Origin: Candidatus Peribacteraceae bacterium
GTDB lineage: Bacteria; Patescibacteriota; Gracilibacteria; Peribacterales; Peribacteraceae
Reading direction: 5' to 3'
NCBI GenBank assembly: GCA_028703835.1
Contig: JAQVMB010000002.1
Coordinates: 33,232 to 97,231, forward strand
Length of the DNA stretch: 64,000 nucleotides
In this document: in pieces, positions 1 to 64,000 of the stretch
Layout of the letters: each line of letters opens with the position of its first letter
Numbering within the stretch: the stretch's first letter is position 1
Notes under the pieces: generated by a model
The model's database searches: none
What the model saw: only the letters and a program-made list of their open reading frames with translations
What the model was told of the DNA's origin: nothing
Made by a program: the position numbers and the translations under genes

Positions 1-176
1 AGGGCCGCATTTTTGACGGGAGACGGCGTCATTTCCTGTTTCCGGCCGACGGGTTTGTCCGGCTGCGTTATGACCGCTTCCACGGTGAAACGGCTGTCCT
101 GTGCCAACGTCTGCAGGGAGGGAACTGCGAAGGCAGAGGTGCCGAAGAAGACGATGGAGAGGGGGGAGGACGCCAC
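1..176 (-). CDS. fmt: Methionyl-tRNA formyltransferase, N-terminal part (runs off left edge)
   Basis: Reverse strand from GTG at 176: [59 protein letters not shown]; matches the Fmt N-terminal pattern (IVFxGTxxFAVPSL...VxTQPDKPxGR...PxPVK). Not in the ORF track because it is cut by the window edge. Confidence 0.87.
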
Positions 177-199
177 GATGTGCTAGTGTAGCAGTATCC

Positions 200-544
200 A
201 TGGACAGACAGCCCTCAAAACGCCCGGCCATGCTCGCTTCCGTCATTCGCGAGATCATCGCTCCCGTGTTGCGGGAGTGTCCCCCTGCCTGCGGCATTGT
301 CTCGATCACGGAGATCGAGGTGGCGCGGGGCTACGGGCACGTGAAAGTCTCCGTCAGCGCGCTGCGGGAGCTGGAAACGGCCTTGGCATTCCTTGAATCG
401 CGGAAGAAAGAGTTACGTGGCATGTTGGCGTCGAAGCTGTCCCTGCGCAGCGTCCCTACCATCGGTTTTCGCATGGATCTGAGCGGCGAGAGGGGAGACA
501 GAATCGATCGATTGTTACAAGGTGATGATATGACTTCGCGATAG
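200..544 (+). CDS. rbfA: Ribosome-binding factor A-like protein
   Basis: MDRQPSKRPAMLASVIREIIAPVLRE...GIVSITEIEVARGYGHVKVSVSAL...LRSVPTIGFRMDLS.. RbfA-like layout; internal ATG at 200 preferred over 101. Confidence 0.72.
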   Translation: MDRQPSKRPAMLASVIREIIAPVLRECPPACGIVSITEIEVARGYGHVKVSVSALRELETALAFLESRKKELRGMLASKLSLRSVPTIGFRMDLSGERGDRIDRLLQGDDMTSR

Positions 545-808
545 CGGCACGACGGTTTTATTCCAGGATCATCGGAACACCATCGCTACGGCGTACGGGG
601 AGAGGCGGTCTTCGGATCTTCCGGTGCAAGCTGTCGCTTGTACAACTTGGCATGACAAATGAACATCGCATGACAGTTCCTTCCTGCGGCAAGAGTAAGT
701 GGTTTGCCGCGCGCAGAAGATGCACCGTACACTTTCGTCCATTTTCTTCCGCGGCGTCGCGGAAGAGGGTATACTCGTTTAATCTCTTCCCGAAGCCACA
801 TTTCCCCT

Positions 809-1834
809 ATGGCCATCGCGCGAGCGGACGCAGAGCGGGCACGGGACTTCCTTCGGGACGCGCCCCGCATCCGTTGTATCTGCCACCGCAACCCGGACGG
901 CGATGCGGTGGGAGCGCTCCTCGGGAGCGGTCTTCTCTTCGAGGAGCTCTTTCCCGACGTGCCGGTATCGTTCCACTGCGTGGATCCGGTGCCGGACACC
1001 TTTCGTTTCCTGCCCGGCGCCCTGCGCGTGAAGCCGCCGCCCGCGTTGCCGGTGACGCAGGGTGAGGATGTGCTGGATGTACGGGACGTTTGTGTGTTCG
1101 TGGATTGCGCCGAGCCGAAGCTGACGGAGTTGCATGCGTCACATCCGATGCTCTTCGACGGGTCGATGCGCACGATCAACGTCGATCACCATCCCACCAA
1201 CCCGCAGTACGGCAGCGTGAACTTCGTCGTGCCGGACGCATCCTCCAGCTGCGAGGTGCTGGTGCAGTGGGCGCACCTTCTGCGGTGGCGTCTCTCGCCC
1301 GACGTCGCCACCTGCCTGCTCACCGGCATCTACACGGACACGGGCGGGCTCCTGCACAGCAACACGACTGCGCCGGTGTACCGGACGGTGGCGTTCCTCC
1401 TGCGGGCGGGGGCGCGGCGCAGGGAGATGGTGACGGCGGTCTTCCGCACGGCCAAGCTCTCCACGTTGCGCCTGTGGGGACGTGTGCTGGAGAAGATTTC
1501 GCTCACGGACGAGGGTGGGGCTATTTCCGCGGTCACGGAGGGGGATTTCCGCGCCACGGGAGCCGATTATGCCGAGTTGACCGGCGCCATCGATTACGTG
1601 AATGCCGTCCCCGGGATGCGATTTTCCCTCATTCTCTCCGAACGTGACGGCAAGGTGAAGGGGTCGCTGCGGACGCTCCGGGACGACGTGGATGTGTCCA
1701 AGATGGCGGGCAAGTTCAGTGGAGGAGGGCATCGGAAAGCGGCGGGCTTCGCGTTGTCGGGAAAGTTGAAACCGGAGATTCGGTGGAAGGTGGTGGAAGA
1801 AGAAGGAATCCAAGGAAACCAAAGAAACCAATGA
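809..1834 (+). CDS. DHH/DHHA1 phosphoesterase (NrnA-like nanoRNase/pAp phosphatase)
   Basis: HRNPDGDAVGA, DHH motif (NVDHHPTNPQYG), C-terminal GGGHRKAAGF (DHHA1). Confidence 0.87.
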   Translation: MAIARADAERARDFLRDAPRIRCICHRNPDGDAVGALLGSGLLFEELFPDVPVSFHCVDPVPDTFRFLPGALRVKPPPALPVTQGEDVLDVRDVCVFVDCAEPKLTELHASHPMLFDGSMRTINVDHHPTNPQYGSVNFVVPDASSSCEVLVQWAHLLRWRLSPDVATCLLTGIYTDTGGLLHSNTTAPVYRTVAFLLRAGARRREMVTAVFRTAKLSTLRLWGRVLEKISLTDEGGAISAVTEGDFRATGADYAELTGAIDYVNAVPGMRFSLILSERDGKVKGSLRTLRDDVDVSKMAGKFSGGGHRKAAGFALSGKLKPEIRWKVVEEEGIQGNQRNQ

Positions 1835-1873
1835 AACAAAGGAAACAAAGGATGAGGATGCTTGTGTCGATTG

Positions 1874-4114
1874 TTACTTTTCCTCAGGAGTGTCCGGTTT
1901 CTCCGAGGGGATATTCAGGATTGTAGCTGCGGCGTTTGAAGGTTCTGCCGTTCCTTTTTCCCGTGTTTCGGATGCGACCGGTGCGGTTGCTGTCGTTGCG
2001 GGGGCGGTTGCAGGAGAGGGCGTATCGCTCGTTGTTTCCGGGAGGACGGGTTCATCCTTCGGCGCCGTGTCAGCCGTCGGTTCCTCTGCGGGCGTTGCCG
2101 GAGGAGTGTCTGCCGTTGTTTGCTCTCCTTGCGTCTTTTCGTTGTCGACGGCTTTGTCTTCCCTGGCTTGTTTCTCCATGCCCGCCCGCCGCGCATGGAT
2201 CGCATCCTCGCGCGCCTGCACCGCTTCCGTCGCCCGCTTCGCCAGCATTTCCTCGGGTTTCGTGGTGACGACGGCCGCCTCCTCGGGGCTCGAGACGATT
2301 TCGATGGCCACGTGCTTGTTGCCCGCGAAGAAGATCCCCTGGCCGATGCCGGAATTCAGGAGGACGTACTTCTCGCCGTCCGTCAGGTAGAAGAGTTTCT
2401 GCAGGTTGTCCACGGCGGTCGCGGATTGCTTGAGGAGCACCTGGAGCGAGGAGTTGGTGATGATGGGTTTGCCGTAGGGGGAATTCACGAAGTCTTCCAC
2501 GTCCTGCGTGATGGTGGTGATGCCCAGGTAGTACTTGCGGGCGCGCTTCACGATGCCGAAGAGGAAGCGCGCGGAGTCCTCGAATTGCATGAGGTTCCAT
2601 GCCTCGTCGATCACGAGGTAACGGCGCTTCAGTTCCGAACGGACGCGGTTCCAGAGGAAGTTGAGAACGATGAAGATGGCGATGGGGCGCAGTTGTTCCT
2701 CCAGGTCGCGGATCTGGAAGACGACGAGCTGCTTCTCCAGCTCCACGTTTGTCTGGCGGTCGAAGAGGCCGGCGAAGCTGCCGCTCGTGAATTTCTGCAG
2801 CACTTTCGCCATGTTCTCGCCGCCCTCGGTCGTCAGCAGCACTTCGACGAGGTCGTGCAGCGTCGGCGGCTCCATGCTGCCCGGATTCGGTTCCTCCAGG
2901 GTGATGCCTTTCAGGGCGTAGGTGTCGAGGATCGCCTTGTCCAGCACCCCGTCCTCGGAGGGGGTGAGGGACCCGAGCATGAGCTTGAAGAGGCTGTGCA
3001 GGTTGATGACGGCCGCGCGGAGCGTTTCGCCCGTTTCCGCCTTCTCGCCGCGGACCGCCTTGGGCAGGTCGAAGGGGTTCACCCGGAAGGAACTCTGGAG
3101 CGAGAGGGGGATGTACGTGCCGCCGACGGTCCGGCACAGGTCGCCGTACTCGTTCTCCGGATCGATGACGAGGACTTCCGTACCCATCATCAGGGACCGG
3201 AGGATTTCCAGCTTCACGGTGAACGATTTGCCCGCGCCGGAGATGGCGAAGATGTTCGCATTGGCGTTGGGGAGGTCGAACCGGTCGAAGATGACGAGGC
3301 TTTCGTTGTGCCGGTTGATGCCGTACAGGATGCCGTGGTCGCTCGTGAGGTCGCTGGAGGAGAAGGGGAAGCTGGTGGCGATCGGCGACGTGTTCATGTT
3401 CCGGTTGATTTCCAGTTCGTCGAGACAGAGGGGGAGCGTGGACGTGAAGCCGTGTTCCATTTGGAGGGAGGCGGCTTTGGTGAGCACCAGCTTGCCCCCC
3501 AGGACGGATTCCACGTCCGTCTGCATCTTCTTCAGCTTGTCGTCGTCGTCCGCGTAGAGCGTCACGTACAGCCCGAACTGGAAGAGCTTCTCCTGCCCCC
3601 TGGCCAGCAGGTCACGGAGTTCTTCCGCGTCCTGCAGCGCCGCTTCCAGGGCGGGATCGCGCACGATGCCACGCTGCTCGAGCATGCGGATGGAGGAGCG
3701 GAGCTCCGCCACTTTCTTGCGGAGCATCTTCATGATGGATTTGTTGCTGGCGGGGTAGATGTACTGGGCGATGTCCATCTGCGCGTCCGCATTGATCGTC
3801 TGCGAGAGCCAGTTCGGGAAGATGTAGTTCGGCCAGTTGTACGCGTACAGCGTCCGCACCCGCTGGTCGTTCAGCAGGATTTCCGTGCTCTTCACTTCCA
3901 TGGACGAGGGCGCGATGATGTCGAGGATTTTTTGGAGCCCTTCCAGGTAGTGCCGGAGGGTGGTCCTGTCCTCGTCGCTGAAGGTCTCCTCCTTGCCGCC
4001 GGCCCCCTTCGAAAGCACGTCTTCCGCTTTGCGGTTCAGCCCGAGGAGCTCGTCGATGGCGAGCAGGAGTGTCGAGGGGTGGTATGCCTTCGGGGGAGCG
4101 GGTGTTTTGGTCAC
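1874..4114 (-). CDS. VirB4/TraC-type conjugation/type IV secretion ATPase
   Basis: Walker A ISGAGKSFTVK, Walker B-like RRYLVIDEAWNLM, TTITQDVEDF; length and layout typical of VirB4-like ATPases; charged/Pro-rich C-terminal tail. Confidence 0.85.
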   Translation of the reverse strand: MTKTPAPPKAYHPSTLLLAIDELLGLNRKAEDVLSKGAGGKEETFSDEDRTTLRHYLEGLQKILDIIAPSSMEVKSTEILLNDQRVRTLYAYNWPNYIFPNWLSQTINADAQMDIAQYIYPASNKSIMKMLRKKVAELRSSIRMLEQRGIVRDPALEAALQDAEELRDLLARGQEKLFQFGLYVTLYADDDDKLKKMQTDVESVLGGKLVLTKAASLQMEHGFTSTLPLCLDELEINRNMNTSPIATSFPFSSSDLTSDHGILYGINRHNESLVIFDRFDLPNANANIFAISGAGKSFTVKLEILRSLMMGTEVLVIDPENEYGDLCRTVGGTYIPLSLQSSFRVNPFDLPKAVRGEKAETGETLRAAVINLHSLFKLMLGSLTPSEDGVLDKAILDTYALKGITLEEPNPGSMEPPTLHDLVEVLLTTEGGENMAKVLQKFTSGSFAGLFDRQTNVELEKQLVVFQIRDLEEQLRPIAIFIVLNFLWNRVRSELKRRYLVIDEAWNLMQFEDSARFLFGIVKRARKYYLGITTITQDVEDFVNSPYGKPIITNSSLQVLLKQSATAVDNLQKLFYLTDGEKYVLLNSGIGQGIFFAGNKHVAIEIVSSPEEAAVVTTKPEEMLAKRATEAVQAREDAIHARRAGMEKQAREDKAVDNEKTQGEQTTADTPPATPAEEPTADTAPKDEPVLPETTSDTPSPATAPATTATAPVASETREKGTAEPSNAAATILNIPSEKPDTPEEK

Positions 4115-4218
4115 GAATCGTTGAGGCGGACTATCAAAGAATTATAGCAGAAAACCGCCGTCTTTTCAACGGGCTTTCCCTCGTCGAAAACCGTATTCCC
4201 ATGCGAAAAACTTACCCT

Positions 4219-5010
4219 TCAGAAGCCCAGGAGCCCGCCCCGTTGGCTGCTGCGCCGGATGATGCCCAGCGGGTCGATGCCGGGGAGGTCGACCACCTGC
4301 AATCCCGCGATGAGGATTTGCCGGTTTTCCTCGATGGCCGTGAGGCGCCGGTCTGCGATGTCGATGAGCGCGGCGAACGCGGAGCGCGTCTCCTCCGCTT
4401 GCCGGATTTCCGATTGGAGCGCGGTGAGGCCGGTTTGTTCCTGCGTCAGGTCTTTCTGGAGCGCCCCCGCCGTCGCGAAGTCGCCTGCGCCGAAGGCCTG
4501 GTCGATGCGCTTCTGCAGCGCCGCGACCGCTTTGCGCCGGTCGGTGTCTTCCTTCTTTTTCGCGGTGACGGTCGCCTGGAGGTCCTGTGCGGTGCGGCGG
4601 CTCCGTTCCGTGATGTTGCCCAGCGCGTTCGAATACTCAGTGAGCGTCGTCGGCCGATCATCGCTCCGGTTGAGGAGTTCCGGCACGTTGATCTGCAGGA
4701 CGTTCCCCAGTTCCTGCAGGAGCGCGAACGTATCGTCCGCACGGAGCGGGTCATAGGTGAGGATTTTGAGGTAAGCATCCACGCCCTGCAGGGCGCTCCG
4801 GTTCGTGGGGATGCCGCCTCCGCCCATGTAATAGCCGACGTACAGGCCGAGCGGCGCCGTCGGGCGGGAAGGGGCGGAGCTTGCGGATGCCTGCTGGCTA
4901 TCCGTCGTTTCGGGTGTTTGCGCCGTTTCCCGGTCGGCACTGCAACCCGCCAACAGCAGGAGCGTGAGGAGCAATGGGACGGTCGGGGATCGCGTTCGCA
5001 TCCATTCCAT
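4219..5010 (-). CDS. Putative lipoprotein with coiled-coil region
   Basis: N-terminal signal with lipobox LLLLAGCSA; Q/A/E-rich helical region; transcribed divergently from argS. Confidence 0.65.
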   Translation of the reverse strand: MEWMRTRSPTVPLLLTLLLLAGCSADRETAQTPETTDSQQASASSAPSRPTAPLGLYVGYYMGGGGIPTNRSALQGVDAYLKILTYDPLRADDTFALLQELGNVLQINVPELLNRSDDRPTTLTEYSNALGNITERSRRTAQDLQATVTAKKKEDTDRRKAVAALQKRIDQAFGAGDFATAGALQKDLTQEQTGLTALQSEIRQAEETRSAFAALIDIADRRLTAIEENRQILIAGLQVVDLPGIDPLGIIRRSSQRGGLLGF

Positions 5011-5300
5011 TGTAGCGGTGATGCGCGCATGAACAAACATCAGGCCCATGGCCGTCCGCTTCGATCGCATGTTCATCGACATGCACATCTTTCGAGTACA
5101 ATATGTCTGCATCTTCTGACGACAGAAAGTACTCGGACAAATGGTGCACGATTGTGCACACAAATAGTGTTCAAACAATGAGGATATTCTGTGTGCAAGA
5201 TCAAATTATTGTTTCAAGTGGAAACCCCATGAGCGAGTGCTAGATTTAGCCTCAATTCCTGAGTATGACTTTTGTTCAGGGGGGTCCATTCTTTCTCGTC

Positions 5301-7007
5301 ATGTTTGATGCGCTGACAACGGAGGCACACAAAAGCCTTGAAAAGGCGTTCGGCCCCGTTCTTGAGGAAGTGCAATGGCAGTATCCGCGGGAGGCGGGAC
5401 GTGGGGATATCGCGACGAGCGCCGCTCTTTCCCTTGCGAAAAAACTGGGAAAGCAGCCGCGGGAGATCGCGCAGGTTCTTGCCGCGTCGCTCGCGTCCGT
5501 GCCGGATGTGGAACGGACGGAAGTGGCGGGGGCGGGGTACGTCAACGTGTGGTTGAAGCCGCAGGCGCTTCTCGCGGCGCTGGGGGCGAGCCGCAAGGCG
5601 CAGGCGACGAAAGCGAAGGGGCATGCGAAGGGGAAGCGGCCGGTCATCATCGACTACTCCGCGCCCAACATCGCGAAGCCGCTGGGCATCCATCACATCC
5701 TCAGCACGGTCATTGGCCAGTCGCTCGCCAACCTGTATCGCAGCGAGGGCATTCCGACGGTGGGTATCAACCATCTCGGGGATTGGGGGACGCAGTTCGG
5801 CAAGTTGGCCGTCGCCATGGAGAAATGGGGGGCGGGCAAGACGGTCGCTTCGCTCGGCATGGACGGGCTCCTTGCGCTGTACGTGCGTTTCCATGAGGAA
5901 GCGGAGAAGGATCCGTCGCTGGAGCAGGAGGCGCTCGCTTCCTTCCGGAAGCTGGAAGAAGGGGATGATGCCATGCGGACGTTTTGGAACGAGGTGGTGC
6001 AAGCGACGATGGCGTCGGTCCAGCGCATCTACGACCGTCTCCACGTTTCCTTCGATGCGGTGCAGGGGGAGAGTTTCTACGAAGACAAGATGGCGCCGGT
6101 CATCGCGGAGGGGAAGGAGAAGAACGTGTTCGTGCCCGGGGAAGAAGGCGCGCTCATCGTCGCGTTTCCGGAGGAAGAGCAATTGCCGCCGTACATGGTC
6201 GTGAAGAGCGACGGCGCGACGCTCTACGCCACCCGCGACCTCGCGACGATCCGCTATCGGGTCGATACGTGGCATCCCCAAGCCATTCTCTACGTCGTCG
6301 ATGTGGCGCAGCAGCTGCACTTCCGGCAGCTCTTCGCGACGGCGTCGCGGTTGGGTTGGGACGTGCCGCACCTGGAGCACGTCGTCTTCGGCCGGATGCG
6401 TTTCGCCGATGCGTCCATGAGCACCCGCAAGGGGAACATCCTCAAGCTGGAAGACGTCCTCGACGAAGCCGTCCGCCGCGCGAGGGAGGTCATCGCGGCG
6501 CACGGGGAGACCATCCAGACCGATGACGAGGCTTCGTTGGCCGAGATGATGGGCGTCGGTGCGCTGGTGTACGGGATCCTCAGCCAGAACAGGAAGATGG
6601 ACATCGTGTTCGACTGGGACAAGATGCTCAGTTTCGAGGGCAACAGCGCCCCGTACCTGCAGTACACCCATGCGCGGGCGCGGTCGGTGCTGCGGAAGGC
6701 GGCAGTGAAGAAAACACCTTTCCCCAAGGATGTATCCGCATTGCAACCGTCCGAACGCCTGTTGCTGAAGGACCTGCTGCTGTTCCCGGCGGCGGTGGAG
6801 GAGGCGAGGAACACGCACATGCCGCACAAGCTGGCGAATCATCTCTACCAGCTCTGCCAGGATTTCAACGCGTTCTACAACATCGAACCCATCCTCAAGG
6901 CCGAAGGCGACACCCGCGCTTTCCGTCTTGCACTTACCGCGGAGACCGCCGACGTCCTCCGGGCCGGCGCGGAATTGCTTACGATGCGGGTTCCCGATCG
7001 CATGTAA
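5301..7007 (+). CDS. argS: Arginyl-tRNA synthetase
   Basis: SAPNIAKPLGIHHILSTVIGQSLANLYRSEG (HIGH region), GVNHLGDWGTQFGK-like INHLGDWGTQFGKL, DASMSTRKGNILKLEDVL, C-terminal DALR-type region. Confidence 0.95.
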   Translation: MFDALTTEAHKSLEKAFGPVLEEVQWQYPREAGRGDIATSAALSLAKKLGKQPREIAQVLAASLASVPDVERTEVAGAGYVNVWLKPQALLAALGASRKAQATKAKGHAKGKRPVIIDYSAPNIAKPLGIHHILSTVIGQSLANLYRSEGIPTVGINHLGDWGTQFGKLAVAMEKWGAGKTVASLGMDGLLALYVRFHEEAEKDPSLEQEALASFRKLEEGDDAMRTFWNEVVQATMASVQRIYDRLHVSFDAVQGESFYEDKMAPVIAEGKEKNVFVPGEEGALIVAFPEEEQLPPYMVVKSDGATLYATRDLATIRYRVDTWHPQAILYVVDVAQQLHFRQLFATASRLGWDVPHLEHVVFGRMRFADASMSTRKGNILKLEDVLDEAVRRAREVIAAHGETIQTDDEASLAEMMGVGALVYGILSQNRKMDIVFDWDKMLSFEGNSAPYLQYTHARARSVLRKAAVKKTPFPKDVSALQPSERLLLKDLLLFPAAVEEARNTHMPHKLANHLYQLCQDFNAFYNIEPILKAEGDTRAFRLALTAETADVLRAGAELLTMRVPDRM

Positions 7008-7040
7008 TTTTTTACCGTTCCTTTCTTTTCTCCCCGTCCC

Positions 7041-8489
7041 ATGAACCGCTATAGCCGCCGCCCTTCCCGTCGTTTTCACACCGGACCGCTCGTTGCGTTC
7101 CTCTTGGTCGCTTCCTTCGGCATCCTCTTTGCGGGATGCGGGAACGGAGCCATCAGGGGACCGGAGGATACGACGGATGACCTCACGTTCACGGAAGAGG
7201 ACTTGGCGCGCTTCCAGCGTCTGGCGTCCGACGATCCGGAGACGGGGACGGGCGCGGCAATCGCGGGGGACGACGGCGAAACGGCGTCCCTTCCGGATCT
7301 GGCCGCAACCGGCACGGGGTCGAGCAGCCTGGCGCCGGTGCTGGACCTTACCATGGTGCAGCGGTACAACGCGCTGCGTTCCACCGGAGGAGGGGACGGG
7401 AAGAACGTGTACCAGGTTACGAATTCCTTCCTGAACGTCCGCACGGAGCCGCGGGCGACGGCCGCGCTGGTGCAGCGTCTCAACGGCGGCGACACGGTGA
7501 CGGTGTCGGAGTTTACGAACGCCGGGTGGGCCAAGCTGCAGCTGGCGGACGGGAAAACGGGATTTGCTGCCCTCCAGTATCTGGGCAAGCTGACGAGCCA
7601 GGAGAAGCTCGCCGAGGAGCAGAAAGCATTCGACGGTCTGTACTACGTTCACTTCGGTTTCGTGAACGTCCGCGCCGCCGCCAACCAGCAGAGTGAGAAG
7701 ATCGGGGAGATTCCCGGCCAGGCGTTCGTGCGTCCGCTCTCCGTGGAGAACCAGTGGGCGCGCGTCTCGTTCCAGGGGAAGGAGGGCTACGTGTCGATGC
7801 AATACCTTGCGCCGTTCAAGCCCGTATTCCTGACGCGGCAGGAGAAGTTCGTCCTGCCCATCCTCCGTTACCGCATCGGGCAGACGGGCATCCCGGACAC
7901 GCTCGCGCAGCATATCGCCGGCCTCAAGCAGGCGGGGGTCACGTTCCTCACGTTCCGCGACCTGCAGTCGATCTTGCTCCAGCAGGAGTCGCGCAAGGAC
8001 GTGCGCATCCCGGCGAAGGCCGTCCTCATTGCCGTCACCGACGTGACGCCGCAGACGGTGAAGCCGGCATCGGACATCCTCTACGGCGCCAACGTTCCCG
8101 CATCGTTCTTCCTTCAGACCAAGAACGTCGGGTTGCAGGGCATCACGCAGAAGGCGCTCCTCACGCTCGTGGCCAACGGTTTCGACATCCAGTCCGCCGG
8201 CCATTCGGGTGACGATCTCCGCGCCCTCACCAATGCGCAGGTGAAACTGGAGGTGGAGCAGAGCCGCAAGATCCTGGAGGACTGGGTGAAGCGACCGGTC
8301 TTCACCATCGATTACCCGCAAGGCGGCGTCAATGACCGTGTGGCGCAGGTGGCGGCGGATGCGGGGTACCTCTTCGGCGTCGCGAACGCGCCGGAGAAGG
8401 AATTCCTGCGGAGCCAATTCCTCCGTTTGCCCAGCTACAACATCGTCAGCGGCATGACGGTGGAAGACGTGCTGGGGACAATGCAATGA
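7041..8489 (+). CDS. Lipoprotein-like protein with two SH3b domains and a NodB/polysaccharide-deacetylase-like domain
   Basis: Lipobox-like GILFAGCGN; SH3b repeats FLNVRTEPRATAALVQRL and FVNVRAAANQQSEKIGEI; NodB-like fold pattern with altered catalytic motifs. Confidence 0.72.
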   Translation: MNRYSRRPSRRFHTGPLVAFLLVASFGILFAGCGNGAIRGPEDTTDDLTFTEEDLARFQRLASDDPETGTGAAIAGDDGETASLPDLAATGTGSSSLAPVLDLTMVQRYNALRSTGGGDGKNVYQVTNSFLNVRTEPRATAALVQRLNGGDTVTVSEFTNAGWAKLQLADGKTGFAALQYLGKLTSQEKLAEEQKAFDGLYYVHFGFVNVRAAANQQSEKIGEIPGQAFVRPLSVENQWARVSFQGKEGYVSMQYLAPFKPVFLTRQEKFVLPILRYRIGQTGIPDTLAQHIAGLKQAGVTFLTFRDLQSILLQQESRKDVRIPAKAVLIAVTDVTPQTVKPASDILYGANVPASFFLQTKNVGLQGITQKALLTLVANGFDIQSAGHSGDDLRALTNAQVKLEVEQSRKILEDWVKRPVFTIDYPQGGVNDRVAQVAADAGYLFGVANAPEKEFLRSQFLRLPSYNIVSGMTVEDVLGTMQ

Positions 8490-8511
8490 TCCTTCCGGTG
8501 TCTTCTTTCTC

Positions 8512-8534
8512 AAACGCTCCTTCGGGGGCGTTTT
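8512..8534 (+). terminator. Rho-independent-like terminator
   Basis: AAACGCTCC-TTCG-GGGGCGTTTT hairpin directly downstream of the 8489 stop. Confidence 0.7.
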
Positions 8535-8587
8535 GGAATACAGGAGTACAGGGATTGGCTACGGATCACCGTTGTCGCTCATCGCAG

Positions 8588-8872
8588 TTACCTCAGCAGC
8601 TTCTGCAATTCTTTCAGGGTGTCTCCCGTGGGATCGGTTGCGAAAATGGCCGTCTGCTTCGCCGTTTCCTGCGCGACGGACGTCAGGACCTTGTCCCAGT
8701 TCTGTGAAAGGTACCACATCGAATAGAGGACGACGGCGAGCGGGATGAGCCCGAGGAGCCCGCGGACGAACCCTCCCCACGTCCGCAGCCGGTCACGGCG
8801 GTCAAGGCGCTGCAGGTGGTGGAGGATGGCATCAAGCCTCTCGTCGTTCGCGGACGTATGCGGTGAAGTCAT
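8588..8872 (-). CDS. Small single-TM protein
   Basis: MTSPHTSANDERLDAILHHLQRLDRRDRLRTWGGFVRGLLGLIPLAVVLYSMWYLSQNW...; one clear TM segment. Confidence 0.6.
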   Translation of the reverse strand: MTSPHTSANDERLDAILHHLQRLDRRDRLRTWGGFVRGLLGLIPLAVVLYSMWYLSQNWDKVLTSVAQETAKQTAIFATDPTGDTLKELQKLLR

Positions 8873-9123
8873 GCGGCCATAGTAGCGCGGTTCCCTGGGT
8901 TGCGAACGGCTTTCCATTGCGGCAGGGATGCAATCATTTCCTTTGGTTCGATACTCCGAAGCTTGCTTAGGTTCCTTGTTTTCCCGCGGGATCATGACGC
9001 TGTTTTCTACCTCACCCCGCTCACTCCGTTCGCACCCCTCCCCATGACGGGGAGGGGTTGGATGTTCTTCTTTCGCCGGATACCGCGGCAGCTTGCTGCG
9101 CGGTAGTTCATTTCGCCGTGCCA

Positions 9124-10227
9124 TCAGAAACCTCTGCGCCACTTCCTCGCCGTCTCAATGGCTTTCGTCAGGAGGTAACGGGGGGAAAGCGGGAGATCCA
9201 TGCAATGGACGAGCGGGAGCATGGTGCCGCCGAAGGCGGTCTTGAAGGTGCGGACGCCCGCGAAGGGGTGGCGGGAAACGCCTTCGGGGGAGACGCCCCA
9301 GAAGTTGTAGACGTGGTCGCCGCGGGCGAGGGCGTCGCGGATGGCCGTCCATTGCAGCAGGTAGCTGGCGGGGATGTTCTTGTGTTTCTGCGTACTCGCG
9401 CCGTGGTGGTAGCTCGTCTCGCCGCCGCAGTGCATGTGGATGGAGGCGGCGATCACTTCGCCTTGGTAGTGTGCGAGGTACATGCTCACTTCGTTGCGGG
9501 GAGCGAACTGCGATACCTGCGCGCGGAAGAAGGCGGCGCCGTAGGGGACGAAACCGTGGCGCTTGCGGGTTTCCTCATGCAGCGCCAGGAACGACGGGAG
9601 GTCGCTGACGGGATGGGGGGAGCGCGTCACCGTCACTCCTTCGCGTTCCGCCCGGCGCACCAGGTTGCGGGCCGTGGAGCGCATGCCCGCGAAGAGTTCG
9701 TCCTCCGACCGGTGGTGGGAGACGGTATCCGGCACGCCGCGCTGCCACGGATCGGGCAGCCGGAGGGGGAGGTACCACAGGTGCTCCGCCAGCAGATGCA
9801 GGGGGGCGGGACGGGCTTTCTCGCGGCGCAGGACGTCACGCAGGGGGGAAACGTCCGGCCAGAAGGGGCTGAGGCGAACGAAGGCGCAGCCGCGTTTTCG
9901 TCCTTCGTCCCGGAGTGCGGACAGGAGAAGCGACAGCGCAGTCGGATCCTCGACGACGGGCCCGTAGGGGACGGAGAGGTGTTTTCCACGGCGAGCGCTC
10001 ACCACGTGCGCGAAGCAGGTGCCCGTGATCCGGTCACCGTCACGCACTTCCAACCGGAGCGGTTCCTGTCCCACGTCCCGGTACACTTCCCCCATCGTCC
10101 AATTCTGCAAAAACGGCCGGAAACGCCGTGAGCGGAGGAACGCGTCCCACGACACGGGATCGGCGGCGTGTGTGATCGTGAGAGGCATGGGCGATGCCAC
10201 TGTATCAGGTTGCCCTTGCTCTGCCAT
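9124..10227 (-). CDS. FemAB/FemX-like peptidyl transferase (GNAT-type fold)
   Basis: WDAFLRSRRFRPFLQNWTMGEVYRDVG...ARNLVRRAEREGVTV...HMHCGGETSYHHGASTQKHKNIPASYLLQWTAIRDALARGDHVYNFWGVSPEG. Confidence 0.82.
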   Translation of the reverse strand: MAEQGQPDTVASPMPLTITHAADPVSWDAFLRSRRFRPFLQNWTMGEVYRDVGQEPLRLEVRDGDRITGTCFAHVVSARRGKHLSVPYGPVVEDPTALSLLLSALRDEGRKRGCAFVRLSPFWPDVSPLRDVLRREKARPAPLHLLAEHLWYLPLRLPDPWQRGVPDTVSHHRSEDELFAGMRSTARNLVRRAEREGVTVTRSPHPVSDLPSFLALHEETRKRHGFVPYGAAFFRAQVSQFAPRNEVSMYLAHYQGEVIAASIHMHCGGETSYHHGASTQKHKNIPASYLLQWTAIRDALARGDHVYNFWGVSPEGVSRHPFAGVRTFKTAFGGTMLPLVHCMDLPLSPRYLLTKAIETARKWRRGF

Positions 10228-10259
10228 GATGAATAAAGTGGACTTTGTTCTTCGGGAGG

Positions 10260-11537
10260 TCAGTGATCCGGCGTCGGATCTGGCTGCCGCCGTTCCAGGA
10301 AAGGACGGAGGACGGACACGAGCCGTTTCGCATCCTGCACGGCGGTGCCGGGGTGCGTCGGCAACGAGAGGATTTCCGTGCATGCTTCCTCCGCGCGCGG
10401 GTCCGATCCTTGCCGGTATCCCGTTTCATCGACGGCCACGGAGGTGGGGCATACCACGCAACCCGTCCAGCCGTCGTGCAGGTGGATATTGTGCCGCTTC
10501 AATCGTGTGCGGATCTCCTCGGCGTTTCGTACGAACAGTGGATACTTCTGGAGCGGCAGGTCCGGGCGGATGCCGTGCAGCACCGGCCAACCGTGTTCCG
10601 CGCAGGCTTCCAGGAAGAGTTTTACCAGTGTCCTGCGGTGGTCATTGATGGCCGCAAGGTTCCGGAGCTGTCCCATGACGAGCGCAGCGCACGCTTCGGG
10701 CATCGCATGCAGCGCCTCCCCTTGCCTGCCGTGTTTTTCTTCCCTCGTCACGATGGAGAGCAGCAATCCCAGTTTGTTCATCAGGAACAGAAATACCTTC
10801 CCTATGCCGATGCCGTACAGCGGGCGCGCGAGGGCGTAGAGGAGGGGATACAGTAACAGTCTTTTGATGGTGCCATCGGGGAACTCGGTGGCTTGTTGTT
10901 CTTGAGTGCGGAGTGCATCGCAGATCGTTGTACGGTTACGGACAATGACGGCGCCGCCCGTGACGCCCGAGACCGCTTTGTCCCGTCCGAAACTGAGGAG
11001 AAATGCGTCGCCGCGGCTCATCACATCCATCGGTCCACGAGCATCGGGGAGGATATGTGCGCAGTCTTCGACCAGCAGGAGTCCTTGCGCGTCGCAGATG
11101 GTACGGAGCCTGTCCGTGTCCGCAGGAATGCCGAAGGTGTGCTGGCAGATGACGGCTTTCGTCCGCGGCGTGATGAGTGCTTCCACGGCGCCGGGTTCCA
11201 GGTTCAGCGTCTCTTTCTCCATGTCGGCGTAGACGGGCGTGAGGCCGGCGGCACGGATGGCATTGGGGACGACGACGCAGGTGAATGCTTGGATGATGAT
11301 CTCGCTTCCTGCAGGGAAAGCGCACGCATGCAGGAAGGCGAAGAGCGCTTCCCGCCCGGAAGCGAAGAGAAAGGTTTCGCCGCCGCAGCGTTTGTTCAGT
11401 TCACCGCGCAGAATGTCCCGTGCGGCCGTTTGCCCTTTCCATCGTGACGGATGCAGGAGGAGACGCAGGGCAAGGCGCCGTTGTTCCCGATCCGCCAGAG
11501 GCGCAAAGGTGTGGTGGATGGGACGGAAGAGGTTCAT
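10260..11537 (-). CDS. DegT/DnrJ/EryC1/StrS family aminotransferase
   Basis: SGREALFAFL, GSEIIIQAFTCVVVPNAIRAAG, VEDCAH, FGRDKAVSGVTGGAVIV (PLP-Lys context). Confidence 0.85.
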   Translation of the reverse strand: MNLFRPIHHTFAPLADREQRRLALRLLLHPSRWKGQTAARDILRGELNKRCGGETFLFASGREALFAFLHACAFPAGSEIIIQAFTCVVVPNAIRAAGLTPVYADMEKETLNLEPGAVEALITPRTKAVICQHTFGIPADTDRLRTICDAQGLLLVEDCAHILPDARGPMDVMSRGDAFLLSFGRDKAVSGVTGGAVIVRNRTTICDALRTQEQQATEFPDGTIKRLLLYPLLYALARPLYGIGIGKVFLFLMNKLGLLLSIVTREEKHGRQGEALHAMPEACAALVMGQLRNLAAINDHRRTLVKLFLEACAEHGWPVLHGIRPDLPLQKYPLFVRNAEEIRTRLKRHNIHLHDGWTGCVVCPTSVAVDETGYRQGSDPRAEEACTEILSLPTHPGTAVQDAKRLVSVLRPFLERRQPDPTPDH

Positions 11538-12955
11538 GGGAGGAGGCGGCGAATGAGGGAGGGAGACATGCGGCCGACGCAGACGAGGAGTGAGCCGCTT
11601 TCCAGCGTCGCGACGTCCGTGCCCATCAACGAAACGGGTTGACCGTACCCTTCCTCGAAAAAGCGGGCGCTTTTGCGGTCCAGGAACAACACGTTCCCGA
11701 AGACATCGGACGCCAATGCGCCCAATTCCCGGTGCGTCCGCTCATGCTCGTCCCCCAGCTCGATGATGCCGCTCGTCAGGAGGACTTTGTGCTCGTACGG
11801 CTGCGTCTCCGCCCAGGCGATGGCCGCTTTGAAGCTGGCGGCGCTGGCGTTGTGCGTGTCGTCCAGTATCAACACGCCATGGTCCCTGCGCAGTTCAAAC
11901 GTGCGGTGCGGGGGGCGGAAGGTGTGCAGCTGCTCCACGATGCGGTTCCGCGGCATGCCGACGTGCTCCGCGGCCGCCATGGCCAGGAGGATATTTGCGA
12001 CGTTGTGGGTGCCATGGAGCGGCACGGCGCAGACGACATCGCCCACCCGGAAGCGGATGCCCGTTGTCGTTTCCTCGATGTCGAATGCTTCCAGATCATT
12101 GGCTCCTCCCGTGCCCACCACCGTCACGGGACAGGCGGCCATGGTGCGCATGGGGTGGCAGAGGTCGCAGTCGCCGTTCAAGAACGCCCGACCCTCCGGC
12201 GGCAACGATTGCAGCAGTTCTCCTTTCGCCCGCAAGAGCGTTTCTTGGGACCCGAAGAGCGCGAGGTGCTGCGATCCGATGTACGTGACGATGCCGATGC
12301 TCGGTTTGACGATGGAACAGAGGTTGGCGATTTCTCCCGTCCGGTAGGCGCCCATTTCCACGATGAGCGGCGTGCCCTTCGGCAGCGGGGACGGAGCCAG
12401 CGCACGCTGCATCCACTGTGCCACGCCCATTTCCGTATTCACGTGCGCGGGGCTGGCGAGCGGATGCCGGTCGACCAGGATGTGCGCTAGGAGTTCCTTG
12501 GTCGTGGTCTTGCCGACGCTTCCGGTGATGCCGATCACCAGGAGTTCGGGATGTCGTTCACGCAACGTGCGGGCGCGGGTGAAGGTCCTCTGTTTGAGGA
12601 AATGGTCCACCGGCCAGAGGAGGAGCCAGGCGCAGGCGAGGACCGCGGGCTGAACGAGCGTGAGGACGGAAACGGCGGTGCGGTCGGAGGACGACAGAAG
12701 GAGCGCGATGCCGAGGACGCCGTCCATGCTCAGCGCCGTCACCGTGAGGGCCAGGGCTTTGGAGGTCCACACGGGTGTCCGCTGTTTTCGCAGGGCGATC
12801 TGGAGGGCGGCGATGGCGGCGAACATGCCGAGGGCCAGCAGGGGGAAGCGGATGACGAGCGAGGGTTGCAGGAAGAGGAGGGAGAGGAGGATGGCCAATG
12901 CGAACAAACGTGCTCTTCCCCCGAACAAGGCCAGGATCCATCCTTCCCGGTCCAA
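11534..12955 (-). CDS. murF: MurF-like UDP-MurNAc-tripeptide:D-Ala-D-Ala ligase with N-terminal TM region
   Basis: GITGSVGKTTTKELLAHIL, NTEMGVAQW, EMGAYRTGEIANLC, ILDDTHNASAASFKAAI. 4-bp overlap with 10260..11537. The N-terminus probably extends upstream of the TTG at 12955 (see findings). Confidence 0.85.
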   Translation of the reverse strand: MDREGWILALFGGRARLFALAILLSLLFLQPSLVIRFPLLALGMFAAIAALQIALRKQRTPVWTSKALALTVTALSMDGVLGIALLLSSSDRTAVSVLTLVQPAVLACAWLLLWPVDHFLKQRTFTRARTLRERHPELLVIGITGSVGKTTTKELLAHILVDRHPLASPAHVNTEMGVAQWMQRALAPSPLPKGTPLIVEMGAYRTGEIANLCSIVKPSIGIVTYIGSQHLALFGSQETLLRAKGELLQSLPPEGRAFLNGDCDLCHPMRTMAACPVTVVGTGGANDLEAFDIEETTTGIRFRVGDVVCAVPLHGTHNVANILLAMAAAEHVGMPRNRIVEQLHTFRPPHRTFELRRDHGVLILDDTHNASAASFKAAIAWAETQPYEHKVLLTSGIIELGDEHERTHRELGALASDVFGNVLFLDRKSARFFEEGYGQPVSLMGTDVATLESGSLLVCVGRMSPSLIRRLLP

Positions 12956-13075
12956 ATGCTCACGCAGGCGATCCCAGCGCCATTCTTTCAGTTGCCAAAG
13001 ATACGCGAATGTGAGCAGCGGCGAGGCGCAGCCGATGAGCAGGAGGACAAGGAGGAGGATAGTAGGGATGGGGGA

Positions 13076-13825
13076 TTAGGGATGGGGACTTCGGGAATCG
13101 AGATTGTTCAGGATGACGGAGGCGATGGCGGCGGCGCGGTCGCGGTGGACGCGGTGGCGGACGCCGGGGAAGACGTGCAGGGTGCTTCCTTTGATGTGCC
13201 GGTGCATCAGTTTCCCATCCGCCAGAGGCGTCATCGTGTCATCCGTTCCCCAGAAAATATCAGTGGGAACGTTGATAGTCGGCAAGAGGGGGCGAAGGTC
13301 CGTGCACTGGACGTTTCGCATCGTTTCACGCATCACCGGGGATGCCTTTTCGTAGTCGTGGACGCGGAAGAGGCGGTAGAGGACGCGCTTCCCGATCGGT
13401 TGCAGGCGGCGGAGTCCGGGGATGGAGAGGAGGAGCGATCCCGTCTTCGACAGCATCCACCCGAGGGAGCGGCGCAGCATTCTTCGGTGCGGGATGCCCG
13501 CGGAGGCGCAGAGGTGGAGGTGACGGAGGGGAATGTTGCCTCGCGCTGCGAGAGCCAGCGCGATTCTTCCGCCGTGGGAATGGCCCAAGAGATGCACGGG
13601 TGCCTCCGTTCCGTCGCCGTTCTGCAGCTTCTTTCGGGTCCACGATTCGACCCAGTCGGCATAGTTCTCGACCGTCCAAGGTTCCGGCGGTTCCGGCTCC
13701 GCTCCGAATCCCGGCAGGTCGGGCGTGAGCATCGTGAGGGAAGAGCCGTCCAACGCCGCGCGCAATTCCGTGAACGATTCCTTCGAGCCGCCCCAGCCGT
13801 GCAGGCACAGGAGTACCGGAGTCAT
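13076..13825 (-). CDS. Alpha/beta hydrolase
   Basis: PVLLCLHGWGGSKES, nucleophile elbow GHSHGG, FPGVRHRVHRDR (His region). Confidence 0.82.
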   Translation of the reverse strand: MTPVLLCLHGWGGSKESFTELRAALDGSSLTMLTPDLPGFGAEPEPPEPWTVENYADWVESWTRKKLQNGDGTEAPVHLLGHSHGGRIALALAARGNIPLRHLHLCASAGIPHRRMLRRSLGWMLSKTGSLLLSIPGLRRLQPIGKRVLYRLFRVHDYEKASPVMRETMRNVQCTDLRPLLPTINVPTDIFWGTDDTMTPLADGKLMHRHIKGSTLHVFPGVRHRVHRDRAAAIASVILNNLDSRSPHP

Positions 13826-13974
13826 GCGGGCAGTATAGCAACTCATGCACGGGAGGGCGGCGCACCGTCATTTTCCGCAGGCATATGCGCTATTTATTAC
13901 TTTCTAACCGATACATTCGCCAAAAGCCGGGGATTGGGTAGAATGTGTGTTTAAGAAGGCAGTGTAAGCCAAAG

Positions 13975-14002
13975 TTGACATGCTGAGAATGTAAGGTATA
14001 AT
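13975..14002 (+). promoter_or_regulatory. Sigma70-type promoter for 14018..16507
   Basis: TTGACA (13975-13980), 16-nt spacer, TATAAT (13997-14002); both hexamers match consensus. Confidence 0.8.
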
Positions 14003-14017
14003 TTGCATTCCTTGCCT

Positions 14018-16507
14018 ATGGCTACTTCTCTCGACAGCGGCGGGCAGCGTGACAGAGTGTCGCTTGCGGAAGCGTTCCGGGAATGGCTGGGCGTCGGTCC
14101 TGACAGAAATACCTATTTTGACATTCTGGGTATCCCGCGCGGTGAATTGGATCCGCAGGTTATTCGCGCCGCCTATAACGCGCGCATTGCCGTCTTGAAA
14201 AATCGTATCAAGGGAGCACAGGGGGATTTGGCCAGGCGTTGCGCGCTCTATGTCAAAAAGGCGGCAGAAACACTGTTGGATCCGCAGAAGGCTTCCCGGT
14301 ATCTCAAGGCGCTTGAGGACAAACAGTCTGCTTCTTCGGACGTTTCATCCCGGCATGCCGAGACCAGGAAAGGCGTTCTTTCCGTGTTGGGTGGTTCCCG
14401 CTCGTGGGTGGGAGGGGCGATAGCGATGGGGACGGTATTGATCGGGGCGGGGGTGGCGGCGGTGATGAACAAATTCCGTTCTTCTTCCGATGTCCCGGTT
14501 CCCGCTGCCGGCCAGGTTCCGGCCGTGACTGCGGATGCGCCGACTGAGCTTGCACAAGCACCGCAACCCGTTCCCCATCTGACAGTTGCATCGCCCGTTT
14601 CCATTGCGCAGGAACCGGAAACCCGGAGCGTTGCCTTGAAGGATGTCAACCCCACCCCTTCAAAGCCCGTTGTTCCCTCCCCGGAAAACGTGCAGGCGGT
14701 CGTGCAGCAGGAGGTGAAGCAGGTGTTTCCATCGGAGGAGGCGGAAGCAGTCGTTGCAAGTCTCTCGCTTGATTCGGCCCCGGTCGCAGATGAACAAGAT
14801 GCGACAATGAAGAGCAACAAGAAGAAAAAGCAGGTGACAGTGAAAATATGGGAAGAAACGAAAAAAGAAGAAAACACATCTTCTCCGACGGACACGGTAG
14901 ATGAAAATATTCTTGGGATTTCAGTGGATAATCCTGTTTCTCAGAGTCCTGAACAGCTCTCGGAATCAGTGCTCGCGAAAATGATGGAGTACCGCAGCCA
15001 TGCTTCCAAGGCCGACTTTCGAAACAAACTTGTGACACCGGCTGGACGGTCTGAATTGATGAAGCAATCTCCGGATTCGTCACATATCGAAAGGATTTCT
15101 TACTATCGCTTGATTGAGGAATCTGCACTCCAATATGGGGATCTCCCGACCGCACTCGATGCTTATAATATCTTGGCAGTGCTCCCGACTGACGTTCAGA
15201 CGATGCAAAAATATGCAGAAGAGAACCTTCAATTATTGACCCGATATTTTGGTACGCGAAGAGAAATTTCGGTTCAACAATACGTTGTCAGTCGATCCAT
15301 GCCGACGCTGTTGTATGCTGCGGGATTGGATAAGACTGAGAGGGTACTTCCTTCCATGAGTGCGCGCATATCGAAGATTTCTCCTGAACAGGGGGATCAG
15401 CTGAGGCATTTGCAGTCCTTTATGAAAAAGAAGTTGTCACTTCGAAATGAGATGGATGAGACTGAGGGATATGTTGCCGGGTCGGGGATGAATGATAAGG
15501 CAGGTTTGTATCATTGCATGAGCAGACAGTACGATCAGGGGTTACCATTGCTCGCAAAGGCTGACAATGGGCAGATCCGTGCCTTGGCACAACAGATGCA
15601 GATTGCGCAGAGGCAAGGAGACCACACGTCTCTGACGGAAGCAGGGAAGGCGTGGGCGGAATATGCCAAGTCGCTTGGCGAGAACGAACAAGTAGCATTT
15701 ATTCCCCTGATCGATGAGTGCTACAGGAGGGCAATGCATGGGGCATCGCCTGTTCAACAGAAACAGATGGAAAAAGCCCGGGAGGGGTTATTGCATTTGA
15801 GGGCGGGGTGGTTGTATGCCGTGCCGGATAATGTCAAAATTGATCTGTTGCAGAATCTAGCCAAGAAAGATGGGTTCGTTAAGATTGAAGGAATAACAGG
15901 CATTCGTATGGAGAGAACAAATCAAGGACAGGAGCCGGTTCTCGCCGTGCAATCCTCTCCTACGGGCAAGGGGGCAAGGGTGCTCTTTCCCATTTCCTCT
16001 CTGAAGCGTTTACCGATGCACCTGCGATATATTTTGGAGTTTGAGCGCCAGAAAGGTCTCAATGACATTATGATGCGTATGCCTATTGCCCAAAATGAAG
16101 ACGGATCTGTTTTTGAGCTGGTTTACATATTGGAACATAAGGCGTCGAAAACGGGTGCCTTTGAGACAGGGTTCAAAAACTTAGGCCGATTTAATAATAA
16201 TGGCGAGCAGATTTTGATGCAGGATTTTAATGCGTCGCAGACCGGCATAGGGATACGTGGTTCGCTGAAGATAGAAGTGCATACCGACGTCCAGTCGGAT
16301 TCCATTGCTATTGATGCGATTGTATTTTCGAATGGGAAGCCGACGAAAATCCATACTCATTTTGTTGGTCGTTTGTCTGAACTCCTGTCTACCGCCACCA
16401 CGGAAATGGTGACAAAAAGTAATTTAGCAGTTGGGTTGATGTTTCATGATGTGGCAGCGACCATTCATACACTTTCCCTGGAATCCATCCCAGAAAATAA
16501 GCGGTAG
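14018..16507 (+). CDS. Large membrane-anchored protein with N-terminal degenerate J-like domain
   Basis: YFDILGIPRGELDPQVIRAAYNARIAVL...AAETLLDPQKASRYLKALE resembles a J domain without HPD; one TM (WVGGAIAMGTVLIGAGVAAVM), A/P/V-rich linker, then an alpha-helical C-terminal part in visibly AT-richer DNA. Confidence 0.6.
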   Translation: MATSLDSGGQRDRVSLAEAFREWLGVGPDRNTYFDILGIPRGELDPQVIRAAYNARIAVLKNRIKGAQGDLARRCALYVKKAAETLLDPQKASRYLKALEDKQSASSDVSSRHAETRKGVLSVLGGSRSWVGGAIAMGTVLIGAGVAAVMNKFRSSSDVPVPAAGQVPAVTADAPTELAQAPQPVPHLTVASPVSIAQEPETRSVALKDVNPTPSKPVVPSPENVQAVVQQEVKQVFPSEEAEAVVASLSLDSAPVADEQDATMKSNKKKKQVTVKIWEETKKEENTSSPTDTVDENILGISVDNPVSQSPEQLSESVLAKMMEYRSHASKADFRNKLVTPAGRSELMKQSPDSSHIERISYYRLIEESALQYGDLPTALDAYNILAVLPTDVQTMQKYAEENLQLLTRYFGTRREISVQQYVVSRSMPTLLYAAGLDKTERVLPSMSARISKISPEQGDQLRHLQSFMKKKLSLRNEMDETEGYVAGSGMNDKAGLYHCMSRQYDQGLPLLAKADNGQIRALAQQMQIAQRQGDHTSLTEAGKAWAEYAKSLGENEQVAFIPLIDECYRRAMHGASPVQQKQMEKAREGLLHLRAGWLYAVPDNVKIDLLQNLAKKDGFVKIEGITGIRMERTNQGQEPVLAVQSSPTGKGARVLFPISSLKRLPMHLRYILEFERQKGLNDIMMRMPIAQNEDGSVFELVYILEHKASKTGAFETGFKNLGRFNNNGEQILMQDFNASQTGIGIRGSLKIEVHTDVQSDSIAIDAIVFSNGKPTKIHTHFVGRLSELLSTATTEMVTKSNLAVGLMFHDVAATIHTLSLESIPENKR

Positions 16508-16521
16508 GATTTTCACGCACT

Positions 16522-17010
16522 TCATTGTTTTTGTATGTCTCTTTCATTTCTGTATGTGATGAAATCGATGAATTTATTCTGTGCTGTCTCAGGGGCCAGT
16601 CGATCATTATCGATAACGAAATCCGGCTGTTTCGGTGCTTCATAGGGTTTTTCGTTTGTCGTCGGCATTGATCGTTGCACGTGTATCCAAAGCGGTGAAC
16701 AGATATTATCGATTTCCTGCCGGACTTCTTCAAAGGGTGCGATGACAGCCACGATGACCAGATGCCCCTGTTCGCTCAGGAGCTTGGCGAGGCGGGCGAC
16801 GCGCAGGTTGTGCTTGCGGCGGTCTTCAGGCGACATGGTTTCATTCGTGGAAATCGGATCCCGCATGTCATCACCGTCGAGGACGATGGCGCGGCGGGCA
16901 AACGGGGAGTTGCAATCGAGATGATGGTTGATGTAGTCGAGCGCGCCGAAAGCGAGCGTCGTTTTGCCCGCATCCGTATTGCCCGTGAGCCAATATATCG
17001 GGAAGGCCAT
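16522..17010 (-). CDS. Adenylylsulfate kinase-like P-loop kinase
   Basis: IYWLTGNTDAGKTTLAFGALDYI, IVLDGDDMRD, MSPEDRRKHNLRVARLAKLLSEQGHLVIVAVIAPF: CysC-type motifs. Confidence 0.75.
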   Translation of the reverse strand: MAFPIYWLTGNTDAGKTTLAFGALDYINHHLDCNSPFARRAIVLDGDDMRDPISTNETMSPEDRRKHNLRVARLAKLLSEQGHLVIVAVIAPFEEVRQEIDNICSPLWIHVQRSMPTTNEKPYEAPKQPDFVIDNDRLAPETAQNKFIDFITYRNERDIQKQ

Positions 17011-17092
17011 GCGAAGGGTGGAGTGGGTATTTGTACAACAATTATAACACAAACCATTCAAGATGTACACTCCAAGCGGAAGCCTCCGGACC

Positions 17093-17992
17093 TCAGGAAA
17101 TGCCCCACAGCATCAGTATGCCCAGCAGCATCGTGACGACGCCGATGGTTATCTGCAACGCTTTCGTCTTCACTTTCTTCACGGCGATGACGGAGAGCGG
17201 AACGGAGCAGAGGGCGCCGAGCGTGAGGGGGATGGCGAGGTGCCAGAAGATTGTTTTTCCGTAATAGACGTACATGATGATGCCGATCACGCAGGTGAAG
17301 GCTTCGGCGAGGGACGTGATGGCGATGGCGGATTTGCTGTCGACGCCGGCCACCACCTGTCCGCCCGTGACGAGCGGACCGTAGCCGCCGCCGCTCATGC
17401 CTTTGTTAAAGGAAGCGACGAGGCCCAGGCCGACCACGCGCGCCCACGAGAACCGGAAGGAACGGTTGATCATGAGGAGAATGACGACGCCGATGGCGAA
17501 GACGAGGACGCCGATCCACGTCGTGAGGAGTTGTTTGGAGATTTTCGTTGCGATCACCACGGCGGCGATGGTGCCGACGATGGAACAGAGCGAAAGGATC
17601 GTTGCGACCTTAAAGCCCCGGGAGCCGGGTTTCAGGTTGGCGTTGCCGGAAGCATGGTGGCCGCCTGCCGCCGTGAATCCCGTCAGCAGTTCCGAGACGA
17701 GGATGGCGGGGACGATCAGCTTGGCGTCGTAGCCGAAGAGGATGAGCGTGGGAGTGAGGATGGTCCCATAGCCCATGCCCAGCGTGGAATCGGTGAATTC
17801 GCAGACGAGAGCGATGACGAAGAGCCCCAGCATTTCCCAGCCTACCGTATACTGGCCGGACGGAGCCCAGTAGTTCATGGCTGCCATCGCAATGATGGCG
17901 ATGAGAATGAGGGTGCTCACGATCTTCATCATGTTCTTCATGTTTAACGTGATGATTTCACTGCCGGCCATGGCTTCGATGCGGTGTGTCAT
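17093..17992 (-). CDS. TauE/SafE family sulfite exporter-like permease
   Basis: Multi-TM protein; GYGTILTPTLILFGYDAKLIVPAILVSELLTGFTAAGGHH and a second half GMSGGGYGPLVTGGQVVAGVDSKSAIAITSLAEAF: internal duplication typical of TauE/SafE. Confidence 0.85.
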   Translation of the reverse strand: MTHRIEAMAGSEIITLNMKNMMKIVSTLILIAIIAMAAMNYWAPSGQYTVGWEMLGLFVIALVCEFTDSTLGMGYGTILTPTLILFGYDAKLIVPAILVSELLTGFTAAGGHHASGNANLKPGSRGFKVATILSLCSIVGTIAAVVIATKISKQLLTTWIGVLVFAIGVVILLMINRSFRFSWARVVGLGLVASFNKGMSGGGYGPLVTGGQVVAGVDSKSAIAITSLAEAFTCVIGIIMYVYYGKTIFWHLAIPLTLGALCSVPLSVIAVKKVKTKALQITIGVVTMLLGILMLWGIS

Positions 17993-18130
17993 ATATGTGA
18001 GAAAAAAGACAGAAGGGTGAAATTCCTCCGCGAATCGTACTCCCGGTGAGCCTTATGAAACAAGTTTCAGAAATGGTATGGGTCGTTGAACGATGATTTG
18101 TGCAAGCGAAGGGAAGGATGGAGCGAATGG

Positions 18131-18203
18131 TGTCACGGGCCGGGATTGAACCGGCGACCCCAGGCTTATGAGTCCTGTGCTCTACCAACTGAGCTACCGT
18201 GAC
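18131..18203 (-). tRNA. tRNA-Met (CAT)
   Basis: Reverse complement GTCACGGTAGCTCAGTTGGTAGAGCACAGGACTCATAAGCCTGGGGTCGCCGGTTCAATCCCGGCCCGTGACA; 7-bp acceptor, loop CTCATAA. Confidence 0.93.
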
Positions 18204-18361
18204 ACGGGACCCCATTATGCGGGAGGGCAAGCATGATGAGAAGGCATTTTGGGCGCTCGTTGCGTGGAGGCAGCGGACGGCTTTGTCAGAAAAAGTATCC
18301 TTTACATGATCGATTCCATTCGTCTAGTATTGACGCCTTTGTATTTTCTTCCCACTTATCT

Positions 18362-18568
18362 ATGAAGGTTTCTTCTGTGGCGCCCGTCGCCTTTGCAGGT
18401 CTCCTGCTCCTTGCCGCTTGCTCGTCCAACCAGACCGGCAGCGTGGTGGAGGACACCGTTTCCAGCTCTTCCGACGCCGTCGTCGAGGACGTGGCTGCCG
18501 AAGACAGTCTGGATGTGGATGTTGAGATCGAGGGCGAGGTCGAGGACGAGGCCGAAGCGGCGCTCTGA
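18362..18568 (+). CDS. Small acidic lipoprotein
   Basis: MKVSSVAPVAFAGLLLLAACSSNQTG.. lipobox; acidic C-terminus. Confidence 0.65.
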   Translation: MKVSSVAPVAFAGLLLLAACSSNQTGSVVEDTVSSSSDAVVEDVAAEDSLDVDVEIEGEVEDEAEAAL

Positions 18569-18631
18569 CATCATTCCCCGCAACAAAGAAATGTATCTTC
18601 GCGGAAGCGCAGGTACATTTTTTTTATGCGC

Positions 18632-19810
18632 TCATGACGGCCTGATGTGCACGTCCGCGCGGAAGGTACCCACCGAGCACGTGAGCACGAAGTCTTTCCG
18701 CGGATTCTCGAGGGGTCCCAGCCAGTTGGATCCCTGCCGGATCGGCGCACTGACGCCGAAAGCCGGCGCCTGCAGGAAGGTGGCGCATCCTGATACGCCG
18801 TCGGGTGCGATGGCGTACACCCAGGTATCCTTGCCGGCATCGATGGTGAAGGAATCGGGGCTGTAACCGCGATCCGTGACGTACATGGTGATGATTTGCC
18901 GCCCCTGTGCGTCGACTGTCACGTAGGGGTCGTCGGAACCGGATTCTTCCGCTTCGGAACGGAAGGGAAGGTACCGATCCGGCGAGATGCCCATGAGCGC
19001 CAGCCCGTTGCCGACGCTTGTCAGGCCCAGCAGCAGCACGAGGACGCCTGAGAAGCGGAGGAACCACCGCTCGAACCTTCCTTCCGCGAACGAACTCAGC
19101 AGGCTGATGCCGAGCAGGGCGGGGAGCGTGCCGAGGGCGAATGCGAACATGATCAGTCCTCCCCGCAGAAAACTCCCCGACGTGAGGGCGAGTAATTGCA
19201 TGGACTGCGTGAAGCCGCAGGGGACGAAGAACGTGAGGGCGCCGAGGAAGAAACCGGCAAAGGGGCTCTCGCTGCCGGAGAGCGCGTGGAGGCGTTTCGT
19301 GAGGAAGCGGGGGAGAGGAATCCGGCAGAATTGCTTCGGGATGAGGCGGAGGATGGAGAGGCCGAGGATGACCATCACGGCGGCGATGATGACGGTCAGG
19401 AAGCCCGTGGCCACGGAGGAGACGCGGAAGGCCGTCCCGAGGAGGCCGACCAGCCCGCCCAGCACGAAGTATCCCGCCAAGCGGCCCACGTTGAAGGATG
19501 CGAGCGGGAGGAAGCGCTTCCACGGCGCTTCGCTCTCGTGTGTTTCCCGCCAGGCGGCCGCCAGGGAGAGCAGCAGGCCCCCGACGAGCGCCATGCAGCT
19601 GGACGCCGCGGAGGCGAGACCGATGAACGCGATGGCGCCGAAGCCGACGGCTCCGTCGGGAGCGAGAGGGGCGCCGATGCCGAGGCCGCGGAGCATGCGT
19701 GAGAGGACCAGGATGAGGGCCAGCATGCCGAGCAGTTCTATCCAGTACTGCCATCCCCTGTGTTCCCGCGAGGCGGCACTCTCTGCCGCGGAATGCGATT
19801 GGTCGGGCAT
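18632..19810 (-). CDS. TauE/SafE (DsbD-like) transmembrane protein with C-terminal cupredoxin-like domain
   Basis: FFLGALTFFVPCGFTQSMQLLALTSGSFLRGGLIMFAFALGTLPALL plus C-terminal YSPDSFTIDAGKDTWVYAI...CATFLQAP...VLTCSVGTFRADVHI. Confidence 0.75.
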   Translation of the reverse strand: MPDQSHSAAESAASREHRGWQYWIELLGMLALILVLSRMLRGLGIGAPLAPDGAVGFGAIAFIGLASAASSCMALVGGLLLSLAAAWRETHESEAPWKRFLPLASFNVGRLAGYFVLGGLVGLLGTAFRVSSVATGFLTVIIAAVMVILGLSILRLIPKQFCRIPLPRFLTKRLHALSGSESPFAGFFLGALTFFVPCGFTQSMQLLALTSGSFLRGGLIMFAFALGTLPALLGISLLSSFAEGRFERWFLRFSGVLVLLLGLTSVGNGLALMGISPDRYLPFRSEAEESGSDDPYVTVDAQGRQIITMYVTDRGYSPDSFTIDAGKDTWVYAIAPDGVSGCATFLQAPAFGVSAPIRQGSNWLGPLENPRKDFVLTCSVGTFRADVHIRPS

Positions 19811-19881
19811 AGTGAGGCGTGCATTGTAGCAGATGTCCCCGTCCCACTTCCGTTTTTTGTTTGCTCCAGTACGCTGTGCCC

Positions 19882-21411
19882 ATGCGGCCGATCCCTGCCA
19901 CCATGGCCACGCAGCATCCCGACAATGCGGGGGCGCCGTGGTGGAAGGGCGATGCGTTCATCGCGACGCAGGACGAGATCGAGGAATTGCTGCTGCTCTT
20001 CCGGGAGCTGCCGATCGACGAGTACATGTGGGACTGGGAGGGAAAGTACGTGGACGAGGCGGTGGGGGAGAAGCTCTTTTCCCGCGCCGATGATTTCTTC
20101 CGCAAACATCCGCTGGGGGAAGCATTCCGTCTCACGTACCGCATCCCCGCATTCGACGGCGACGCCATGCACCGCATGGCGCGGGCGTTCATGAACGTGC
20201 TGTCGCTCGCCGATCTTGCGCGGGACATCGGCCTGCCGCACGCGCCGGTGACGGAGCTTTTCCTTCCTCTCACGACGTCCGCGGAGCAACCGCTGCGCGT
20301 GCGCCAGGCGTTCCGTGAGGTGGCGGAGTTCCACCGCGCCGTTTTCCATCGCGACCGCGCGGAAGAGGATGCGTTGCTGGGACAGATGGACGTGACGCCG
20401 CTCGTGGAGGACGTGGCGTCGCTCTTCTCGATCGAAAACATCCTGCGTCCGTACTGGGAAACGCTGCTGAAGGAAAAGCAGAACATCCGTACCGAGGGGC
20501 AGCGGCTCTTCCTCGCCCGTTCCGATCCGGCCATGAACGCGGGGCTCGTGCCCGCCGTCTTGGCCGTGAAGGTGGCGTTGAGCGCGGCGTCGGAGACGGC
20601 GCAGTCGCTCGGTTTTCCCCTGTACCCCATCCTCGGCACGGGCTCCCTGCCGTTCCGCGGGAGCGTCAATCCGCAGTACACGGACGTCTTCCTCCGGCAG
20701 TACGGCGGGGTGCGGACGTACTCCATCCAATCCGCGTTCCGGTACGATTATCCGCTGGAGGAAGTCCGCCATGCGTTGGAAGAAATCCGGCGGGAAGCTC
20801 CGCTGCGGGAGGTGCAGCCCGTCCCGGCCGCGGACCGGGCGAAGCTGCGGGAACTGGCGGAGATGTTCACGTCCATCTGGCAGCCGACGATCGAAGCCAT
20901 CGCGGGGACGATCAATGCCGTTGCCGCGCACATTCCCTCGCGGCGGGAACGTCTGCAGCATATCGGGCTGTTCGGGTACAGCCGCGGCGTGGGAAAGGTG
21001 CGGTTGCCGCGCGCCATCGGGTTCACTGCGGCGCTCTATTCCCTCGGCGTTCCGCCGGAGCTCATCGCGACGGGGCGCGGACTCCTGTGCGCGAAAGAGG
21101 CGGGACTCTTCGATCTCGTCGAACGCTACTATCCGGCATTACGTGACGATCTGACGCATGCGGGGAAGTACCTCAACCGGGAAAACCTGCATATCCTCGC
21201 GGGGGAGCAGGTGGCGTTCGCGGACATCGAACGGGGCGTGGATGCCGTCGAGGAGGCTTTGGATATCGAACTCGGCCCCCGGAAGCCGCGTCACCTCATC
21301 CATCGCAACCTCACCTCCATCATTTTGCAGCGTTTGCGCAGCAATGCTTCCCGCGAGGCGATCGTCCGGGACGTGACGGAGGCCGGCGTCATTCGGCGCA
21401 GTCTCGGATGA
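19882..21411 (+). CDS. ppcA: Phosphoenolpyruvate carboxylase, archaeal type
   Basis: MATQHPDNAGAPWW, FLARSDPAMNAGLVPAVLAVKVALS, PILGTGSLPFRGSVNP, TYSIQSAFRYDYP: archaeal-type PEPC motifs; ~510 aa rather than ~900 aa. Confidence 0.88.
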   Translation: MRPIPATMATQHPDNAGAPWWKGDAFIATQDEIEELLLLFRELPIDEYMWDWEGKYVDEAVGEKLFSRADDFFRKHPLGEAFRLTYRIPAFDGDAMHRMARAFMNVLSLADLARDIGLPHAPVTELFLPLTTSAEQPLRVRQAFREVAEFHRAVFHRDRAEEDALLGQMDVTPLVEDVASLFSIENILRPYWETLLKEKQNIRTEGQRLFLARSDPAMNAGLVPAVLAVKVALSAASETAQSLGFPLYPILGTGSLPFRGSVNPQYTDVFLRQYGGVRTYSIQSAFRYDYPLEEVRHALEEIRREAPLREVQPVPAADRAKLRELAEMFTSIWQPTIEAIAGTINAVAAHIPSRRERLQHIGLFGYSRGVGKVRLPRAIGFTAALYSLGVPPELIATGRGLLCAKEAGLFDLVERYYPALRDDLTHAGKYLNRENLHILAGEQVAFADIERGVDAVEEALDIELGPRKPRHLIHRNLTSIILQRLRSNASREAIVRDVTEAGVIRRSLG

Positions 21412-21450
21412 CCCGATTGAGCGAGATTCGCATTGCGGTATGATGGAGCC

Positions 21451-22005
21451 ATGGAAGCCAAAGCCAAGAAGCCATTACCGCAGGATCCCGTGGTGCCGCC
21501 CGCACACGGCAAACCCGCTACGCCGCGGGGCGATGTGACGGCTTTGCAGCGGGAAATCGCGGAGTTGCAAGCGCAGGTGAAGCGTTTGACGGATATGGCG
21601 GGACGCGCACAGGCGGACCTGCAGAACGCGAAGGCGCGTCTGGACAAGGATGCGGAAGACCTGCGGAAGTACGCCGCGGAGGGTGCGATCCGCAAGCTGC
21701 TGCCGGTCATCGATAATTTCCAGCGGGCATTCCTGCATCTTCCGGAGGATTTGAAATCTCATGAGTGGGTGAAGGGCGTGGCTGCCATCGAGCAGCATTT
21801 CCTGAAGATCGTGTCCGATTTGGGATTACGGAAGATGGAGGTGCTTGGCAAGCCCGTTGATGCTTCCCGGCATGACGTGTTGATGCAGGGGCCCGGCGCA
21901 AATGGTACGGTGATCGAAGTGTTCGAAGAAGGCTACGAGCTCAACGGACGCGTCATCCGCCCCGCCAAGGTGAAGGCGGGCGACGGGACTTCGTCGCAGT
22001 CCTGA
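21451..22005 (+). CDS. grpE: GrpE nucleotide exchange factor
   Basis: Coiled-coil N-terminus; RKLLPVIDNFQRAF; GVAAIEQHFLKIVSDLGLRKMEVLGKPVDASRHDVLM...VIEVFEEGYELNGRVIRPAKVKAG. Confidence 0.92.
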   Translation: MEAKAKKPLPQDPVVPPAHGKPATPRGDVTALQREIAELQAQVKRLTDMAGRAQADLQNAKARLDKDAEDLRKYAAEGAIRKLLPVIDNFQRAFLHLPEDLKSHEWVKGVAAIEQHFLKIVSDLGLRKMEVLGKPVDASRHDVLMQGPGANGTVIEVFEEGYELNGRVIRPAKVKAGDGTSSQS

Positions 22006-22009
22006 CCGA

Positions 22010-22285
22010 TTATGCAGCGTCTTCCAAGAGCTCTTTGCAGTGGCGCTTCGTGGCTTTGATGATTTCCAAACTGTGGAAATTCCTCGGTTGATGGAGAGGG
22101 TCTGCTTGAAGCCCGGCAATTTCCATCGTCAGAGCTTCTATGTCTTTCGGATGCGGCGCCAGTGTCGTTTTGGCGACTCTGCGGATGAGATTGGCATCGT
22201 CCGAAGACAAAGCCCCGCCCAAGTCCACCGCCACCGAATTCTCCAAAAACTTGAGGAAAGAGGGGAGATCGGATTGATGAAGCAT
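22010..22285 (-). CDS. Hypothetical small helical protein
   Basis: 91-aa ORF between grpE and murD, converging on grpE. Confidence 0.45.
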   Translation of the reverse strand: MLHQSDLPSFLKFLENSVAVDLGGALSSDDANLIRRVAKTTLAPHPKDIEALTMEIAGLQADPLHQPRNFHSLEIIKATKRHCKELLEDAA

Positions 22286-22310
22286 TAGATATATTATAAA
22301 CTAAATCTTA

Positions 22311-23636
22311 CTATTTGACAATCTCCCCTTTGAACATCTCTCCTCTCTCTTCGAAGTTCTTGAACAGGCCGTAGCTGGGAGAGGCTGGCGAGAGAAGAAC
22401 GATCGGAATGTTGCTGGTTGCTGCCTGCCCTGAGCGGAGTCGAAGGGGTTGCTGGTTACTGGTTGTCTGCTTCGCAAGTGAAACAGCTTGTTCCATGTGA
22501 GAAACATCCCGGATGCTGACAGTGGCAGCCGCCTTTTCCAGAGCAAGGCGGATGCGCGGGCCGCTCTCCGGGAAGAGGATGACGTTCTGAACGGATGATC
22601 GGGCGATGCGTTTGCCGAGTTCGGTGAAGTTGTAGCCGCGGTCTTGGCCGCCGAGGAGGATGGTCGTGACGCGGTCGCCGAGGGCATCGAGGGCAGCGAT
22701 GGCGGATTCCGGCGTCGTGGAAATGGAGTCATCGATCCATTCGAGGCCGTGGTGGAGGCCGAGCGATTGCAGGCGGTGGGGCAACCCTTGGAAGTCGCGG
22801 AAAGCTTCCAGGCATGTTTCCTTGGTGATGCCGAGGTATTCAGCCACTTTCCAGGCGGCGGCCATATTACCTGCATTGTGCCGTCCCAGAAGGTGCGTTT
22901 CGCCGACGGGCAGGGGAGCGTCGTCCGCCGAGAACTGCATCTTCTTTCCGATGCTCAGAAATGCGATGCGCTTCGCTCCTTCCTGCTCGACGTTGAAAAA
23001 GATGACATCTTCCTCCGTTTGGAAGCGTGCGATGTTCGTCTTTGCGTCCTCGTATGCATCGATGCCGCCGTGGTAATCCAGGTGTTCGGGGAAGAAGCTC
23101 GTAACGACGGCGATGGAGGGGCTCGTCTTGAGGTCCGTCAGTTGGTAGCTGCTCATTTCCAGAACGAAGAACGTGTCGGGAGCGGCGTGCTCCAATGCGT
23201 CCAGGGCCGGGGATCCGATGTTCCCCACGAGGAAGGCATTGCGCCCGTCGGCGATGAGGGCGGCGTGGATGAGCGAGGCGGTGGTGCTCTTGCCCTTCGA
23301 GCCGGTTACGCCGATGACGACGGCCTCGTCTTCGCGAACCGTATCGAGAAAGATCTGGGTGGCGTTCGTCATCTTCTCCCGCACGGCGCCGAATGCAGCC
23401 TGCGGCGGTATCCCGGGAGACTTGATGATGACGTCGAAGTCGGCCAGGTTCTCCAGCCAACCCGTACCCAGTCGCCGCCCATGGTGCGCGGCGGAAGGCG
23501 GCACATGTTCATCGCTGTCGGCGATGGTGATTTCGCAGTCGGGAACGCGGGTTTCCAGAGCCCGCACCGTCGCCTGCCCCTCGCGCCCGAAGCCGAGAAC
23601 GCAGATGTTCTTGCCGGAGAGTTCACGAATATGCAT
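22311..23636 (-). CDS. murD: UDP-N-acetylmuramoyl-L-alanine:glutamate ligase (MurD family)
   Basis: CVLGFGREGQATVRAL, VIGVTGSKGKSTTASLIHAAL, SSYQLTDL, GLPHRLQSLG, DDSISTTPESAIAAL, LLGGQDRGYNF. Contains repeat-derived insert SNQQPLRLRSGQAATSN. Confidence 0.92.
   Translation of the reverse strand: MHIRELSGKNICVLGFGREGQATVRALETRVPDCEITIADSDEHVPPSAAHHGRRLGTGWLENLADFDVIIKSPGIPPQAAFGAVREKMTNATQIFLDTVREDEAVVIGVTGSKGKSTTASLIHAALIADGRNAFLVGNIGSPALDALEHAAPDTFFVLEMSSYQLTDLKTSPSIAVVTSFFPEHLDYHGGIDAYEDAKTNIARFQTEEDVIFFNVEQEGAKRIAFLSIGKKMQFSADDAPLPVGETHLLGRHNAGNMAAAWKVAEYLGITKETCLEAFRDFQGLPHRLQSLGLHHGLEWIDDSISTTPESAIAALDALGDRVTTILLGGQDRGYNFTELGKRIARSSVQNVILFPESGPRIRLALEKAAATVSIRDVSHMEQAVSLAKQTTSNQQPLRLRSGQAATSNIPIVLLSPASPSYGLFKNFEERGEMFKGEIVK
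22415..22475. repeat. GCTGGTTGCTG-type tandem plus CCTGAGCGGAGTCGAAGG element inside murD
   Basis: GCTGGTTGCTGCCTGCCCTGAGCGGAGTCGAAGGGGTTGCTGGTTACTGGTTGTC; a related CCTGAGCGCAGTCGAAGG sits at about 25214-25231. Confidence 0.65.
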
Positions 23637-23648
23637 AGCGGTTAGCTG

Positions 23649-25040
23649 TCAGCGTTCAGTGATCAGCTTGGAAAAGGGCACGGGAACGCAGTGGTCTGCG
23701 GAAGGAGTGAGGATTTCGTCGATGAGTTTTTTTGGATCAGGTATGGAGGGAAGGACGTCCTTTTTGAATGCCTGCATGACGGGATCATGGTCATATTCTT
23801 TGTGTTCCATGGCCAGCAGGAAGGCGGCCTTTGCTTCGTCGGGCGTCCCGACGCACTCGAACGGCTTCATCCCTTCGATGCCCCACAGTTCCCGGTAGAG
23901 GGGCAGCAGTGCGGCATCCGTGTAGAGGTTTTTCCCGAAGGTTTGAAGGAGAGTTTTCTTCGGGACGAATGCGGCGAGAAGGGAGAAGACGAAGGCGCAT
24001 TTGGGACATTTGCCACACCACAAGTTTCCCTCTCCCCCCCGCCCCTCTCCCGGGGGGAGAGGGGCGCTCTCCCGGGCGCGGATTTTCCAGTTTTTATTGC
24101 AGCTCGTCGTGAGCGGCAGGTATCGCGGGAATTGCGCGAAGAGCTTGGCGATGTGCAGTTCGCTGAGCGGCCGCAGCAGGCTGAAGCAGGAGATATCCGT
24201 TTTCACGAAGGAGCGAAGGTAGTCTTGCATCATTCGTTCAAAAGCGATGCCTTTGCTCCACTGATGGTTGATCTCTTTCCCGTGGTAGGAAACATTCCCG
24301 AAGGAGGCGCTGCGCTCGTTGCTCAGGACGACGGCATCGAAGTCGCCCAGGATCGCGACGATGACGGCGACGAAAGACAGGTAGGCGGTGATGGGCACAT
24401 GGCCGTTCAGCGCTCCCGCGGCGTTCAGTTCGAAGAGTTCTTTCGGGAGGGAGCGGTTCACCGTGAGGAGCGGCAAACCGGCCTCCTCCGCCAGACGGTC
24501 GATGAGCGGGTGCTTGCCGAGGCGCAGGAGCGTGCAGTCAAAGCCAGCTTTCTTCAGCAGCTCCACCGTCACCATGGAATCCTTGCCGCCGCCGACGGGG
24601 ACGAGGACTCTTTTCGCGCGGTTTTCTATTGGTGCTTCAGGCGGTTGCTGGGTACTGGGTACTGGTTGCTGGTTTGCAGGGAAATGGATCAAGCCGTTGA
24701 AGTCGATGTTGTTCCGGAAGAAGAATTCCCCCAGACCGTTTTCGTACACCGTGTTCCAGAAGGCCGCTTCTTCGGGCGAGAGATTCCCCGTCCGGATGGT
24801 CATGGTTTTCGGGAGGCAGGTTTTGTAGTAGCTGATCCCGCCCATCAGGTGCAGGGCGCGGAGCGCGTTGCCCAGGGACGGGGCATCGTCACTGCTGCGC
24901 AGGGATTCCATCGGCAGCGTCAGTCTCTCCTTGAACGTGATGTCGTCATCAAGGGAATACGTCAGCGTGATGATTCCCGTCTCGGGATCGAAGGCACAGG
25001 CATCGAAGATGAATGATTGGTACTGCTTCATGGAGTGCAC
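23649..25040 (-). CDS. murL: UDP-MurNAc-L-Ala-L-Glu epimerase (MurL-like)
   Basis: RVLVPVGGGKDSMVTVELLKKAG (PP-loop-like), VVLSNERSASFGNVSYHGKEINHQWSKGIAFE, LLRPLSELHIAKLFAQ, WCGKCPKCAFVF, KPFECVGTPDEAKAAF; adjacent to murD. Confidence 0.83.
   Translation of the reverse strand: MHSMKQYQSFIFDACAFDPETGIITLTYSLDDDITFKERLTLPMESLRSSDDAPSLGNALRALHLMGGISYYKTCLPKTMTIRTGNLSPEEAAFWNTVYENGLGEFFFRNNIDFNGLIHFPANQQPVPSTQQPPEAPIENRAKRVLVPVGGGKDSMVTVELLKKAGFDCTLLRLGKHPLIDRLAEEAGLPLLTVNRSLPKELFELNAAGALNGHVPITAYLSFVAVIVAILGDFDAVVLSNERSASFGNVSYHGKEINHQWSKGIAFERMMQDYLRSFVKTDISCFSLLRPLSELHIAKLFAQFPRYLPLTTSCNKNWKIRARESAPLPPGEGRGGEGNLWCGKCPKCAFVFSLLAAFVPKKTLLQTFGKNLYTDAALLPLYRELWGIEGMKPFECVGTPDEAKAAFLLAMEHKEYDHDPVMQAFKKDVLPSIPDPKKLIDEILTPSADHCVPVPFSKLITER
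24024..24078. repeat. Palindromic repeat element inside murL
   Basis: AGTTTCCCTCTCCCCCCCGCCCCTCTCCCGGGGGGAGAGGGGCGCTCTCCCGGGC; encodes APLPPGEGRGGEGN. Confidence 0.72.
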
Positions 25041-25080
25041 AGCATACCTTACTGATGTTGTGTTTCAGGAAAATCAACGA

Positions 25081-25166
25081 TGGTGCCGGAGGAGGGAATC
25101 GAACCCTCAATGCCTTTCGGCACACGATTTTGAGTCGTGCGCGTCTACCAATTCCGCCACTCCGGC
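25081..25166 (-). tRNA. tRNA-Leu (CAA), CCA encoded
   Basis: Reverse complement GCCGGAGTGGCGGAATTGGTAGACGCGCACGACTCAAAATCGTGTGCCGAAAGGCATTGAGGGTTCGATTCCCTCCTCCGGCACCA; long variable arm, loop CTCAAAA. Confidence 0.94.
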
Positions 25167-25348
25167 AAGAGTGATAAAAGCAATGGTACGAGAATGAGCG
25201 ATGCCTGTCAGGTCCTGAGCGCAGTCGAAGGGCTGCCACTCCGGCACGGATGTATTGTACAGATGCTCCCGAGAGAAAGTAATCATCGATCTCCCCTCGC
25301 GTCATCAATAGGGCGGAGTTTCATACGGTTTTCGTTCCCCATTCTTTG

Positions 25349-25561
25349 ATGGCTTCCCAACAGGAAGTGGATCGGCTGAAGAAAGAAGCGGAGCAGAAGA
25401 AAAAGTTCGCCGATGAAAAACTGCGGGAGGCGGAAGCGACGTTGGCGAGGCAGAAGGAAAGGGAGGCGGAGCTGAAGCTGGAGGAAGCTCGGAAGAAAGA
25501 GCAGGAAGCACGGAAAAAAGCCGCGGAGAACATAAAGAGGCAGTCGGAGTTGCACAAATAA
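25349..25561 (+). CDS. Small highly charged coiled-coil protein
   Basis: MASQQEVDRLKKEAEQKKKFADEKLREAEATLARQKEREAELKLEEARKKEQEARKKAAENIKRQSELHK. Confidence 0.6.
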   Translation: MASQQEVDRLKKEAEQKKKFADEKLREAEATLARQKEREAELKLEEARKKEQEARKKAAENIKRQSELHK

Positions 25562-25578
25562 ACAAAATATAGTATAAT
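25550..25578 (+). promoter_or_regulatory. Sigma70-type promoter for the subtilase gene
   Basis: TTGCAC (25550-25555), 17-nt spacer, TATAAT (25573-25578), upstream of ATG 25606. Confidence 0.7.
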
Positions 25579-25605
25579 ATAAATAACACATACTCCCTTT
25601 CCCTT

Positions 25606-27441
25606 ATGCGTCGCTCGCATCCTGCGGTCCTTGCGGTTCTTGCCGTATCCGGTGTCTGTCTCTTTCAGGTTCTGCGATCCGCCCCGCTTAATGCTGCCGT
25701 GTACCTTCTCCCGCCGCGGTCTTCTGCTTCCTCCGTTTCTTCGCAGAAGGCGGTACGGATGGAATCGGGAACGTTGCGGCTGGAACGGGCCGTGAAGGCG
25801 CCTCTCCTGCACCGCAGGGCCATGCCCACCTGCGAGGAGATCGGACGGTGCAAGAAGGGGGAGCGGCAGATGGTCATTCCGTCCCCGGATGTCGCGTCGC
25901 TTCTGGATGCGCAACGGAAAGGATGCACGATCAAGCGCTTGTTCCGCAGCGGCGTGTCCGTCCTTTGCCCGTCGACTGCATCCCTGCCGCAGGCGAAAAC
26001 CGAACGCATTTTTCAAGTGCTCGATGTCCTTTCCAACGAGCAGATCGGCGCCGCGTCCGTGCAGGCTTCCGGCGTGACGGGGGCCGGCGTGCGCGTGGCG
26101 GTGTTGGACACGGGCGTCGATGCGTCGCATCCGGAATTGCAAGGCAGAGTCGTGGCGCAGGCCGTCTTCACCGATGACGGCTCCGCGGACACGATCGGCC
26201 ACGGGACCCACGTTGCCGGCATCATCGCGGGACAGGGCGTGCAGGCGGTGGAGGGTGGCGGACAGGTGAACCGCGCCCTGGGCGTCAGTCCCGGCGCGTC
26301 CATCCTTTCCGGCAAAGTATGCGGCAGCGACGGATGGTGTTCGGAGGGGGACATTCTCGCGGGCATCAGCTGGGCGGTGGGACAGAAAGCGAGCGTCATC
26401 AACCTGAGCCTGGGCGGGGCGACGTATGCATCGCATTGTGACGACGACTTGCTGGCGCAGGAGGTGAACTGGGCCGTGAGCCGCGGGGTGACGGTGGTGG
26501 CGGCTGCGGGGAATGCCGGGACGGAAGGAGTGTCCACGCCGGCATGCGCTTCCAGCGCCATCGCCGTGGGTGCCGTGGACGCGTCGGACGTGCGTGCGTC
26601 GTGGTCGAACTACGGCGGCGCGCTCGATGTCGTTGCCCCCGGGGTGGGCATCCTCTCACCTGTTTCCTGCTTGTCCGCCGGCAGCTGCCCCGTCGCGTCG
26701 TACGGTTGGTGGAGCGGTACGTCGATGGCCACACCGCAGGTGACCGGTTTGGTCGCGCTCCTGTTGCAGGCCAATCCCTCGTTGACGCCGGCCGCCGTCT
26801 CCCGGGCGCTGACATCGACGGCGAAAGATCTCGGTACTGTCGGAGCCGACCTGTTCTACGGTTACGGAAGGGTGGATGCCGTCGCAGCCGTCGCCGCGGC
26901 GACGCAGGCGGGCAGTTCGTCCGGCGCACGTTCGTCCAGCAGCGCATCCCTCGGCAGTTCTTCCCGATCGTCGCTTGCAAGCAGCATGCCGGCCAACAGT
27001 TCATCCAGCTCTTCCGCCGTTCGAAGTTCCGCAAGCGCCATGAGCAGCCGCATGTCCGGCAGCGTCTCTTCCCGCAGCAGCAGGAATTTTTCCAGTCGCA
27101 GCTTCAGCAGCGCGCGGGAGGATCGGGAGGAGAACCATGAACAAGAAGAAGACTTTGCAGAAAAGGAGCGGGGGCAAGAACGTAACGAGCGGGCGGACGA
27201 TCGTCCCGCCTGTACCGTGAAGGCGTGGGCATGTGAGCCGTTCAACGATTGTACGTGGGAGGGGCGGCAGGAGCGGAAGTGTGCCCTGGTCGATAGCCAA
27301 TGCCGGGATGCGGAGGCCACCCGTCCGCCCCTGCAGCGCATGTGTGTCCCCCCGGGGCAGGTGCGCAAAACGGAATCCGACAAGGATGCGGAGGAACCGG
27401 TCAACGCAAACGTTCCCCGAAAGCTTGTTCCAGGACGCTGA
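25606..27441 (+). CDS. Secreted subtilisin-like (S8) serine protease with Ser-rich tail and Cys-rich C-terminus
   Basis: Catalytic D (VAVLDTGVDASHPEL), H (GHGTHVAGIIAG), S (SGTSMATPQVTGLVALLL); ~80-aa Ser-rich stretch; C-terminal CTVKAWACEPFNDCTWEGRQERKCALVDSQC. Confidence 0.92.
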   Translation: MRRSHPAVLAVLAVSGVCLFQVLRSAPLNAAVYLLPPRSSASSVSSQKAVRMESGTLRLERAVKAPLLHRRAMPTCEEIGRCKKGERQMVIPSPDVASLLDAQRKGCTIKRLFRSGVSVLCPSTASLPQAKTERIFQVLDVLSNEQIGAASVQASGVTGAGVRVAVLDTGVDASHPELQGRVVAQAVFTDDGSADTIGHGTHVAGIIAGQGVQAVEGGGQVNRALGVSPGASILSGKVCGSDGWCSEGDILAGISWAVGQKASVINLSLGGATYASHCDDDLLAQEVNWAVSRGVTVVAAAGNAGTEGVSTPACASSAIAVGAVDASDVRASWSNYGGALDVVAPGVGILSPVSCLSAGSCPVASYGWWSGTSMATPQVTGLVALLLQANPSLTPAAVSRALTSTAKDLGTVGADLFYGYGRVDAVAAVAAATQAGSSSGARSSSSASLGSSSRSSLASSMPANSSSSSSAVRSSASAMSSRMSGSVSSRSSRNFSSRSFSSAREDREENHEQEEDFAEKERGQERNERADDRPACTVKAWACEPFNDCTWEGRQERKCALVDSQCRDAEATRPPLQRMCVPPGQVRKTESDKDAEEPVNANVPRKLVPGR

Positions 27442-27847
27442 TGGTGATCGGCTCATTCCCGTCGTAGATGAGAAGCATCCCGTTGCGACGGAAAAGAACG
27501 GGCGTTCCGCCGTCGGGGGTAGTCTGAATCCGGGCGGCGGCGGCTTGCAGTTCTGCGGCGGAGGGGAATGCGAGCATCCGCACGTTCGCGTTCTGTACGG
27601 AGAATGACACGCCTTCTCCGAAGAGGACGGGGTCCAGAAGAGGTTCCGGCGTCGTGGTGGCAACGCCTGCGCGTTCGAGAGCCGAGCGGATCGTCCCGGC
27701 CAGCGCAGCCGGATTGCCGTTCTCCGTTTTCGCCTGGTCGCTTGCAGCGGTGGATCCCGTTTCCGTTTCAACGGTCCCCAGCACGTTTCCCGACGTGCAG
27801 CCTGCGAGGAGCAGGGAGAGCAGGAGGACGGATCCGAGCATGTTCAT
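27401..27847 (-). CDS. Putative lipoprotein
   Basis: MNMLGSVLLLSLLLAGCTSGN lipobox; converges on and overlaps the subtilase 3' end by ~41 bp. Confidence 0.65.
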   Translation of the reverse strand: MNMLGSVLLLSLLLAGCTSGNVLGTVETETGSTAASDQAKTENGNPAALAGTIRSALERAGVATTTPEPLLDPVLFGEGVSFSVQNANVRMLAFPSAAELQAAAARIQTTPDGGTPVLFRRNGMLLIYDGNEPITISVLEQAFGERLR

Positions 27848-27889
27848 AATATGGCATTATAAGCCGTCCGATGCCGCTTCCCAACCGTT

Positions 27890-28549
27890 TCAGCGAGTTC
27901 TTTTCGGGGGCTTGTGCCGGAGCAGCGCCCGTATGTCTCGGTCCGTGAGCTGCGGGAAGAAAACGTACCACTGTCCCACTGCGAGGAAGGGGGAAGGCGT
28001 GGCAAGGATCGTCGTTTCATCCGCCAAGCCGCGCAGGCGCTCCGCCGTGTCGGGGGCGGCGACGGGCAGTGCGACGGTGATCCGGCCGACCCCCGCCGCG
28101 CGCATGTCTTCGATGGCGGCGAACATCGTGGCGCCGGTGGCGGCGCCGTCGTCGGTGAGGATGATGTGCTTGCCGCGCAGGGGAACCGGCGCTTCCGCGA
28201 ATATTTCCTTTCTGCGGCGGAGTTCGCGCAGTTCTTCCTCGATGACCGGTTCAAGCTCTTCGAAGGTGATGCTTTCCGCTTGCATGAAGACTTCATCCAG
28301 GAACGTGCCGCCGCCCTGCGCGATCGCGCCGATCGCGAATTCCGGATTCGCGGGATGTCCGATCTTCCGGACGGCGTAGGGATGGAGCGGCAGTCCGAGC
28401 GCGTCGGCCAGCGTTCGCCCGATTTCCGCGCCGCCCCGCAGCAGGCCGAGAACCAGGACATTTTTCCCGTCGCGCAGGTGTTCCAGCCGCCGGGCGAGTT
28501 GCGTTCCCGCGTCCCGGCGGTCGAAGAAGGGCAGGACGAGTTCGCTCAT
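27890..28549 (-). CDS. Phosphoribosyltransferase
   Basis: GLLRGGAEIGRTLADAL and PRPP loop IILTDDGAATGATMFAAIEDMR. Confidence 0.85.
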   Translation of the reverse strand: MSELVLPFFDRRDAGTQLARRLEHLRDGKNVLVLGLLRGGAEIGRTLADALGLPLHPYAVRKIGHPANPEFAIGAIAQGGGTFLDEVFMQAESITFEELEPVIEEELRELRRRKEIFAEAPVPLRGKHIILTDDGAATGATMFAAIEDMRAAGVGRITVALPVAAPDTAERLRGLADETTILATPSPFLAVGQWYVFFPQLTDRDIRALLRHKPPKRTR

Positions 28550-28730
28550 TCTTTCGAGTATAGGATCGTGCGGGAAGAACGGCTGCCGTTTCCTTGATTT
28601 CTTGTTCCGTCCGCTCCCTCCCGGCGCGCATCGCGACGCGGAGACGGGTTGACGGTCGGTTCCGGCGACCCGGGACAAATCGGCAGAGGGGATTTTTGAC
28701 GGGGAAGAAACCTCCGTCTAGTCTTCAATC

Positions 28731-29690
28731 ATGTTTGACGTCCTCATCGTCGGCCTCGGCGCCGCCGGCTATACCGCTTCCATCTATACCGCCCGGTATA
28801 AGTTAAAGACCCTGCTCGTAGGACTCGAAGAAGGAGGTTTGGGCATCACGGCGGCGGAGGTGGGCAATTGGCCGGGGGACATTGAGATCCGCGGTCCCGA
28901 TCTGATGGAGAAGTTCAAGAAGCATGCTGCCAGTTTTTCGGAGGTGACGTTGAAGACGGCGCGGATCGAGAAGATCGAAAAGATCACCGGAGGGTTCCGC
29001 GCCCATTTCCAGAGCGGGGAGACGGCGGAGGCGAAGACCGTCATCCTGGCGACGGGCTCGAACAAGCGACATCTCGGCGTTCCCGGGGAGAAGGAGTTTG
29101 CGGGGAAGGGCGTGACGTACTGCGCCACATGCGATGCGTTCTTCTATCGCGGGAAGACCGTGGCGGTGGTGGGAGGAGGGGACAGCGCCGTGGAGGGGGC
29201 GGCCATCGCCGCGCAGGTGGCGAAGCGGGTGTACCTGATCCACCGCCGGGGCGATTTCCGCGCCGAGCCGTACTGGGTCGACAAGGTGAAGGTGAGGGAC
29301 AATGTCACGTTCGTGCTCGAACGGAATGTGACGGAGATTCTGGGGGATCAGAAGGTGACCGGCGTGAAGCTCGACAAGCCGATGGAGGGGCAGGAGATTC
29401 TTCCGGTGGACGGCGTTTTCATCGAAGTGGGGGCCACACCCGCTACCGAACTGGCGAAGGAACTCGGCTGTGTTCTCGATGCGCGGGGATTCCTGCAAGT
29501 GGATGCTGCCATGCGCACGACGGTGCCCGGCGTGTTCGGCGCGGGCGACGTGACGAACGCCAGCAACCATTTCGCGCAGTTCGTGACGGCGGCGGGGGAG
29601 GCGGGAGTGGCGGCGAACAGCGTCTTCAACCACCTCAGCACGGGGGGCATGGACGGCGGGTATATGAGCGGGGGGAACGGATCGATGTGA
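28731..29690 (+). CDS. trxB: Thioredoxin reductase
   Basis: GLGAAGYTASIYTARY, CATCDAFFYRGKTVAVVGGGDSAVEGA, VPGVFGAGDVTN. Confidence 0.93.
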   Translation: MFDVLIVGLGAAGYTASIYTARYKLKTLLVGLEEGGLGITAAEVGNWPGDIEIRGPDLMEKFKKHAASFSEVTLKTARIEKIEKITGGFRAHFQSGETAEAKTVILATGSNKRHLGVPGEKEFAGKGVTYCATCDAFFYRGKTVAVVGGGDSAVEGAAIAAQVAKRVYLIHRRGDFRAEPYWVDKVKVRDNVTFVLERNVTEILGDQKVTGVKLDKPMEGQEILPVDGVFIEVGATPATELAKELGCVLDARGFLQVDAAMRTTVPGVFGAGDVTNASNHFAQFVTAAGEAGVAANSVFNHLSTGGMDGGYMSGGNGSM

Positions 29691-29874
29691 AGATTCAATA
29701 TTCAAGGGTTCAAGAGACAAGAGAAACACAAAGAAGAATGGATTGAGCGGGGTTGATCACTTCTTGGCTCTTGTATTCTTGATTCTTGAACCTTGCTTTC
29801 GCATCGGTATTCGGCTTTCTTTCAAAGATTCAAGGCTTGCCAAGACGCAAAACATACTTTAAAGTGCCTCGGCT

Positions 29875-30063
29875 ATGCCACGAGGAAAGAGAACAGTGTT
29901 CGGCATGTTCTGTACCGATTCGGGAAACCGCGTCGGCACCGTGCGTTTGCACAAGCAGAACAGCAAGGGTGTCGGCTGGAAGGAATTCAAAGTGGAAAAG
30001 TTCTGCCCCGTCTGCCGCAAGCGCATGCCGATGAAGCTGAAGGAAGAGAGGCACTCCAGTTAA
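29875..30063 (+). CDS. rpmG: Probable ribosomal protein bL33
   Basis: 62 aa; CTDSGNRVGTVRLHKQN...KFCPVCRKRMPMKLKEERHSS resembles bL33 (CTxxxxRNY..KNK...KxCPxCxKxxxHKE). Confidence 0.5.
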   Translation: MPRGKRTVFGMFCTDSGNRVGTVRLHKQNSKGVGWKEFKVEKFCPVCRKRMPMKLKEERHSS

Positions 30064-30104
30064 GCGGGTCCTGTCGGAAGAATGGCGATGTGGTTTTCAT
30101 GATG

Positions 30105-30193
30105 CCAAGGAATCCAAGGGAACCAAAGAAACCAATGATGGCATGGAAGGAGACTCCTTGGATTCTTTGGATTCGTCGGTTTCCTCGGATTCC
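30105..30193. repeat. Head-to-head short-period degenerate tandem repeat
   Basis: CCAAGGAATCCAAGGGAACCAAAGAAACCAATG ... CTCCTTGGATTCTTTGGATTCGTCGGTTTCCTCGGATTCC. Confidence 0.7.
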
Positions 30194-30243
30194 TTTCTAT
30201 TGAAGCCTTTCAACTTACGCAGTCTCCGTTCTATAGTTGTCCC

Positions 30244-30729
30244 GTGCAAGACGTGTACCGTGAAGCGGCATCCATTCTCCTCTTCCGTCCGGCGGAGGGT
30301 GGGGGGGAGCCGTACCGACTTTTGTTGTTGCACAAGCCGCGGAAGAACGATGCGTGGCAGTTGCCGCAAGGAGGGGTGGAGGCGGGTGAGAACGTGACGG
30401 AGGCGGCGTTGCGGGAATTGAAGGAGGAGGCGGGGATCGATGCTTGCACCGTCATCGGGACGAGCCGGCGGGTGTATGAATATGATTTCCCCCCGTCGTT
30501 CCGCCGCTTCCGGCCCGACAATGTCTGCGGCCAGCGCATCCGTTTCATTTTCGCGGTCGCGGAGCCGTCCGTTCCGGTCCGGGTGGACGGCGTCGAGATC
30601 AACGATTTCATGTGGGCGGATCCTTCGGGCATCGGGCGATACCTCCGCCGCCGTGCCTACGCCGATCTCGTCGCCGCGCTGGTCGAAGAGGGGCTTTCGC
30701 TTGTCCGGTCTGTTTCTTCCCGTCCGTAG
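30244..30729 (+). CDS. NUDIX hydrolase (RppH-like)
   Basis: Nudix box GGVEAGENVTEAALRELKEEAGI; WQLPQGG. Confidence 0.88.
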   Translation: MQDVYREAASILLFRPAEGGGEPYRLLLLHKPRKNDAWQLPQGGVEAGENVTEAALRELKEEAGIDACTVIGTSRRVYEYDFPPSFRRFRPDNVCGQRIRFIFAVAEPSVPVRVDGVEINDFMWADPSGIGRYLRRRAYADLVAALVEEGLSLVRSVSSRP

Positions 30730-30731
30730 GC

Positions 30732-31832
30732 GTGCAAGTCCTCCGTCTCCAATTGACGCACTTCCGCAACTACGCGTCACTCGACGCGGACGTGTCGGGT
30801 GCGCTTTTGCATCTCTTCCTGGGCAGGAACGGCAGCGGCAAGACGAACCTGCTCGACGCGCTCTCCGTCCTGTCGGTCCAGCGGTCGTTTCTGGGCCTGG
30901 AGGAACAAGACCTGACGCGGCACGGGGCGGATTTCCACCGTTTGCGCGCCACGGTGCGTTCCGATGCGGGTGAGGAGGAGACGCTGGAAACGGTCAGCCA
31001 GCAGCAGCCGCGGAAGCAACGTGCGTGTTTTCGCAACGATGTCCGCATTCCCGTGTCGGAGATGGTGGGCCGGCTGCCCACCGTCGCATTCCTGCCGTCC
31101 GACCTGGAGCTCTTCGTCGGGCCTCCCGCCGGGCGGCGGCGTTTCCTCGACCAGATCCTCTCGCAGGCCGCCCCCTCGTACCATCGCGCGTTCGGCGAGT
31201 ACCACCGCGCGCTCAAGCAGCGCAACACCCTCCTGCGGCGGGTGGCGGACCGCGCGGCGTCCGCGCGGGACCTGGACCCGTGGGATGCGCACCTGGCGGA
31301 GAAGGGGAGCATTCTCACCGTCGCGCGATTGGAACTGGTCGAGACGTTTTCCCTCGCCCTCACGGACGAACTGAAGCGTCTGGGGGAGAGTTGGTCGGAG
31401 ACCGTCATCCGCTACGAACGCTCAGGCACGGAACGCACGTCCGATGCCCTGGCCGCGGAACTGCGTGCTCTCCTCGGGCGCGCCCGGGAGCGGGATCTCC
31501 TCCTTCAATCCACCACCGTGGGCCCACACCGCGACGATTGGCGCATCGAGGCGGACGGGACGGCGCTGGAGCGGCATGCCTCGCGCGGGCAGCAGCGTGC
31601 GGCCGTCCTCTCACTCCTCTTTCTCGAGGCGTCCTACCTGGAATTGTGCAGGAACGAGAATCCCGTGATCCTGCTTGACGACGTGTTTTCCGAATTGGAT
31701 GACGACCATCAGGAGCGCGTGCTGGGGGCGTTTCCCGGGCATCAGGTGTTCCTGACGGCCACGCATCGTCCGCCGGCCTTGCACGACGCGGCGGTGTGGC
31801 TGGTGGACCGGGGGACCGCGGTGAGGGAGTGA
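30732..31832 (+). CDS. recF: DNA replication and repair protein RecF
   Basis: GTG start 30732: VQVLRLQLTHFRNYASLDAD...LFLGRNGSGKTNLLDALSVLS, PDLELFVGPPAGRRRFLD, VGPHRDD, ARGQQRAAVLSL, ILLDDVFSELDDDHQ. Confidence 0.92.
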   Translation: MQVLRLQLTHFRNYASLDADVSGALLHLFLGRNGSGKTNLLDALSVLSVQRSFLGLEEQDLTRHGADFHRLRATVRSDAGEEETLETVSQQQPRKQRACFRNDVRIPVSEMVGRLPTVAFLPSDLELFVGPPAGRRRFLDQILSQAAPSYHRAFGEYHRALKQRNTLLRRVADRAASARDLDPWDAHLAEKGSILTVARLELVETFSLALTDELKRLGESWSETVIRYERSGTERTSDALAAELRALLGRARERDLLLQSTTVGPHRDDWRIEADGTALERHASRGQQRAAVLSLLFLEASYLELCRNENPVILLDDVFSELDDDHQERVLGAFPGHQVFLTATHRPPALHDAAVWLVDRGTAVRE

Positions 31833-31834
31833 TT

Positions 31835-32335
31835 TTACGGAAGAACAAGAGCCGTTGCGGGGTCATTCGCGCGCAGTGCGCCGTAGACGGCGAGCGCGAG
31901 CGCGTCGGCGGCATCGTCCGGCGTGGGTTTCGTTTCCAGCCGCAACATCAGGGCCATCATGTCCTGGATCTGCGCTTTCGATGCCTTTCCGTCGCCCGTG
32001 ACGGCGGATTTGAGTTGCAGGGGCGTGGGTTCCAAATGGGGGATATCGTGCTGGGCGAGCGCCAGGAGCAGACAACCGCGCGCATGGGAAACATCCATGG
32101 CCGTCGTTTCGTTCTTGGCGAAGAACTGCCGTTCGATGACGGCCAGGTCCGGCTTGCACTCCGCGAGATACTCCGAAAAATCCGCATGGATTTCCCGCAG
32201 GCGATCCGCCAGGGGGCGACCCGGTTTCGTCCGCAGGACAAGCCATTCCACCGCGCGGATGTCCGAAGGGGACGCGGAGTCCACCACGCCGAGCCCGATG
32301 GTGGCGAGGCCGGGATCTATGCCGAGGACGCGCAT
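31835..32335 (-). CDS. ruvC: Holliday junction resolvase RuvC
   Basis: MRVLGIDPGLATIGLGVVD, IERQFFAKNETTAMDVSHARG, DAADALALAVYGA. Confidence 0.92.
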   Translation of the reverse strand: MRVLGIDPGLATIGLGVVDSASPSDIRAVEWLVLRTKPGRPLADRLREIHADFSEYLAECKPDLAVIERQFFAKNETTAMDVSHARGCLLLALAQHDIPHLEPTPLQLKSAVTGDGKASKAQIQDMMALMLRLETKPTPDDAADALALAVYGALRANDPATALVLP

Positions 32336-32419
32336 GGGGAAATCTTGTGCTTCCAGCCCCTTTTTGGCAACGTTCCGCCATTGAAAAATGACCTGATTTC
32401 TGCTATTCTAAGAGGAAAA

Positions 32420-33961
32420 ATGGATATCAAGACCCGCCGCCCCTGGCATCGCCACTTCGTGGCACTTCCCTTGGTCCTGCTGCTGTGCGCCTGGGTGATT
32501 TTTCTGGAAGAGCGGGAGCCGCCGCCCGTGGCGTCCCTCGGGACGGAAGCCTTCTCGGTGGAGCCGGGACGGACGTTTTCCCAAGAGGACGGGACATTGC
32601 TATTGGCGACGGGTGAGACGCCCCTGCGCATGGCCGGGAATGGCGTGATGCAGGGCGGTGCCGTCCTGGTCTCGTTCGAAGGGGCGGGCATGCTGCGTGC
32701 GGCCTCTTGGACCGTGCAGGGTCTGGCGGGGGCGGTCCACGTCTCGTACCTGCCCGGCGGCGCCCTGACCGTCGCCGCCATCACGACGCCCGCCCTTCTG
32801 CGCAGCGATGACGGCTGCGTCCAGCTGGTGCCCGCGCTGTCACAGTGGACGGCGCCGCAGACATGCGCATCGCTCGAAGATGGCCTGGAAGGGTGGCGTG
32901 CATCGCGCGTCGTCACCGCGTTGCCCCTTTCGTTTTTGCAGGAACAATATGCGGCACTTCATGTCTTGCCCAAGGAGTCCGCTATCCTGCCGCCGCTTCT
33001 CCGGGCTCTTCCGCCGTCGGACGGCATCCCGGATACGGAGGCGATCTTCGGGTTTCTGCGCGGGCTGACGGAAAAAGGGGATGCGGCGGCGATCCGGCAG
33101 TTCCTTTCCGATCCGGTCGTCCATGAGGCCGTCGTGGATGACCCCCGCCACGCGGCTTTGCTCACAGTCCTGGCGGTCCGTTCATCCCGGCACGATATCG
33201 CCTTGGCGCTCTTTCCACTCCTCAGCGGGGACGGCGACGCTCCGTTCCTCACATCGACGCACCCGCGCATGAGCGATGCCGCCTGGGTCTTGCCTTCCGC
33301 TTCCCTTCCGCGCGAGGAACGCCTGCTGCGCCTGTTCCGGATCCCGGCGGGGGATGTGCTTCGGGAGGGGATGTCCGAACGGGTGGTGGAGCGCTGGACG
33401 ACGGAAGCGGAAGTGTTGCTGGGGACGGAGGAAGATCCGTCCGCTTTCCTGCATCTTCTCTTCGCGGATCTCGCGACGGCCATCGATCGTTTCCGCACGG
33501 ACGGCTATCCCGAACGGGCGGCGCGCTATCTCCGGGCGGCGGAGCGTCTGGCTTCGTCGGGCGGTGCGCTGCTGCCGGAGGAGGCGCAGGCATTCCGGGC
33601 AATCGTGAGCGCCATCAGCCGTCCCGCAGCGGAGCCCGTTGTCGTCCCTGAGGATGTTTCCCGCTCCTCGGAGGCGGCATCTTCTTCCGTGTCGCTGTCT
33701 CCGGCGGAGGTGGAGGACCGAACGCGCAGTGCACTGCGCGACGTGCAGGCGCTCTTCACCGTCCGGACCGCCATCGACGTGTCCGGCCCCGTCACCGCCC
33801 GCGTGAAAGAAGTGGTGTTTTCCGGCGCGAAGGGCGATACCTTCGTGGACTTCACCTACGATGCCCTGACGGGGGATGTGATGGAGATCACGCTCGACGG
33901 AGAGGTGTTGCCGCTCGGCCTTTCCTTGCCCGCGCTGGCGGCATGGGTGAGGGGAGAATAA
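32420..33961 (+). CDS. Single-TM extracytoplasmic protein, function unknown
   Basis: N-terminal TM HFVALPLVLLLCAWVIFL followed by a long extracytoplasmic part; ATG at 32420 in the 31796..33961 frame. Confidence 0.55.
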   Translation: MDIKTRRPWHRHFVALPLVLLLCAWVIFLEEREPPPVASLGTEAFSVEPGRTFSQEDGTLLLATGETPLRMAGNGVMQGGAVLVSFEGAGMLRAASWTVQGLAGAVHVSYLPGGALTVAAITTPALLRSDDGCVQLVPALSQWTAPQTCASLEDGLEGWRASRVVTALPLSFLQEQYAALHVLPKESAILPPLLRALPPSDGIPDTEAIFGFLRGLTEKGDAAAIRQFLSDPVVHEAVVDDPRHAALLTVLAVRSSRHDIALALFPLLSGDGDAPFLTSTHPRMSDAAWVLPSASLPREERLLRLFRIPAGDVLREGMSERVVERWTTEAEVLLGTEEDPSAFLHLLFADLATAIDRFRTDGYPERAARYLRAAERLASSGGALLPEEAQAFRAIVSAISRPAAEPVVVPEDVSRSSEAASSSVSLSPAEVEDRTRSALRDVQALFTVRTAIDVSGPVTARVKEVVFSGAKGDTFVDFTYDALTGDVMEITLDGEVLPLGLSLPALAAWVRGE

Positions 33962-34161
33962 GACAATGAGAACTTGAAAATGCAAAATGTGGGTGGTATT
34001 GCCTCACCCAAAGACCTTGCTCCATATTGACTAGGTTCTCCGCTCTCCGTAACCTTTACGGGCTCCGGTCATTTCATGCACGGGCGATTAGCTCCCGCTT
34101 TCGCCCTCCGGGCTACGGTGGGCAGGCAGGGGTTACTCCCTCATCCGATCATTCGTTTCAC

Positions 34162-34237
34162 GGGCGATTAGCTCAGGGGTTAGAGCGCGACACTGATAAT
34201 GTCGAGGTCGATGGTTCAAATCCATCATCGCCCACCA
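34162..34237 (+). tRNA. tRNA-Ile (GAT), CCA encoded
   Basis: GGGCGATTAGCTCAGGGGTTAGAGCGCGACACTGATAATGTCGAGGTCGATGGTTCAAATCCATCATCGCCCACCA; loop CTGATAA. Confidence 0.94.
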
Positions 34238-34437
34238 ACATTCGCTTTGCGAATGTGGGTGTATCGCTCGCTCGCTTCGCTCACGAGCTCTTTTTTCATT
34301 GGGAGGAGAACCTCCCAACCCCTCCCGTGGGAGTTGAAACTTGTGTTGGATATAACATTTGATCCCTTCCTCACCACTTGACATTGTATAACTATTTGAT
34401 TAAATACTCTTCCTCCCATTCCGTTGGAATGAGAGAT

Positions 34438-34554
34438 AGGGGTGTAACTCAGTGGTTAGAGTGCCGCCGTAAGGGACTGTTATCTGAGGTCCGGAACAAA
34501 GATAACGGTTGGTTGATAACCCGGAAGTCGAGGGTTCGAATCCCTCCATCCCTG
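34438..34554 (+). tRNA. tRNA-like gene with 44-nt insertion in the anticodon stem (apparent anticodon GAT after removal)
   Basis: 5' part AGGGGTGTAACTCAGTGGTTAGAGTGCCG (34438-34466) and 3' part GGTTGATAACCCGGAAGTCGAGGGTTCGAATCCCTCCATCCCTG (34511-34554) join into a perfect 73-nt cloverleaf; 34467-34510 is extra. Confidence 0.65.
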
Positions 34555-34620
34555 CTCGCCCCGTTCTCAAAACGGGGCTTGTTTAGTAATCGTAAACATC
34601 AGTTCCAAACCAATGGAAAT

Positions 34621-35211
34621 TCAATTCTCCAGCACGATATCCAGACTGTGCAGAAGGGAAACCGCTTCCGGCAATGAGAAGACCGTCTTTTTCAGGATAT
34701 TGCTGCGGAAGTCGATGGCGTAATGGAACGCTCTTTTGAAATTGGCTTCGGTGAGGTTCGTGTTGTGGAAGATGGATTTTTCAAAATCCGTTCCTTCGAA
34801 ATCGGCTTTCGAGCAGTCCGTTCCCGTAAAATCCACCTCTTTTGCGATGCAATCCTTCAGGACGAGGTGCGGAATTTTAGCGTACCCGAAGAGCGATTGG
34901 CTCAGGTCGCTCTTCAGGAATTGAAGGCCGCGCATGTTCTTGCCGGGCCTCGTCCAATCGATGCCGATGGTTTTGCATTCCTGAAAGACGGTTTCCATGA
35001 AGGAGCAATCGATGAACTTTATGGCGCTCAGAAGCGATGCGCTGAACGTGCAGTCGATGAAATGGCACTGCCGGAACGTGCATTCGAGAAGCCTGCACTT
35101 CGAAAACGTGCATTTCTCAAATTCCTTCCCCACGATGTTCTCTCCGGTGACGTTCAGTCTTTCAAATTGCTGATTTGCAAAGATTTGCTGTGCATTTACG
35201 AAGGAATCCAT
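34621..35211 (-). CDS. Pentapeptide-repeat protein
   Basis: FEKCTFSKCRLLECTFRQCHFIDCTFSASLLSAIKFIDCSF...VDFTGTDCSKADFEGTDFEKSIFHNTNLTEANFKRA. Confidence 0.85.
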   Translation of the reverse strand: MDSFVNAQQIFANQQFERLNVTGENIVGKEFEKCTFSKCRLLECTFRQCHFIDCTFSASLLSAIKFIDCSFMETVFQECKTIGIDWTRPGKNMRGLQFLKSDLSQSLFGYAKIPHLVLKDCIAKEVDFTGTDCSKADFEGTDFEKSIFHNTNLTEANFKRAFHYAIDFRSNILKKTVFSLPEAVSLLHSLDIVLEN

Positions 35212-35220
35212 GCATATATT

Positions 35221-35760
35221 CTACTGTATGGAGACAGGCTCGTCTGAAGATTCTTTGTTCTTGCCCGAAAGCAGATGCGTCATTTTGTGTTTATAATATG
35301 CCAAGTGGTATGTCGGTATCACGACGGACAGCATGATGACCGTCGGGATCGTCGATAAGGCGGGTTCCGCCGACGGGGGGCGGATGTACGGGATCCCGAA
35401 GCGATGGATGGCATAGCACGCCCCTGCGCTGAGGGCGGCGGGGATGGCCGTGGGGAGGAAATGGCTGAAGCGGGAAGGACAATGGTTTGCCACACATGCG
35501 TGGATTTTCATGATGACCGAGGCGGAAATGCCGGAATGGATCATTTGGTTGATCGCGGCACGGCCAACCGCCTGCATGCCGTGTTCGATGTTCATCATGC
35601 CGGATATGCATCCCATCGTTGCCACACCCAATCCCGCGATGGCATTGCGGTGTCGCATGATGAGCGCGCTGATGGACGATGATGAGGTTTGTTCGGCAGA
35701 TTCGACCGAAGGGGTGGTCTTTGGCTTCGTTGGCATCCTTGGAATCCTCGGCATCCTCAT
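35221..35760 (-). CDS. Hypothetical membrane protein
   Basis: Hydrophobic segments; ATGA overlap with prs stop; N-terminus MRMPRIPRMPTKPK is encoded by repeat DNA. Confidence 0.5.
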   Translation of the reverse strand: MRMPRIPRMPTKPKTTPSVESAEQTSSSSISALIMRHRNAIAGLGVATMGCISGMMNIEHGMQAVGRAAINQMIHSGISASVIMKIHACVANHCPSRFSHFLPTAIPAALSAGACYAIHRFGIPYIRPPSAEPALSTIPTVIMLSVVIPTYHLAYYKHKMTHLLSGKNKESSDEPVSIQ

Positions 35761-36686
35761 TTCTTATAAATATCCGTCACGCTCTTGCCCTCTTCGACGT
35801 TGCGCAAGACGCGGGCAAGCAGGGGGGCGATGGGCAGGATCTTCAGACCGGGGAAGGCTGCGGGATCGTTGGGGATGCTGTCCGTGACGACGATTTCGGC
35901 GAAGCCCGCTGCGGTGAGCCGCTCGACGGCGGGGCCTGAGAAGACGCCGTGCGTGGCTGCGGCGTACACGTCCGCATTGGCCCCCTGCGCCAGGAGCGCC
36001 TTCTTGGCGGAGAGGAGCGTGCCGGCGGTGTCGATGAGGTCGTCGTAGAGGATGCAGGTCTTGCCTGCGATATCACCCACGACCTGCTGGATCTCCGCCG
36101 TCTGGTGGGCGGGACGCGTCTTGTGCAGGATGGCGAGTTCCGCGCCCAGCGTATCCGCCAGTTTCTTCGCGCGCTTCGCGCCGCCCACGTCGGGGGCCAC
36201 GACGACGGGGTGCTTCAGCTTCTTGGAGCGGAAGTATTCCGTGAAGATGGTCCGGGAGCTGAGGGCGTCCGCCGGGATGGAGAAGAAGCCCTGGATCTGG
36301 TCCGAGTGCATTTCCAGCGTGATCACGTGGTCGGCGCCCGATTCCTCCAGGAGGTGTGCGATGAGCTTGGCGGAGATGGGTTCACGCGGCTCCGTCACGC
36401 GGTCCTGACGTGCGTAGGGGAAGTGCGGGAGGATGACATGGATGGAGCGGGCGAAGCTGAGGCGCGCCGCCTGGCACATGAGGAAGAGTTCCACGATGTC
36501 CTCATTGGGTTTCTGGCTTCCCGTCTGGAGCAGGTACACGTCCTGGCCGCGGACCGACTGTTCGAATTTGACGTAGTGCTCCCCGCAGCTGAATTTCTTG
36601 AGGCTTACCCTGCCGAGCGGGATGCCGAGTTCGGCCGCGAGGGCGGCGGCGAGGGCGGGGTGGGATGATCCGCTGAAGAGGTGCAT
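35757..36686 (-). CDS. prs: Ribose-phosphate pyrophosphokinase
   Basis: MHLFSGSSHPALAAALAAELG, ITLEMHSDQIQGFF, VVAPDVGGAKRAKKLA, TCILYDDLIDTAGTLLSA. Confidence 0.92.
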   Translation of the reverse strand: MHLFSGSSHPALAAALAAELGIPLGRVSLKKFSCGEHYVKFEQSVRGQDVYLLQTGSQKPNEDIVELFLMCQAARLSFARSIHVILPHFPYARQDRVTEPREPISAKLIAHLLEESGADHVITLEMHSDQIQGFFSIPADALSSRTIFTEYFRSKKLKHPVVVAPDVGGAKRAKKLADTLGAELAILHKTRPAHQTAEIQQVVGDIAGKTCILYDDLIDTAGTLLSAKKALLAQGANADVYAAATHGVFSGPAVERLTAAGFAEIVVTDSIPNDPAAFPGLKILPIAPLLARVLRNVEEGKSVTDIYKK

Positions 36687-36777
36687 GGGGGTGCCGGGGA
36701 AGCGGGAGAGCAGTACAATCGTAGCACACCCCGTCACGCATGGCACCGCGCCGCGTTCCCGCTCCCCGTTTCCCCTG

Positions 36778-37311
36778 ATGCGCATCCGCTTCTCCACCGC
36801 ACGGGATCTTCCCGTCGTCGACGAGGATTTGGCCGTCCAACACGGCTCCGTTGCGGACATGCTCGTCCATCCCGATACCGGGAAGGTCGAAGGGTTCTTC
36901 GTGCGCATCCCCGGTTTCTTCCGCAGCGAACAATTGTTCCTGTCGTCGTCGGACATCATGCACTGGGGATTGCGCGTGGTCATCCGCGGGCCGGAGGCGT
37001 TGGGGCCGGTGGAGGATCGCGTGCGGCTGCAATCGCTCCTCGAAGACGGCCGCGTCCTGCTGGGGCAGCCCATCCTGACGGACACGGGGCGCGCGCTCGG
37101 CAGGTGCGCGGACCTCCAGTTCGATACGGTCCACTTCATGGTGGAGTGGCTGTGGCCGCGCAAGCTCTGGCGGTGGGGCGATCCCATCCCGCTTTCCCAG
37201 GTCATCGAGGTGCGGAAGGATGCCATCCTGGTGCGGGACCCGTCCGTGCCGGTACCCGAGAAGGAAGACGTGAAACCGCCGCTCATCGAACGCCTGCCGG
37301 AAGCGGCGTGA
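36778..37311 (+). CDS. PRC-barrel domain protein
   Basis: Tandem PRC-barrel-like segments: VADMLVHPDTGKVEGFFVR and GQPILTDTGRALGRCADLQFDT. Confidence 0.6.
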   Translation: MRIRFSTARDLPVVDEDLAVQHGSVADMLVHPDTGKVEGFFVRIPGFFRSEQLFLSSSDIMHWGLRVVIRGPEALGPVEDRVRLQSLLEDGRVLLGQPILTDTGRALGRCADLQFDTVHFMVEWLWPRKLWRWGDPIPLSQVIEVRKDAILVRDPSVPVPEKEDVKPPLIERLPEAA

Positions 37312-37316
37312 TGGTC

Positions 37317-37346
37317 AAAAAAAGCGCCCCGTTGGGAGCGCTTTCG
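37317..37346. terminator. Bidirectional terminator between convergent genes
   Basis: AAAAAAAGCGCCCCGTTGGGAGCGCTTTC: AAAGCGC(C)CC-GTT-GGGAGCGCTTT hairpin with A-tract. Confidence 0.72.
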
Positions 37347-37361
37347 GAGGCGGGAGGAGGA

Positions 37362-37727
37362 TCAGGAGAGCCCGATGTTCTCGGCGCTCGTGAAGAATCC
37401 CACGATGATGCGGGAGACGAGGATGACGATGAGGCCGACGATGACGTAGATGATGGATTTCTTCGCCTTCTCCTTCTGCTCCTCTTCGCCTTGGGAAATG
37501 ATGAGGCGGATGCCCGCGATGATGATGTAAATCACCGCGATGAGCGCGAGGAAGTCGAGGACTTTCTTGATGAGGTTCCCGATCGTTTCCTTCAAGTCGC
37601 CGTTCCCGTCGGGAACGCCGATGTCGGGCAGGTCGCTGTCCAGCTGGGCGAAGGCGGGGAGCACGCCCGTCGATACCGCGACGGCGGTCGTCCAGAGGCG
37701 GTAGGTGATGCGGTCAAATACAGTCAT
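37362..37727 (-). CDS. VirB2/TrbC-like pilin-type two-TM protein
   Basis: Signal-like N-terminus ending in FAQ, then two TM helices (VLDFLALIAVIYIIIAGIRLIIS; SIIYVIVGLIVILVSRIIVGFF). Confidence 0.6.
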   Translation of the reverse strand: MTVFDRITYRLWTTAVAVSTGVLPAFAQLDSDLPDIGVPDGNGDLKETIGNLIKKVLDFLALIAVIYIIIAGIRLIISQGEEEQKEKAKKSIIYVIVGLIVILVSRIIVGFFTSAENIGLS

Positions 37728-37899
37728 GAGGTGGGGGGAGTTGCTGGTATTCTTACTCGGGGAGCGGAAGTGTCGCAAGCCGCCATCCTTTTCATGGAGA
37801 GGAAAGGTCTTGACGCTGCATTGATCTGTGATTTGGTGAGTTCTTCTTTTTCGCGTCCACGATCAGGAAGAGCACATGGCGCATCCCGGTGTCCATGTC

Positions 37900-38457
37900 C
37901 TATGCATTGCTCGCGAATCCCGCACCGATGAGGACGACGGCGGGACCGGCGAACCACAAGTCCTGGTTATAGATCATGAGTTGCATGAGCGGGCTCTGCT
38001 GGATGATGGGGGAGAGCTGTGCCAGCTGTGGCATGGTCAGGTCCAGGATGGGGAGGTTGGACACGTACGTCAGGAGCGTGGAGAGGAGGAGTCCGGCCGT
38101 GGCGGCGCCGCAGAGGACCGTGACGATGATGTTCACCAGGGTTGTTTCCCGCGCATAGTGCACGCCGATGCCCGCTTTGACCGTCAGGAGGATCATCAGG
38201 ACGATGAAGAGGAGCAGCTTGAAGACGGAGAAGACCGGAAGGTCTGGGGACAGGCCGAGGAGGCTCTGCGACGTGAGGCCCGCTTCCTTGCCGACGCGCA
38301 GCAGGACATTGCCGATGCCCTGGACGGCCACGATGGCGATGTACGTGGCGATGATGACTTTCACGGATTCCTTCTTCCCGATGATGAACGTGTACGTGAT
38401 GACGATCGCGAAGAAGACGATGATGAAGAGGTCCCAGCTCAGCGTGAGGTTCGACAT
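37900..38457 (-). CDS. Multi-TM membrane protein
   Basis: Five or more hydrophobic segments; no family recognised. Confidence 0.55.
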   Translation of the reverse strand: MSNLTLSWDLFIIVFFAIVITYTFIIGKKESVKVIIATYIAIVAVQGIGNVLLRVGKEAGLTSQSLLGLSPDLPVFSVFKLLLFIVLMILLTVKAGIGVHYARETTLVNIIVTVLCGAATAGLLLSTLLTYVSNLPILDLTMPQLAQLSPIIQQSPLMQLMIYNQDLWFAGPAVVLIGAGFASNA

Positions 38458-38627
38458 GTCCGTTATCGTACCCTGCGGAAGGATGCGGAGCTTCCGACCG
38501 CTTGCGCAATGTGTTGCTGGTTGCCGTTTACTGGTTTCTGGTTATCGATGATTGCCGGGCAAACTGAACCCGAAAACCATGGCATCGACCCGTGCGCATC
38601 TCCTCTTTTCCCTCTATGCTGCCGGCG

Positions 38628-39482
38628 ATGCGACATGGTTTTCTCCTCATCGACAAGCCCGCGGGCGTGACGAGCCACGACGTGGTGGCGCAGGTGCGTC
38701 GCATGCTCCACGAACGTTCCGTGGGGCACTTGGGCACGCTGGATCCCGCCGCGACGGGGTTGCTCGTGCTGGCCGTTGGCCGCAAGGCGCTGAAGGTGGT
38801 GGAGATGTTCTCGCGCCTCACGAAGGCGTACGAAGCGGATGTGCGGTTGGGCGCGGTGAGCACGACGTATGACGGAGACGGAGCCATCGAGGAAGTGGTG
38901 CCACCCAAGGGATGGACCGTCCCCCCGCAGACCACGGTGCAGAACCTCTTGCGCGACCGATTTTTGGGACGCATCAAGCAGGTGCCGCCCGCGCACTCCG
39001 CCGTCCACGTGGGCGGGGAGCGCGCGTACCGCAAGGCGCGGCAGGGGAGGGCGGTGCACATTCCCGCCCGTGACGTGGAGATCAGCGCCTGCAATCTCCT
39101 CTCGTACGAATATCCCCGCTTGCGGCTGCACGTGGCGTGCGGATCCGGCACGTACATCCGTTCGTTGGCGCACGACTTGGGGCAGATGCTGCGCTGCGGC
39201 GGGTACCTGGAACGTCTGCGCCGGACGGAGGTGGGGGAGTGGCCGGTGTCACAGGCCGCGGCGCCCGCGGACATCGCCTGGGCGCGCGTTCTGCCGTTGA
39301 AAGATGTGCTCCAGGGACTTCCCCGCCGCGACCTGGCCGATGAGGAATGGCAGGAAGTGCAGTTCGGAAGGGATATCGAAGGGGAAGTGCAACCGCATAC
39401 CATCGGTTGGCATGGCGACATACCCGTCGCGGTCCTCGAACCGGGCGGGGAGGGGATCATCCATGCGCGGAAGGTGTTGTAA
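38628..39482 (+). CDS. truB: tRNA pseudouridine55 synthase
   Basis: MRHGFLLIDKPAGVTSHDVVAQVRRML, VGHLGTLDPAATGLLVLAVGRKALK, PPAHSAVHVGGERAYRKARQG, GTYIRSLAHDLG. Confidence 0.93.
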   Translation: MRHGFLLIDKPAGVTSHDVVAQVRRMLHERSVGHLGTLDPAATGLLVLAVGRKALKVVEMFSRLTKAYEADVRLGAVSTTYDGDGAIEEVVPPKGWTVPPQTTVQNLLRDRFLGRIKQVPPAHSAVHVGGERAYRKARQGRAVHIPARDVEISACNLLSYEYPRLRLHVACGSGTYIRSLAHDLGQMLRCGGYLERLRRTEVGEWPVSQAAAPADIAWARVLPLKDVLQGLPRRDLADEEWQEVQFGRDIEGEVQPHTIGWHGDIPVAVLEPGGEGIIHARKVL

Positions 39483-39644
39483 TGCGTGAAGGGGTCAACC
39501 TACGGTTTCCCCCCTTCACGGGCATCCCCCTTCCCTGAGCGGTGTCGCTGCATCGTTGGGGCCCGGCAGAGCCACCCAACGCTTCGCGACCATTTCTTTC
39601 ATTATTGTTTTTAGAACGCATATTTGTTACCCTGCATCGGCTCT

Positions 39645-39721
39645 GGGTCAGTAGCTCAGTCCGGTAGAGCAGTTGCCTCTTAAGCAATTGGCCGTGGGTT
39701 CAAATCCCACCTGACCCACCA
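39645..39721 (+). tRNA. tRNA-Lys (CTT), CCA encoded
   Basis: GGGTCAGTAGCTCAGTCCGGTAGAGCAGTTGCCTCTTAAGCAATTGGCCGTGGGTTCAAATCCCACCTGACCCACCA; loop CTCTTAA. Confidence 0.93.
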
Positions 39722-39938
39722 CTCAACTCGCCGCGTTGCGGCTCGCTCGAGGTTTGTGTTCCTCGCTTGTGCTCGGAGCTTCACCACTCATTGAGCAAGA
39801 GTGTCCCGAGCGAACGGAGTGAGTCGAGTGACAGATCTAACCGTTACCACCCATTAATAACAAATTGCCCTATACTTCAAAAATTTCTTAACTGGTGACA
39901 TCGGGTCGATTTGAACAAAAGGTCATGGCTCCTGTGCT

Positions 39939-41540
39939 TTAAGCCATGGCTGCTTGTGTCGGAGGTGCAGGATTCGCCGCTGGTTGCGGCTTTGCTGTCG
40001 GTGTTGCAGGCGTTGCTTCGGGCTTCGCTGTTTCCGGTTTCTTGTCCGTTTCCATTTTCTTGACTGCTGTATCACATGCTTCCTTCGTCAGTACCATTTT
40101 TCCGTCCGCAGCGGGCGGGACGGCTTCCTTCAGGAAGGCCTCTGCTTCTTTTGTGAGCCCGGTGAATTCCAGTGCCACTTTGCCGTTTGCATCCAGGGAA
40201 ACGACGATGTCAAAGTTCTCGGAAGCAATGTTCTTTTCCACCAGCATGCCCTTTATATTTTCTTTCAGAGCGGTGACTCCGTCATTTTGTGTGTCCGTCA
40301 GCTCCTTGGCCATCTGGTCAACGATCGCTTTCTCACCCTGTGTCTTATCTCTTTCCGCTTTTAACTGTGCACTGGTTTCCTGCATCTTTGTGACCTGCTT
40401 CGCATTTGCGTCGATTTCGTTCTTCAGATTGTCACGCTTCGCCTGCAGGTCACTGAGCACGTTGGCCGGCGTTTCCTTCTTTCCCTTGAGCGTTTGGATC
40501 TGAGCATCCATGTCGGCCAAGTCTTTGGTTTTCTGCGTGTTCGTTTCGATAAGGCCCTTGATGGATCCTTTCTCCGCTCCCTCGTCGTATTCGGTAATTT
40601 GCTGGTTGAGAGCTTCGATCTTGCCCTGTTTCTCATTGCTGATGGCGGTGAGGGCATCTTGCTCAGAACGGTCTGGTTTCTCTTTCTGTTTCTGACGAAC
40701 GTCCTTCATCACGTCGCGTCTCGTCGTAAGCTCTGCCTGCCCGCGTTCGCTTCCGTCGGCGGGTTTGTCCGTTCCTTTCGTCGTTCCTTGTTCCTGTCCC
40801 TCCTCTTTCGTCTCCGGCTTGTTGTTCAGCGACTTGTCGCCGATGCGTTGGAAGTACTCGATGGCAAGTGCGATCACCTTCAGGAAAGCAGCGAACTTGT
40901 CCGTGCCGTCCTTGGCTTCCTTCAGTTCCCGCATGGCCTGCTTCATTTCCCGCTGGATGCGTTCACCCTCGGTCTTGGGTTTGGTTTCCTTGCTTTGTTC
41001 GGGGGCGGGAGTTCCTGCTTCCGGCTTCTTGTTGTCCGGTTTGCCCTGTGTTTCGGGCTGGGTTTTTGGTTGGTCGGGCTGTTCTGCACTATTTTTCTTG
41101 TCCGGTTCTTTCCCCTCCCTCTCGTTCATTTCCGGTCCCACCAATCCTTGAATAGTACTCTTTAATGCGCCGGCACCCGTTCCGATTTTACCGCTAAAGT
41201 CGCGTATCTGTTCCTTTGCTTTCTTTGCGTCACCTGTCGCGCTGAGGGATTCGGTGTGCAAACTACCTGCCGTCTTCTTGAAATAATCTTCCACTTTCCC
41301 CAAGCCATTTGCAGCACTCCGGCCGAATTGCTTCAGTGTGTCGGTGGCTCGCTGCATCTGTTCCTGTGTGTTTTTATCTGCAGCATTCACACTTGTATCC
41401 GTTTTCTTTTTTATGTCGGGAGTTCCGTTCTGGTTTTCTTTAGCAGGCTTCGGCGCGTTTGTCGCTGCTGCAGGGGTTTCACCTCCTTTAAATACCAATC
41501 GATGTTCGCGAGTGCCCGTGTTGACGTGGTGCAATGTCAT
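39939..41540 (-). CDS. Low-complexity/coiled-coil protein
   Basis: 533 aa rich in K/E/Q/T/A with long heptad-like region; no TM or signal evident. Confidence 0.6.
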   Translation of the reverse strand: MTLHHVNTGTREHRLVFKGGETPAAATNAPKPAKENQNGTPDIKKKTDTSVNAADKNTQEQMQRATDTLKQFGRSAANGLGKVEDYFKKTAGSLHTESLSATGDAKKAKEQIRDFSGKIGTGAGALKSTIQGLVGPEMNEREGKEPDKKNSAEQPDQPKTQPETQGKPDNKKPEAGTPAPEQSKETKPKTEGERIQREMKQAMRELKEAKDGTDKFAAFLKVIALAIEYFQRIGDKSLNNKPETKEEGQEQGTTKGTDKPADGSERGQAELTTRRDVMKDVRQKQKEKPDRSEQDALTAISNEKQGKIEALNQQITEYDEGAEKGSIKGLIETNTQKTKDLADMDAQIQTLKGKKETPANVLSDLQAKRDNLKNEIDANAKQVTKMQETSAQLKAERDKTQGEKAIVDQMAKELTDTQNDGVTALKENIKGMLVEKNIASENFDIVVSLDANGKVALEFTGLTKEAEAFLKEAVPPAADGKMVLTKEACDTAVKKMETDKKPETAKPEATPATPTAKPQPAANPAPPTQAAMA

Positions 41541-41920
41541 GCTTGCGTGGTTTGAGTGGCGGAGGAGGCGGCGATATCGGATTCAAGTTGTGAGAGCGTG
41601 TTCGTTTCGTCTTTGCGACTCTCCGCTTCTGCGGATGTCATTGCGTTTTTGCGAAAATCATTCACGACGGCGCGCAGGCCATCTGTCCATGCCTGAAATG
41701 CTTTCTCGTAGCTGGCGTATGCTTGTTCGTACCGTTGCATCCGTGCTTGGTTTTCTTCAGGTGTTTCTGGTGCGTATTTTGCGTCGAGAGTGGGAATGAC
41801 TTCCGTCACCAGCTCCGGCTCGATCTTTGCCATCAAAGCATCGTAAATTTCCTTCCCCGTCGGGATGCGGAAGGGGAGTTGCGCTTGGCCGGCGGTCGTG
41901 ACGGCATCAGACATGTTCAT
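41537..41920 (-). CDS. Hypothetical helical protein
   Basis: 127 aa; 4-bp overlaps with both neighbours (operon). Confidence 0.55.
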   Translation of the reverse strand: MNMSDAVTTAGQAQLPFRIPTGKEIYDALMAKIEPELVTEVIPTLDAKYAPETPEENQARMQRYEQAYASYEKAFQAWTDGLRAVVNDFRKNAMTSAEAESRKDETNTLSQLESDIAASSATQTTQA

Positions 41921-42546
41921 TGTTCGCCGCGGTCGCGGCCGGAAAGGGATTCCATGCAGTGGCGCTGGATGGTGCGCCAGTCAAAGGGGAACTTGTACGT
42001 CTCGCAGGCGCGCACGACGGCCGCGAAGGCGTTCCACGCGTCCGGCTGTTCGAAGAGAAAGGCGTTGCCTGTTTCCTGCACGGGGTTGTAGTCCTCCAGG
42101 CCGTCGGTTGCCGGCGCCAGCGGCACGACGCCGTAGCGGAGGCAGAGCTCCGGCTCCTTCATGCCCTTCGGGTCGGCCAGGAAGAGCGCCATGTCGGCGG
42201 CGGCGTACATCATGCGGATCTCGCGGTCGTCTTCCGCCACGATGTGGATGCGGTGCCCGTTCTCTTTCGCGAGTTTCGTGAAGAGCGCGCCGTACGAAGC
42301 GGAGCCTTTGCCGAGCACCAGGATTTCCATCTGCAGCGAGAGGAGGCCCGGGAGTAATTCCGCGAGGAGCTTGCCGCCGAGTTTGTCCGTCATGCCGGCG
42401 GGGAGGCAGAGCATGGGGCGCTTCGGTTCACTCGGCCACCCGAGCTCTTTCTGGAGCGCGGTCTTGTTCTGGATTTTCAAGTCGACCGTTCCGATGCTGT
42501 ATTTCCTGACGATGAGAGGGTCGTCGGAGGGGAGATGGAGGTGCAT
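41917..42546 (-). CDS. Glycogen-synthase-like GT-B C-terminal domain protein
   Basis: KTALQKELGWPSEPKRPMLCLPAGMTDKLGGKLLAELLPGLLSLQMEILVLGKGS...RIHIVAEDDREIRMMYAAADMALFLADPKGMKEPELCLRYGVVPLAPATDGLEDYN: resembles only the C-terminal half of GT5. Confidence 0.6.
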   Translation of the reverse strand: MHLHLPSDDPLIVRKYSIGTVDLKIQNKTALQKELGWPSEPKRPMLCLPAGMTDKLGGKLLAELLPGLLSLQMEILVLGKGSASYGALFTKLAKENGHRIHIVAEDDREIRMMYAAADMALFLADPKGMKEPELCLRYGVVPLAPATDGLEDYNPVQETGNAFLFEQPDAWNAFAAVVRACETYKFPFDWRTIQRHCMESLSGRDRGEQ

Positions 42547-42675
42547 GGAATGGGTGTTTGTAATCTCCTTATTATAGCGGAAAATCGCTTCTTTTTGGAG
42601 CGGGAGGGGCTTGACGTGTCGTCAGAAGGTGAGGAAAAAACATATCAAATATATGGCTGATGGGTGTGTCTAATG

Positions 42676-42783
42676 TGGAGAGGGCAGAAAGGGGAGAAAG
42701 GAAAGAAAAGAAAGAAATGTTCTTCCGTTATGACTATCCTTTTCTGCCCTTCCTTTCATTTCTTTCTTTTCCGCCCTCCTTTG
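42676..42783. repeat. Head-to-head short-period purine/pyrimidine repeat
   Basis: AAAAGAAAGAAATG (42706-42719) and its exact reverse complement CATTTCTTTCTTTT (42757-42770) within longer degenerate arms. Confidence 0.7.
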
Positions 42784-42801
42784 GCAGGGCAATCTACTGC
42801 C

Positions 42802-43764
42802 ATGCAACAGCACCTCGTCCTCATAGACGGCCATCACCTGATGTACCGGGCCTTCTACGCCATTCCGGCGACGATGCGGACGGCCAAGGGGGAGCAGACG
42901 AATGCGGTGTACGGCGTGGCGTCGATGCTCCTCGCGATCCTCAAAATCGAGCAGCCGGATGCGCTTCTCTTCTGCTTCGATGCCGGGGACAAGACGTTCC
43001 GTCACCAAGAGAACGCCACCTATAAGGATGGACGCGCCGAGACGCCCGATGAATTTTACCTGCAGATCCCGCGCATCCTGGAAATGATCGATGCGTTCGG
43101 CTTCAAGCACGTGGCCGATGGCGGGTTCGAAGCCGATGATTTCCTGTGCACGTACGCGGTGGCGGCGGAGAAGGCGGGCATGCGCGTGACCATCGTGACC
43201 GGTGACCGGGATGCGTTCCAATTGGCGACAGACAGCATCCGCGTCGCGATTCCTCACAAGGGTTACCAGCAGACGGAATACCTGGGCCCGCGGGAGATCG
43301 AGACGAAATACGGGGTGACGCCGGCGCAGATACCTTCGTATAAGGGGCTGGTCGGGGACGCGTCGGACAACTTGCCGGGCGTGCTGGGCATCGGTCCGAA
43401 GACGGCGGCAACGCTCCTGCAGCAGTACGGGACGCTCGCGGGTGTGTACGAGCATCTGGCGGACATCAAGGAGACCGTGCGCGCCAAACTGGAGAAGGAC
43501 CGCGAGCAGGCGTTCTTCTGCGAACGGATGGCGACGCTCATTTGCGATATTCCTCTGCCTTGTTCACTCGATGATCTGGCACTGCGCGACATGCCCGTGG
43601 AACCGGTGGCACGCTTCTTCCGCGAGGTGGAATTCGCCGCGCTCCAGAAACGCTTGGATTCCCTGCTGAGGACACCCTACGGCTCGGCGCATTTCCTCGT
43701 ATCCGCGGTTTCCGCCCCGGCCGTTGCGGTCGGTCGAGAAGAAGATCAGCTCTCTCTGTTCTGA
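42802..43764 (+). CDS. Standalone 5'-3' exonuclease (DNA polymerase I N-terminal domain-like)
   Basis: LVLIDGHHLMYRAFYAIPATMRTAKGEQTNAVYGVASMLL, FEADDFLCTYA, VTGDRDAFQLA, VGDASDNLPGVLGIGPKTAATLL. Confidence 0.92.
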   Translation: MQQHLVLIDGHHLMYRAFYAIPATMRTAKGEQTNAVYGVASMLLAILKIEQPDALLFCFDAGDKTFRHQENATYKDGRAETPDEFYLQIPRILEMIDAFGFKHVADGGFEADDFLCTYAVAAEKAGMRVTIVTGDRDAFQLATDSIRVAIPHKGYQQTEYLGPREIETKYGVTPAQIPSYKGLVGDASDNLPGVLGIGPKTAATLLQQYGTLAGVYEHLADIKETVRAKLEKDREQAFFCERMATLICDIPLPCSLDDLALRDMPVEPVARFFREVEFAALQKRLDSLLRTPYGSAHFLVSAVSAPAVAVGREEDQLSLF

Positions 43765-44081
43765 TCGACTTGTTTGCTCGAAATGCAAATGATGTTTTTG
43801 TCATACGTTCACGATTTCTGAGGTCTTCCGGCTCTTTATAATCCGTTCACTTTTCGTACTCAGGTGAAAAAGGGCTTCGAATTACATGAGCACATTTTGT
43901 GGTTCGTCCCTTGCATAAGATGAAAAACCTGCGCACCATTTGTGAACGTATGTCCTGAATCTGAATACCTTTGGTATTCATTAGCCTCTTGCACCGCTCT
44001 CCGAAGCCCCGTTAGACTGACAGCCGCTTTTTCCTCTCCGCGTTTCGCCCGTCCCGGGCCCCGCGGTTCCCCCGTCCGCTC

Positions 44082-45317
44082 ATGCCAAAGGAACGCGTCC
44101 TTGCCAGTCTAGACATAGGCAGTGCGAAAATTCGCACCGTCATTGCCGTCGTGGACGGCTCCGACAGCGACCATCGCGTCCCGAATGTCATCGGGGTGGG
44201 TTTGTCGCCCTCGCTGGGCATGCGCAAGGGCCACGTGATCGACGTGGAGGAACTCATCCATAACATCATTTCTTCGCTGGAGGACGCGGAACGCATGGCG
44301 GGCGTGCCCGTGAACCACGTCTTCGTGGGCATGAGTGGCTCGCATATCGAATCCTTCGACAGCCGCGGCGTCATCGCCATCTCCGGATCGGAGATCACGG
44401 TGGAGGACATCGCCCGCGTCCTCGACGCGGCGCAGGCCATCTCCATTCCCGCCAACCGCCGCATCCTGCACATCGAGCCGAAGGCGTACGCGGTGGACGA
44501 GCAGCGCGGCATCAAGAACCCGCTCGGCATGACGGGCATCCGCCTGGAGGTGGAGGCGCACATTGTGACGGGGCACGTGCAGCACGTGAAGAACGTGGAG
44601 AAGTGCATCGACCAGGCGGGAGTGGACATCGACGCCCTCGTCCCGTCCACCATCGCGTCGGCGGAGGCGACGCTCACGAAGCGCCAGAAGGAACTGGGCG
44701 TCCTCGTCATCGACGTGGGCGCGGGCTGCACGAGCGTCGCGGTGTTCGAAGAGGGGACCATCCTGCACTCCCTCTCCCTGCCCGTGGGCGGCGAGAGCGT
44801 GACGAGCGACATCGCCATCGGCCTCCGGACATCCATCGATACGGCCGAGAAGATCAAGATTGAATTCGGATCCGTCCTGCCGGGGGAGATGAGCGAGCGC
44901 GAGATGATCGACCTCTCCACCGTCTCCAAAGTGGACACGCAGACGGTCTCGAAGAAGTACATGGCGGAGATCATGCAGGCGCGCTACTTCGAGATCTTCT
45001 CGCTCGTGAAGAACGAACTGGCCCGCATCGGCCGCAGCGGCATGCTGCCCGCGGGCGCCCTCCTCACGGGCGGCGCGGTGAAGGCGCCGGGCGTCCTGGA
45101 CCTTGCGCGCGACGTGCTCGGGCTCCCCGTCCAGATGGGTTTCCCCGTCGACGTCGGCGGCGTCATCGAGAAGGTGGACGATCCAGCCTACGCCACCGCC
45201 TTGGGCACGCTCGTGTGGGGCATGCGGGAGGAGGAGCGTGTGGGCACATCCAATCCGTTCCACATGAAGCGCGCCGTCAAACAAGTCGGTTCCTGGTTGA
45301 AATCTTTATTTCCGTAA
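44082..45317 (+). CDS. ftsA: Cell division protein FtsA
   Basis: LASLDIGSAKIRTVIAVV, VVEAHIVTGHVQHVKN-type region, VLVIDVGAGCTSVAVFEEG, GALLTGGAVKAPGVLDLARDVL. Confidence 0.93.
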   Translation: MPKERVLASLDIGSAKIRTVIAVVDGSDSDHRVPNVIGVGLSPSLGMRKGHVIDVEELIHNIISSLEDAERMAGVPVNHVFVGMSGSHIESFDSRGVIAISGSEITVEDIARVLDAAQAISIPANRRILHIEPKAYAVDEQRGIKNPLGMTGIRLEVEAHIVTGHVQHVKNVEKCIDQAGVDIDALVPSTIASAEATLTKRQKELGVLVIDVGAGCTSVAVFEEGTILHSLSLPVGGESVTSDIAIGLRTSIDTAEKIKIEFGSVLPGEMSEREMIDLSTVSKVDTQTVSKKYMAEIMQARYFEIFSLVKNELARIGRSGMLPAGALLTGGAVKAPGVLDLARDVLGLPVQMGFPVDVGGVIEKVDDPAYATALGTLVWGMREEERVGTSNPFHMKRAVKQVGSWLKSLFP

Positions 45318-45399
45318 GACGCCGCGGCCGCGAAGGGTCGCGTCTACACCGTTGTTTCCTCCCCCTCACCTTCCCTTGTCCTCCCTTCCCCTTTCTCCC

Positions 45400-46641
45400 A
45401 TGTCCGACACGTTCCGCTCCATCTTCTCCGGCACCCGGACGTCCGGGAACACCACCGCCAACACGCAAAAACCCGCTGACGCGGCCGACGGTTCGCGCGA
45501 AGTGCGCCCGGACATGATGCCCGGCGCGGTGATCCGCGTCCTGGGCGCGGGCGGCGGCGGCGGCAACGCCGTCAACCGCATGATCCACGAGAAGGTGCAC
45601 GGCGTGGAATTCATCGCCGTGAACACGGATATGCAGGCGCTCTACCATAATCCGGCTTCCAAGAAGATCACGATCGGCCGCGGGACGACGAAGGGGCTGG
45701 GGGCGGGTGCCAACCCCGACGTGGGGAAGAAAGCGGCGGAGGAAAGCCTGGAAGAAATCAAGGATACGATCGAGGGCACGGACATGCTCTTCCTGACCGC
45801 CGGTCTGGGAGGCGGGACGGGAAGCGGCTGTTTGCCGATCATCGCGGAGGCGGCGCGCAGCATGGGCATCCTCACTGTCGCCGTCGTGACGAAGCCGTTC
45901 AGCTTCGAGGGGTTCAAGCGCAAGAAGCAGGCGGAGGAGGCGTTGGAGTACCTGAAGGGCAAGGTGGACACCCTCATCACGATCCCGAATGACAAGATCC
46001 TCTCCCTTATCGACAAGACGACGCCGCTCATGGAGGCGTTCCAGGTGGTCGACGAAGTGCTGAAACACGCCATCGAGGGCATCTCCAGCATCATCACGGT
46101 GCACGGTCTCGTGAACGTGGACTTCGCTGACGTGAAGGCCGTCATGCAGGACGCAGGCACCGCCCTGATGGGCATCGGCTACGGGACGGGGGACAGCCGC
46201 GCGGCGGAGGCGGCGCGTGCGGCCATCGACAGCCCGCTCTTGGAGACGAGCATTCACGGCGCGCAGGGCGTGCTCTTCAACATCACGGGCGGCAACGACC
46301 TGTCGATGTTCGAGGTGGACGAGGCGGCGCGCATCATCACGGAGGCCACGTCGCCCGAGGCGAACGTCATCTTTGGCGCCGTCATCGACGAAGCCTACAC
46401 GGGGCAGGTGAAGGTGACGGTGATCGCGACGGGCTTCGACGAGAAGGAGGGCATCATCACGCCCGCCGCCGCGAATCCGGCGCAGCGCCTGATGAAGAAC
46501 ACGTTCTCGCGCCCCTCCGTGGAGAAGGCGGAGGGCCGTTCGCAGCCCATGACCGACCCCAACGTGAAGACTTCTTCGCCGCAATTCAACGAAGAGGAGC
46601 TCGAAGTGCCGGCGTTCATGCGGAAGCCGCTGTCGAAGTAA
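45400..46641 (+). CDS. ftsZ: Cell division protein FtsZ
   Basis: VLGAGGGGGNAVNRMI, FIAVNTDMQAL, LTAGLGGGTGSG, TIPNDKILSL, ADVKAVMQDAGTALMGIG. Confidence 0.96.
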   Translation: MSDTFRSIFSGTRTSGNTTANTQKPADAADGSREVRPDMMPGAVIRVLGAGGGGGNAVNRMIHEKVHGVEFIAVNTDMQALYHNPASKKITIGRGTTKGLGAGANPDVGKKAAEESLEEIKDTIEGTDMLFLTAGLGGGTGSGCLPIIAEAARSMGILTVAVVTKPFSFEGFKRKKQAEEALEYLKGKVDTLITIPNDKILSLIDKTTPLMEAFQVVDEVLKHAIEGISSIITVHGLVNVDFADVKAVMQDAGTALMGIGYGTGDSRAAEAARAAIDSPLLETSIHGAQGVLFNITGGNDLSMFEVDEAARIITEATSPEANVIFGAVIDEAYTGQVKVTVIATGFDEKEGIITPAAANPAQRLMKNTFSRPSVEKAEGRSQPMTDPNVKTSSPQFNEEELEVPAFMRKPLSK

Positions 46642-46646
46642 GTCTT

Positions 46647-46858
46647 TGTTCCCTCATCCCCCTGCCATGAACCAGGCGCTTCGCTTCGGTTCATGGCCTG
46701 TCCCCCTTCTCCCACTGGGAGAAGGGGGTACGGGTTAAAAGCGTTTTGGAAAATACGAACGTTCTTCCACCGGCACTTTTTTCGTTGTCTGCTCTCCATC
46801 GAAGCGGGGAGCGCTCCCCCTCCCCTCGTGGGGGAGGGGGTTGGGGGGTGAGGGAACA
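46647..46858. repeat. MITE-like palindromic element with terminal inverted repeats
   Basis: TGTTCCCTCATCCCCC (46647-46662) versus reverse complement TGTTCCCTCACCCCCC of 46843-46858; two internal palindromes (CCCCCTTCTCCCACTGGGAGAAGGGGG and CCCCCTCCCCTCGTGGGGGAGGGGG). Confidence 0.65.
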
Positions 46859-46859
46859 A

Positions 46860-47288
46860 TCATCCCGTCGACCCGAACCCGCCCCGCGTCTCCGCCCCGT
46901 GGGAATCCACCTCCGTCCATTCCGCCCGTTCGACTTTGACGAAGAGCCCCTGCGCGATGCGTTCGCCGCGTTCGACGGTCACCGGCGCCTCCGTGACGTT
47001 CTGCACCTGCACGAGGATTTCATCCTTCTCCCCGTGGTAATCGCGGTCGATGACGCCGATGGAATGCGGGCAGACCAAGCCTTTTTTGCGCGGGAGGGAG
47101 GAGCGGGGGAGAATGAGCAGCGCGCAGCCTTCCGGCACCCGCACGATGACGTTCCCGGGCACCAGCGCGATCTTTCCGGGCTCGATCACCGTGGTTTCCC
47201 GCGTGACCAGGTCGAAGCCGACGGCGCCTTTGGATTCGTAGCGGGGGAGGGGGAGCGAGGCGTCAACACGTTGAATGTGTACTTGCAT
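46860..47288 (-). CDS. dut: dUTP diphosphatase
   Basis: YESKGAVGFDLVTRETTVIEPG, LPRSSLPRKKGL, GVIDRDYHGEKDEILVQVQN, ERIAQGLFVKVERAEW, ETRGGFGSTG. Confidence 0.93.
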   Translation of the reverse strand: MQVHIQRVDASLPLPRYESKGAVGFDLVTRETTVIEPGKIALVPGNVIVRVPEGCALLILPRSSLPRKKGLVCPHSIGVIDRDYHGEKDEILVQVQNVTEAPVTVERGERIAQGLFVKVERAEWTEVDSHGAETRGGFGSTG

Positions 47289-47336
47289 GCGCAGAGCATG
47301 GCGTGATTCCGGTGTCCATGCAATGTATCACGGAGG

Positions 47337-50300
47337 TCAGGCGGCGGAGCCGTATAATTTCTTCCGGAGGCCCGCGAGCTTCTGCGCATCGTCGAAAATC
47401 GGTTGCGCGTGTGCTTCATCAAAATTGTCTTGTTCTGGGAAGAAGGCGCTTTCGTTGAGTGCTTCAAGAACCGCTTCAGGATGTTCTGCGATTTTCGCCT
47501 TAAGCGCATTCACAAGCTTTTCAGGGGCTCCAAACCACTTCTTTTGAATGGAATCCGGACTTTCTTTCCCCCGAATCCTGTCGAAGCTTTGTTCATTGCG
47601 ATCGGGGTCAACAAAATCGTCGATGGGAATCCCCTCCACTGAGTCAATGCCTAGTTTCTTACTGAGCGTATGCACAAAATTGCTTGCGGCCTTTCGATAC
47701 ACGATTGTGGCGAATTTTCCCGAAACAGGAATGTCGTTCTTGATCTGTTCCCAGCTCAAATAGGGGCGTTGAGCATTCGCCCTGTTGGTAAATTGGGTCA
47801 CGATGTTATCCCACATGACATATGCTCCAACGACGGTGCAAAGCCGCTGGCGTTCGCGTTGCGTGATCGGTTTGCCTGCTTTCATTTTCATACGCAGGTA
47901 CTGGAAGAACGTGTTGTATCCCACATAGCCGTTCTCCATCCCCTGCGTGGAGAGTTTCCACTGGCTTCCGGAGTACACGTTCGCCAGGTTATCGATACCC
48001 TGCCAGTCGACCATCGAGACGATCATCGGGATGTCTTCGTGGTCGAAGTTCTGTCCGCCCTTCAGGGTCTTGCTCACACGGGTGACCACCTCGGGATCGA
48101 AGGCCACCTGTTCCATGAGGAAGCGCGTCATGCGGGGGCCGGGGGAGTACGGATCGTCATCTTCGGTGATTTGGTGCGCGATCTGCTCGATCTCGTGGTG
48201 CGTGTTGTGGTTGCGCGTGAAGAAGTCGATGAAGGGGAACGCTCCCAGGATTTTCATGGTTTCTCCCGGGAATGCCCGGAGCCGGTCCAAGGAGAGGAGG
48301 CCGGATTCCACCCCTTTGATGAGGTAGAAAAACTTGTCCTCCATGCTCATTTTGCCGTTGCGCATCGCATAGTGGAGGATCTCTTCATAGAGATGCGGAT
48401 TCACCTCCTCCTCGGCGGACAGTTCCATTTTTCCATCTTTTATCAACTGATGACGGACGAGGAGTTTCTTGAGTTCCTTCGCTTCGTTCTTGATGGCGGA
48501 GATGTCGTCGAGGAACGGCGTGAAACTGGATTTTCCCTTCGCGATGGCTCCGTCGTTCCCCGTCTTCCAGTGTTCGTAGAGGTCCTTGTCCCGCCAGACG
48601 GAAGCGATCATTTTCTGCAGCCACTGGTTGCGGAGGATGGTGTTCCGCCTGCAGGGGAGTTCCGGCATCTTGTAGCCGGAGAATTCCTGCAGCTTCTGCC
48701 AAATGTGCTTGTTTTCCCAATCCATGCGTCCGCGCTTCGTGAGGAGGTTGATGATGGCTTTCAGCTGGTCCGGCGTCCGTACGCGCTGCGCGTACTCATG
48801 CAAGAGGATGTGGCTGTCGATCTTTTCCCAGCCCTTCTCCCACACGCTCACTTCTTCCTCTTCGGAGGTGCGGTCGCGGCGCTCGAACTCGTGCTTCAGG
48901 CGCCCGAGATAAATGACCTCGTCGGGGATGAGCTGGGTGAGCCCCTTCCCCAGCTTGTTGCGTGCGGATTCCCCGCGGCGCTTCCACATGCGGATGATGT
49001 CCTCTTTCATGTCCTTGAACATCGTGTACATGTCCCACAGGCTTACCCAGGCAATGTCGTTCTGCAGGTGCTGAAACAGCGTCTGCTGACCTGTTTTCTG
49101 CACCGTGGAGAGGTCCGCCATCGCTTGGTCCACCTGCCCCATGAACTTTGCGGTATCCCGCAGTGCATTCCGGGCGTGTTCCAGGCCTTCCAGGAACTCT
49201 GGCGCATCCACCTGTCCCGCTGCGAAGGGCGGTTCCAATTCATCTCTGATAAACGAACGGACCTTGTCATAGTGGAAATGTTCGTTCAGGAAAGCGCGCA
49301 TGTCGCCGTATCCTTCGACGGACGGATAGGCATCGAGGAATGCTTCTACATGGAGAAGATCCCGGCGCAAGGAGGTCATTTTGTCGTCCACGCTGGTCGG
49401 TTCCACTGGCCTCTCGCCTTCCGTGGGCCCGGGCTCTTGCAGCGTTCCATCCGCCCCTTCCGTCGTGAAGACGCCTCCCGTCAGCCGCAGGGGCTGCGGC
49501 TTCTCCATGCGCCCGTGCCGCAGGTTCTCCGCGACTTCGAAGAGCGCGCGCTCGTTTGCCGGAACATCCGGCCGTCCTCTCCGCTGCCACTCCGCCGTCC
49601 GGTTCAAGAGCTCGTCGATGAGCTTCCAGCGCTCGGTTTCGGAGGGGGCGGAAGGATGTTCGACGGGAATGCCCCATTCCTCCGCGCGCTCCAGGAGGAG
49701 GCTCGTCAGGTCGTGGCCGGCCTCTCGTCCATGCCTCTCCAGCGTCGCTCCGAGACCGGTGAGCAGGTTCGGGAAGACGTTGAAGCGCCGGAAGGCATCG
49801 ATCACGGCATGGCCGCGTTCGTGCTCGACGATCTCGTCGACGGACAGGCCGCGTTCCCGGATGAGCGCCATGTTCAGGTAGATGCGGCCGTCGCCGTAGC
49901 TGTAATATCCCGGGAAATCGTCCCGTCCCGTCACGGTCTTGAATTCTTCTTTTGTGGAGAGACGCACGACGATGTCGGGATCCCGGTCCGCCAGCAATCC
50001 CAGATGTTCTTTGCAGCGCTCGAGCTCGCGGATTTCTTCCTCCGCTTTCCCGATCTCGCCGCCGCCGATGGCCATGTCGATCTCCGCTTTCCGGCCGCGA
50101 ATCCGCCCTGACAGGCCCAGGAGATCGCAGATCGGATGCCGCATGGTCTCGATTGTGTAGAGGAGACCGGGGAGGAGCGTATCCAGCTTTTGACGCGTTT
50201 CTTTCTGCTTCTGCATCACCGCCGGATCCGTGACGTTCTTTCGTTGCATCGCTTCCGCTTGCCGTATTCCTTCGGACGTGAGGAGGCGTGGGCTTTGCTG

Positions 50301-51644
50301 GAGGATTTGGATATTTTTCGAAATCGTACGCATCTCGTCGTTGCGCGTCCGGCGGATGTCTGCGCGTTCGTCGGGGGTGGGTGCGCGACCCTCGATCCAT
50401 GGTGCGAGGAGTTCCTGCAGCTGTTCAATGCTTTGCCGGACGTCCGGATCCAGGGTTTCCAAGTCGATCTTTGCAACTTCGATGGCTGTCTGCGACGCCC
50501 ACTGCTCCGCCGCGTTCTCCTCTGCTAGTTCCTCCATCGCTCCCACGGGCAGTTCGTGGTTGCCTTTGGTTCGCAGTTCCTTCTCCGTCAGGTCCAGGAG
50601 GCGGAGTGCTTCCTCCGCTTCGGGGAGGAAGTCCGCGCCCTTCGCACCGGAGCGATGGCGGGGATATCCCTCGTCGCGCCGGATGCCGTGCAGCCGCAGG
50701 AGGATCTCCCGGAAGGCGTCTTCCGTCCCGTCGGCGGTGAGGTTGTAGGCGCGGAATGTGTCCTGCTGCAGTCGCGACCACGCGCTTTCGGTTTTCTGCA
50801 GGAGCGTCGTGGCGCGCTCGTTGATTTTTGCATCGAGGTGCGCGCGCATTTTTTCCACGGCTCCGCCCAGATCGAGCAGGAACCGTTCCCGGGCTTCGTT
50901 GCGCGCCCTCTCGCCGATTTCTTTCCCGCCCGCCGGCTGGCCGAAGGCGCTGCGGATGCGCTGCGTCTGCGTGATGTCCACGAGCATCTGGAACGCCCGT
51001 TCCCGCTGTTCCTGCGTGAAGCGCTCCGGCTGCGGAACGCCGAGCCGCTCCAGGACATTCGCCGGATGCACGAGTTTCAGCGAGAGGTCGATACCCAGCA
51101 TATTGCCCTGCGCTTCGTATTGCGAAATGGCGTGCAGCACCGGTTCGAGCCGGGGCCGGTCGCAGCCGAGCTCTTCGAGCCTGTGCCGGTTCTTCTCCGT
51201 GCGCGCGATGAGTTCCACGTAGCGGTCCAGCTTGCCTTCGAATGACTGCAGGGAGCGCAGTACGCCCGCCGGATCCATGGCATTCAGGATGGCATCAAGG
51301 CTTCGGTTTCCCGCGGGACGTGCCGGGGAAGAGGGGAGCGCCGCAGCCGCGATCCTCTTCGTTTCCGCATCGAGCGTGCCGCTCTCTTCCAGCGTATCCA
51401 TCAGCGGATTCTGCGTCCGGACGTCGAGGGCGAGGGGCATGGTGCCCGTAATCTGCAGCCTGGTCTGTTCCAGGACGGAACCGACGGGGTTGGGCGAGGC
51501 GGGTGCGGATGGCGCCTGCCGGAGCTGTTCCGTCGTTTCGGGCGGCAGGGGCCTGCGGGGGTCGGCGGGCGCCATGCCGAGCAGGCGCTTCTCGCGGTCG
51601 GATCCCGAGACGGAGGGCCGGCAAGCGGGGAGGATGCGGCGCAT
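47337..51644 (-). CDS. Very large (~1435 aa) protein with central HEXXH metallopeptidase-like motif
   Basis: ORF track frame 47337..51824; start taken at MRRILPACRP (51644). Motif VDEIVEHERGHAVIDAFRRF (about 49800-49841). Confidence 0.65.
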   Translation of the reverse strand: MRRILPACRPSVSGSDREKRLLGMAPADPRRPLPPETTEQLRQAPSAPASPNPVGSVLEQTRLQITGTMPLALDVRTQNPLMDTLEESGTLDAETKRIAAAALPSSPARPAGNRSLDAILNAMDPAGVLRSLQSFEGKLDRYVELIARTEKNRHRLEELGCDRPRLEPVLHAISQYEAQGNMLGIDLSLKLVHPANVLERLGVPQPERFTQEQRERAFQMLVDITQTQRIRSAFGQPAGGKEIGERARNEARERFLLDLGGAVEKMRAHLDAKINERATTLLQKTESAWSRLQQDTFRAYNLTADGTEDAFREILLRLHGIRRDEGYPRHRSGAKGADFLPEAEEALRLLDLTEKELRTKGNHELPVGAMEELAEENAAEQWASQTAIEVAKIDLETLDPDVRQSIEQLQELLAPWIEGRAPTPDERADIRRTRNDEMRTISKNIQILQQSPRLLTSEGIRQAEAMQRKNVTDPAVMQKQKETRQKLDTLLPGLLYTIETMRHPICDLLGLSGRIRGRKAEIDMAIGGGEIGKAEEEIRELERCKEHLGLLADRDPDIVVRLSTKEEFKTVTGRDDFPGYYSYGDGRIYLNMALIRERGLSVDEIVEHERGHAVIDAFRRFNVFPNLLTGLGATLERHGREAGHDLTSLLLERAEEWGIPVEHPSAPSETERWKLIDELLNRTAEWQRRGRPDVPANERALFEVAENLRHGRMEKPQPLRLTGGVFTTEGADGTLQEPGPTEGERPVEPTSVDDKMTSLRRDLLHVEAFLDAYPSVEGYGDMRAFLNEHFHYDKVRSFIRDELEPPFAAGQVDAPEFLEGLEHARNALRDTAKFMGQVDQAMADLSTVQKTGQQTLFQHLQNDIAWVSLWDMYTMFKDMKEDIIRMWKRRGESARNKLGKGLTQLIPDEVIYLGRLKHEFERRDRTSEEEEVSVWEKGWEKIDSHILLHEYAQRVRTPDQLKAIINLLTKRGRMDWENKHIWQKLQEFSGYKMPELPCRRNTILRNQWLQKMIASVWRDKDLYEHWKTGNDGAIAKGKSSFTPFLDDISAIKNEAKELKKLLVRHQLIKDGKMELSAEEEVNPHLYEEILHYAMRNGKMSMEDKFFYLIKGVESGLLSLDRLRAFPGETMKILGAFPFIDFFTRNHNTHHEIEQIAHQITEDDDPYSPGPRMTRFLMEQVAFDPEVVTRVSKTLKGGQNFDHEDIPMIVSMVDWQGIDNLANVYSGSQWKLSTQGMENGYVGYNTFFQYLRMKMKAGKPITQRERQRLCTVVGAYVMWDNIVTQFTNRANAQRPYLSWEQIKNDIPVSGKFATIVYRKAASNFVHTLSKKLGIDSVEGIPIDDFVDPDRNEQSFDRIRGKESPDSIQKKWFGAPEKLVNALKAKIAEHPEAVLEALNESAFFPEQDNFDEAHAQPIFDDAQKLAGLRKKLYGSAA

Positions 51645-51645
51645 G

Positions 51646-52218
51646 TCAGAGCTTGAAGATGCGGATGAGGTAATCCGTGAAATGCTCTTTCTGGTTCGAA
51701 CGTTCCGGGAGGTACTGCGCCAGGATCGTGCGGATGGCGTCGGGATCCGTTCCGCCCGCTTGGATGACGATCTCGCCGTTGAAACGGCGTTTCGTCTGGA
51801 TGTGGAGCGCGGTGTGCGGCGCAACGGTGATCAGCCAGAAGTCGCGGCAGTCCTTCCAGCTCGTGAACGCGTCATCGAGACGGAAACCGGTTTCCTCGAT
51901 GCTGATCCGGTGCAAGACGGGCGGCGCGTTGCGGACGAGGAAGTAGGCGCCGCCGACCAAGAGGATGGTGACGGCGAAGCTCCAGTTGCCCGTGAGGAAA
52001 CCCAAAACCGCTCCTCCCAGCACGCCCGCACTGCCGATGACGTACCAGCGCTTGGAACGCTCCGGGGTGATCGTGAGAGGGGCTTCCCACGAGAGTGGCG
52101 GCGTTGGAGGGTTTTGTGTTTCCAAATCAGGATATTGTAGCAGAAAAAACGGCGAAAGACCCGTCAGGAAAGTTGCATAAAACCCACGAATATTTTCTGA
52201 AGATATTTGTTGGAACAT
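51646..52218 (-). CDS. Two-TM membrane protein
   Basis: WYVIGSAGVLGGAVLGFLTGNWSFAVTILLVGGAYFLV hairpin; ends immediately upstream of the giant ORF. Confidence 0.6.
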   Translation of the reverse strand: MFQQISSENIRGFYATFLTGLSPFFLLQYPDLETQNPPTPPLSWEAPLTITPERSKRWYVIGSAGVLGGAVLGFLTGNWSFAVTILLVGGAYFLVRNAPPVLHRISIEETGFRLDDAFTSWKDCRDFWLITVAPHTALHIQTKRRFNGEIVIQAGGTDPDAIRTILAQYLPERSNQKEHFTDYLIRIFKL

Positions 52219-52491
52219 GACGTTCCTGCAGGCTCGAATGCCCGATCCGCCGCAGCCCCTGGATTTGCTCGCCCAGCACATGGGTCGAGGGGGGAACGAG
52301 GATGCGTCGCGGCAGCGACGCGGACGAACTTTGAACACGCTTGTTTATTTTGTCAATAACAATCCGCTACATTTATTTCGTTGTTTCATGCCTGCGAAAG
52401 GCGGGGAAAAAGATACGTCGTGGGAGGCGTTGTCGGCCCCTTGAAAGAACGGTCCATGTGCGTATCATGGGCAAAATTTTTCCCACCACCC

Positions 52492-53889
52492 ATGTCGCGA
52501 CCGTTCTCCAAACGCTTCCTCCGTTGCGGGGCGCTTCTGTTTGCCGTTGTTCCTGCACTCGCCTTCGCGAGCGAAACGGGTGGAGTGCACAGTTACGCAT
52601 CCACGTTTCTCTGGATCGCTGTGCTGCTGCTGTTCGCGCGCATCGCCAGCCTTGTGGAACGGGTGGGACAGCCGTCGGTGTTGGGGGAACTGGTGGTCGG
52701 CGTGGTCCTCGGCAACCTTGCGCTGCTGGGGTTCCGCCTGTTCGAACCTGTGAAGACGGACCAGTTCATCACCTTTCTCGCGGAGTTGGGCGTGGTCATT
52801 CTTCTCTTCCAGATCGGTCTCGAATCGAACATCGAAAAAATGCGGAAAGTGGGCGTGCGAGCGCTCTTCGTTGCGGTGATCGGCGTGGTGTTGCCGTTCC
52901 TGCTCGGCACGTACGTCGCGGGCCCGTGGCTGTTGCCGGGGCAGTCGTTCAACACGTATCTCTTCCTGGGGGCGGCTCTCACCGCCACGTCGGTGGGCAT
53001 CACGGCGCGCGTGTTCCGCGATCTCGGGAAACTCCAGACGCCGGAAGCGCAGATTGTCCTGGGCGCGGCGGTCCTCGACGACGTGATGGGGCTCATCATT
53101 CTCGCGGTCGTATCCGCCATGGTGACGGCGGGGGCGGTGAGCATGGGCACCATCGCATGGATCACGGCGAAAGCGTTGCTGTTCCTCGTCGGTTCCGTCG
53201 TAGTCGGGCAGCTCCTTGCGCCCCGCCTCGGGCGTCTCTTCTCTGTTATTCATACCGGCGTGGGCATGAAGTTCACGCTTGCCATCAGCATCGGCCTCAT
53301 CTTCGCCGCGTTGGCGCAGTTCATCGGTTTGGCGCCCATCGTGGGTGCGTTCGCGGCCGGCCTCATCCTCGATTCCGTCCATTTCCGCTATTTCCGTGAT
53401 CCGCATGTGGTGCAGGACGTGCGGGAGGCGGTCGAGACGCTGGATCCCGTTGTGCGTGATCGGGTCATGGCGGCCGTCCGTCCCCATGCGGACCGTCATA
53501 TCGAAGACCTCATCGAGCCCATCGGCCTGTTCCTCGTCCCGCTCTTCTTCGTCGTGACGGGCATGGGCGTGAAACTGGAGACGCTCTTCAACGTGCCCAT
53601 CCTCCTGACGGCGCTGGGCATCACCGCCATCGCGTTCATCGGGAAGATCCTGTCCGGCCTCGCCGCCACCGGCACGCGCAAGGCGCTGGTGGGGTGGGGG
53701 ATGGTGCCGCGCGGGGAGGTGGGCCTGATCTTCGCGTCCATCGGCAAGTCGCTGGGCGTCGTGGACGATTCCGTCTTCTCCGTCATCGTCATCGTCGTGA
53801 TCTTCACCACTCTCTTCACGCCGCCGGTCCTCACCTATCTGCTCAAACGGGAGCCGCGGGCGGGGATGCGCGCTCCGGCGGCGGGGTGA
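52492..53889 (+). CDS. CPA2-type cation:proton antiporter
   Basis: VGQPSVLGELVVGVVLGNLALLGF, FQIGLESNIEKMRKVGVRA, TATSVGITARVFRDLGKLQTPEAQIVLGAAVLDDVMGLIIL, GMVPRGEVGLIFASIG. Confidence 0.9.
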   Translation: MSRPFSKRFLRCGALLFAVVPALAFASETGGVHSYASTFLWIAVLLLFARIASLVERVGQPSVLGELVVGVVLGNLALLGFRLFEPVKTDQFITFLAELGVVILLFQIGLESNIEKMRKVGVRALFVAVIGVVLPFLLGTYVAGPWLLPGQSFNTYLFLGAALTATSVGITARVFRDLGKLQTPEAQIVLGAAVLDDVMGLIILAVVSAMVTAGAVSMGTIAWITAKALLFLVGSVVVGQLLAPRLGRLFSVIHTGVGMKFTLAISIGLIFAALAQFIGLAPIVGAFAAGLILDSVHFRYFRDPHVVQDVREAVETLDPVVRDRVMAAVRPHADRHIEDLIEPIGLFLVPLFFVVTGMGVKLETLFNVPILLTALGITAIAFIGKILSGLAATGTRKALVGWGMVPRGEVGLIFASIGKSLGVVDDSVFSVIVIVVIFTTLFTPPVLTYLLKREPRAGMRAPAAG

Positions 53890-54007
53890 GCGCGGAGGAT
53901 CGGATGGCGGCAAAAACGACTGACGGAGCGCTTGCCGCTGTCCCGACTGTCCCGTATCTTGTCTTGGCTTTTCCGGGCCAAGTGCTCGGAATGTCCTTTT
54001 GCACCTC

Positions 54008-54084
54008 GGGCAATTAGCTCAGCTGGCTAGAGCGCCACATTGACATTGTGGAGGTCACTGGTTCAAGTCCAGTATTGCCCACCA
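54008..54084 (+). tRNA. tRNA-Val (GAC), CCA encoded
   Basis: GGGCAATTAGCTCAGCTGGCTAGAGCGCCACATTGACATTGTGGAGGTCACTGGTTCAAGTCCAGTATTGCCCACCA; loop TTGACAT. Confidence 0.93.
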
Positions 54085-54363
54085 TCCTTCGCTCCGCGAA
54101 GGATGGTGGCGCTCGTGTTTCGCACGAGCGGCCATATTCCTAATGGAAGGGGAACCTGCGGTTCCACCTTCCAAACCTTCCCCTCCCTACACAGATTTAA
54201 ACTGCCCTGAGTGATTTTGCGAGGGGCTCATATTGCTTCCCATCCGTTCCATCTCCTTACAGAACTCTTCGTATGGCTTGATACAGCCATGTTACAGATG
54301 TTGCTGCCTTTTCACATACAAGGGGCAGTTCAGCTTTCAACGGCTGTGGGTGAGACTGTCCGC

Positions 54364-55005
54364 ATGTGGTCCTGCTTTCTCGATTTCCTCTTCCCCCGCC
54401 GCTCCCTCACGGGGCGCGAGGGGGCGTGGGTGACGGAAGAGGAGCGTCGGGGGCTGCGTCCGTGTCCGGTCGTCCTGGAGACGGCCGATTTGCGTCGGCT
54501 GGGCGTGCAGTACGTCGACCGCGTCATCGCCGCCACCGATTACCGCGACCATTCCCTCGTGCAGCGCGCCGTGCGGATGCTGAAGTACCGCCGCATCCGA
54601 TCCGTCGCGCCGGAGCTGGGCGGTCTGCTGCTTGGCGCCGCGCCGTTCCTCCTGTTGCGCGACCGCCCGTCCGTGTGCCCGGTTCCGCTCCACTGGCGGC
54701 GCAGGTTTGCCCGCGGGTTCAACCAAGCGGAGCTGCTGGCGCGCGGGTTCGCGGAACGGGCAGGCTTGGAGTTCGCACCGGTGCTCCGTCGCACGCGCTG
54801 GACGGGTTCACAAGTGGGGCGGGGGAGGGACGAGCGGCTTTCGGCGATGGCGGACGCATTCCGCGCCGTAGGCGGTGCCGTTCCGTCCTCGATCATCCTC
54901 GTTGACGATCTCTCCACCACCGGCTCGACGCTGGACCACTGCGCGAAGGCGCTCAAGCGGGCGGGTTGCGCGTTCGTGCAGGGGTTGGTGGTGGCGCACG
55001 GTTGA
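54364..55005 (+). CDS. comF: ComF family phosphoribosyltransferase-like protein
   Basis: VPLHWRRRFARGFNQAELLARGFAERAG, RTRWTGSQVGRGRDERL, SSIILVDDLSTTGSTLDHCAKALKRAG. Confidence 0.87.
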   Translation: MWSCFLDFLFPRRSLTGREGAWVTEEERRGLRPCPVVLETADLRRLGVQYVDRVIAATDYRDHSLVQRAVRMLKYRRIRSVAPELGGLLLGAAPFLLLRDRPSVCPVPLHWRRRFARGFNQAELLARGFAERAGLEFAPVLRRTRWTGSQVGRGRDERLSAMADAFRAVGGAVPSSIILVDDLSTTGSTLDHCAKALKRAGCAFVQGLVVAHG

Positions 55006-55095
55006 GGATGCCGAGGAGACCGAAGATGCCGACGATTCCGACGATTGGTTCTTCGGCATCCTCGGAATCGTCGGGTTCATCGGAATCCCGATGTT
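55003..55095. repeat. Head-to-head short-period repeat between comF and rseP
   Basis: GAGGATGCCGAGGAGACCGAAGATGCCGACGATTCCGACGATT ... TTCTTCGGCATCCTCGGAATCGTCGGGTTCATCGGAATCCC. Confidence 0.7.
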
Positions 55096-55207
55096 CAGTT
55101 CGTTCCACTTCCATACAATACGTCCTTTTTCGCTTCCATCCGCAACCGATTATCCCTGTGGAAAACTTTTTTGTTTTCCACCGTCCTGTTACGATCGCAC
55201 TCCTCCG

Positions 55208-56320
55208 ATGGGTGTTGTGATTTCAGCGCTGGCATTCCTGCTCCTCCTCAGCGTGCTCGTGCTCATCCACGAGTGCGGCCACTATTTTGCGGCGAAAGAA
55301 GCAGGCGTGACGGTGGAGGAGTTCGGCTTCGGCCTGCCGCCGCGTGCGAAGACGCTCTTCACGTACGGCGGTACGCGCTTCTCGCTCAACTGGATTCCTT
55401 TCGGCGGGTTCGTGCGGCTGAAGGGGGAGAACCTGGAACGGGAATCCGACCGGCACAAGCGCGGCAGCTTTTCGGCCGCGTCGATCCCCGCGCGCATCGT
55501 CATCCTCAGCGCGGGCGTCGCCATGAATTTCCTCTTCGCGCTTTTGCTCTTCACGGTGGGTTTCTCCGTCGGCCGCTGGATCCCGACGTACCTGACGTAT
55601 GAGGAGCTGCAGGGGGCGGCGGAACGCGGGGAAGTGCACCTCGTGCCCGGCGTCCTCATCGACGAGGTCATTGCCGGAGGGGGGGCGGAGCAGGCGGGGA
55701 TCCCCGTTCCGAGCATCCTCACGGCCGTGAGCGGCACGCCCGTCACGTCTCCCGACCAGGTGGCGCCGTTGCAGGAGGGGAAGCGCCGCGTGTCCTACGC
55801 GCTCCTCACGGGCACGGGTTTCACGCAGGAAGTGACGCTGACGCTGCCCGTTCGCGACGGCAAGACCGGCGTCTCGCTGCGCGCTTCGCCGCGCGAATTA
55901 TCCGCTCCGGCCCGCTCCGTCGGGAAAGCGTTCCTCCTTTCCCTCCGCGAGGCGCGGGTGGTGACGGTGCAGACCGTGATCGGGATGGAGCAGTTGGCGG
56001 TGACGCTGTTTTCCCAGGGGCGCATTCCCGAAGGGGTCACGGGCATCGTCGGCATCGCGGAGCTGACGCACCTTTCCGTGCAGGAAGGGTTCACGACGTA
56101 CCTTCGCCTCGTCGCGCTTCTCAGCTTGAGCCTGGCCGTCCTGAACATCCTGCCGCTTCCCGCCCTGGACGGAGGACGATTACTCTTCGTGCTGGTCGAG
56201 CTGGTCCGGCGCAAGCCCGCCAACCGCCAGTTTGAAATCACCACGAACCTCGTCGGTTTCCTGCTCCTCATCGGCCTCATTCTCGTCATCACGTACAACG
56301 ATATCATCCGCTTGTTCTGA
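55208..56320 (+). CDS. rseP: RIP metalloprotease RseP (M50)
   Basis: LLLLSVLVLIHECGHYFAAKEAGVTVEEFGFGLPPR, NWIPFGGFVRLKGE, PDZ-like region, LNILPLPALDGGRLLFVLVEL. Confidence 0.93.
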   Translation: MGVVISALAFLLLLSVLVLIHECGHYFAAKEAGVTVEEFGFGLPPRAKTLFTYGGTRFSLNWIPFGGFVRLKGENLERESDRHKRGSFSAASIPARIVILSAGVAMNFLFALLLFTVGFSVGRWIPTYLTYEELQGAAERGEVHLVPGVLIDEVIAGGGAEQAGIPVPSILTAVSGTPVTSPDQVAPLQEGKRRVSYALLTGTGFTQEVTLTLPVRDGKTGVSLRASPRELSAPARSVGKAFLLSLREARVVTVQTVIGMEQLAVTLFSQGRIPEGVTGIVGIAELTHLSVQEGFTTYLRLVALLSLSLAVLNILPLPALDGGRLLFVLVELVRRKPANRQFEITTNLVGFLLLIGLILVITYNDIIRLF

Positions 56321-56321
56321 T

Positions 56322-57776
56322 ATGTCGCCCGCCGTTGCTCCGCCACCGGCTCCCGTCATCGATCAGACCCTGCGGGATCTCTGGGTGACCATCCTCCGCG
56401 GCATCGAGCCAAAACTGCAGCGCAGCCAGTTCATCACATGGTTCAAGGACACGACGGTGCTGGGGAACGAGGAAGGGACGCTGGTGGTGGGCTTGCCGCT
56501 GCCGATGTTCCTGAACTGGCACATGGAACACTACCGGGTCCTCACGCTGGAGGCGGCGCAGGCCGTGGAGCCGTCCGTGCGCCAGATCGTGTACAAGGTG
56601 GACGTGGGCTTGCGGGACAACCGTGAGCGGTCGACCGATATCCTCCAATTTTTCCCCGAGCAGAAACGGCGCAAGCTGGCGGGTCGCCAGGAAGTGAAGC
56701 TGGCGGAGGGGATCGTGAGCAAGGTGCTCAACCCCAAGTACACGCTGGAGCACTTCGTCGTCGGCGCCAACAACCGTCTCGCGCACGCGGCGTGCCAGGC
56801 CGTGGCGAACCAGCCGGGCGGCAAGTACAACCCGCTCTTTCTCTATGGCGGCGTGGGGCTGGGCAAGACGCATCTCCTCCAGGCGACGGGTAACGCCATC
56901 CTGAAACAGGCGCCCAAGGCGACGGTGGTCTACACCACGACGGAGGATTTCACGAATCAGGTCATCGAGGCGATCCAGCACCAGAAGATGGAGCAGCTGC
57001 GCCGCCGGTACCGTCTGGTGGATGTGCTGATCATCGACGACGTGCAGTTTCTCGCCAACAAGGAGCGGACGCAGGAAGAATTTTTCCATACGTTCAACGC
57101 GCTCTACGAGGAGCGCAAGCAGGTCATCATTTCCGCGGACCGCCCTCCCCAGGAATTGCAGATGGAGGACCGGCTCATCTCCCGCTTCGAGCGTGGGATG
57201 ATCGCGGACGTGAGCGTCCCCGACTACGAGACGCGCCTGGCGATCCTTTCCGAGAAAGCGGCGGAGTACGAGATCTTCCTGGACATGCATGTCCTGCAGT
57301 TCATCGCCGAGCACGTCACGCGCAACGTCCGTGAGCTGGAGGGAATTCTCATGCAGGCCGTGGCGCTCTACGAGCTGGAGCAGCGCATGCCCACCATCAA
57401 GAGCATCGCGGAGATCATGCGGAAGCTGAACAAGGATCCGTACGTCGAGGAGGAGAAAGTCGGCTTCGAGACGCCCGAGAAGCGCAAGGCCACGTTCCAG
57501 GATCTCCTGGAGTCGGTGAGCCGCTACTACTCCGTGTCCGTGCAGGACATGATCGGCCAGTCGCGCGTGCGGGAGATCCTCGTGCCGCGCCAGATCGCGA
57601 TGTTCCTCGGCAAGAAGCACCTGCGCATGAGTTACGTCCGCCTCGGGGAGATGTTCAGCAACCGTGACCACACGACGGTGATGAACGCGGTGGAGAAGAT
57701 CGAGCAGAAGCAGCAAAACGATCCGCAATTACTCAGGGAGGTCCGGGCGATCGAACAGGAGCTTGGAGTAGTGTGA
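56322..57776 (+). CDS. dnaA: Chromosomal replication initiator DnaA
   Basis: YTLEHFVVGANNRLAHAACQAVANQPGGKYNPLFLYGGVGLGKTHLLQA, LIIDDVQFLANKERTQEEFFHTFN, SRFERGMIADVSVPDYETRLAIL, QIAMFLGKKHLRMSYVRLGEMFSNRDHTTVMNAVEKI. Confidence 0.97.
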   Translation: MSPAVAPPPAPVIDQTLRDLWVTILRGIEPKLQRSQFITWFKDTTVLGNEEGTLVVGLPLPMFLNWHMEHYRVLTLEAAQAVEPSVRQIVYKVDVGLRDNRERSTDILQFFPEQKRRKLAGRQEVKLAEGIVSKVLNPKYTLEHFVVGANNRLAHAACQAVANQPGGKYNPLFLYGGVGLGKTHLLQATGNAILKQAPKATVVYTTTEDFTNQVIEAIQHQKMEQLRRRYRLVDVLIIDDVQFLANKERTQEEFFHTFNALYEERKQVIISADRPPQELQMEDRLISRFERGMIADVSVPDYETRLAILSEKAAEYEIFLDMHVLQFIAEHVTRNVRELEGILMQAVALYELEQRMPTIKSIAEIMRKLNKDPYVEEEKVGFETPEKRKATFQDLLESVSRYYSVSVQDMIGQSRVREILVPRQIAMFLGKKHLRMSYVRLGEMFSNRDHTTVMNAVEKIEQKQQNDPQLLREVRAIEQELGVV

Positions 57777-57821
57777 AACACTCATTCCTGCTGAAGAAAA
57801 CAATATGACACCTACTTTGTA

Positions 57822-57851
57822 TTGTTTGCCCCCGATCCGTTGCTGTACACT
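57822..57851 (+). promoter_or_regulatory. Candidate promoter of the thrS leader
   Basis: TTGTTT (57822-57827), 18-nt spacer, TACACT (57846-57851); would start transcription a few nt before ATG 57861. Confidence 0.45.
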
Positions 57852-57860
57852 TTGACGGTC

Positions 57861-57911
57861 ATGCAGCATCTCTTCGTCACGACGACGACCACGACGACGA
57901 CCTCCTTCTAG
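57861..57911 (+). CDS. thrS leader peptide MQHLFVTTTTTTTTSF
   Basis: ATG CAG CAT CTC TTC GTC ACG ACG ACG ACC ACG ACG ACG ACC TCC TTC TAG: eight consecutive Thr codons 88 bp upstream of the threonyl-tRNA synthetase start. Below the ORF track length cutoff. Confidence 0.82.
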   Translation: MQHLFVTTTTTTTTSF

Positions 57912-57971
57912 GAAGGGGAGAGCTGCTCACGCCTCCGTCTCACCCTTCCGAAGAGCGAAGGTTTCTTTTTT
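57902..57971 (+). terminator. Attenuator: alternative 1:2, 2:3 and terminator 3:4 hairpins
   Basis: 1:2 CTCCTTC(57902-57908)/GAAGGGG(57912-57918); 2:3 GGAAGGG(57911-57917)/CCCTTCC(57943-57949); 3:4 CCTTC(57944-57948)/GAAGG(57957-57961) followed by TTTCTTTTTT. Confidence 0.8.
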
Positions 57972-57998
57972 ATCTCCCCACTCCTATCCTCCTCCCAT

Positions 57999-59819
57999 AT
58001 GTCCACACAAGCTCCGGAACAACCCGTCGATGACCTCTACAAGATCCGCCACTCCGTGGCGCACGTCCTCGCGCAGGCCGTGCAGCGGCTGTGGCCGACC
58101 GTGAAGATCACGTTGGGGCCGCCGATCGACTACGGCGCCTATTACGATTTCCTCTTCGACCAGCCCATCTCGGAGGAGGATTTCCCGAAGATCGAGAAGG
58201 AAATGCGCAAGATCATCAACCAGGGGCAGACGTTCCGTCGTGATGACCTGACGGCTGAGGAGGCGAAGAAGTACTGGAAGGAGCGCAAGCAGCCCTTCAA
58301 GGTGGAGCTGATCGAGGACCTGGAGAAGAGCCAGCACATCACGGAGGTGACGCACTACGCGAACATCGGATTAAAAGGAGAGGAGACGTTCGTCGACCTC
58401 TGCCGCGGTGGGCACGTCGAAAGCACCAAGGAGATCCCTGCGGATGCGTTCAAGATCATGAGCCTCGCGGGGGCGTACTGGCGCGGGGACGAGAAACGGG
58501 AGCAGCTCACGCGCATTTACGTGGCTGCGTTCCGGAGCAAGAAGGAACTGGAGGAGTACCAGACGATGATGGAAGAAGCCCGCAAGCGCGACCACCGCAA
58601 GCTCGGAAAGGAACTGGATCTCTTCATATTCTCGGATGACGTGGGTCCCGGGCTGCCTCTCTGGACGCCGCGCGGGACGATCATCGCGGATGCGATCGAA
58701 ACGTTGGCGAAGGAGACGGAGGCCGAAGGCGGCTATCTCCGCGTCCGGACGCCCCATGTCGCGAAAGGGCAATTGTACGAGAAGACGGGGCACTTGGCGC
58801 ACTACAGGGAAACGATGTTTCCGCCGATGAAATTGGGCGACGACGAAGGGGAGTATTTCCTCAAGCCCATGAATTGCCCGCACCACCACCAGATCTTCGC
58901 GTCGGGCCTGCGCAGTTACCGCGAGTTGCCGATGCGGTTGGCGGAGTACGGCCACTGCTACCGTTCCGAGGGGTCCGGCGCCCTCTTCGGCCTCATGCGC
59001 GTCCGTTCGCTCACGATGAATGATGCGCACATCTACTGCACGGAAGAGCAGTTCGAGGAAGAATTCAATGCCGTCTTGCGGATGTACCTGAAGTACTTCG
59101 AGCTCTTCGACATCAAGAAGTACGTCATGCGCCTGTCGCTCCACGATCCCAAGGAGTTGGGGAAGAAGTATGTGGACGCGCCGGCGCTGTGGCTGAAAAC
59201 GGAGGACATGGTGCGGTCGGCCATGAAGAAATCGGGGATCGACTACGTTGAGGTGCCGGACGAAGCGGCGTTCTACGGCCCGAAGATCGACGTGGAGGTG
59301 TGGAGCGCCATCGGAAGGGAGTTCACGCTCGCCACGAACCAAGTGGACTTCGACGTGCCCGGGAAATTGGGACTGAAGTACATCGACAAGGACGGGTCGG
59401 AGAAAGTGCCCATCTGCATCCATCGCGCGCCGCTCTCCACGCACGAGCGCCTCATCGGTTTCCTCATCGAACAGTTCGCGGGCCTGTTCCCGCTCTGGCT
59501 CGCGCCGGTGCAGGTCGCCCTCATCCCCGTTGCGGGGGCACACGAGGCGTATGCGAAAGACTTGGAACGGCGGATGAAGGAGCAGGGGATCCGCACGCAG
59601 GTCATGGATCCCGCCGATTCGCTCGGCAAGCGCGTCCGGGAAGGGGAGAAGTGGAAGATCCCGTACCTGCTTGTGATCGGGGACAAGGAGGCGGAGTCCA
59701 AGTCCGTGGCCGTCCGCAACGTCTCTACGAAGCAACAGGTGACCGTTCCGTTCGAGGAATTCGTCGCGAAGACCGCGGAGGACATTCGGGAGCGGAGGCT
59801 GCGGGCATCCATTGGATAG
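57999..59819 (+). CDS. thrS: Threonyl-tRNA synthetase, no N-terminal TGS domain evident
   Basis: RHSVAHVLAQAVQRL, DLCRGGHVESTKEI, KPMNCPHHHQIFASGLRSYRELPMRLAEYGHCYRSEGSGALFGLMRVRSLTMNDAHIYC, ICIHRAPLSTHERLIGFLIEQFAGLFPLWLAPVQV. Confidence 0.96.
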   Translation: MSTQAPEQPVDDLYKIRHSVAHVLAQAVQRLWPTVKITLGPPIDYGAYYDFLFDQPISEEDFPKIEKEMRKIINQGQTFRRDDLTAEEAKKYWKERKQPFKVELIEDLEKSQHITEVTHYANIGLKGEETFVDLCRGGHVESTKEIPADAFKIMSLAGAYWRGDEKREQLTRIYVAAFRSKKELEEYQTMMEEARKRDHRKLGKELDLFIFSDDVGPGLPLWTPRGTIIADAIETLAKETEAEGGYLRVRTPHVAKGQLYEKTGHLAHYRETMFPPMKLGDDEGEYFLKPMNCPHHHQIFASGLRSYRELPMRLAEYGHCYRSEGSGALFGLMRVRSLTMNDAHIYCTEEQFEEEFNAVLRMYLKYFELFDIKKYVMRLSLHDPKELGKKYVDAPALWLKTEDMVRSAMKKSGIDYVEVPDEAAFYGPKIDVEVWSAIGREFTLATNQVDFDVPGKLGLKYIDKDGSEKVPICIHRAPLSTHERLIGFLIEQFAGLFPLWLAPVQVALIPVAGAHEAYAKDLERRMKEQGIRTQVMDPADSLGKRVREGEKWKIPYLLVIGDKEAESKSVAVRNVSTKQQVTVPFEEFVAKTAEDIRERRLRASIG

Positions 59820-59929
59820 CGGTCAGCGGTCAGCTCTCAGCTTCCAGAATCTCTGACCGCTGATCGCTGGAAGCTGAAAGCTTCTCTGATCGTGGGCAAC
59901 GGGGGAAAGGTCTGCTACGATCTCTGCCG

Positions 59930-60856
59930 ATGTTCCAGGCCTTTGAACTCGGCCCCTTTATCTTTTGGACGCGACTGGCCTTCGTGCTGGCCGGTTTGTG
60001 GCTGTCGATGGAGTTCTTCCTGCGCATCGCGCACAGCGCGAACCTGTCTCTGCAGCATTTCCGGGAACACGGGCTGCGGTACGTCCTGGCGTTCCTGCTG
60101 TGCGGACGGGGATTGGCCGTCTTGCAGGAGTACAGGGTGTATTTGAAGGATCCGCTGCGCATCTTCGTTGTCTGGGACGGCGGATTCAGCTTTCTCGGAG
60201 GGGCCATCGGCATCGGCATCGTGCTCTTCTTCGTCACGCGGGAACACCGGTCCACATTCCTGCAATGGCTGGACGCCCTCGTGCCTGCCACCACGTTCGG
60301 CCTCGTGTTCGAGTGGCTCGGGGCGTTCTTCTCCGGTAATGCCTACGGCCGCCCGGCGGACGTATTCTGGGCGGTGACGTACGTGGATGCCATGAACGTC
60401 CGCTACGCGGTTCCCATCCATCCCGTCCAGCTCTACTACGCGCTCTTTTCCTTCTTCCTCACCTTCCTGCTCCTCGTCGTGCGGAAGAAAGCAAAGCGTG
60501 TCGGGACGGAAACGCTGGCGGGCATCGTTCTCCTTGCCATCGGCACCTACGGCTTCGAGTATTTCCGGGGGGATTTCGGCATCCCCGTCTTCGCCACGAA
60601 AATCGATTTCATCCTCCTGCTCGGTCTCTTCCTGAGCCTGGGGACGTTCGCGGCATTCGGCAGCAAGCTTTCGAAGCGCGTGGTGATCGGGTATGAATCC
60701 GCCCTTCTCCTCATTGCCGCCGGTTACGTCTTCCTTCGCCCGTTCCTCGATCTCGACACCTACGAGCTTCGCTTCAGCCAGCTTCTGGCCGTTCTTTCCC
60801 TCCTGGCGGCGGTCGTGTATGTCGTGGACCACCGACGTCGCTATCCTTACCTCTGA
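59930..60856 (+). CDS. lgt: Prolipoprotein diacylglyceryl transferase
   Basis: Multi-TM; GGFSFLGGAIGIGI, FFSGNAYGRPAD, VPIHPVQLYYALFSF, GTYGFEYFRGD. Confidence 0.85.
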   Translation: MFQAFELGPFIFWTRLAFVLAGLWLSMEFFLRIAHSANLSLQHFREHGLRYVLAFLLCGRGLAVLQEYRVYLKDPLRIFVVWDGGFSFLGGAIGIGIVLFFVTREHRSTFLQWLDALVPATTFGLVFEWLGAFFSGNAYGRPADVFWAVTYVDAMNVRYAVPIHPVQLYYALFSFFLTFLLLVVRKKAKRVGTETLAGIVLLAIGTYGFEYFRGDFGIPVFATKIDFILLLGLFLSLGTFAAFGSKLSKRVVIGYESALLLIAAGYVFLRPFLDLDTYELRFSQLLAVLSLLAAVVYVVDHRRRYPYL

Positions 60857-60862
60857 TTCCGT

Positions 60863-61264
60863 ATGCAGCTGCTTCTCACCATCCTGTCCGACGACCCGAT
60901 CGTCCGCGCCACGCAAGTGTCGCTCCTCGTCGCGGGGTTCCTCGCCGTGTACCTGGTCTGTTACGCCACGCGCGACATTCTGCTGCGCACGCGGTCGTTC
61001 CTCTATCAGGCGTTCTGCATCCTGCTCGTGGCGGCGTTGCCCGTCTTCGGTTTTTTCCTGTACCTGCTCGTCCGTCCCGCCCGCACCGTGCGGCAGCGTG
61101 AGACGGATGAAGTGCTGCGCCGGATCCTGGCGTTTACCGAAAACGCGGAGGTGGTGCGCGATGAGGAGGAGTCGGAAGAGGCCGAAGAACAGGAAGAAGC
61201 CCCGGACGGAGACGAAACGCCGGGGGAGGAGCGGGATACGGAGGAGCAGCCTCCCGCCGTTTGA
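60863..61264 (+). CDS. Two-TM protein with acidic C-terminus
   Basis: Two hydrophobic helices then E/D-rich tail. Confidence 0.6.
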   Translation: MQLLLTILSDDPIVRATQVSLLVAGFLAVYLVCYATRDILLRTRSFLYQAFCILLVAALPVFGFFLYLLVRPARTVRQRETDEVLRRILAFTENAEVVRDEEESEEAEEQEEAPDGDETPGEERDTEEQPPAV

Positions 61265-61306
61265 TCGGCTTCCCTCGCGTCCCTATCCTGCTACCATAGC
61301 GTTCCT

Positions 61307-61735
61307 ATGCAATCCTTGTACCAAGCCGTCAGGCCTTTCCTCCGCTACGTCTTCTACCCGAACCCCGGCGACGCCGCGTACGGCGACGGATGGGTGATTG
61401 CGCTGTTCATCCTTGCGGGCGCTCTGGTCGTCGCATCCTTCGTCCTGCGCCGGTGGCGGACGAGCCTCCAGAATCCCGTTACGCGCAAACTCAGCCGCTC
61501 GTGGAGCGGGGCAAGCCTGTGGTTCGGCTTGGTCGCCGCCGTGCTCACCGTGTCCCGGACGGAGCAGATCCAATTCTTCGCCATGCGGTTGCTGTGGGGG
61601 TTGTGGATTCTTTCGCTCCTCCTCTACGTCTTCTTCCAGCTCCGCCAGTTCCGCGCCCGCCATTACAGCATGTTGCCCAGGGAACGGACGATGGATCCGT
61701 TGGAGCGGTATCTGCCTGGTAAACGGCGCCACTGA
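61307..61735 (+). CDS. Three-TM membrane protein
   Basis: Hydrophobic segments VIALFILAGALVVASFVL, ASLWFGLVAAVLTV, LLWGLWILSLLLYVFF. Confidence 0.58.
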   Translation: MQSLYQAVRPFLRYVFYPNPGDAAYGDGWVIALFILAGALVVASFVLRRWRTSLQNPVTRKLSRSWSGASLWFGLVAAVLTVSRTEQIQFFAMRLLWGLWILSLLLYVFFQLRQFRARHYSMLPRERTMDPLERYLPGKRRH

Positions 61736-61805
61736 ACAAGGGATCGGTCGGTAGCGGAAAGGATATTTGACTTGCATGCAATGTTTCTGGAGAATGCACC
61801 ATCCT

Positions 61806-62573
61806 ATGCCCCTGAAGCATTTCACGGAGACTCTGCTCGTCATCGCTCTCGGGATCGTTGCCATCGTCACGGGGGTATTGGTCTCGACGCTGCCCGCCCT
61901 GCCGCAGGGGGCGTTGCCGTGGCTCATCGTGCTGGCGTTGGGTCTTGCGTACCCGTTGTCCCTCTACCCGCTGCTCAAGCGGAACAGGGCCGACTACTCC
62001 TTCCGGTTGCTCCATTTCCTTCCCGCACTCGCCGCCATCGTCTGGCTTGCGTTGCAGCTGCTGCAGTCGGTGCCCGGCGTGTCCGCCTTCCTCTCGTCGT
62101 TCCTCTTCGGGTGGGCGCTCCCGTGGGTGGCGCTTTCCTTTCTCCTGCTCATTCTCTTCTGTCTCCATGTCATCCGTCGCCGCGTGCCGCGGATCACGGC
62201 GCTCCTCCTCCTCTTCGTGCCGTTCCTGCTCCTTTCGCTCTACGGCGAGGGGGCGTGGGACGGGCAGGAGCGGTTGCAGGCTTCCCTTTGGCGGGGGCAT
62301 TGGTGGGATCTCACGTCCACCGTCGCATCCTCTTCGTCGAGCATGCCGGGGATCGTCGCCTCGTCCGGCGGGAAGAGCGGGACCGTGGCGAGCGCCGTCA
62401 TCAGCGCCGGTCGAAGCAGCCGTCCCGTCCTGCTCGCGTCATCCTCGTCGAAGCCGCCGAGCCTTCCGTCCGCCGGCCCGGGGATGGATATCCTCCTCAT
62501 GACGCTGGGGGCGCTGTATATGGGGACGCTCCATCGGAGAGCGAGGAAGAGGATGGATCAACCCAAGGCGTAA
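61806..62573 (+). CDS. Multi-TM membrane protein with Ser-rich C-terminal region
   Basis: At least four TM segments followed by STVASSSSSMPGIVASSGGKSGTVASAVISAGRSSRPVLLASSSSKPPS. Confidence 0.55.
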   Translation: MPLKHFTETLLVIALGIVAIVTGVLVSTLPALPQGALPWLIVLALGLAYPLSLYPLLKRNRADYSFRLLHFLPALAAIVWLALQLLQSVPGVSAFLSSFLFGWALPWVALSFLLLILFCLHVIRRRVPRITALLLLFVPFLLLSLYGEGAWDGQERLQASLWRGHWWDLTSTVASSSSSMPGIVASSGGKSGTVASAVISAGRSSRPVLLASSSSKPPSLPSAGPGMDILLMTLGALYMGTLHRRARKRMDQPKA

Positions 62574-62766
62574 GGTGACAGGATTTCAGGATTGCAGGAA
62601 TGCAAGGAAGATCGCAAAGTTCTAAGGCCTCAATATTTCATGTTTCCTTGAGATCTTGGTGCCATGTCATCTTTCTTGTATTCCCAGTGCCCTGTATTCC
62701 TGATTCCTTCGTTCGGTGGCGGCCACCTGCTATCATTCGCATGCTCCTTTTCCCGCACTTTCCGCC

Positions 62767-64000
62767 ATGCCTACGATCAATGCTTTGCACGCCCGCCAAA
62801 TCCTCGATTCCCGCGGCACGCCCACCGTCGAGGTGGATTGCACGCTCTCCGACGGATCCTTCGGCCGTGCCGCCGTCCCGTCCGGCGCATCCACGGGAAG
62901 CCATGAGGCGCTGGAACTGCGTGACGGCGACAAGAAGCTCTACGGGGGGAAATCGACGCTGAAGGCGGTGGCGAACGTGCAAGATGTTCTCGCAGGAGCA
63001 TTGAAGGGGATGGATACAGCCGACCAGCGGGCGATCGACGCGAAGCTCCTCGCGCTCGACGGGACGCCGAACAAGTCCAAGCTGGGCGCCAATGCCATCC
63101 TTGGGGTATCGATGGCCGTGTGTCGCGCTCGTGCCGCGTCGGAGAAGAAGCCGCTTTGGCAGTCGCTGGCGGATCAATATTCCCTCACCCCCGGCCCCTC
63201 TCCCATGGGGAGAGGGGAGGTACGGTTGCCCGTCCCGATGATGAACGTCATCAATGGCGGCAAGCATGCGGACAGCGGGCTCTCGTTCCAGGAGTGCATG
63301 ATCATTCCGACGGGTTTCTCCCGCTTCTCCGACGCACTCCGCGCCGGAGCCGAAATCTTCATGCAGTTGAAGAAGTTGCTGCACGATGCCGGCCACAGTA
63401 CGGCGGTGGGGGACGAAGGCGGCTTCGCGCCGCGGGTGAAAGACAGCCGAGAGGCTTTCGATTTTCTGGCCAAGGCCATCGAAGAGGCGGGGTACGGCGC
63501 GCAGGTGAAGCTGGGCATTGACTGCGCCGCGTCGGAGTTCATGAAGGACGGGAAGTACACCGTCGACGGGAAGGTCCTCACTTCGTCGGAGCTGGTGACG
63601 TTCTATGAGGGATTGACGGATCGTTACCCCATCGTAAGTATCGAAGACAGCCACGGAGAGGACGATTGGGAGGGTTTTGCGGCCCTGCACAAAGCGCAGC
63701 CGAAGCTCCAGCTCGTCGGGGATGACCTCCTCGTGACGAACGTTGCGCGCATCCAGACGGCCATCGAGAAGAAAGCCGTGAACGCCGTCCTCATCAAGCT
63801 CAACCAGATCGGGTCGGTGTCCGAGACGGTGGACGCCATCCAACTGACGCAGAAGCAGGGCTGGAACGCCGTCGTGAGCCATCGCAGCGGCGAGACCGAG
63901 GATACGTTCATCGCGCACTTGGCGGTTGCCTTGCAGACGGGACAGATCAAGACCGGTTCGCTCTCGCGCACCGATCGCGTGTGCAAGTACAACGAGCTCC
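62767..64000 (+). CDS. eno: Enolase (partial, runs off right edge) with repeat-derived insert
   Basis: MPTINALHARQILDSRGTPTVEVDCTL, VPSGASTGSHEALELRDGD, LPVPMMNVINGGKHADSGLSFQECMIIP, VGDEGGFAP, SIEDSHGEDDWEGF, VGDDLLVTN, VVSHRSGETEDTFIAHLAVA. Carries YSLTPGPSPMGRGEVR at 63178-63224. Not in ORF track (no stop in window). Confidence 0.95.
   Translation, partial: MPTINALHARQILDSRGTPTVEVDCTLSDGSFGRAAVPSGASTGSHEALELRDGDKKLYGGKSTLKAVANVQDVLAGALKGMDTADQRAIDAKLLALDGTPNKSKLGANAILGVSMAVCRARAASEKKPLWQSLADQYSLTPGPSPMGRGEVRLPVPMMNVINGGKHADSGLSFQECMIIPTGFSRFSDALRAGAEIFMQLKKLLHDAGHSTAVGDEGGFAPRVKDSREAFDFLAKAIEEAGYGAQVKLGIDCAASEFMKDGKYTVDGKVLTSSELVTFYEGLTDRYPIVSIEDSHGEDDWEGFAALHKAQPKLQLVGDDLLVTNVARIQTAIEKKAVNAVLIKLNQIGSVSETVDAIQLTQKQGWNAVVSHRSGETEDTFIAHLAVALQTGQIKTGSLSRTDRVCKYNEL
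63181..63219. repeat. Palindromic repeat element inside eno
   Basis: TTCCCTCACCCCCGGCCCCTCTCCCATGGGGAGAGGGG: starts like the TIR at 46647 and shares the CCCCTCTCCC..GGGGAGAGGGG core with murL. Confidence 0.75.

Follow-up and report, generated by a model that had tools for sequence, protein, structure and literature searches.

In a member of the Peribacteraceae (Patescibacteria), a 44-nt insert splits the anticodon stem of a tRNA-like gene, and genes split at the same place are found in many phages. The bacterial gene (34438–34554, plus strand) lies in the window, the whole stretch of 64,000 nucleotides that was analysed, which corresponds to contig 24:33232-97231 of a 98.5% complete draft genome of 1.34 Mb in 40 contigs. 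We lean, tentatively, towards a stand-alone, non-decoding tRNA mimic that retains the insert as an additional arm, and place this ahead of an intron and a pseudogene.

A tRNA body split in the anticodon stem

The gene consists of two parts on the plus strand, delimited with an interrupted-tRNA finder and from the sequence. The 5' part (34438..34466) comprises the acceptor strand, the D arm and positions 26–29, ending in C28-G29; the 3' part (34511..34554) comprises positions 30–31, a TTGATAA loop with the GAU anticodon, positions 39–43, the variable loop, the T arm, the acceptor strand and G73 (34554), with no encoded CCA. Together they form an acceptor stem of seven pairs (34438-34444/34547-34553), a D arm of four (34447-34450/34459-34462) and a T arm of five around TTCGAAT (34530-34546), while the anticodon stem is divided among positions 27–29 (34464-34466), 30–31 (34511-34512) and 39–43 (34520-34524), the last two enclosing the loop (34513-34519). 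Since all arms are intact, as are the bases for tertiary contacts (G18-G19, U8-A14, G15-C48 and G26-A44), the body is not visibly decayed.

Removal of the insert (34467-34510) restores CCGGG-TTGATAA-CCCGG, a canonical arm with U33 and R37. An earlier sequence-only reading had placed the insertion between positions 29 and 30 and had described a cloverleaf with a GAT loop after excision; both descriptions were borne out element by element, the stem being broken after C28-G29. Given the tRNA body, some excision produced a canonical arm in 0.75% of shuffled middles, and restoration by chance is unlikely, though possible. Default ARAGORN and Rfam RF00005 both missed the gene, and ARAGORN with introns allowed reported a tRNA with the same ends and the intron placed differently (Val, AAC). 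Our purpose-written finder returned 34438–34554 as the sole interrupted tRNA in the window, and gave no match on either strand of 40 Markov shuffles of it.

The insert has a simple predicted layout, CC(GUAA)GG of 8 nt followed by an 11-bp hairpin. The first element, CCGUAAGG (34467..34474, plus strand), forms a 2-bp mini-hairpin with a GUAA loop in the constrained fold, or else an 8-nt lead; the second (34475..34510, plus strand) is predicted to pair GACUGUUAUCU with AGAUAACGGUU around a 14-nt loop. Folding with the tRNA body as a constraint gave −38.4 kcal/mol, compared with −38.9 when no constraint was set; the best constrained structure has a junction free of unpaired bases, in which 27–29 pair with 41–43, both insert hairpins are stacked, and 30–31 and the anticodon arm follow. 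Pair probabilities in the body-constrained ensemble are about 0.4 for 27–29 and about 0.8 for 30–31, and the folding energy of the whole RNA has a modest advantage over shuffles (z −1.1). According to these models the cloverleaf can accommodate the insert as an extra arm at a fully paired junction. A 4-bp CCGT/ACGG closing stem proposed from the sequence had no appreciable probability in the same ensemble, the 11-bp hairpin being stronger. The exact insert was absent from the genome and viral collections searched, and nothing beyond a 14-base match was found elsewhere in its own genome. Origin by tandem duplication of the anticodon arm was rejected, local similarity being no better than in shuffles (65%).

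Flanking signals point to separate expression. A promoter-like site (34378..34406, plus strand; TTGACA, 17 nt, TAAATA, or 16 nt, TTAAAT) has a perfect −35 and a weak −10, the latter rejected by a consensus scan. Downstream, a terminator scan located an intrinsic-terminator-like hairpin, GCCCCGTTCTCAAAACGGGGC, followed by TTGTTT (34558..34578, plus strand); the scan gave one such hairpin against 0.7 expected in shuffles, and its weight lies in its position, 4 nt past G73. With both features in place the RNA is organised like a separate transcription unit, and we infer that it is transcribed. The neighbourhood is ordinary, the downstream genes being those for a pentapeptide-repeat protein and a ribose-phosphate pyrophosphokinase-like protein. 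An ordinary tRNA-Ile(GAT) with A73 and CCA (34162..34237, plus strand), noted earlier as lying 200 bases upstream, was recovered by ARAGORN and Rfam and is separate from the split RNA.

In sequence, the joined gene does not resemble a tRNA-Ile. It combines a GAU anticodon with an Asp/Trp-like G73 body, and the closest matches of that body are tRNA-Asp (60/73 identities; 81% in another comparison), Gln and Trp, not Ile. Removal of the insert thus yields a GAU cloverleaf that lacks both A73 and an Ile-like body; position 73 is A in both tRNA-Ile genes examined in the genome, and CCA is encoded by 31 of its 32 examined tRNAs. The A1-U72/G73 acceptor had been called atypical for tRNA-Ile, which holds for G73 and fails for A1-U72, a pair that occurs in E. 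coli tRNA-Ile1.

Related designs in Patescibacteria and phages

Searches of the same genus or family found no copy of the split gene. The matches listed for 59 relatives were to the T arm alone, and a covariance search across 74 genomes from the family yielded no copy; its model, built from the window gene and eight real tRNAs given artificial random hairpins, served as a search probe only. Its matches were swamped by ordinary tRNAs, and absence in relatives rests mainly on a pattern search, covering 353 genomes, in which divergent arms would go undetected. In the stretches examined, relatives have a tRNA-Ile near the region but no such split gene, and no orthologue that would allow a covariation analysis was found.

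Other long tRNA-like genes emerged from the searches of the family (covariance, 74 genomes), class (pattern, 353) and phylum (pattern, 380), in genomes G091, G344, G055 (two genes), G600, G453 and G647. These genes, of about 107–131 nt, have intact bodies like the window gene, but their anticodon arm is replaced by one continuous long hairpin, for instance of 14 uninterrupted pairs in G344. No excision yields a canonical arm in five of the seven (G091, G344, the first G055 gene, G453 and G647), and several ambiguous excisions are possible in the second G055 gene and G600. The G091 gene has AGGGGTGTA and CGGTTGG in common with the window gene; both also lack CCA and are followed by a terminator-like hairpin.

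A body pattern of these two genes matched one viral contig, in which the gene is split after position 28 and excision restores a flawless CGAGG-CTGTTAA-CCTCG arm. A generic scan of IMG/VR yielded 79 long tRNA-like genes, and in 17 of them excision at 28/29 or 29/30 left a canonical arm; the shuffle control averaged 0.1 and never exceeded 1. Most phage inserts comprise a five-pair hairpin followed by ACAGCAA; they measure about 39–57 nt and interrupt the 5' side of the anticodon stem following position 28 or 29, the exon before them mostly ending in C-G. They occur in Synechococcus phages B23 and BUCT-ZZ01, in Aeromonas phage Ahp1_CNU-2021 and in many IMG/VR contigs. Anticodon-stem inserts of 39–57 nt with the hairpin and ACAGCAA were located in L206, L214, L229, L232, L258, L263, L267, L271, L285, L302, L308, L312, L337, L340, L354, L364, L412, L428 and L430, and likewise in genes at L562 1501-1610, L563 1512-1625 and L564 672-784 and 802-915. 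Annotators had labelled the gene tRNA-Undet in B23 and tRNA-Pseudo in Ahp1_CNU-2021, and had recorded nothing in BUCT-ZZ01, where nearly the same insert occupies two different tRNA genes. For two genes of isolated phages, the joined exons can be aligned over their whole length with phage tRNAs that have no interruption; one of these matches is a tRNA-Asn, as the GTT anticodon predicts. Several such genes can share one array (L340), and hairpin-ACAGCAA stretches also lie directly 3' of a tRNA in some arrays (L263, L391, L232 and L285).

The window gene shares with this family an insertion after position 28 or 29, the insert size, a hairpin and the disagreement between body and anticodon; unlike the family, it lacks the hairpin-ACAGCAA element and has a chromosomal setting, with no phage gene among the five neighbouring proteins scanned. 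A model of the ACAGCAA inserts recovers those of B23, BUCT-ZZ01 and Ahp1_CNU-2021. Run on eight positive-control loci, it gave 39–61 bits for the six best matches, of which five came from sequences outside model building; some members reached only 18–25 bits, and the window gene scored 1.0 bit. By sequence, the window gene is not a member. Matches to the same model in 338 genomes of the class had no tRNA context and look like chance. A second set of phage inserts, of 50–51 nt at 28/29 and without ACAGCAA (L204 4101-4223, L224 1067-1190, L241 147-270 and L320 3507-3629), mostly has an outer stem and a GTTAY end and has its site and length in common with the window insert; the site thus takes more than one sequence family. 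Because the insertion site is common to a large phage set, the window insert is not a private accident. A search of viral sequences for an AACGGTT pattern gave no new split tRNA, and a 38-nt match in a Xanthomonas phage was rejected as an ordinary tRNA.

The mismatch of anticodon and body that the window gene appears to show recurs in the phage set. With the anticodon masked, the amino acid of the nearest ordinary tRNA was that of the joined anticodon for 3 of 32 phage genes picked by a GCAA-type motif, compared with 39 of 60 ordinary tRNAs (p=2e-7), the test measuring similarity to ordinary tRNAs and not aminoacylation. C73 was present in 10/32 phage split genes versus 6/159 ordinary tRNAs (p=2e-5), and some phage genes place Ser and Leu anticodons on bodies with a short variable loop. 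Within the open-licence literature, in the part available to us, short phage tRNA introns appear for Lak megaphages only (PMC6784885), and an earlier description elsewhere is possible. The phage set of split tRNA genes is apparently widespread and undescribed.

Mimic, intron or relic

The sequence-only reading had offered a new intron type, a tolerated extra arm or a pseudogene. We agree with its argument from length against a group I intron and, like it, saw no canonical bulge-helix-bulge, but the joined product, with an Asp/Gln/Trp-like body, G73 and no CCA, does not resemble a tRNA-Ile. Group I introns also reside in bacterial tRNA genes but are ribozymes several times longer than the insert, which at just 44 nt has no group I catalytic core and no Rfam intron match, in agreement with the earlier exclusion by length. 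Archaeal non-canonical introns share the 29/30 position but require a bulge-helix-bulge and EndA. We saw no bulge-helix-bulge at the junctions by inspection or in predicted folds; EndA (PF01974) was undetected in 8/8 genomes searched and RtcB (PF01139) in 10/10, both counts including this genome at 98.5% completeness, whereas controls were detected, for EndA in archaea. Lak megaphages carry tRNAs with short enigmatic introns that are not assigned to a known class (PMC6784885). As far as that account was available to us, these resemble the window insert in being short and unclassed, but are found by tRNAscan in eukaryote mode, include one that holds a possible tRNA, and are described without a 29/30 site (PMC6784885).

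An intron would mean that the 44 nt are cut out at 29/30 and the exons joined to a GAU tRNA, by self-splicing or by an enzyme not yet known, and that the phage inserts may do likewise. The flawless restored arm, with its 0.75% chance expectation, is best explained in this way, and so counts against a mimic, as does the full-length alignment of joined phage exons with uninterrupted tRNAs. The 17 phage genes that behave alike against 0.1 expected, the near-identical inserts that one phage carries in two different tRNA genes, a pattern that a mobile intron would be expected to produce, and the short tRNA introns of Lak phages (PMC6784885) point the same way. We nevertheless consider an intron rather unlikely: the insert is far below the size of known ribozyme introns, the genome already has a tRNA-Ile(GAT), the anticodon conflicts with the body here as it does in most of the phage genes, and Ser and Leu anticodons stand on phage bodies with short variable loops. 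It is the missing detection of EndA and RtcB, with the body/anticodon disagreement, that places a mimic with a retained arm ahead of an intron. The other Patescibacteria tRNA-like genes with long non-anticodon arms, five of seven without a canonical-arm excision, also speak for the mimic, and a retained extra arm seems no weaker an option than an intron.

A former tRNA that lost its function through a hairpin insertion would account for the missing CCA and for the occurrence in one genome only, with no copy in the same genus or family by the searches used. Such a relic is improbable given the intact arms and tertiary-contact bases, the promoter-like site and terminator-like hairpin, the full pairing of the insert into a junction and the use of the same insertion site by many phages. 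Bacterial Y RNAs mimic tRNA, and the insert enlarges one tRNA arm; a Y-RNA-like molecule, with a tRNA-like module joined to a Ro-binding stem, is nonetheless very improbable, as the ends lie in the acceptor stem and not in a Ro stem, and no Rfam Y RNA matched even at E up to 10. Still harder to credit is an assembly artefact or a chance likeness to tRNA: the sequence does come from a single draft genome in 40 contigs, but there is no parent copy for a chimera to join and no interrupted match in shuffled windows.

For the tRNA mimic that we tentatively prefer, the RNA would be transcribed on its own and would not work as a tRNA-Ile. The complete tRNA fold of its body would allow recognition by RNase P and tRNA-recognising proteins, and the insert would be retained as a structured extra arm that follows C28-G29 on the 5' side of the anticodon stem. 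The resulting cloverleaf would display an anticodon loop mismatched to the identity of the body, and the extra arm would block use by the ribosome or add a binding site. Its likeliest role, we infer, would be that of a decoy binding tRNA-directed proteins. A phage origin is plausible by analogy, the same design being common in phages.

Implications and further tRNA arrangements

Bacteria and phages may, we suggest with some hesitation, contain short, site-specific inserts of a class so far undescribed, which lie on the 5' side of the tRNA anticodon stem and fall into several sequence families. The window gene would be a chromosomal Patescibacteria case of this class, made up of either new minimal tRNA introns or new tRNA-mimic RNAs with a part in conflicts over tRNA. 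Were the inserts spliced out, bacteria and phages would have a means of tRNA splicing that uses neither EndA nor RtcB; were they to stay in place, two-armed mimics of tRNA would be widespread and might be directed at defences that cut tRNA. In both cases, many phage tRNA-like genes that now carry an undetermined or pseudo label, as they do in B23 and Ahp1_CNU-2021, would need a new reading, and cultivable phages that carry split genes make the choice between intron and arm testable.

Other unusual tRNA arrangements were encountered. In L159 (G035:C105:5302-5400 and flanks), the anticodon arm of one tRNA contains, within a 12-bp hairpin, a complete second tRNA, a tRNA-Thr with CCA, which resembles the tRNA-in-intron reported for Lak phages. 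The genome has a tRNA-Ile with a TAT anticodon, unusual for bacteria (L032 1498-1574), and the 136-kb phage contig L204 has, besides its split tRNA, genes for a tRNA with a CTA anticodon and for a tmRNA (1220-1292 and 5605-6001). Many Patescibacteria carry a copy of a tRNA 5' part about 50–100 nt upstream of the intact tRNA, often followed by CCCGC or CCCCGTTAGAAATTT (L028, L058, G435:C18:50182, G375:C1:511563, G461:C46:11407 and G626:C5:25536); in the window, GGGCGATTAGCTC precedes the tRNA-Ile in this manner (34082-34094).

Follow-up and report, generated by a model that had tools for sequence, protein, structure and literature searches.

The window, a 64,000-nt stretch of DNA from the Candidatus Peribacteraceae genome G000 (1.34 Mb, 98.5% complete), carries on its forward strand dnaA (56232-57776; TIGR00362; these are the bounds of the longest reading frame, and the true start is probably further in) and, downstream of it, thrS (57999-59819), encoding a threonyl-tRNA synthetase (ThrRS) of 606 residues (TIGR00418, 635 bits against a cut-off of 384) with the Pfam domains PF00587, PF03129 and PF07973. 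Between the two genes, 85 bp from the end of dnaA and in the same direction, lies a 16-codon open reading frame, MQHLFVTTTTTTTTSF (57861-57911), which closes with a TAG stop codon (57909-57911) and includes eight consecutive threonine codons (57879-57902; ACG ACG ACG ACC ACG ACG ACG ACC). This is the longest single-residue run among the short reading frames of the window on both strands, the next longest having five residues. A candidate promoter, P1 (57822-57851), consists of a -35-like TTGTTT (57822-57827), an 18-nt spacer and the -10 element TACACT (57846-57851), which stands 9 nt from the leader ATG. A second candidate promoter, P2, is represented by the -10-like TATCCT (57985-57990), 8 nt before the thrS ATG and downstream of the terminator described below. 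A strict sigma-70 consensus scan of the region returned no promoter.

Three pairings compete around the end of this leader. Region 1 (CTCCTTC, 57902-57908) overlaps the last threonine codon and could pair with GAAGGGG (57912-57918) in region 2, forming a duplex of -11.6 kcal/mol. Region 2 (GGAAGGGGAGA, 57911-57921) begins at the final base of the leader stop codon and would provide the 5' arm of an antiterminator, its core GGAAGGG (57911-57917) pairing with CCCTTCC (57943-57949) in region 3 (TCTCACCCTTCC, 57938-57949); the 2:3 duplex has -18.1 kcal/mol. Region 3 is common to this antiterminator and to the predicted terminator hairpin 3:4, CCTTC-CGAAGAGC-GAAGG (57944-57961; arms 57944-57948 and 57957-57961), which is followed directly by the T-run TTTCTTTTTT (57962-57971) and was picked up by a terminator scan as the one terminator-like site in 400 bp, where 0.2 would be expected. 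The original prediction had proposed the eight-threonine leader, the 1:2, 2:3 and 3:4 pairings and the T-run, all of which we find at the same positions base by base. Its extension of 2:3 past a one-base bulge also exists, and is now placed at GAGA 57918-57921 and TCTC 57938-57941 with A57942 bulged; the terminator is present but weak in the window copy, its -5.8 kcal/mol being among the weakest values in a set where relatives span -4.1 to -12.8 kcal/mol. As a single sequence, the region folds no more stably than its shuffles (z -0.52), which is expected for a switch and is not counted as support, and the case therefore rests on comparison between loci.

We compared the DNA upstream of thrS at 67 loci from the family (Candidatus Peribacteria), 40 from elsewhere in the class and 60 from outside the class. 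An in-frame, threonine-rich leader with matching layout is present at 21 of the 67 family loci, where the original prediction had suggested a search for threonine-codon runs in relatives, and at 8 of the 40 other class loci. Under a stricter test, which demanded a short reading frame within 400-460 nt upstream in which at least five of nine residues are equal, threonine was recovered on the sense strand at 17/67 family and 8/40 class loci and on the antisense strand at none, and it was the sole residue enriched to such a degree. Family leaders include MHRPLTTTATTTTSV (L005), MHLLRTTTTTTTTPMRRS (L017), MSQRTTTTTTTTSR (L023), VNIRSTTTGTTTTTR (L029), MQKSVTATTTTTTTF (L030) and VHTLIVTTTTTTTSL (L044), the weakest being those of L019 and L046; the class leaders outside the family (L158, L178, L179, L180, L182, L184, L186 and L189) come from at least five further families. 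Threonine counts are mostly six to eight per leader, and all four codons are used (ACC 64, ACG 57, ACT 20 and ACA 12 over the leaders), a mixture across relatives which shows that the run is not a simple DNA repeat. The residues flanking the run are not conserved between leaders.

The distribution of the unit is uneven. No leader was found at 46 of the 67 family loci, including one from the same genus (L007, genome G014), and the 60 phylum loci outside the class yielded at most three weak threonine-rich reading frames, without a T-run, so that it is no common feature of Patescibacteria as a whole. Mapped on a ThrRS tree built from the first about 200 residues, leader presence takes about 12 changes, at least nine of them on well-supported branches, against a mean of 18.1 for shuffled labels, and its history is likely one of repeated loss, or of gain. 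Judged by these comparisons, the combination of threonine leader and hairpins is not a product of chance. In other Patescibacteria, short reading frames with several threonines run into a small ACCCC...GGGGT hairpin a short way upstream of thrS, with no T-run (L277, L280 and L287), an arrangement that may represent another kind of threonine-dependent control. Two Gammaproteobacteria MAGs (L122 and L131) have threonine-run reading frames before thrS, MRRQTTTTTTTRIGSASRAVMIA and MALNGNTTTTTRRPTTGRRAVR; a -10-like box lies just upstream of the start of each frame and a strong terminator stands ahead of thrS. At neither locus did we find an antiterminator or, in the folding test described below, a switch.

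Covariation was assessed by exchanging hairpin partners between genomes, using the four arms of 15 representatives (distinct sequence types) in 10,000 permutations. We set the arm boundaries manually, ahead of any permutation, and preferred this procedure to counting alignment columns because MAFFT partly misaligned region 3. In these statistics, which ignore kinship among the 15 representatives, the mean energy of 2:3 is -17.2 kcal/mol for native partners and -13.4 kcal/mol for permuted ones, with 0 of 10,000 permutations as low, and that of 3:4 is -11.7 and -9.4 kcal/mol, respectively, with 1 of 10,000 as low. Exchange of arms thus spoils both helices, which answers the covariation check proposed at the outset and argues that antiterminator and terminator are maintained through compensating changes; arm sequences change between genera while the pairing is kept. 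The signal for the 1:2 protector hairpin is weak, 551 of 10,000 permutations being as good. A 1:4 pairing that appears in the minimum-energy fold was rejected, as it shows no covariation (3421 of 10,000 permutations as good).

To represent translation of the leader, we placed a ribosome of fixed footprint on each leader RNA, its leading edge 12 nt beyond the first base of the A site, and folded the RNA downstream of that edge in an equilibrium model. With the ribosome on the threonine codons, the mean probabilities over the 21 family loci are 0.23 for the terminator and 0.61 for the antiterminator; with the ribosome at the stop codon they are 0.73 and 0.03, respectively. A combined switch score of at least 0.8 is reached by 14 of the 15 representatives and by 5.2% of 600 dinucleotide shuffles, so that folding, which the original prediction had named as a check, gives the antiterminator for ribosomes on the threonine codons and the terminator for ribosomes at the stop codon. 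Six class loci with unrelated arm sequences (L178, L180, L182, L184, L186 and L189) show terminator probabilities of 0.90-0.99 at the stop codon and the antiterminator at most threonine positions. In the window, the antiterminator probability is 0.89 on threonine codons 1-7 and 0.00 at the stop codon, where the terminator reaches only 0.17. L026 and L029 show no switch in this test. At most leader loci the hairpin passes directly into a T-run; the T-runs of L023, L025, L026, L028 and L046 are poor or missing. Within the model, the spacing of the unit is such that stalled and terminating ribosomes give opposite folds.

With high confidence, we interpret the unit as a ribosome-mediated transcription attenuator through which thrS responds to charged tRNA-Thr, a reading already put forward in the original prediction and supported here by the recurrence of the leader, the covariation of 2:3 and 3:4 and the ribosome-position folds. 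In the scheme we propose, where the promoter positions, the stalling, the termination and the physiological signal are what we infer, transcripts from P1 would begin no more than about 3 nt from the leader ATG, giving an RNA with a leaderless 5' end onto which a ribosome would load. When Thr-tRNA is ample, the ribosome would cross the eight threonine codons, reach the stop codon and cover region 2, leaving region 3 to pair with region 4 and RNA polymerase to terminate near 57971. Under a shortage of Thr-tRNA, the ribosome would stall inside the threonine run and region 2, being free, would pair with region 3, blocking the terminator and allowing transcription of thrS. The original prediction had the stalled ribosome mask region 1; this masking probably matters less than arrival of the ribosome at the stop codon and coverage of region 2, which would be decisive.

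The start signals of the leader fit such a scheme. A TANNNT box lies 4-10 nt before the leader start codon at 19 of the 21 loci, mostly at 6-9 nt, compared with 0-1 at control offsets and a mean of 2.9 in shuffles, and no Shine-Dalgarno-like sequence precedes the leader at any of the 21. With the -10 box right before the leader ATG (9 nt in the window), the message that encodes the leader peptide is probably leaderless, or nearly so, in agreement with what had been suspected from the window alone. Similar boxes precede 34 of 46 leader-free thrS genes and, in six Peribacteria genomes, 30 of the 44 genes for other synthetases; leaderless starts look like the local default in this lineage. The boxes of the synthetase genes often read TGnTAnnnT and end 6-9 nt before the start (e.g., L194, L213, L227 and L256), and Shine-Dalgarno sequences are nearly absent before this set of genes. 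In G000, where we looked for the 16S anti-Shine-Dalgarno, a pattern match was rejected, as it is not rRNA.

At 12 of the 21 leader-carrying loci, thrS itself is preceded by a TANNNT box within a gap of 4-10 nt (found at 7-10 nt; shuffles, mean 2.7 and maximum 7), and no Shine-Dalgarno sequence is available there to serve a read-through message. P2 would probably supply thrS with a basal level of leaderless message that escapes the switch, and the control that the attenuator exerts on thrS may be partial. A stronger version, in which the unit is real and thrS is nevertheless transcribed mainly from P2, with the upstream share either a minor threonine-tunable contribution or a source of read-through interference with P2, would accommodate these boxes, the missing Shine-Dalgarno sequences and the leader-free relatives, which appear to start thrS from just such a box. 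We regard it as a serious if rather unlikely possibility, since compensating changes that preserve the switch in distant genomes are hard to explain if the switch is nearly irrelevant, and the window box TATCCT has no extended TGn.

The poor or missing T-runs at some loci, L026 and L046 among them, would suit control at the level of translation, with the hairpins governing how accessible the thrS start is, or with the ribosome stalled by the nascent peptide itself. We consider this improbable: in most loci the T-run follows the hairpin immediately, there is no Shine-Dalgarno sequence to sequester, and the lack of conservation around the threonine run speaks against a specific stalling peptide. 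Still less probable is that the hairpin does no more than terminate dnaA transcription, with the threonine frame arising incidentally from an ACG/ACC-rich stretch, an explanation invited by the short, co-directional interval between dnaA and the leader. The threonine runs are in frame with a start and a stop at 21 loci, mix four codons and occur on the sense strand only; the unit keeps its place close to thrS even where dnaA lies as far off as 1.5 kb; and changes in the antiterminator arm are matched by changes in region 3. The covariation and ribosome-position tests largely refute this origin. Direct binding of tRNA by the RNA, as in the T-boxes that control many Firmicutes synthetase genes or in some other element, can practically be dismissed: an Rfam covariance-model search of the window and 14 leader loci matched no family, neither the T-box nor the threonine leader, and a coding threonine run would be unneeded. 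Something like a T-box core stands upstream of thrS at L276, in another patescibacterial genome, where GGGTGGAACCG leads into a hairpin and T-run; it gave no Rfam T-box match even at E up to 1.

The unit belongs to thrS and not to its neighbour. dnaA lies upstream, at 0.15-1.5 kb, in 20 of the 21 leader-carrying loci, and at L019, L038 and L039 the gene behind the leader encodes ThrRS fused to a tRNA-editing domain (PF04073); the varying distance from dnaA and the occurrence before these fusions both assign the unit to thrS. The extra N-terminal editing domain (YbaK-like), placed before the usual ThrRS start, occurs in L004 as well as in these three, and was assigned by a Pfam run on L038 and by similarity in L004, L019 and L039. 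The ThrRS proteins of L038, L039, L040 and L044 are 70-78% identical to that of the window over the first about 200 residues and 56-59% identical over their full lengths, and these thrS genes are possibly mosaic. A wider synthetase regulon was considered and rejected for the nine synthetases examined: in six Peribacteria genomes, no cognate-codon leader precedes the Val, Ile, Leu, Ser, Pro, His, Gly, Tyr and Trp synthetase genes.

Bacteria of the Candidate Phyla Radiation are believed to be without most pathways for making amino acids. We did not find homoserine dehydrogenase in G000, while it is present in all 14 control genomes, which is in line with threonine auxotrophy of this organism and makes thrS a plausible place to sense threonine supply. 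G002 (L324) contains a homoserine dehydrogenase domain, the only one among eight Peribacteria genomes. Across many genera, a synthetase gene retains a probable RNA sensor of its own amino acid despite the presumed missing synthesis. The arrangement implies close coupling of transcription and translation, together with leaderless initiation, in the Peribacteria branch, and the switch would serve, just as it occurs in nature, to report on threonine supply. A broader proposal is that this is an old, threonine-specific attenuator of the Peribacteria/Gracilibacteria class, combining a leaderless leader with a bypassing leaderless promoter and serving thrS alone among the synthetases, in apparently auxotrophic, genome-reduced hosts for which leaderless starts are the default; we hold it tentatively, at slightly less than an even chance.

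Leader-peptide attenuation has long been known in E. coli operons; for the Peribacteria branch, and for Patescibacteria or the Candidate Phyla Radiation at large, we found no earlier report of it in the open-access literature searched, which excludes most subscription papers. The enterobacterial thrABC, his and trp attenuators comprise a short leader reading frame with many cognate codons, an antiterminator and a terminator hairpin that exclude each other, and a T-run. The Peribacteria unit resembles them in each of these features and differs in that it would control a tRNA synthetase instead of a biosynthetic operon, in that its leader is apparently leaderless and in that G000 lacks homoserine dehydrogenase. 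Closer in its target is the E. coli pheST operon, a synthetase operon under attenuation by the leader peptide pheM, although that system reads Phe and not Thr, its leader is not leaderless and its lineage is unrelated. E. coli thrS is autoregulated at translation by binding of the protein to its own mRNA, with no leader peptide, so that the two systems have thrS as a common target and the leader peptide is found only in that of Peribacteria.

The original prediction knew of no such arrangement for thrS in bacteria of this type, and this needs some qualification, since attenuators with cognate leader peptides have been predicted for Streptomyces leuS and trpS (PMC1262725) and a thrL is listed before thrS in S. 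lividans, where several leader peptides are read from leaderless transcripts (PMC8079986). The S. lividans thrL is a weak candidate, with two threonines (MKRVRPFLETTPGFVPAR) and no clear terminator (PMC8079986), whereas the leaders described here mostly have six to eight threonines, co-varying antiterminator and terminator arms and conservation over family and class. Bacillus hisS paralogues carry His leader peptides in place of a T-box (PMC2965389), and thus share a leader peptide before a synthetase-type gene, for another amino acid and in another phylum. Set against these known attenuators, the distinctive traits of the Peribacteria unit would be its leaderless start and its possible bypass promoter.
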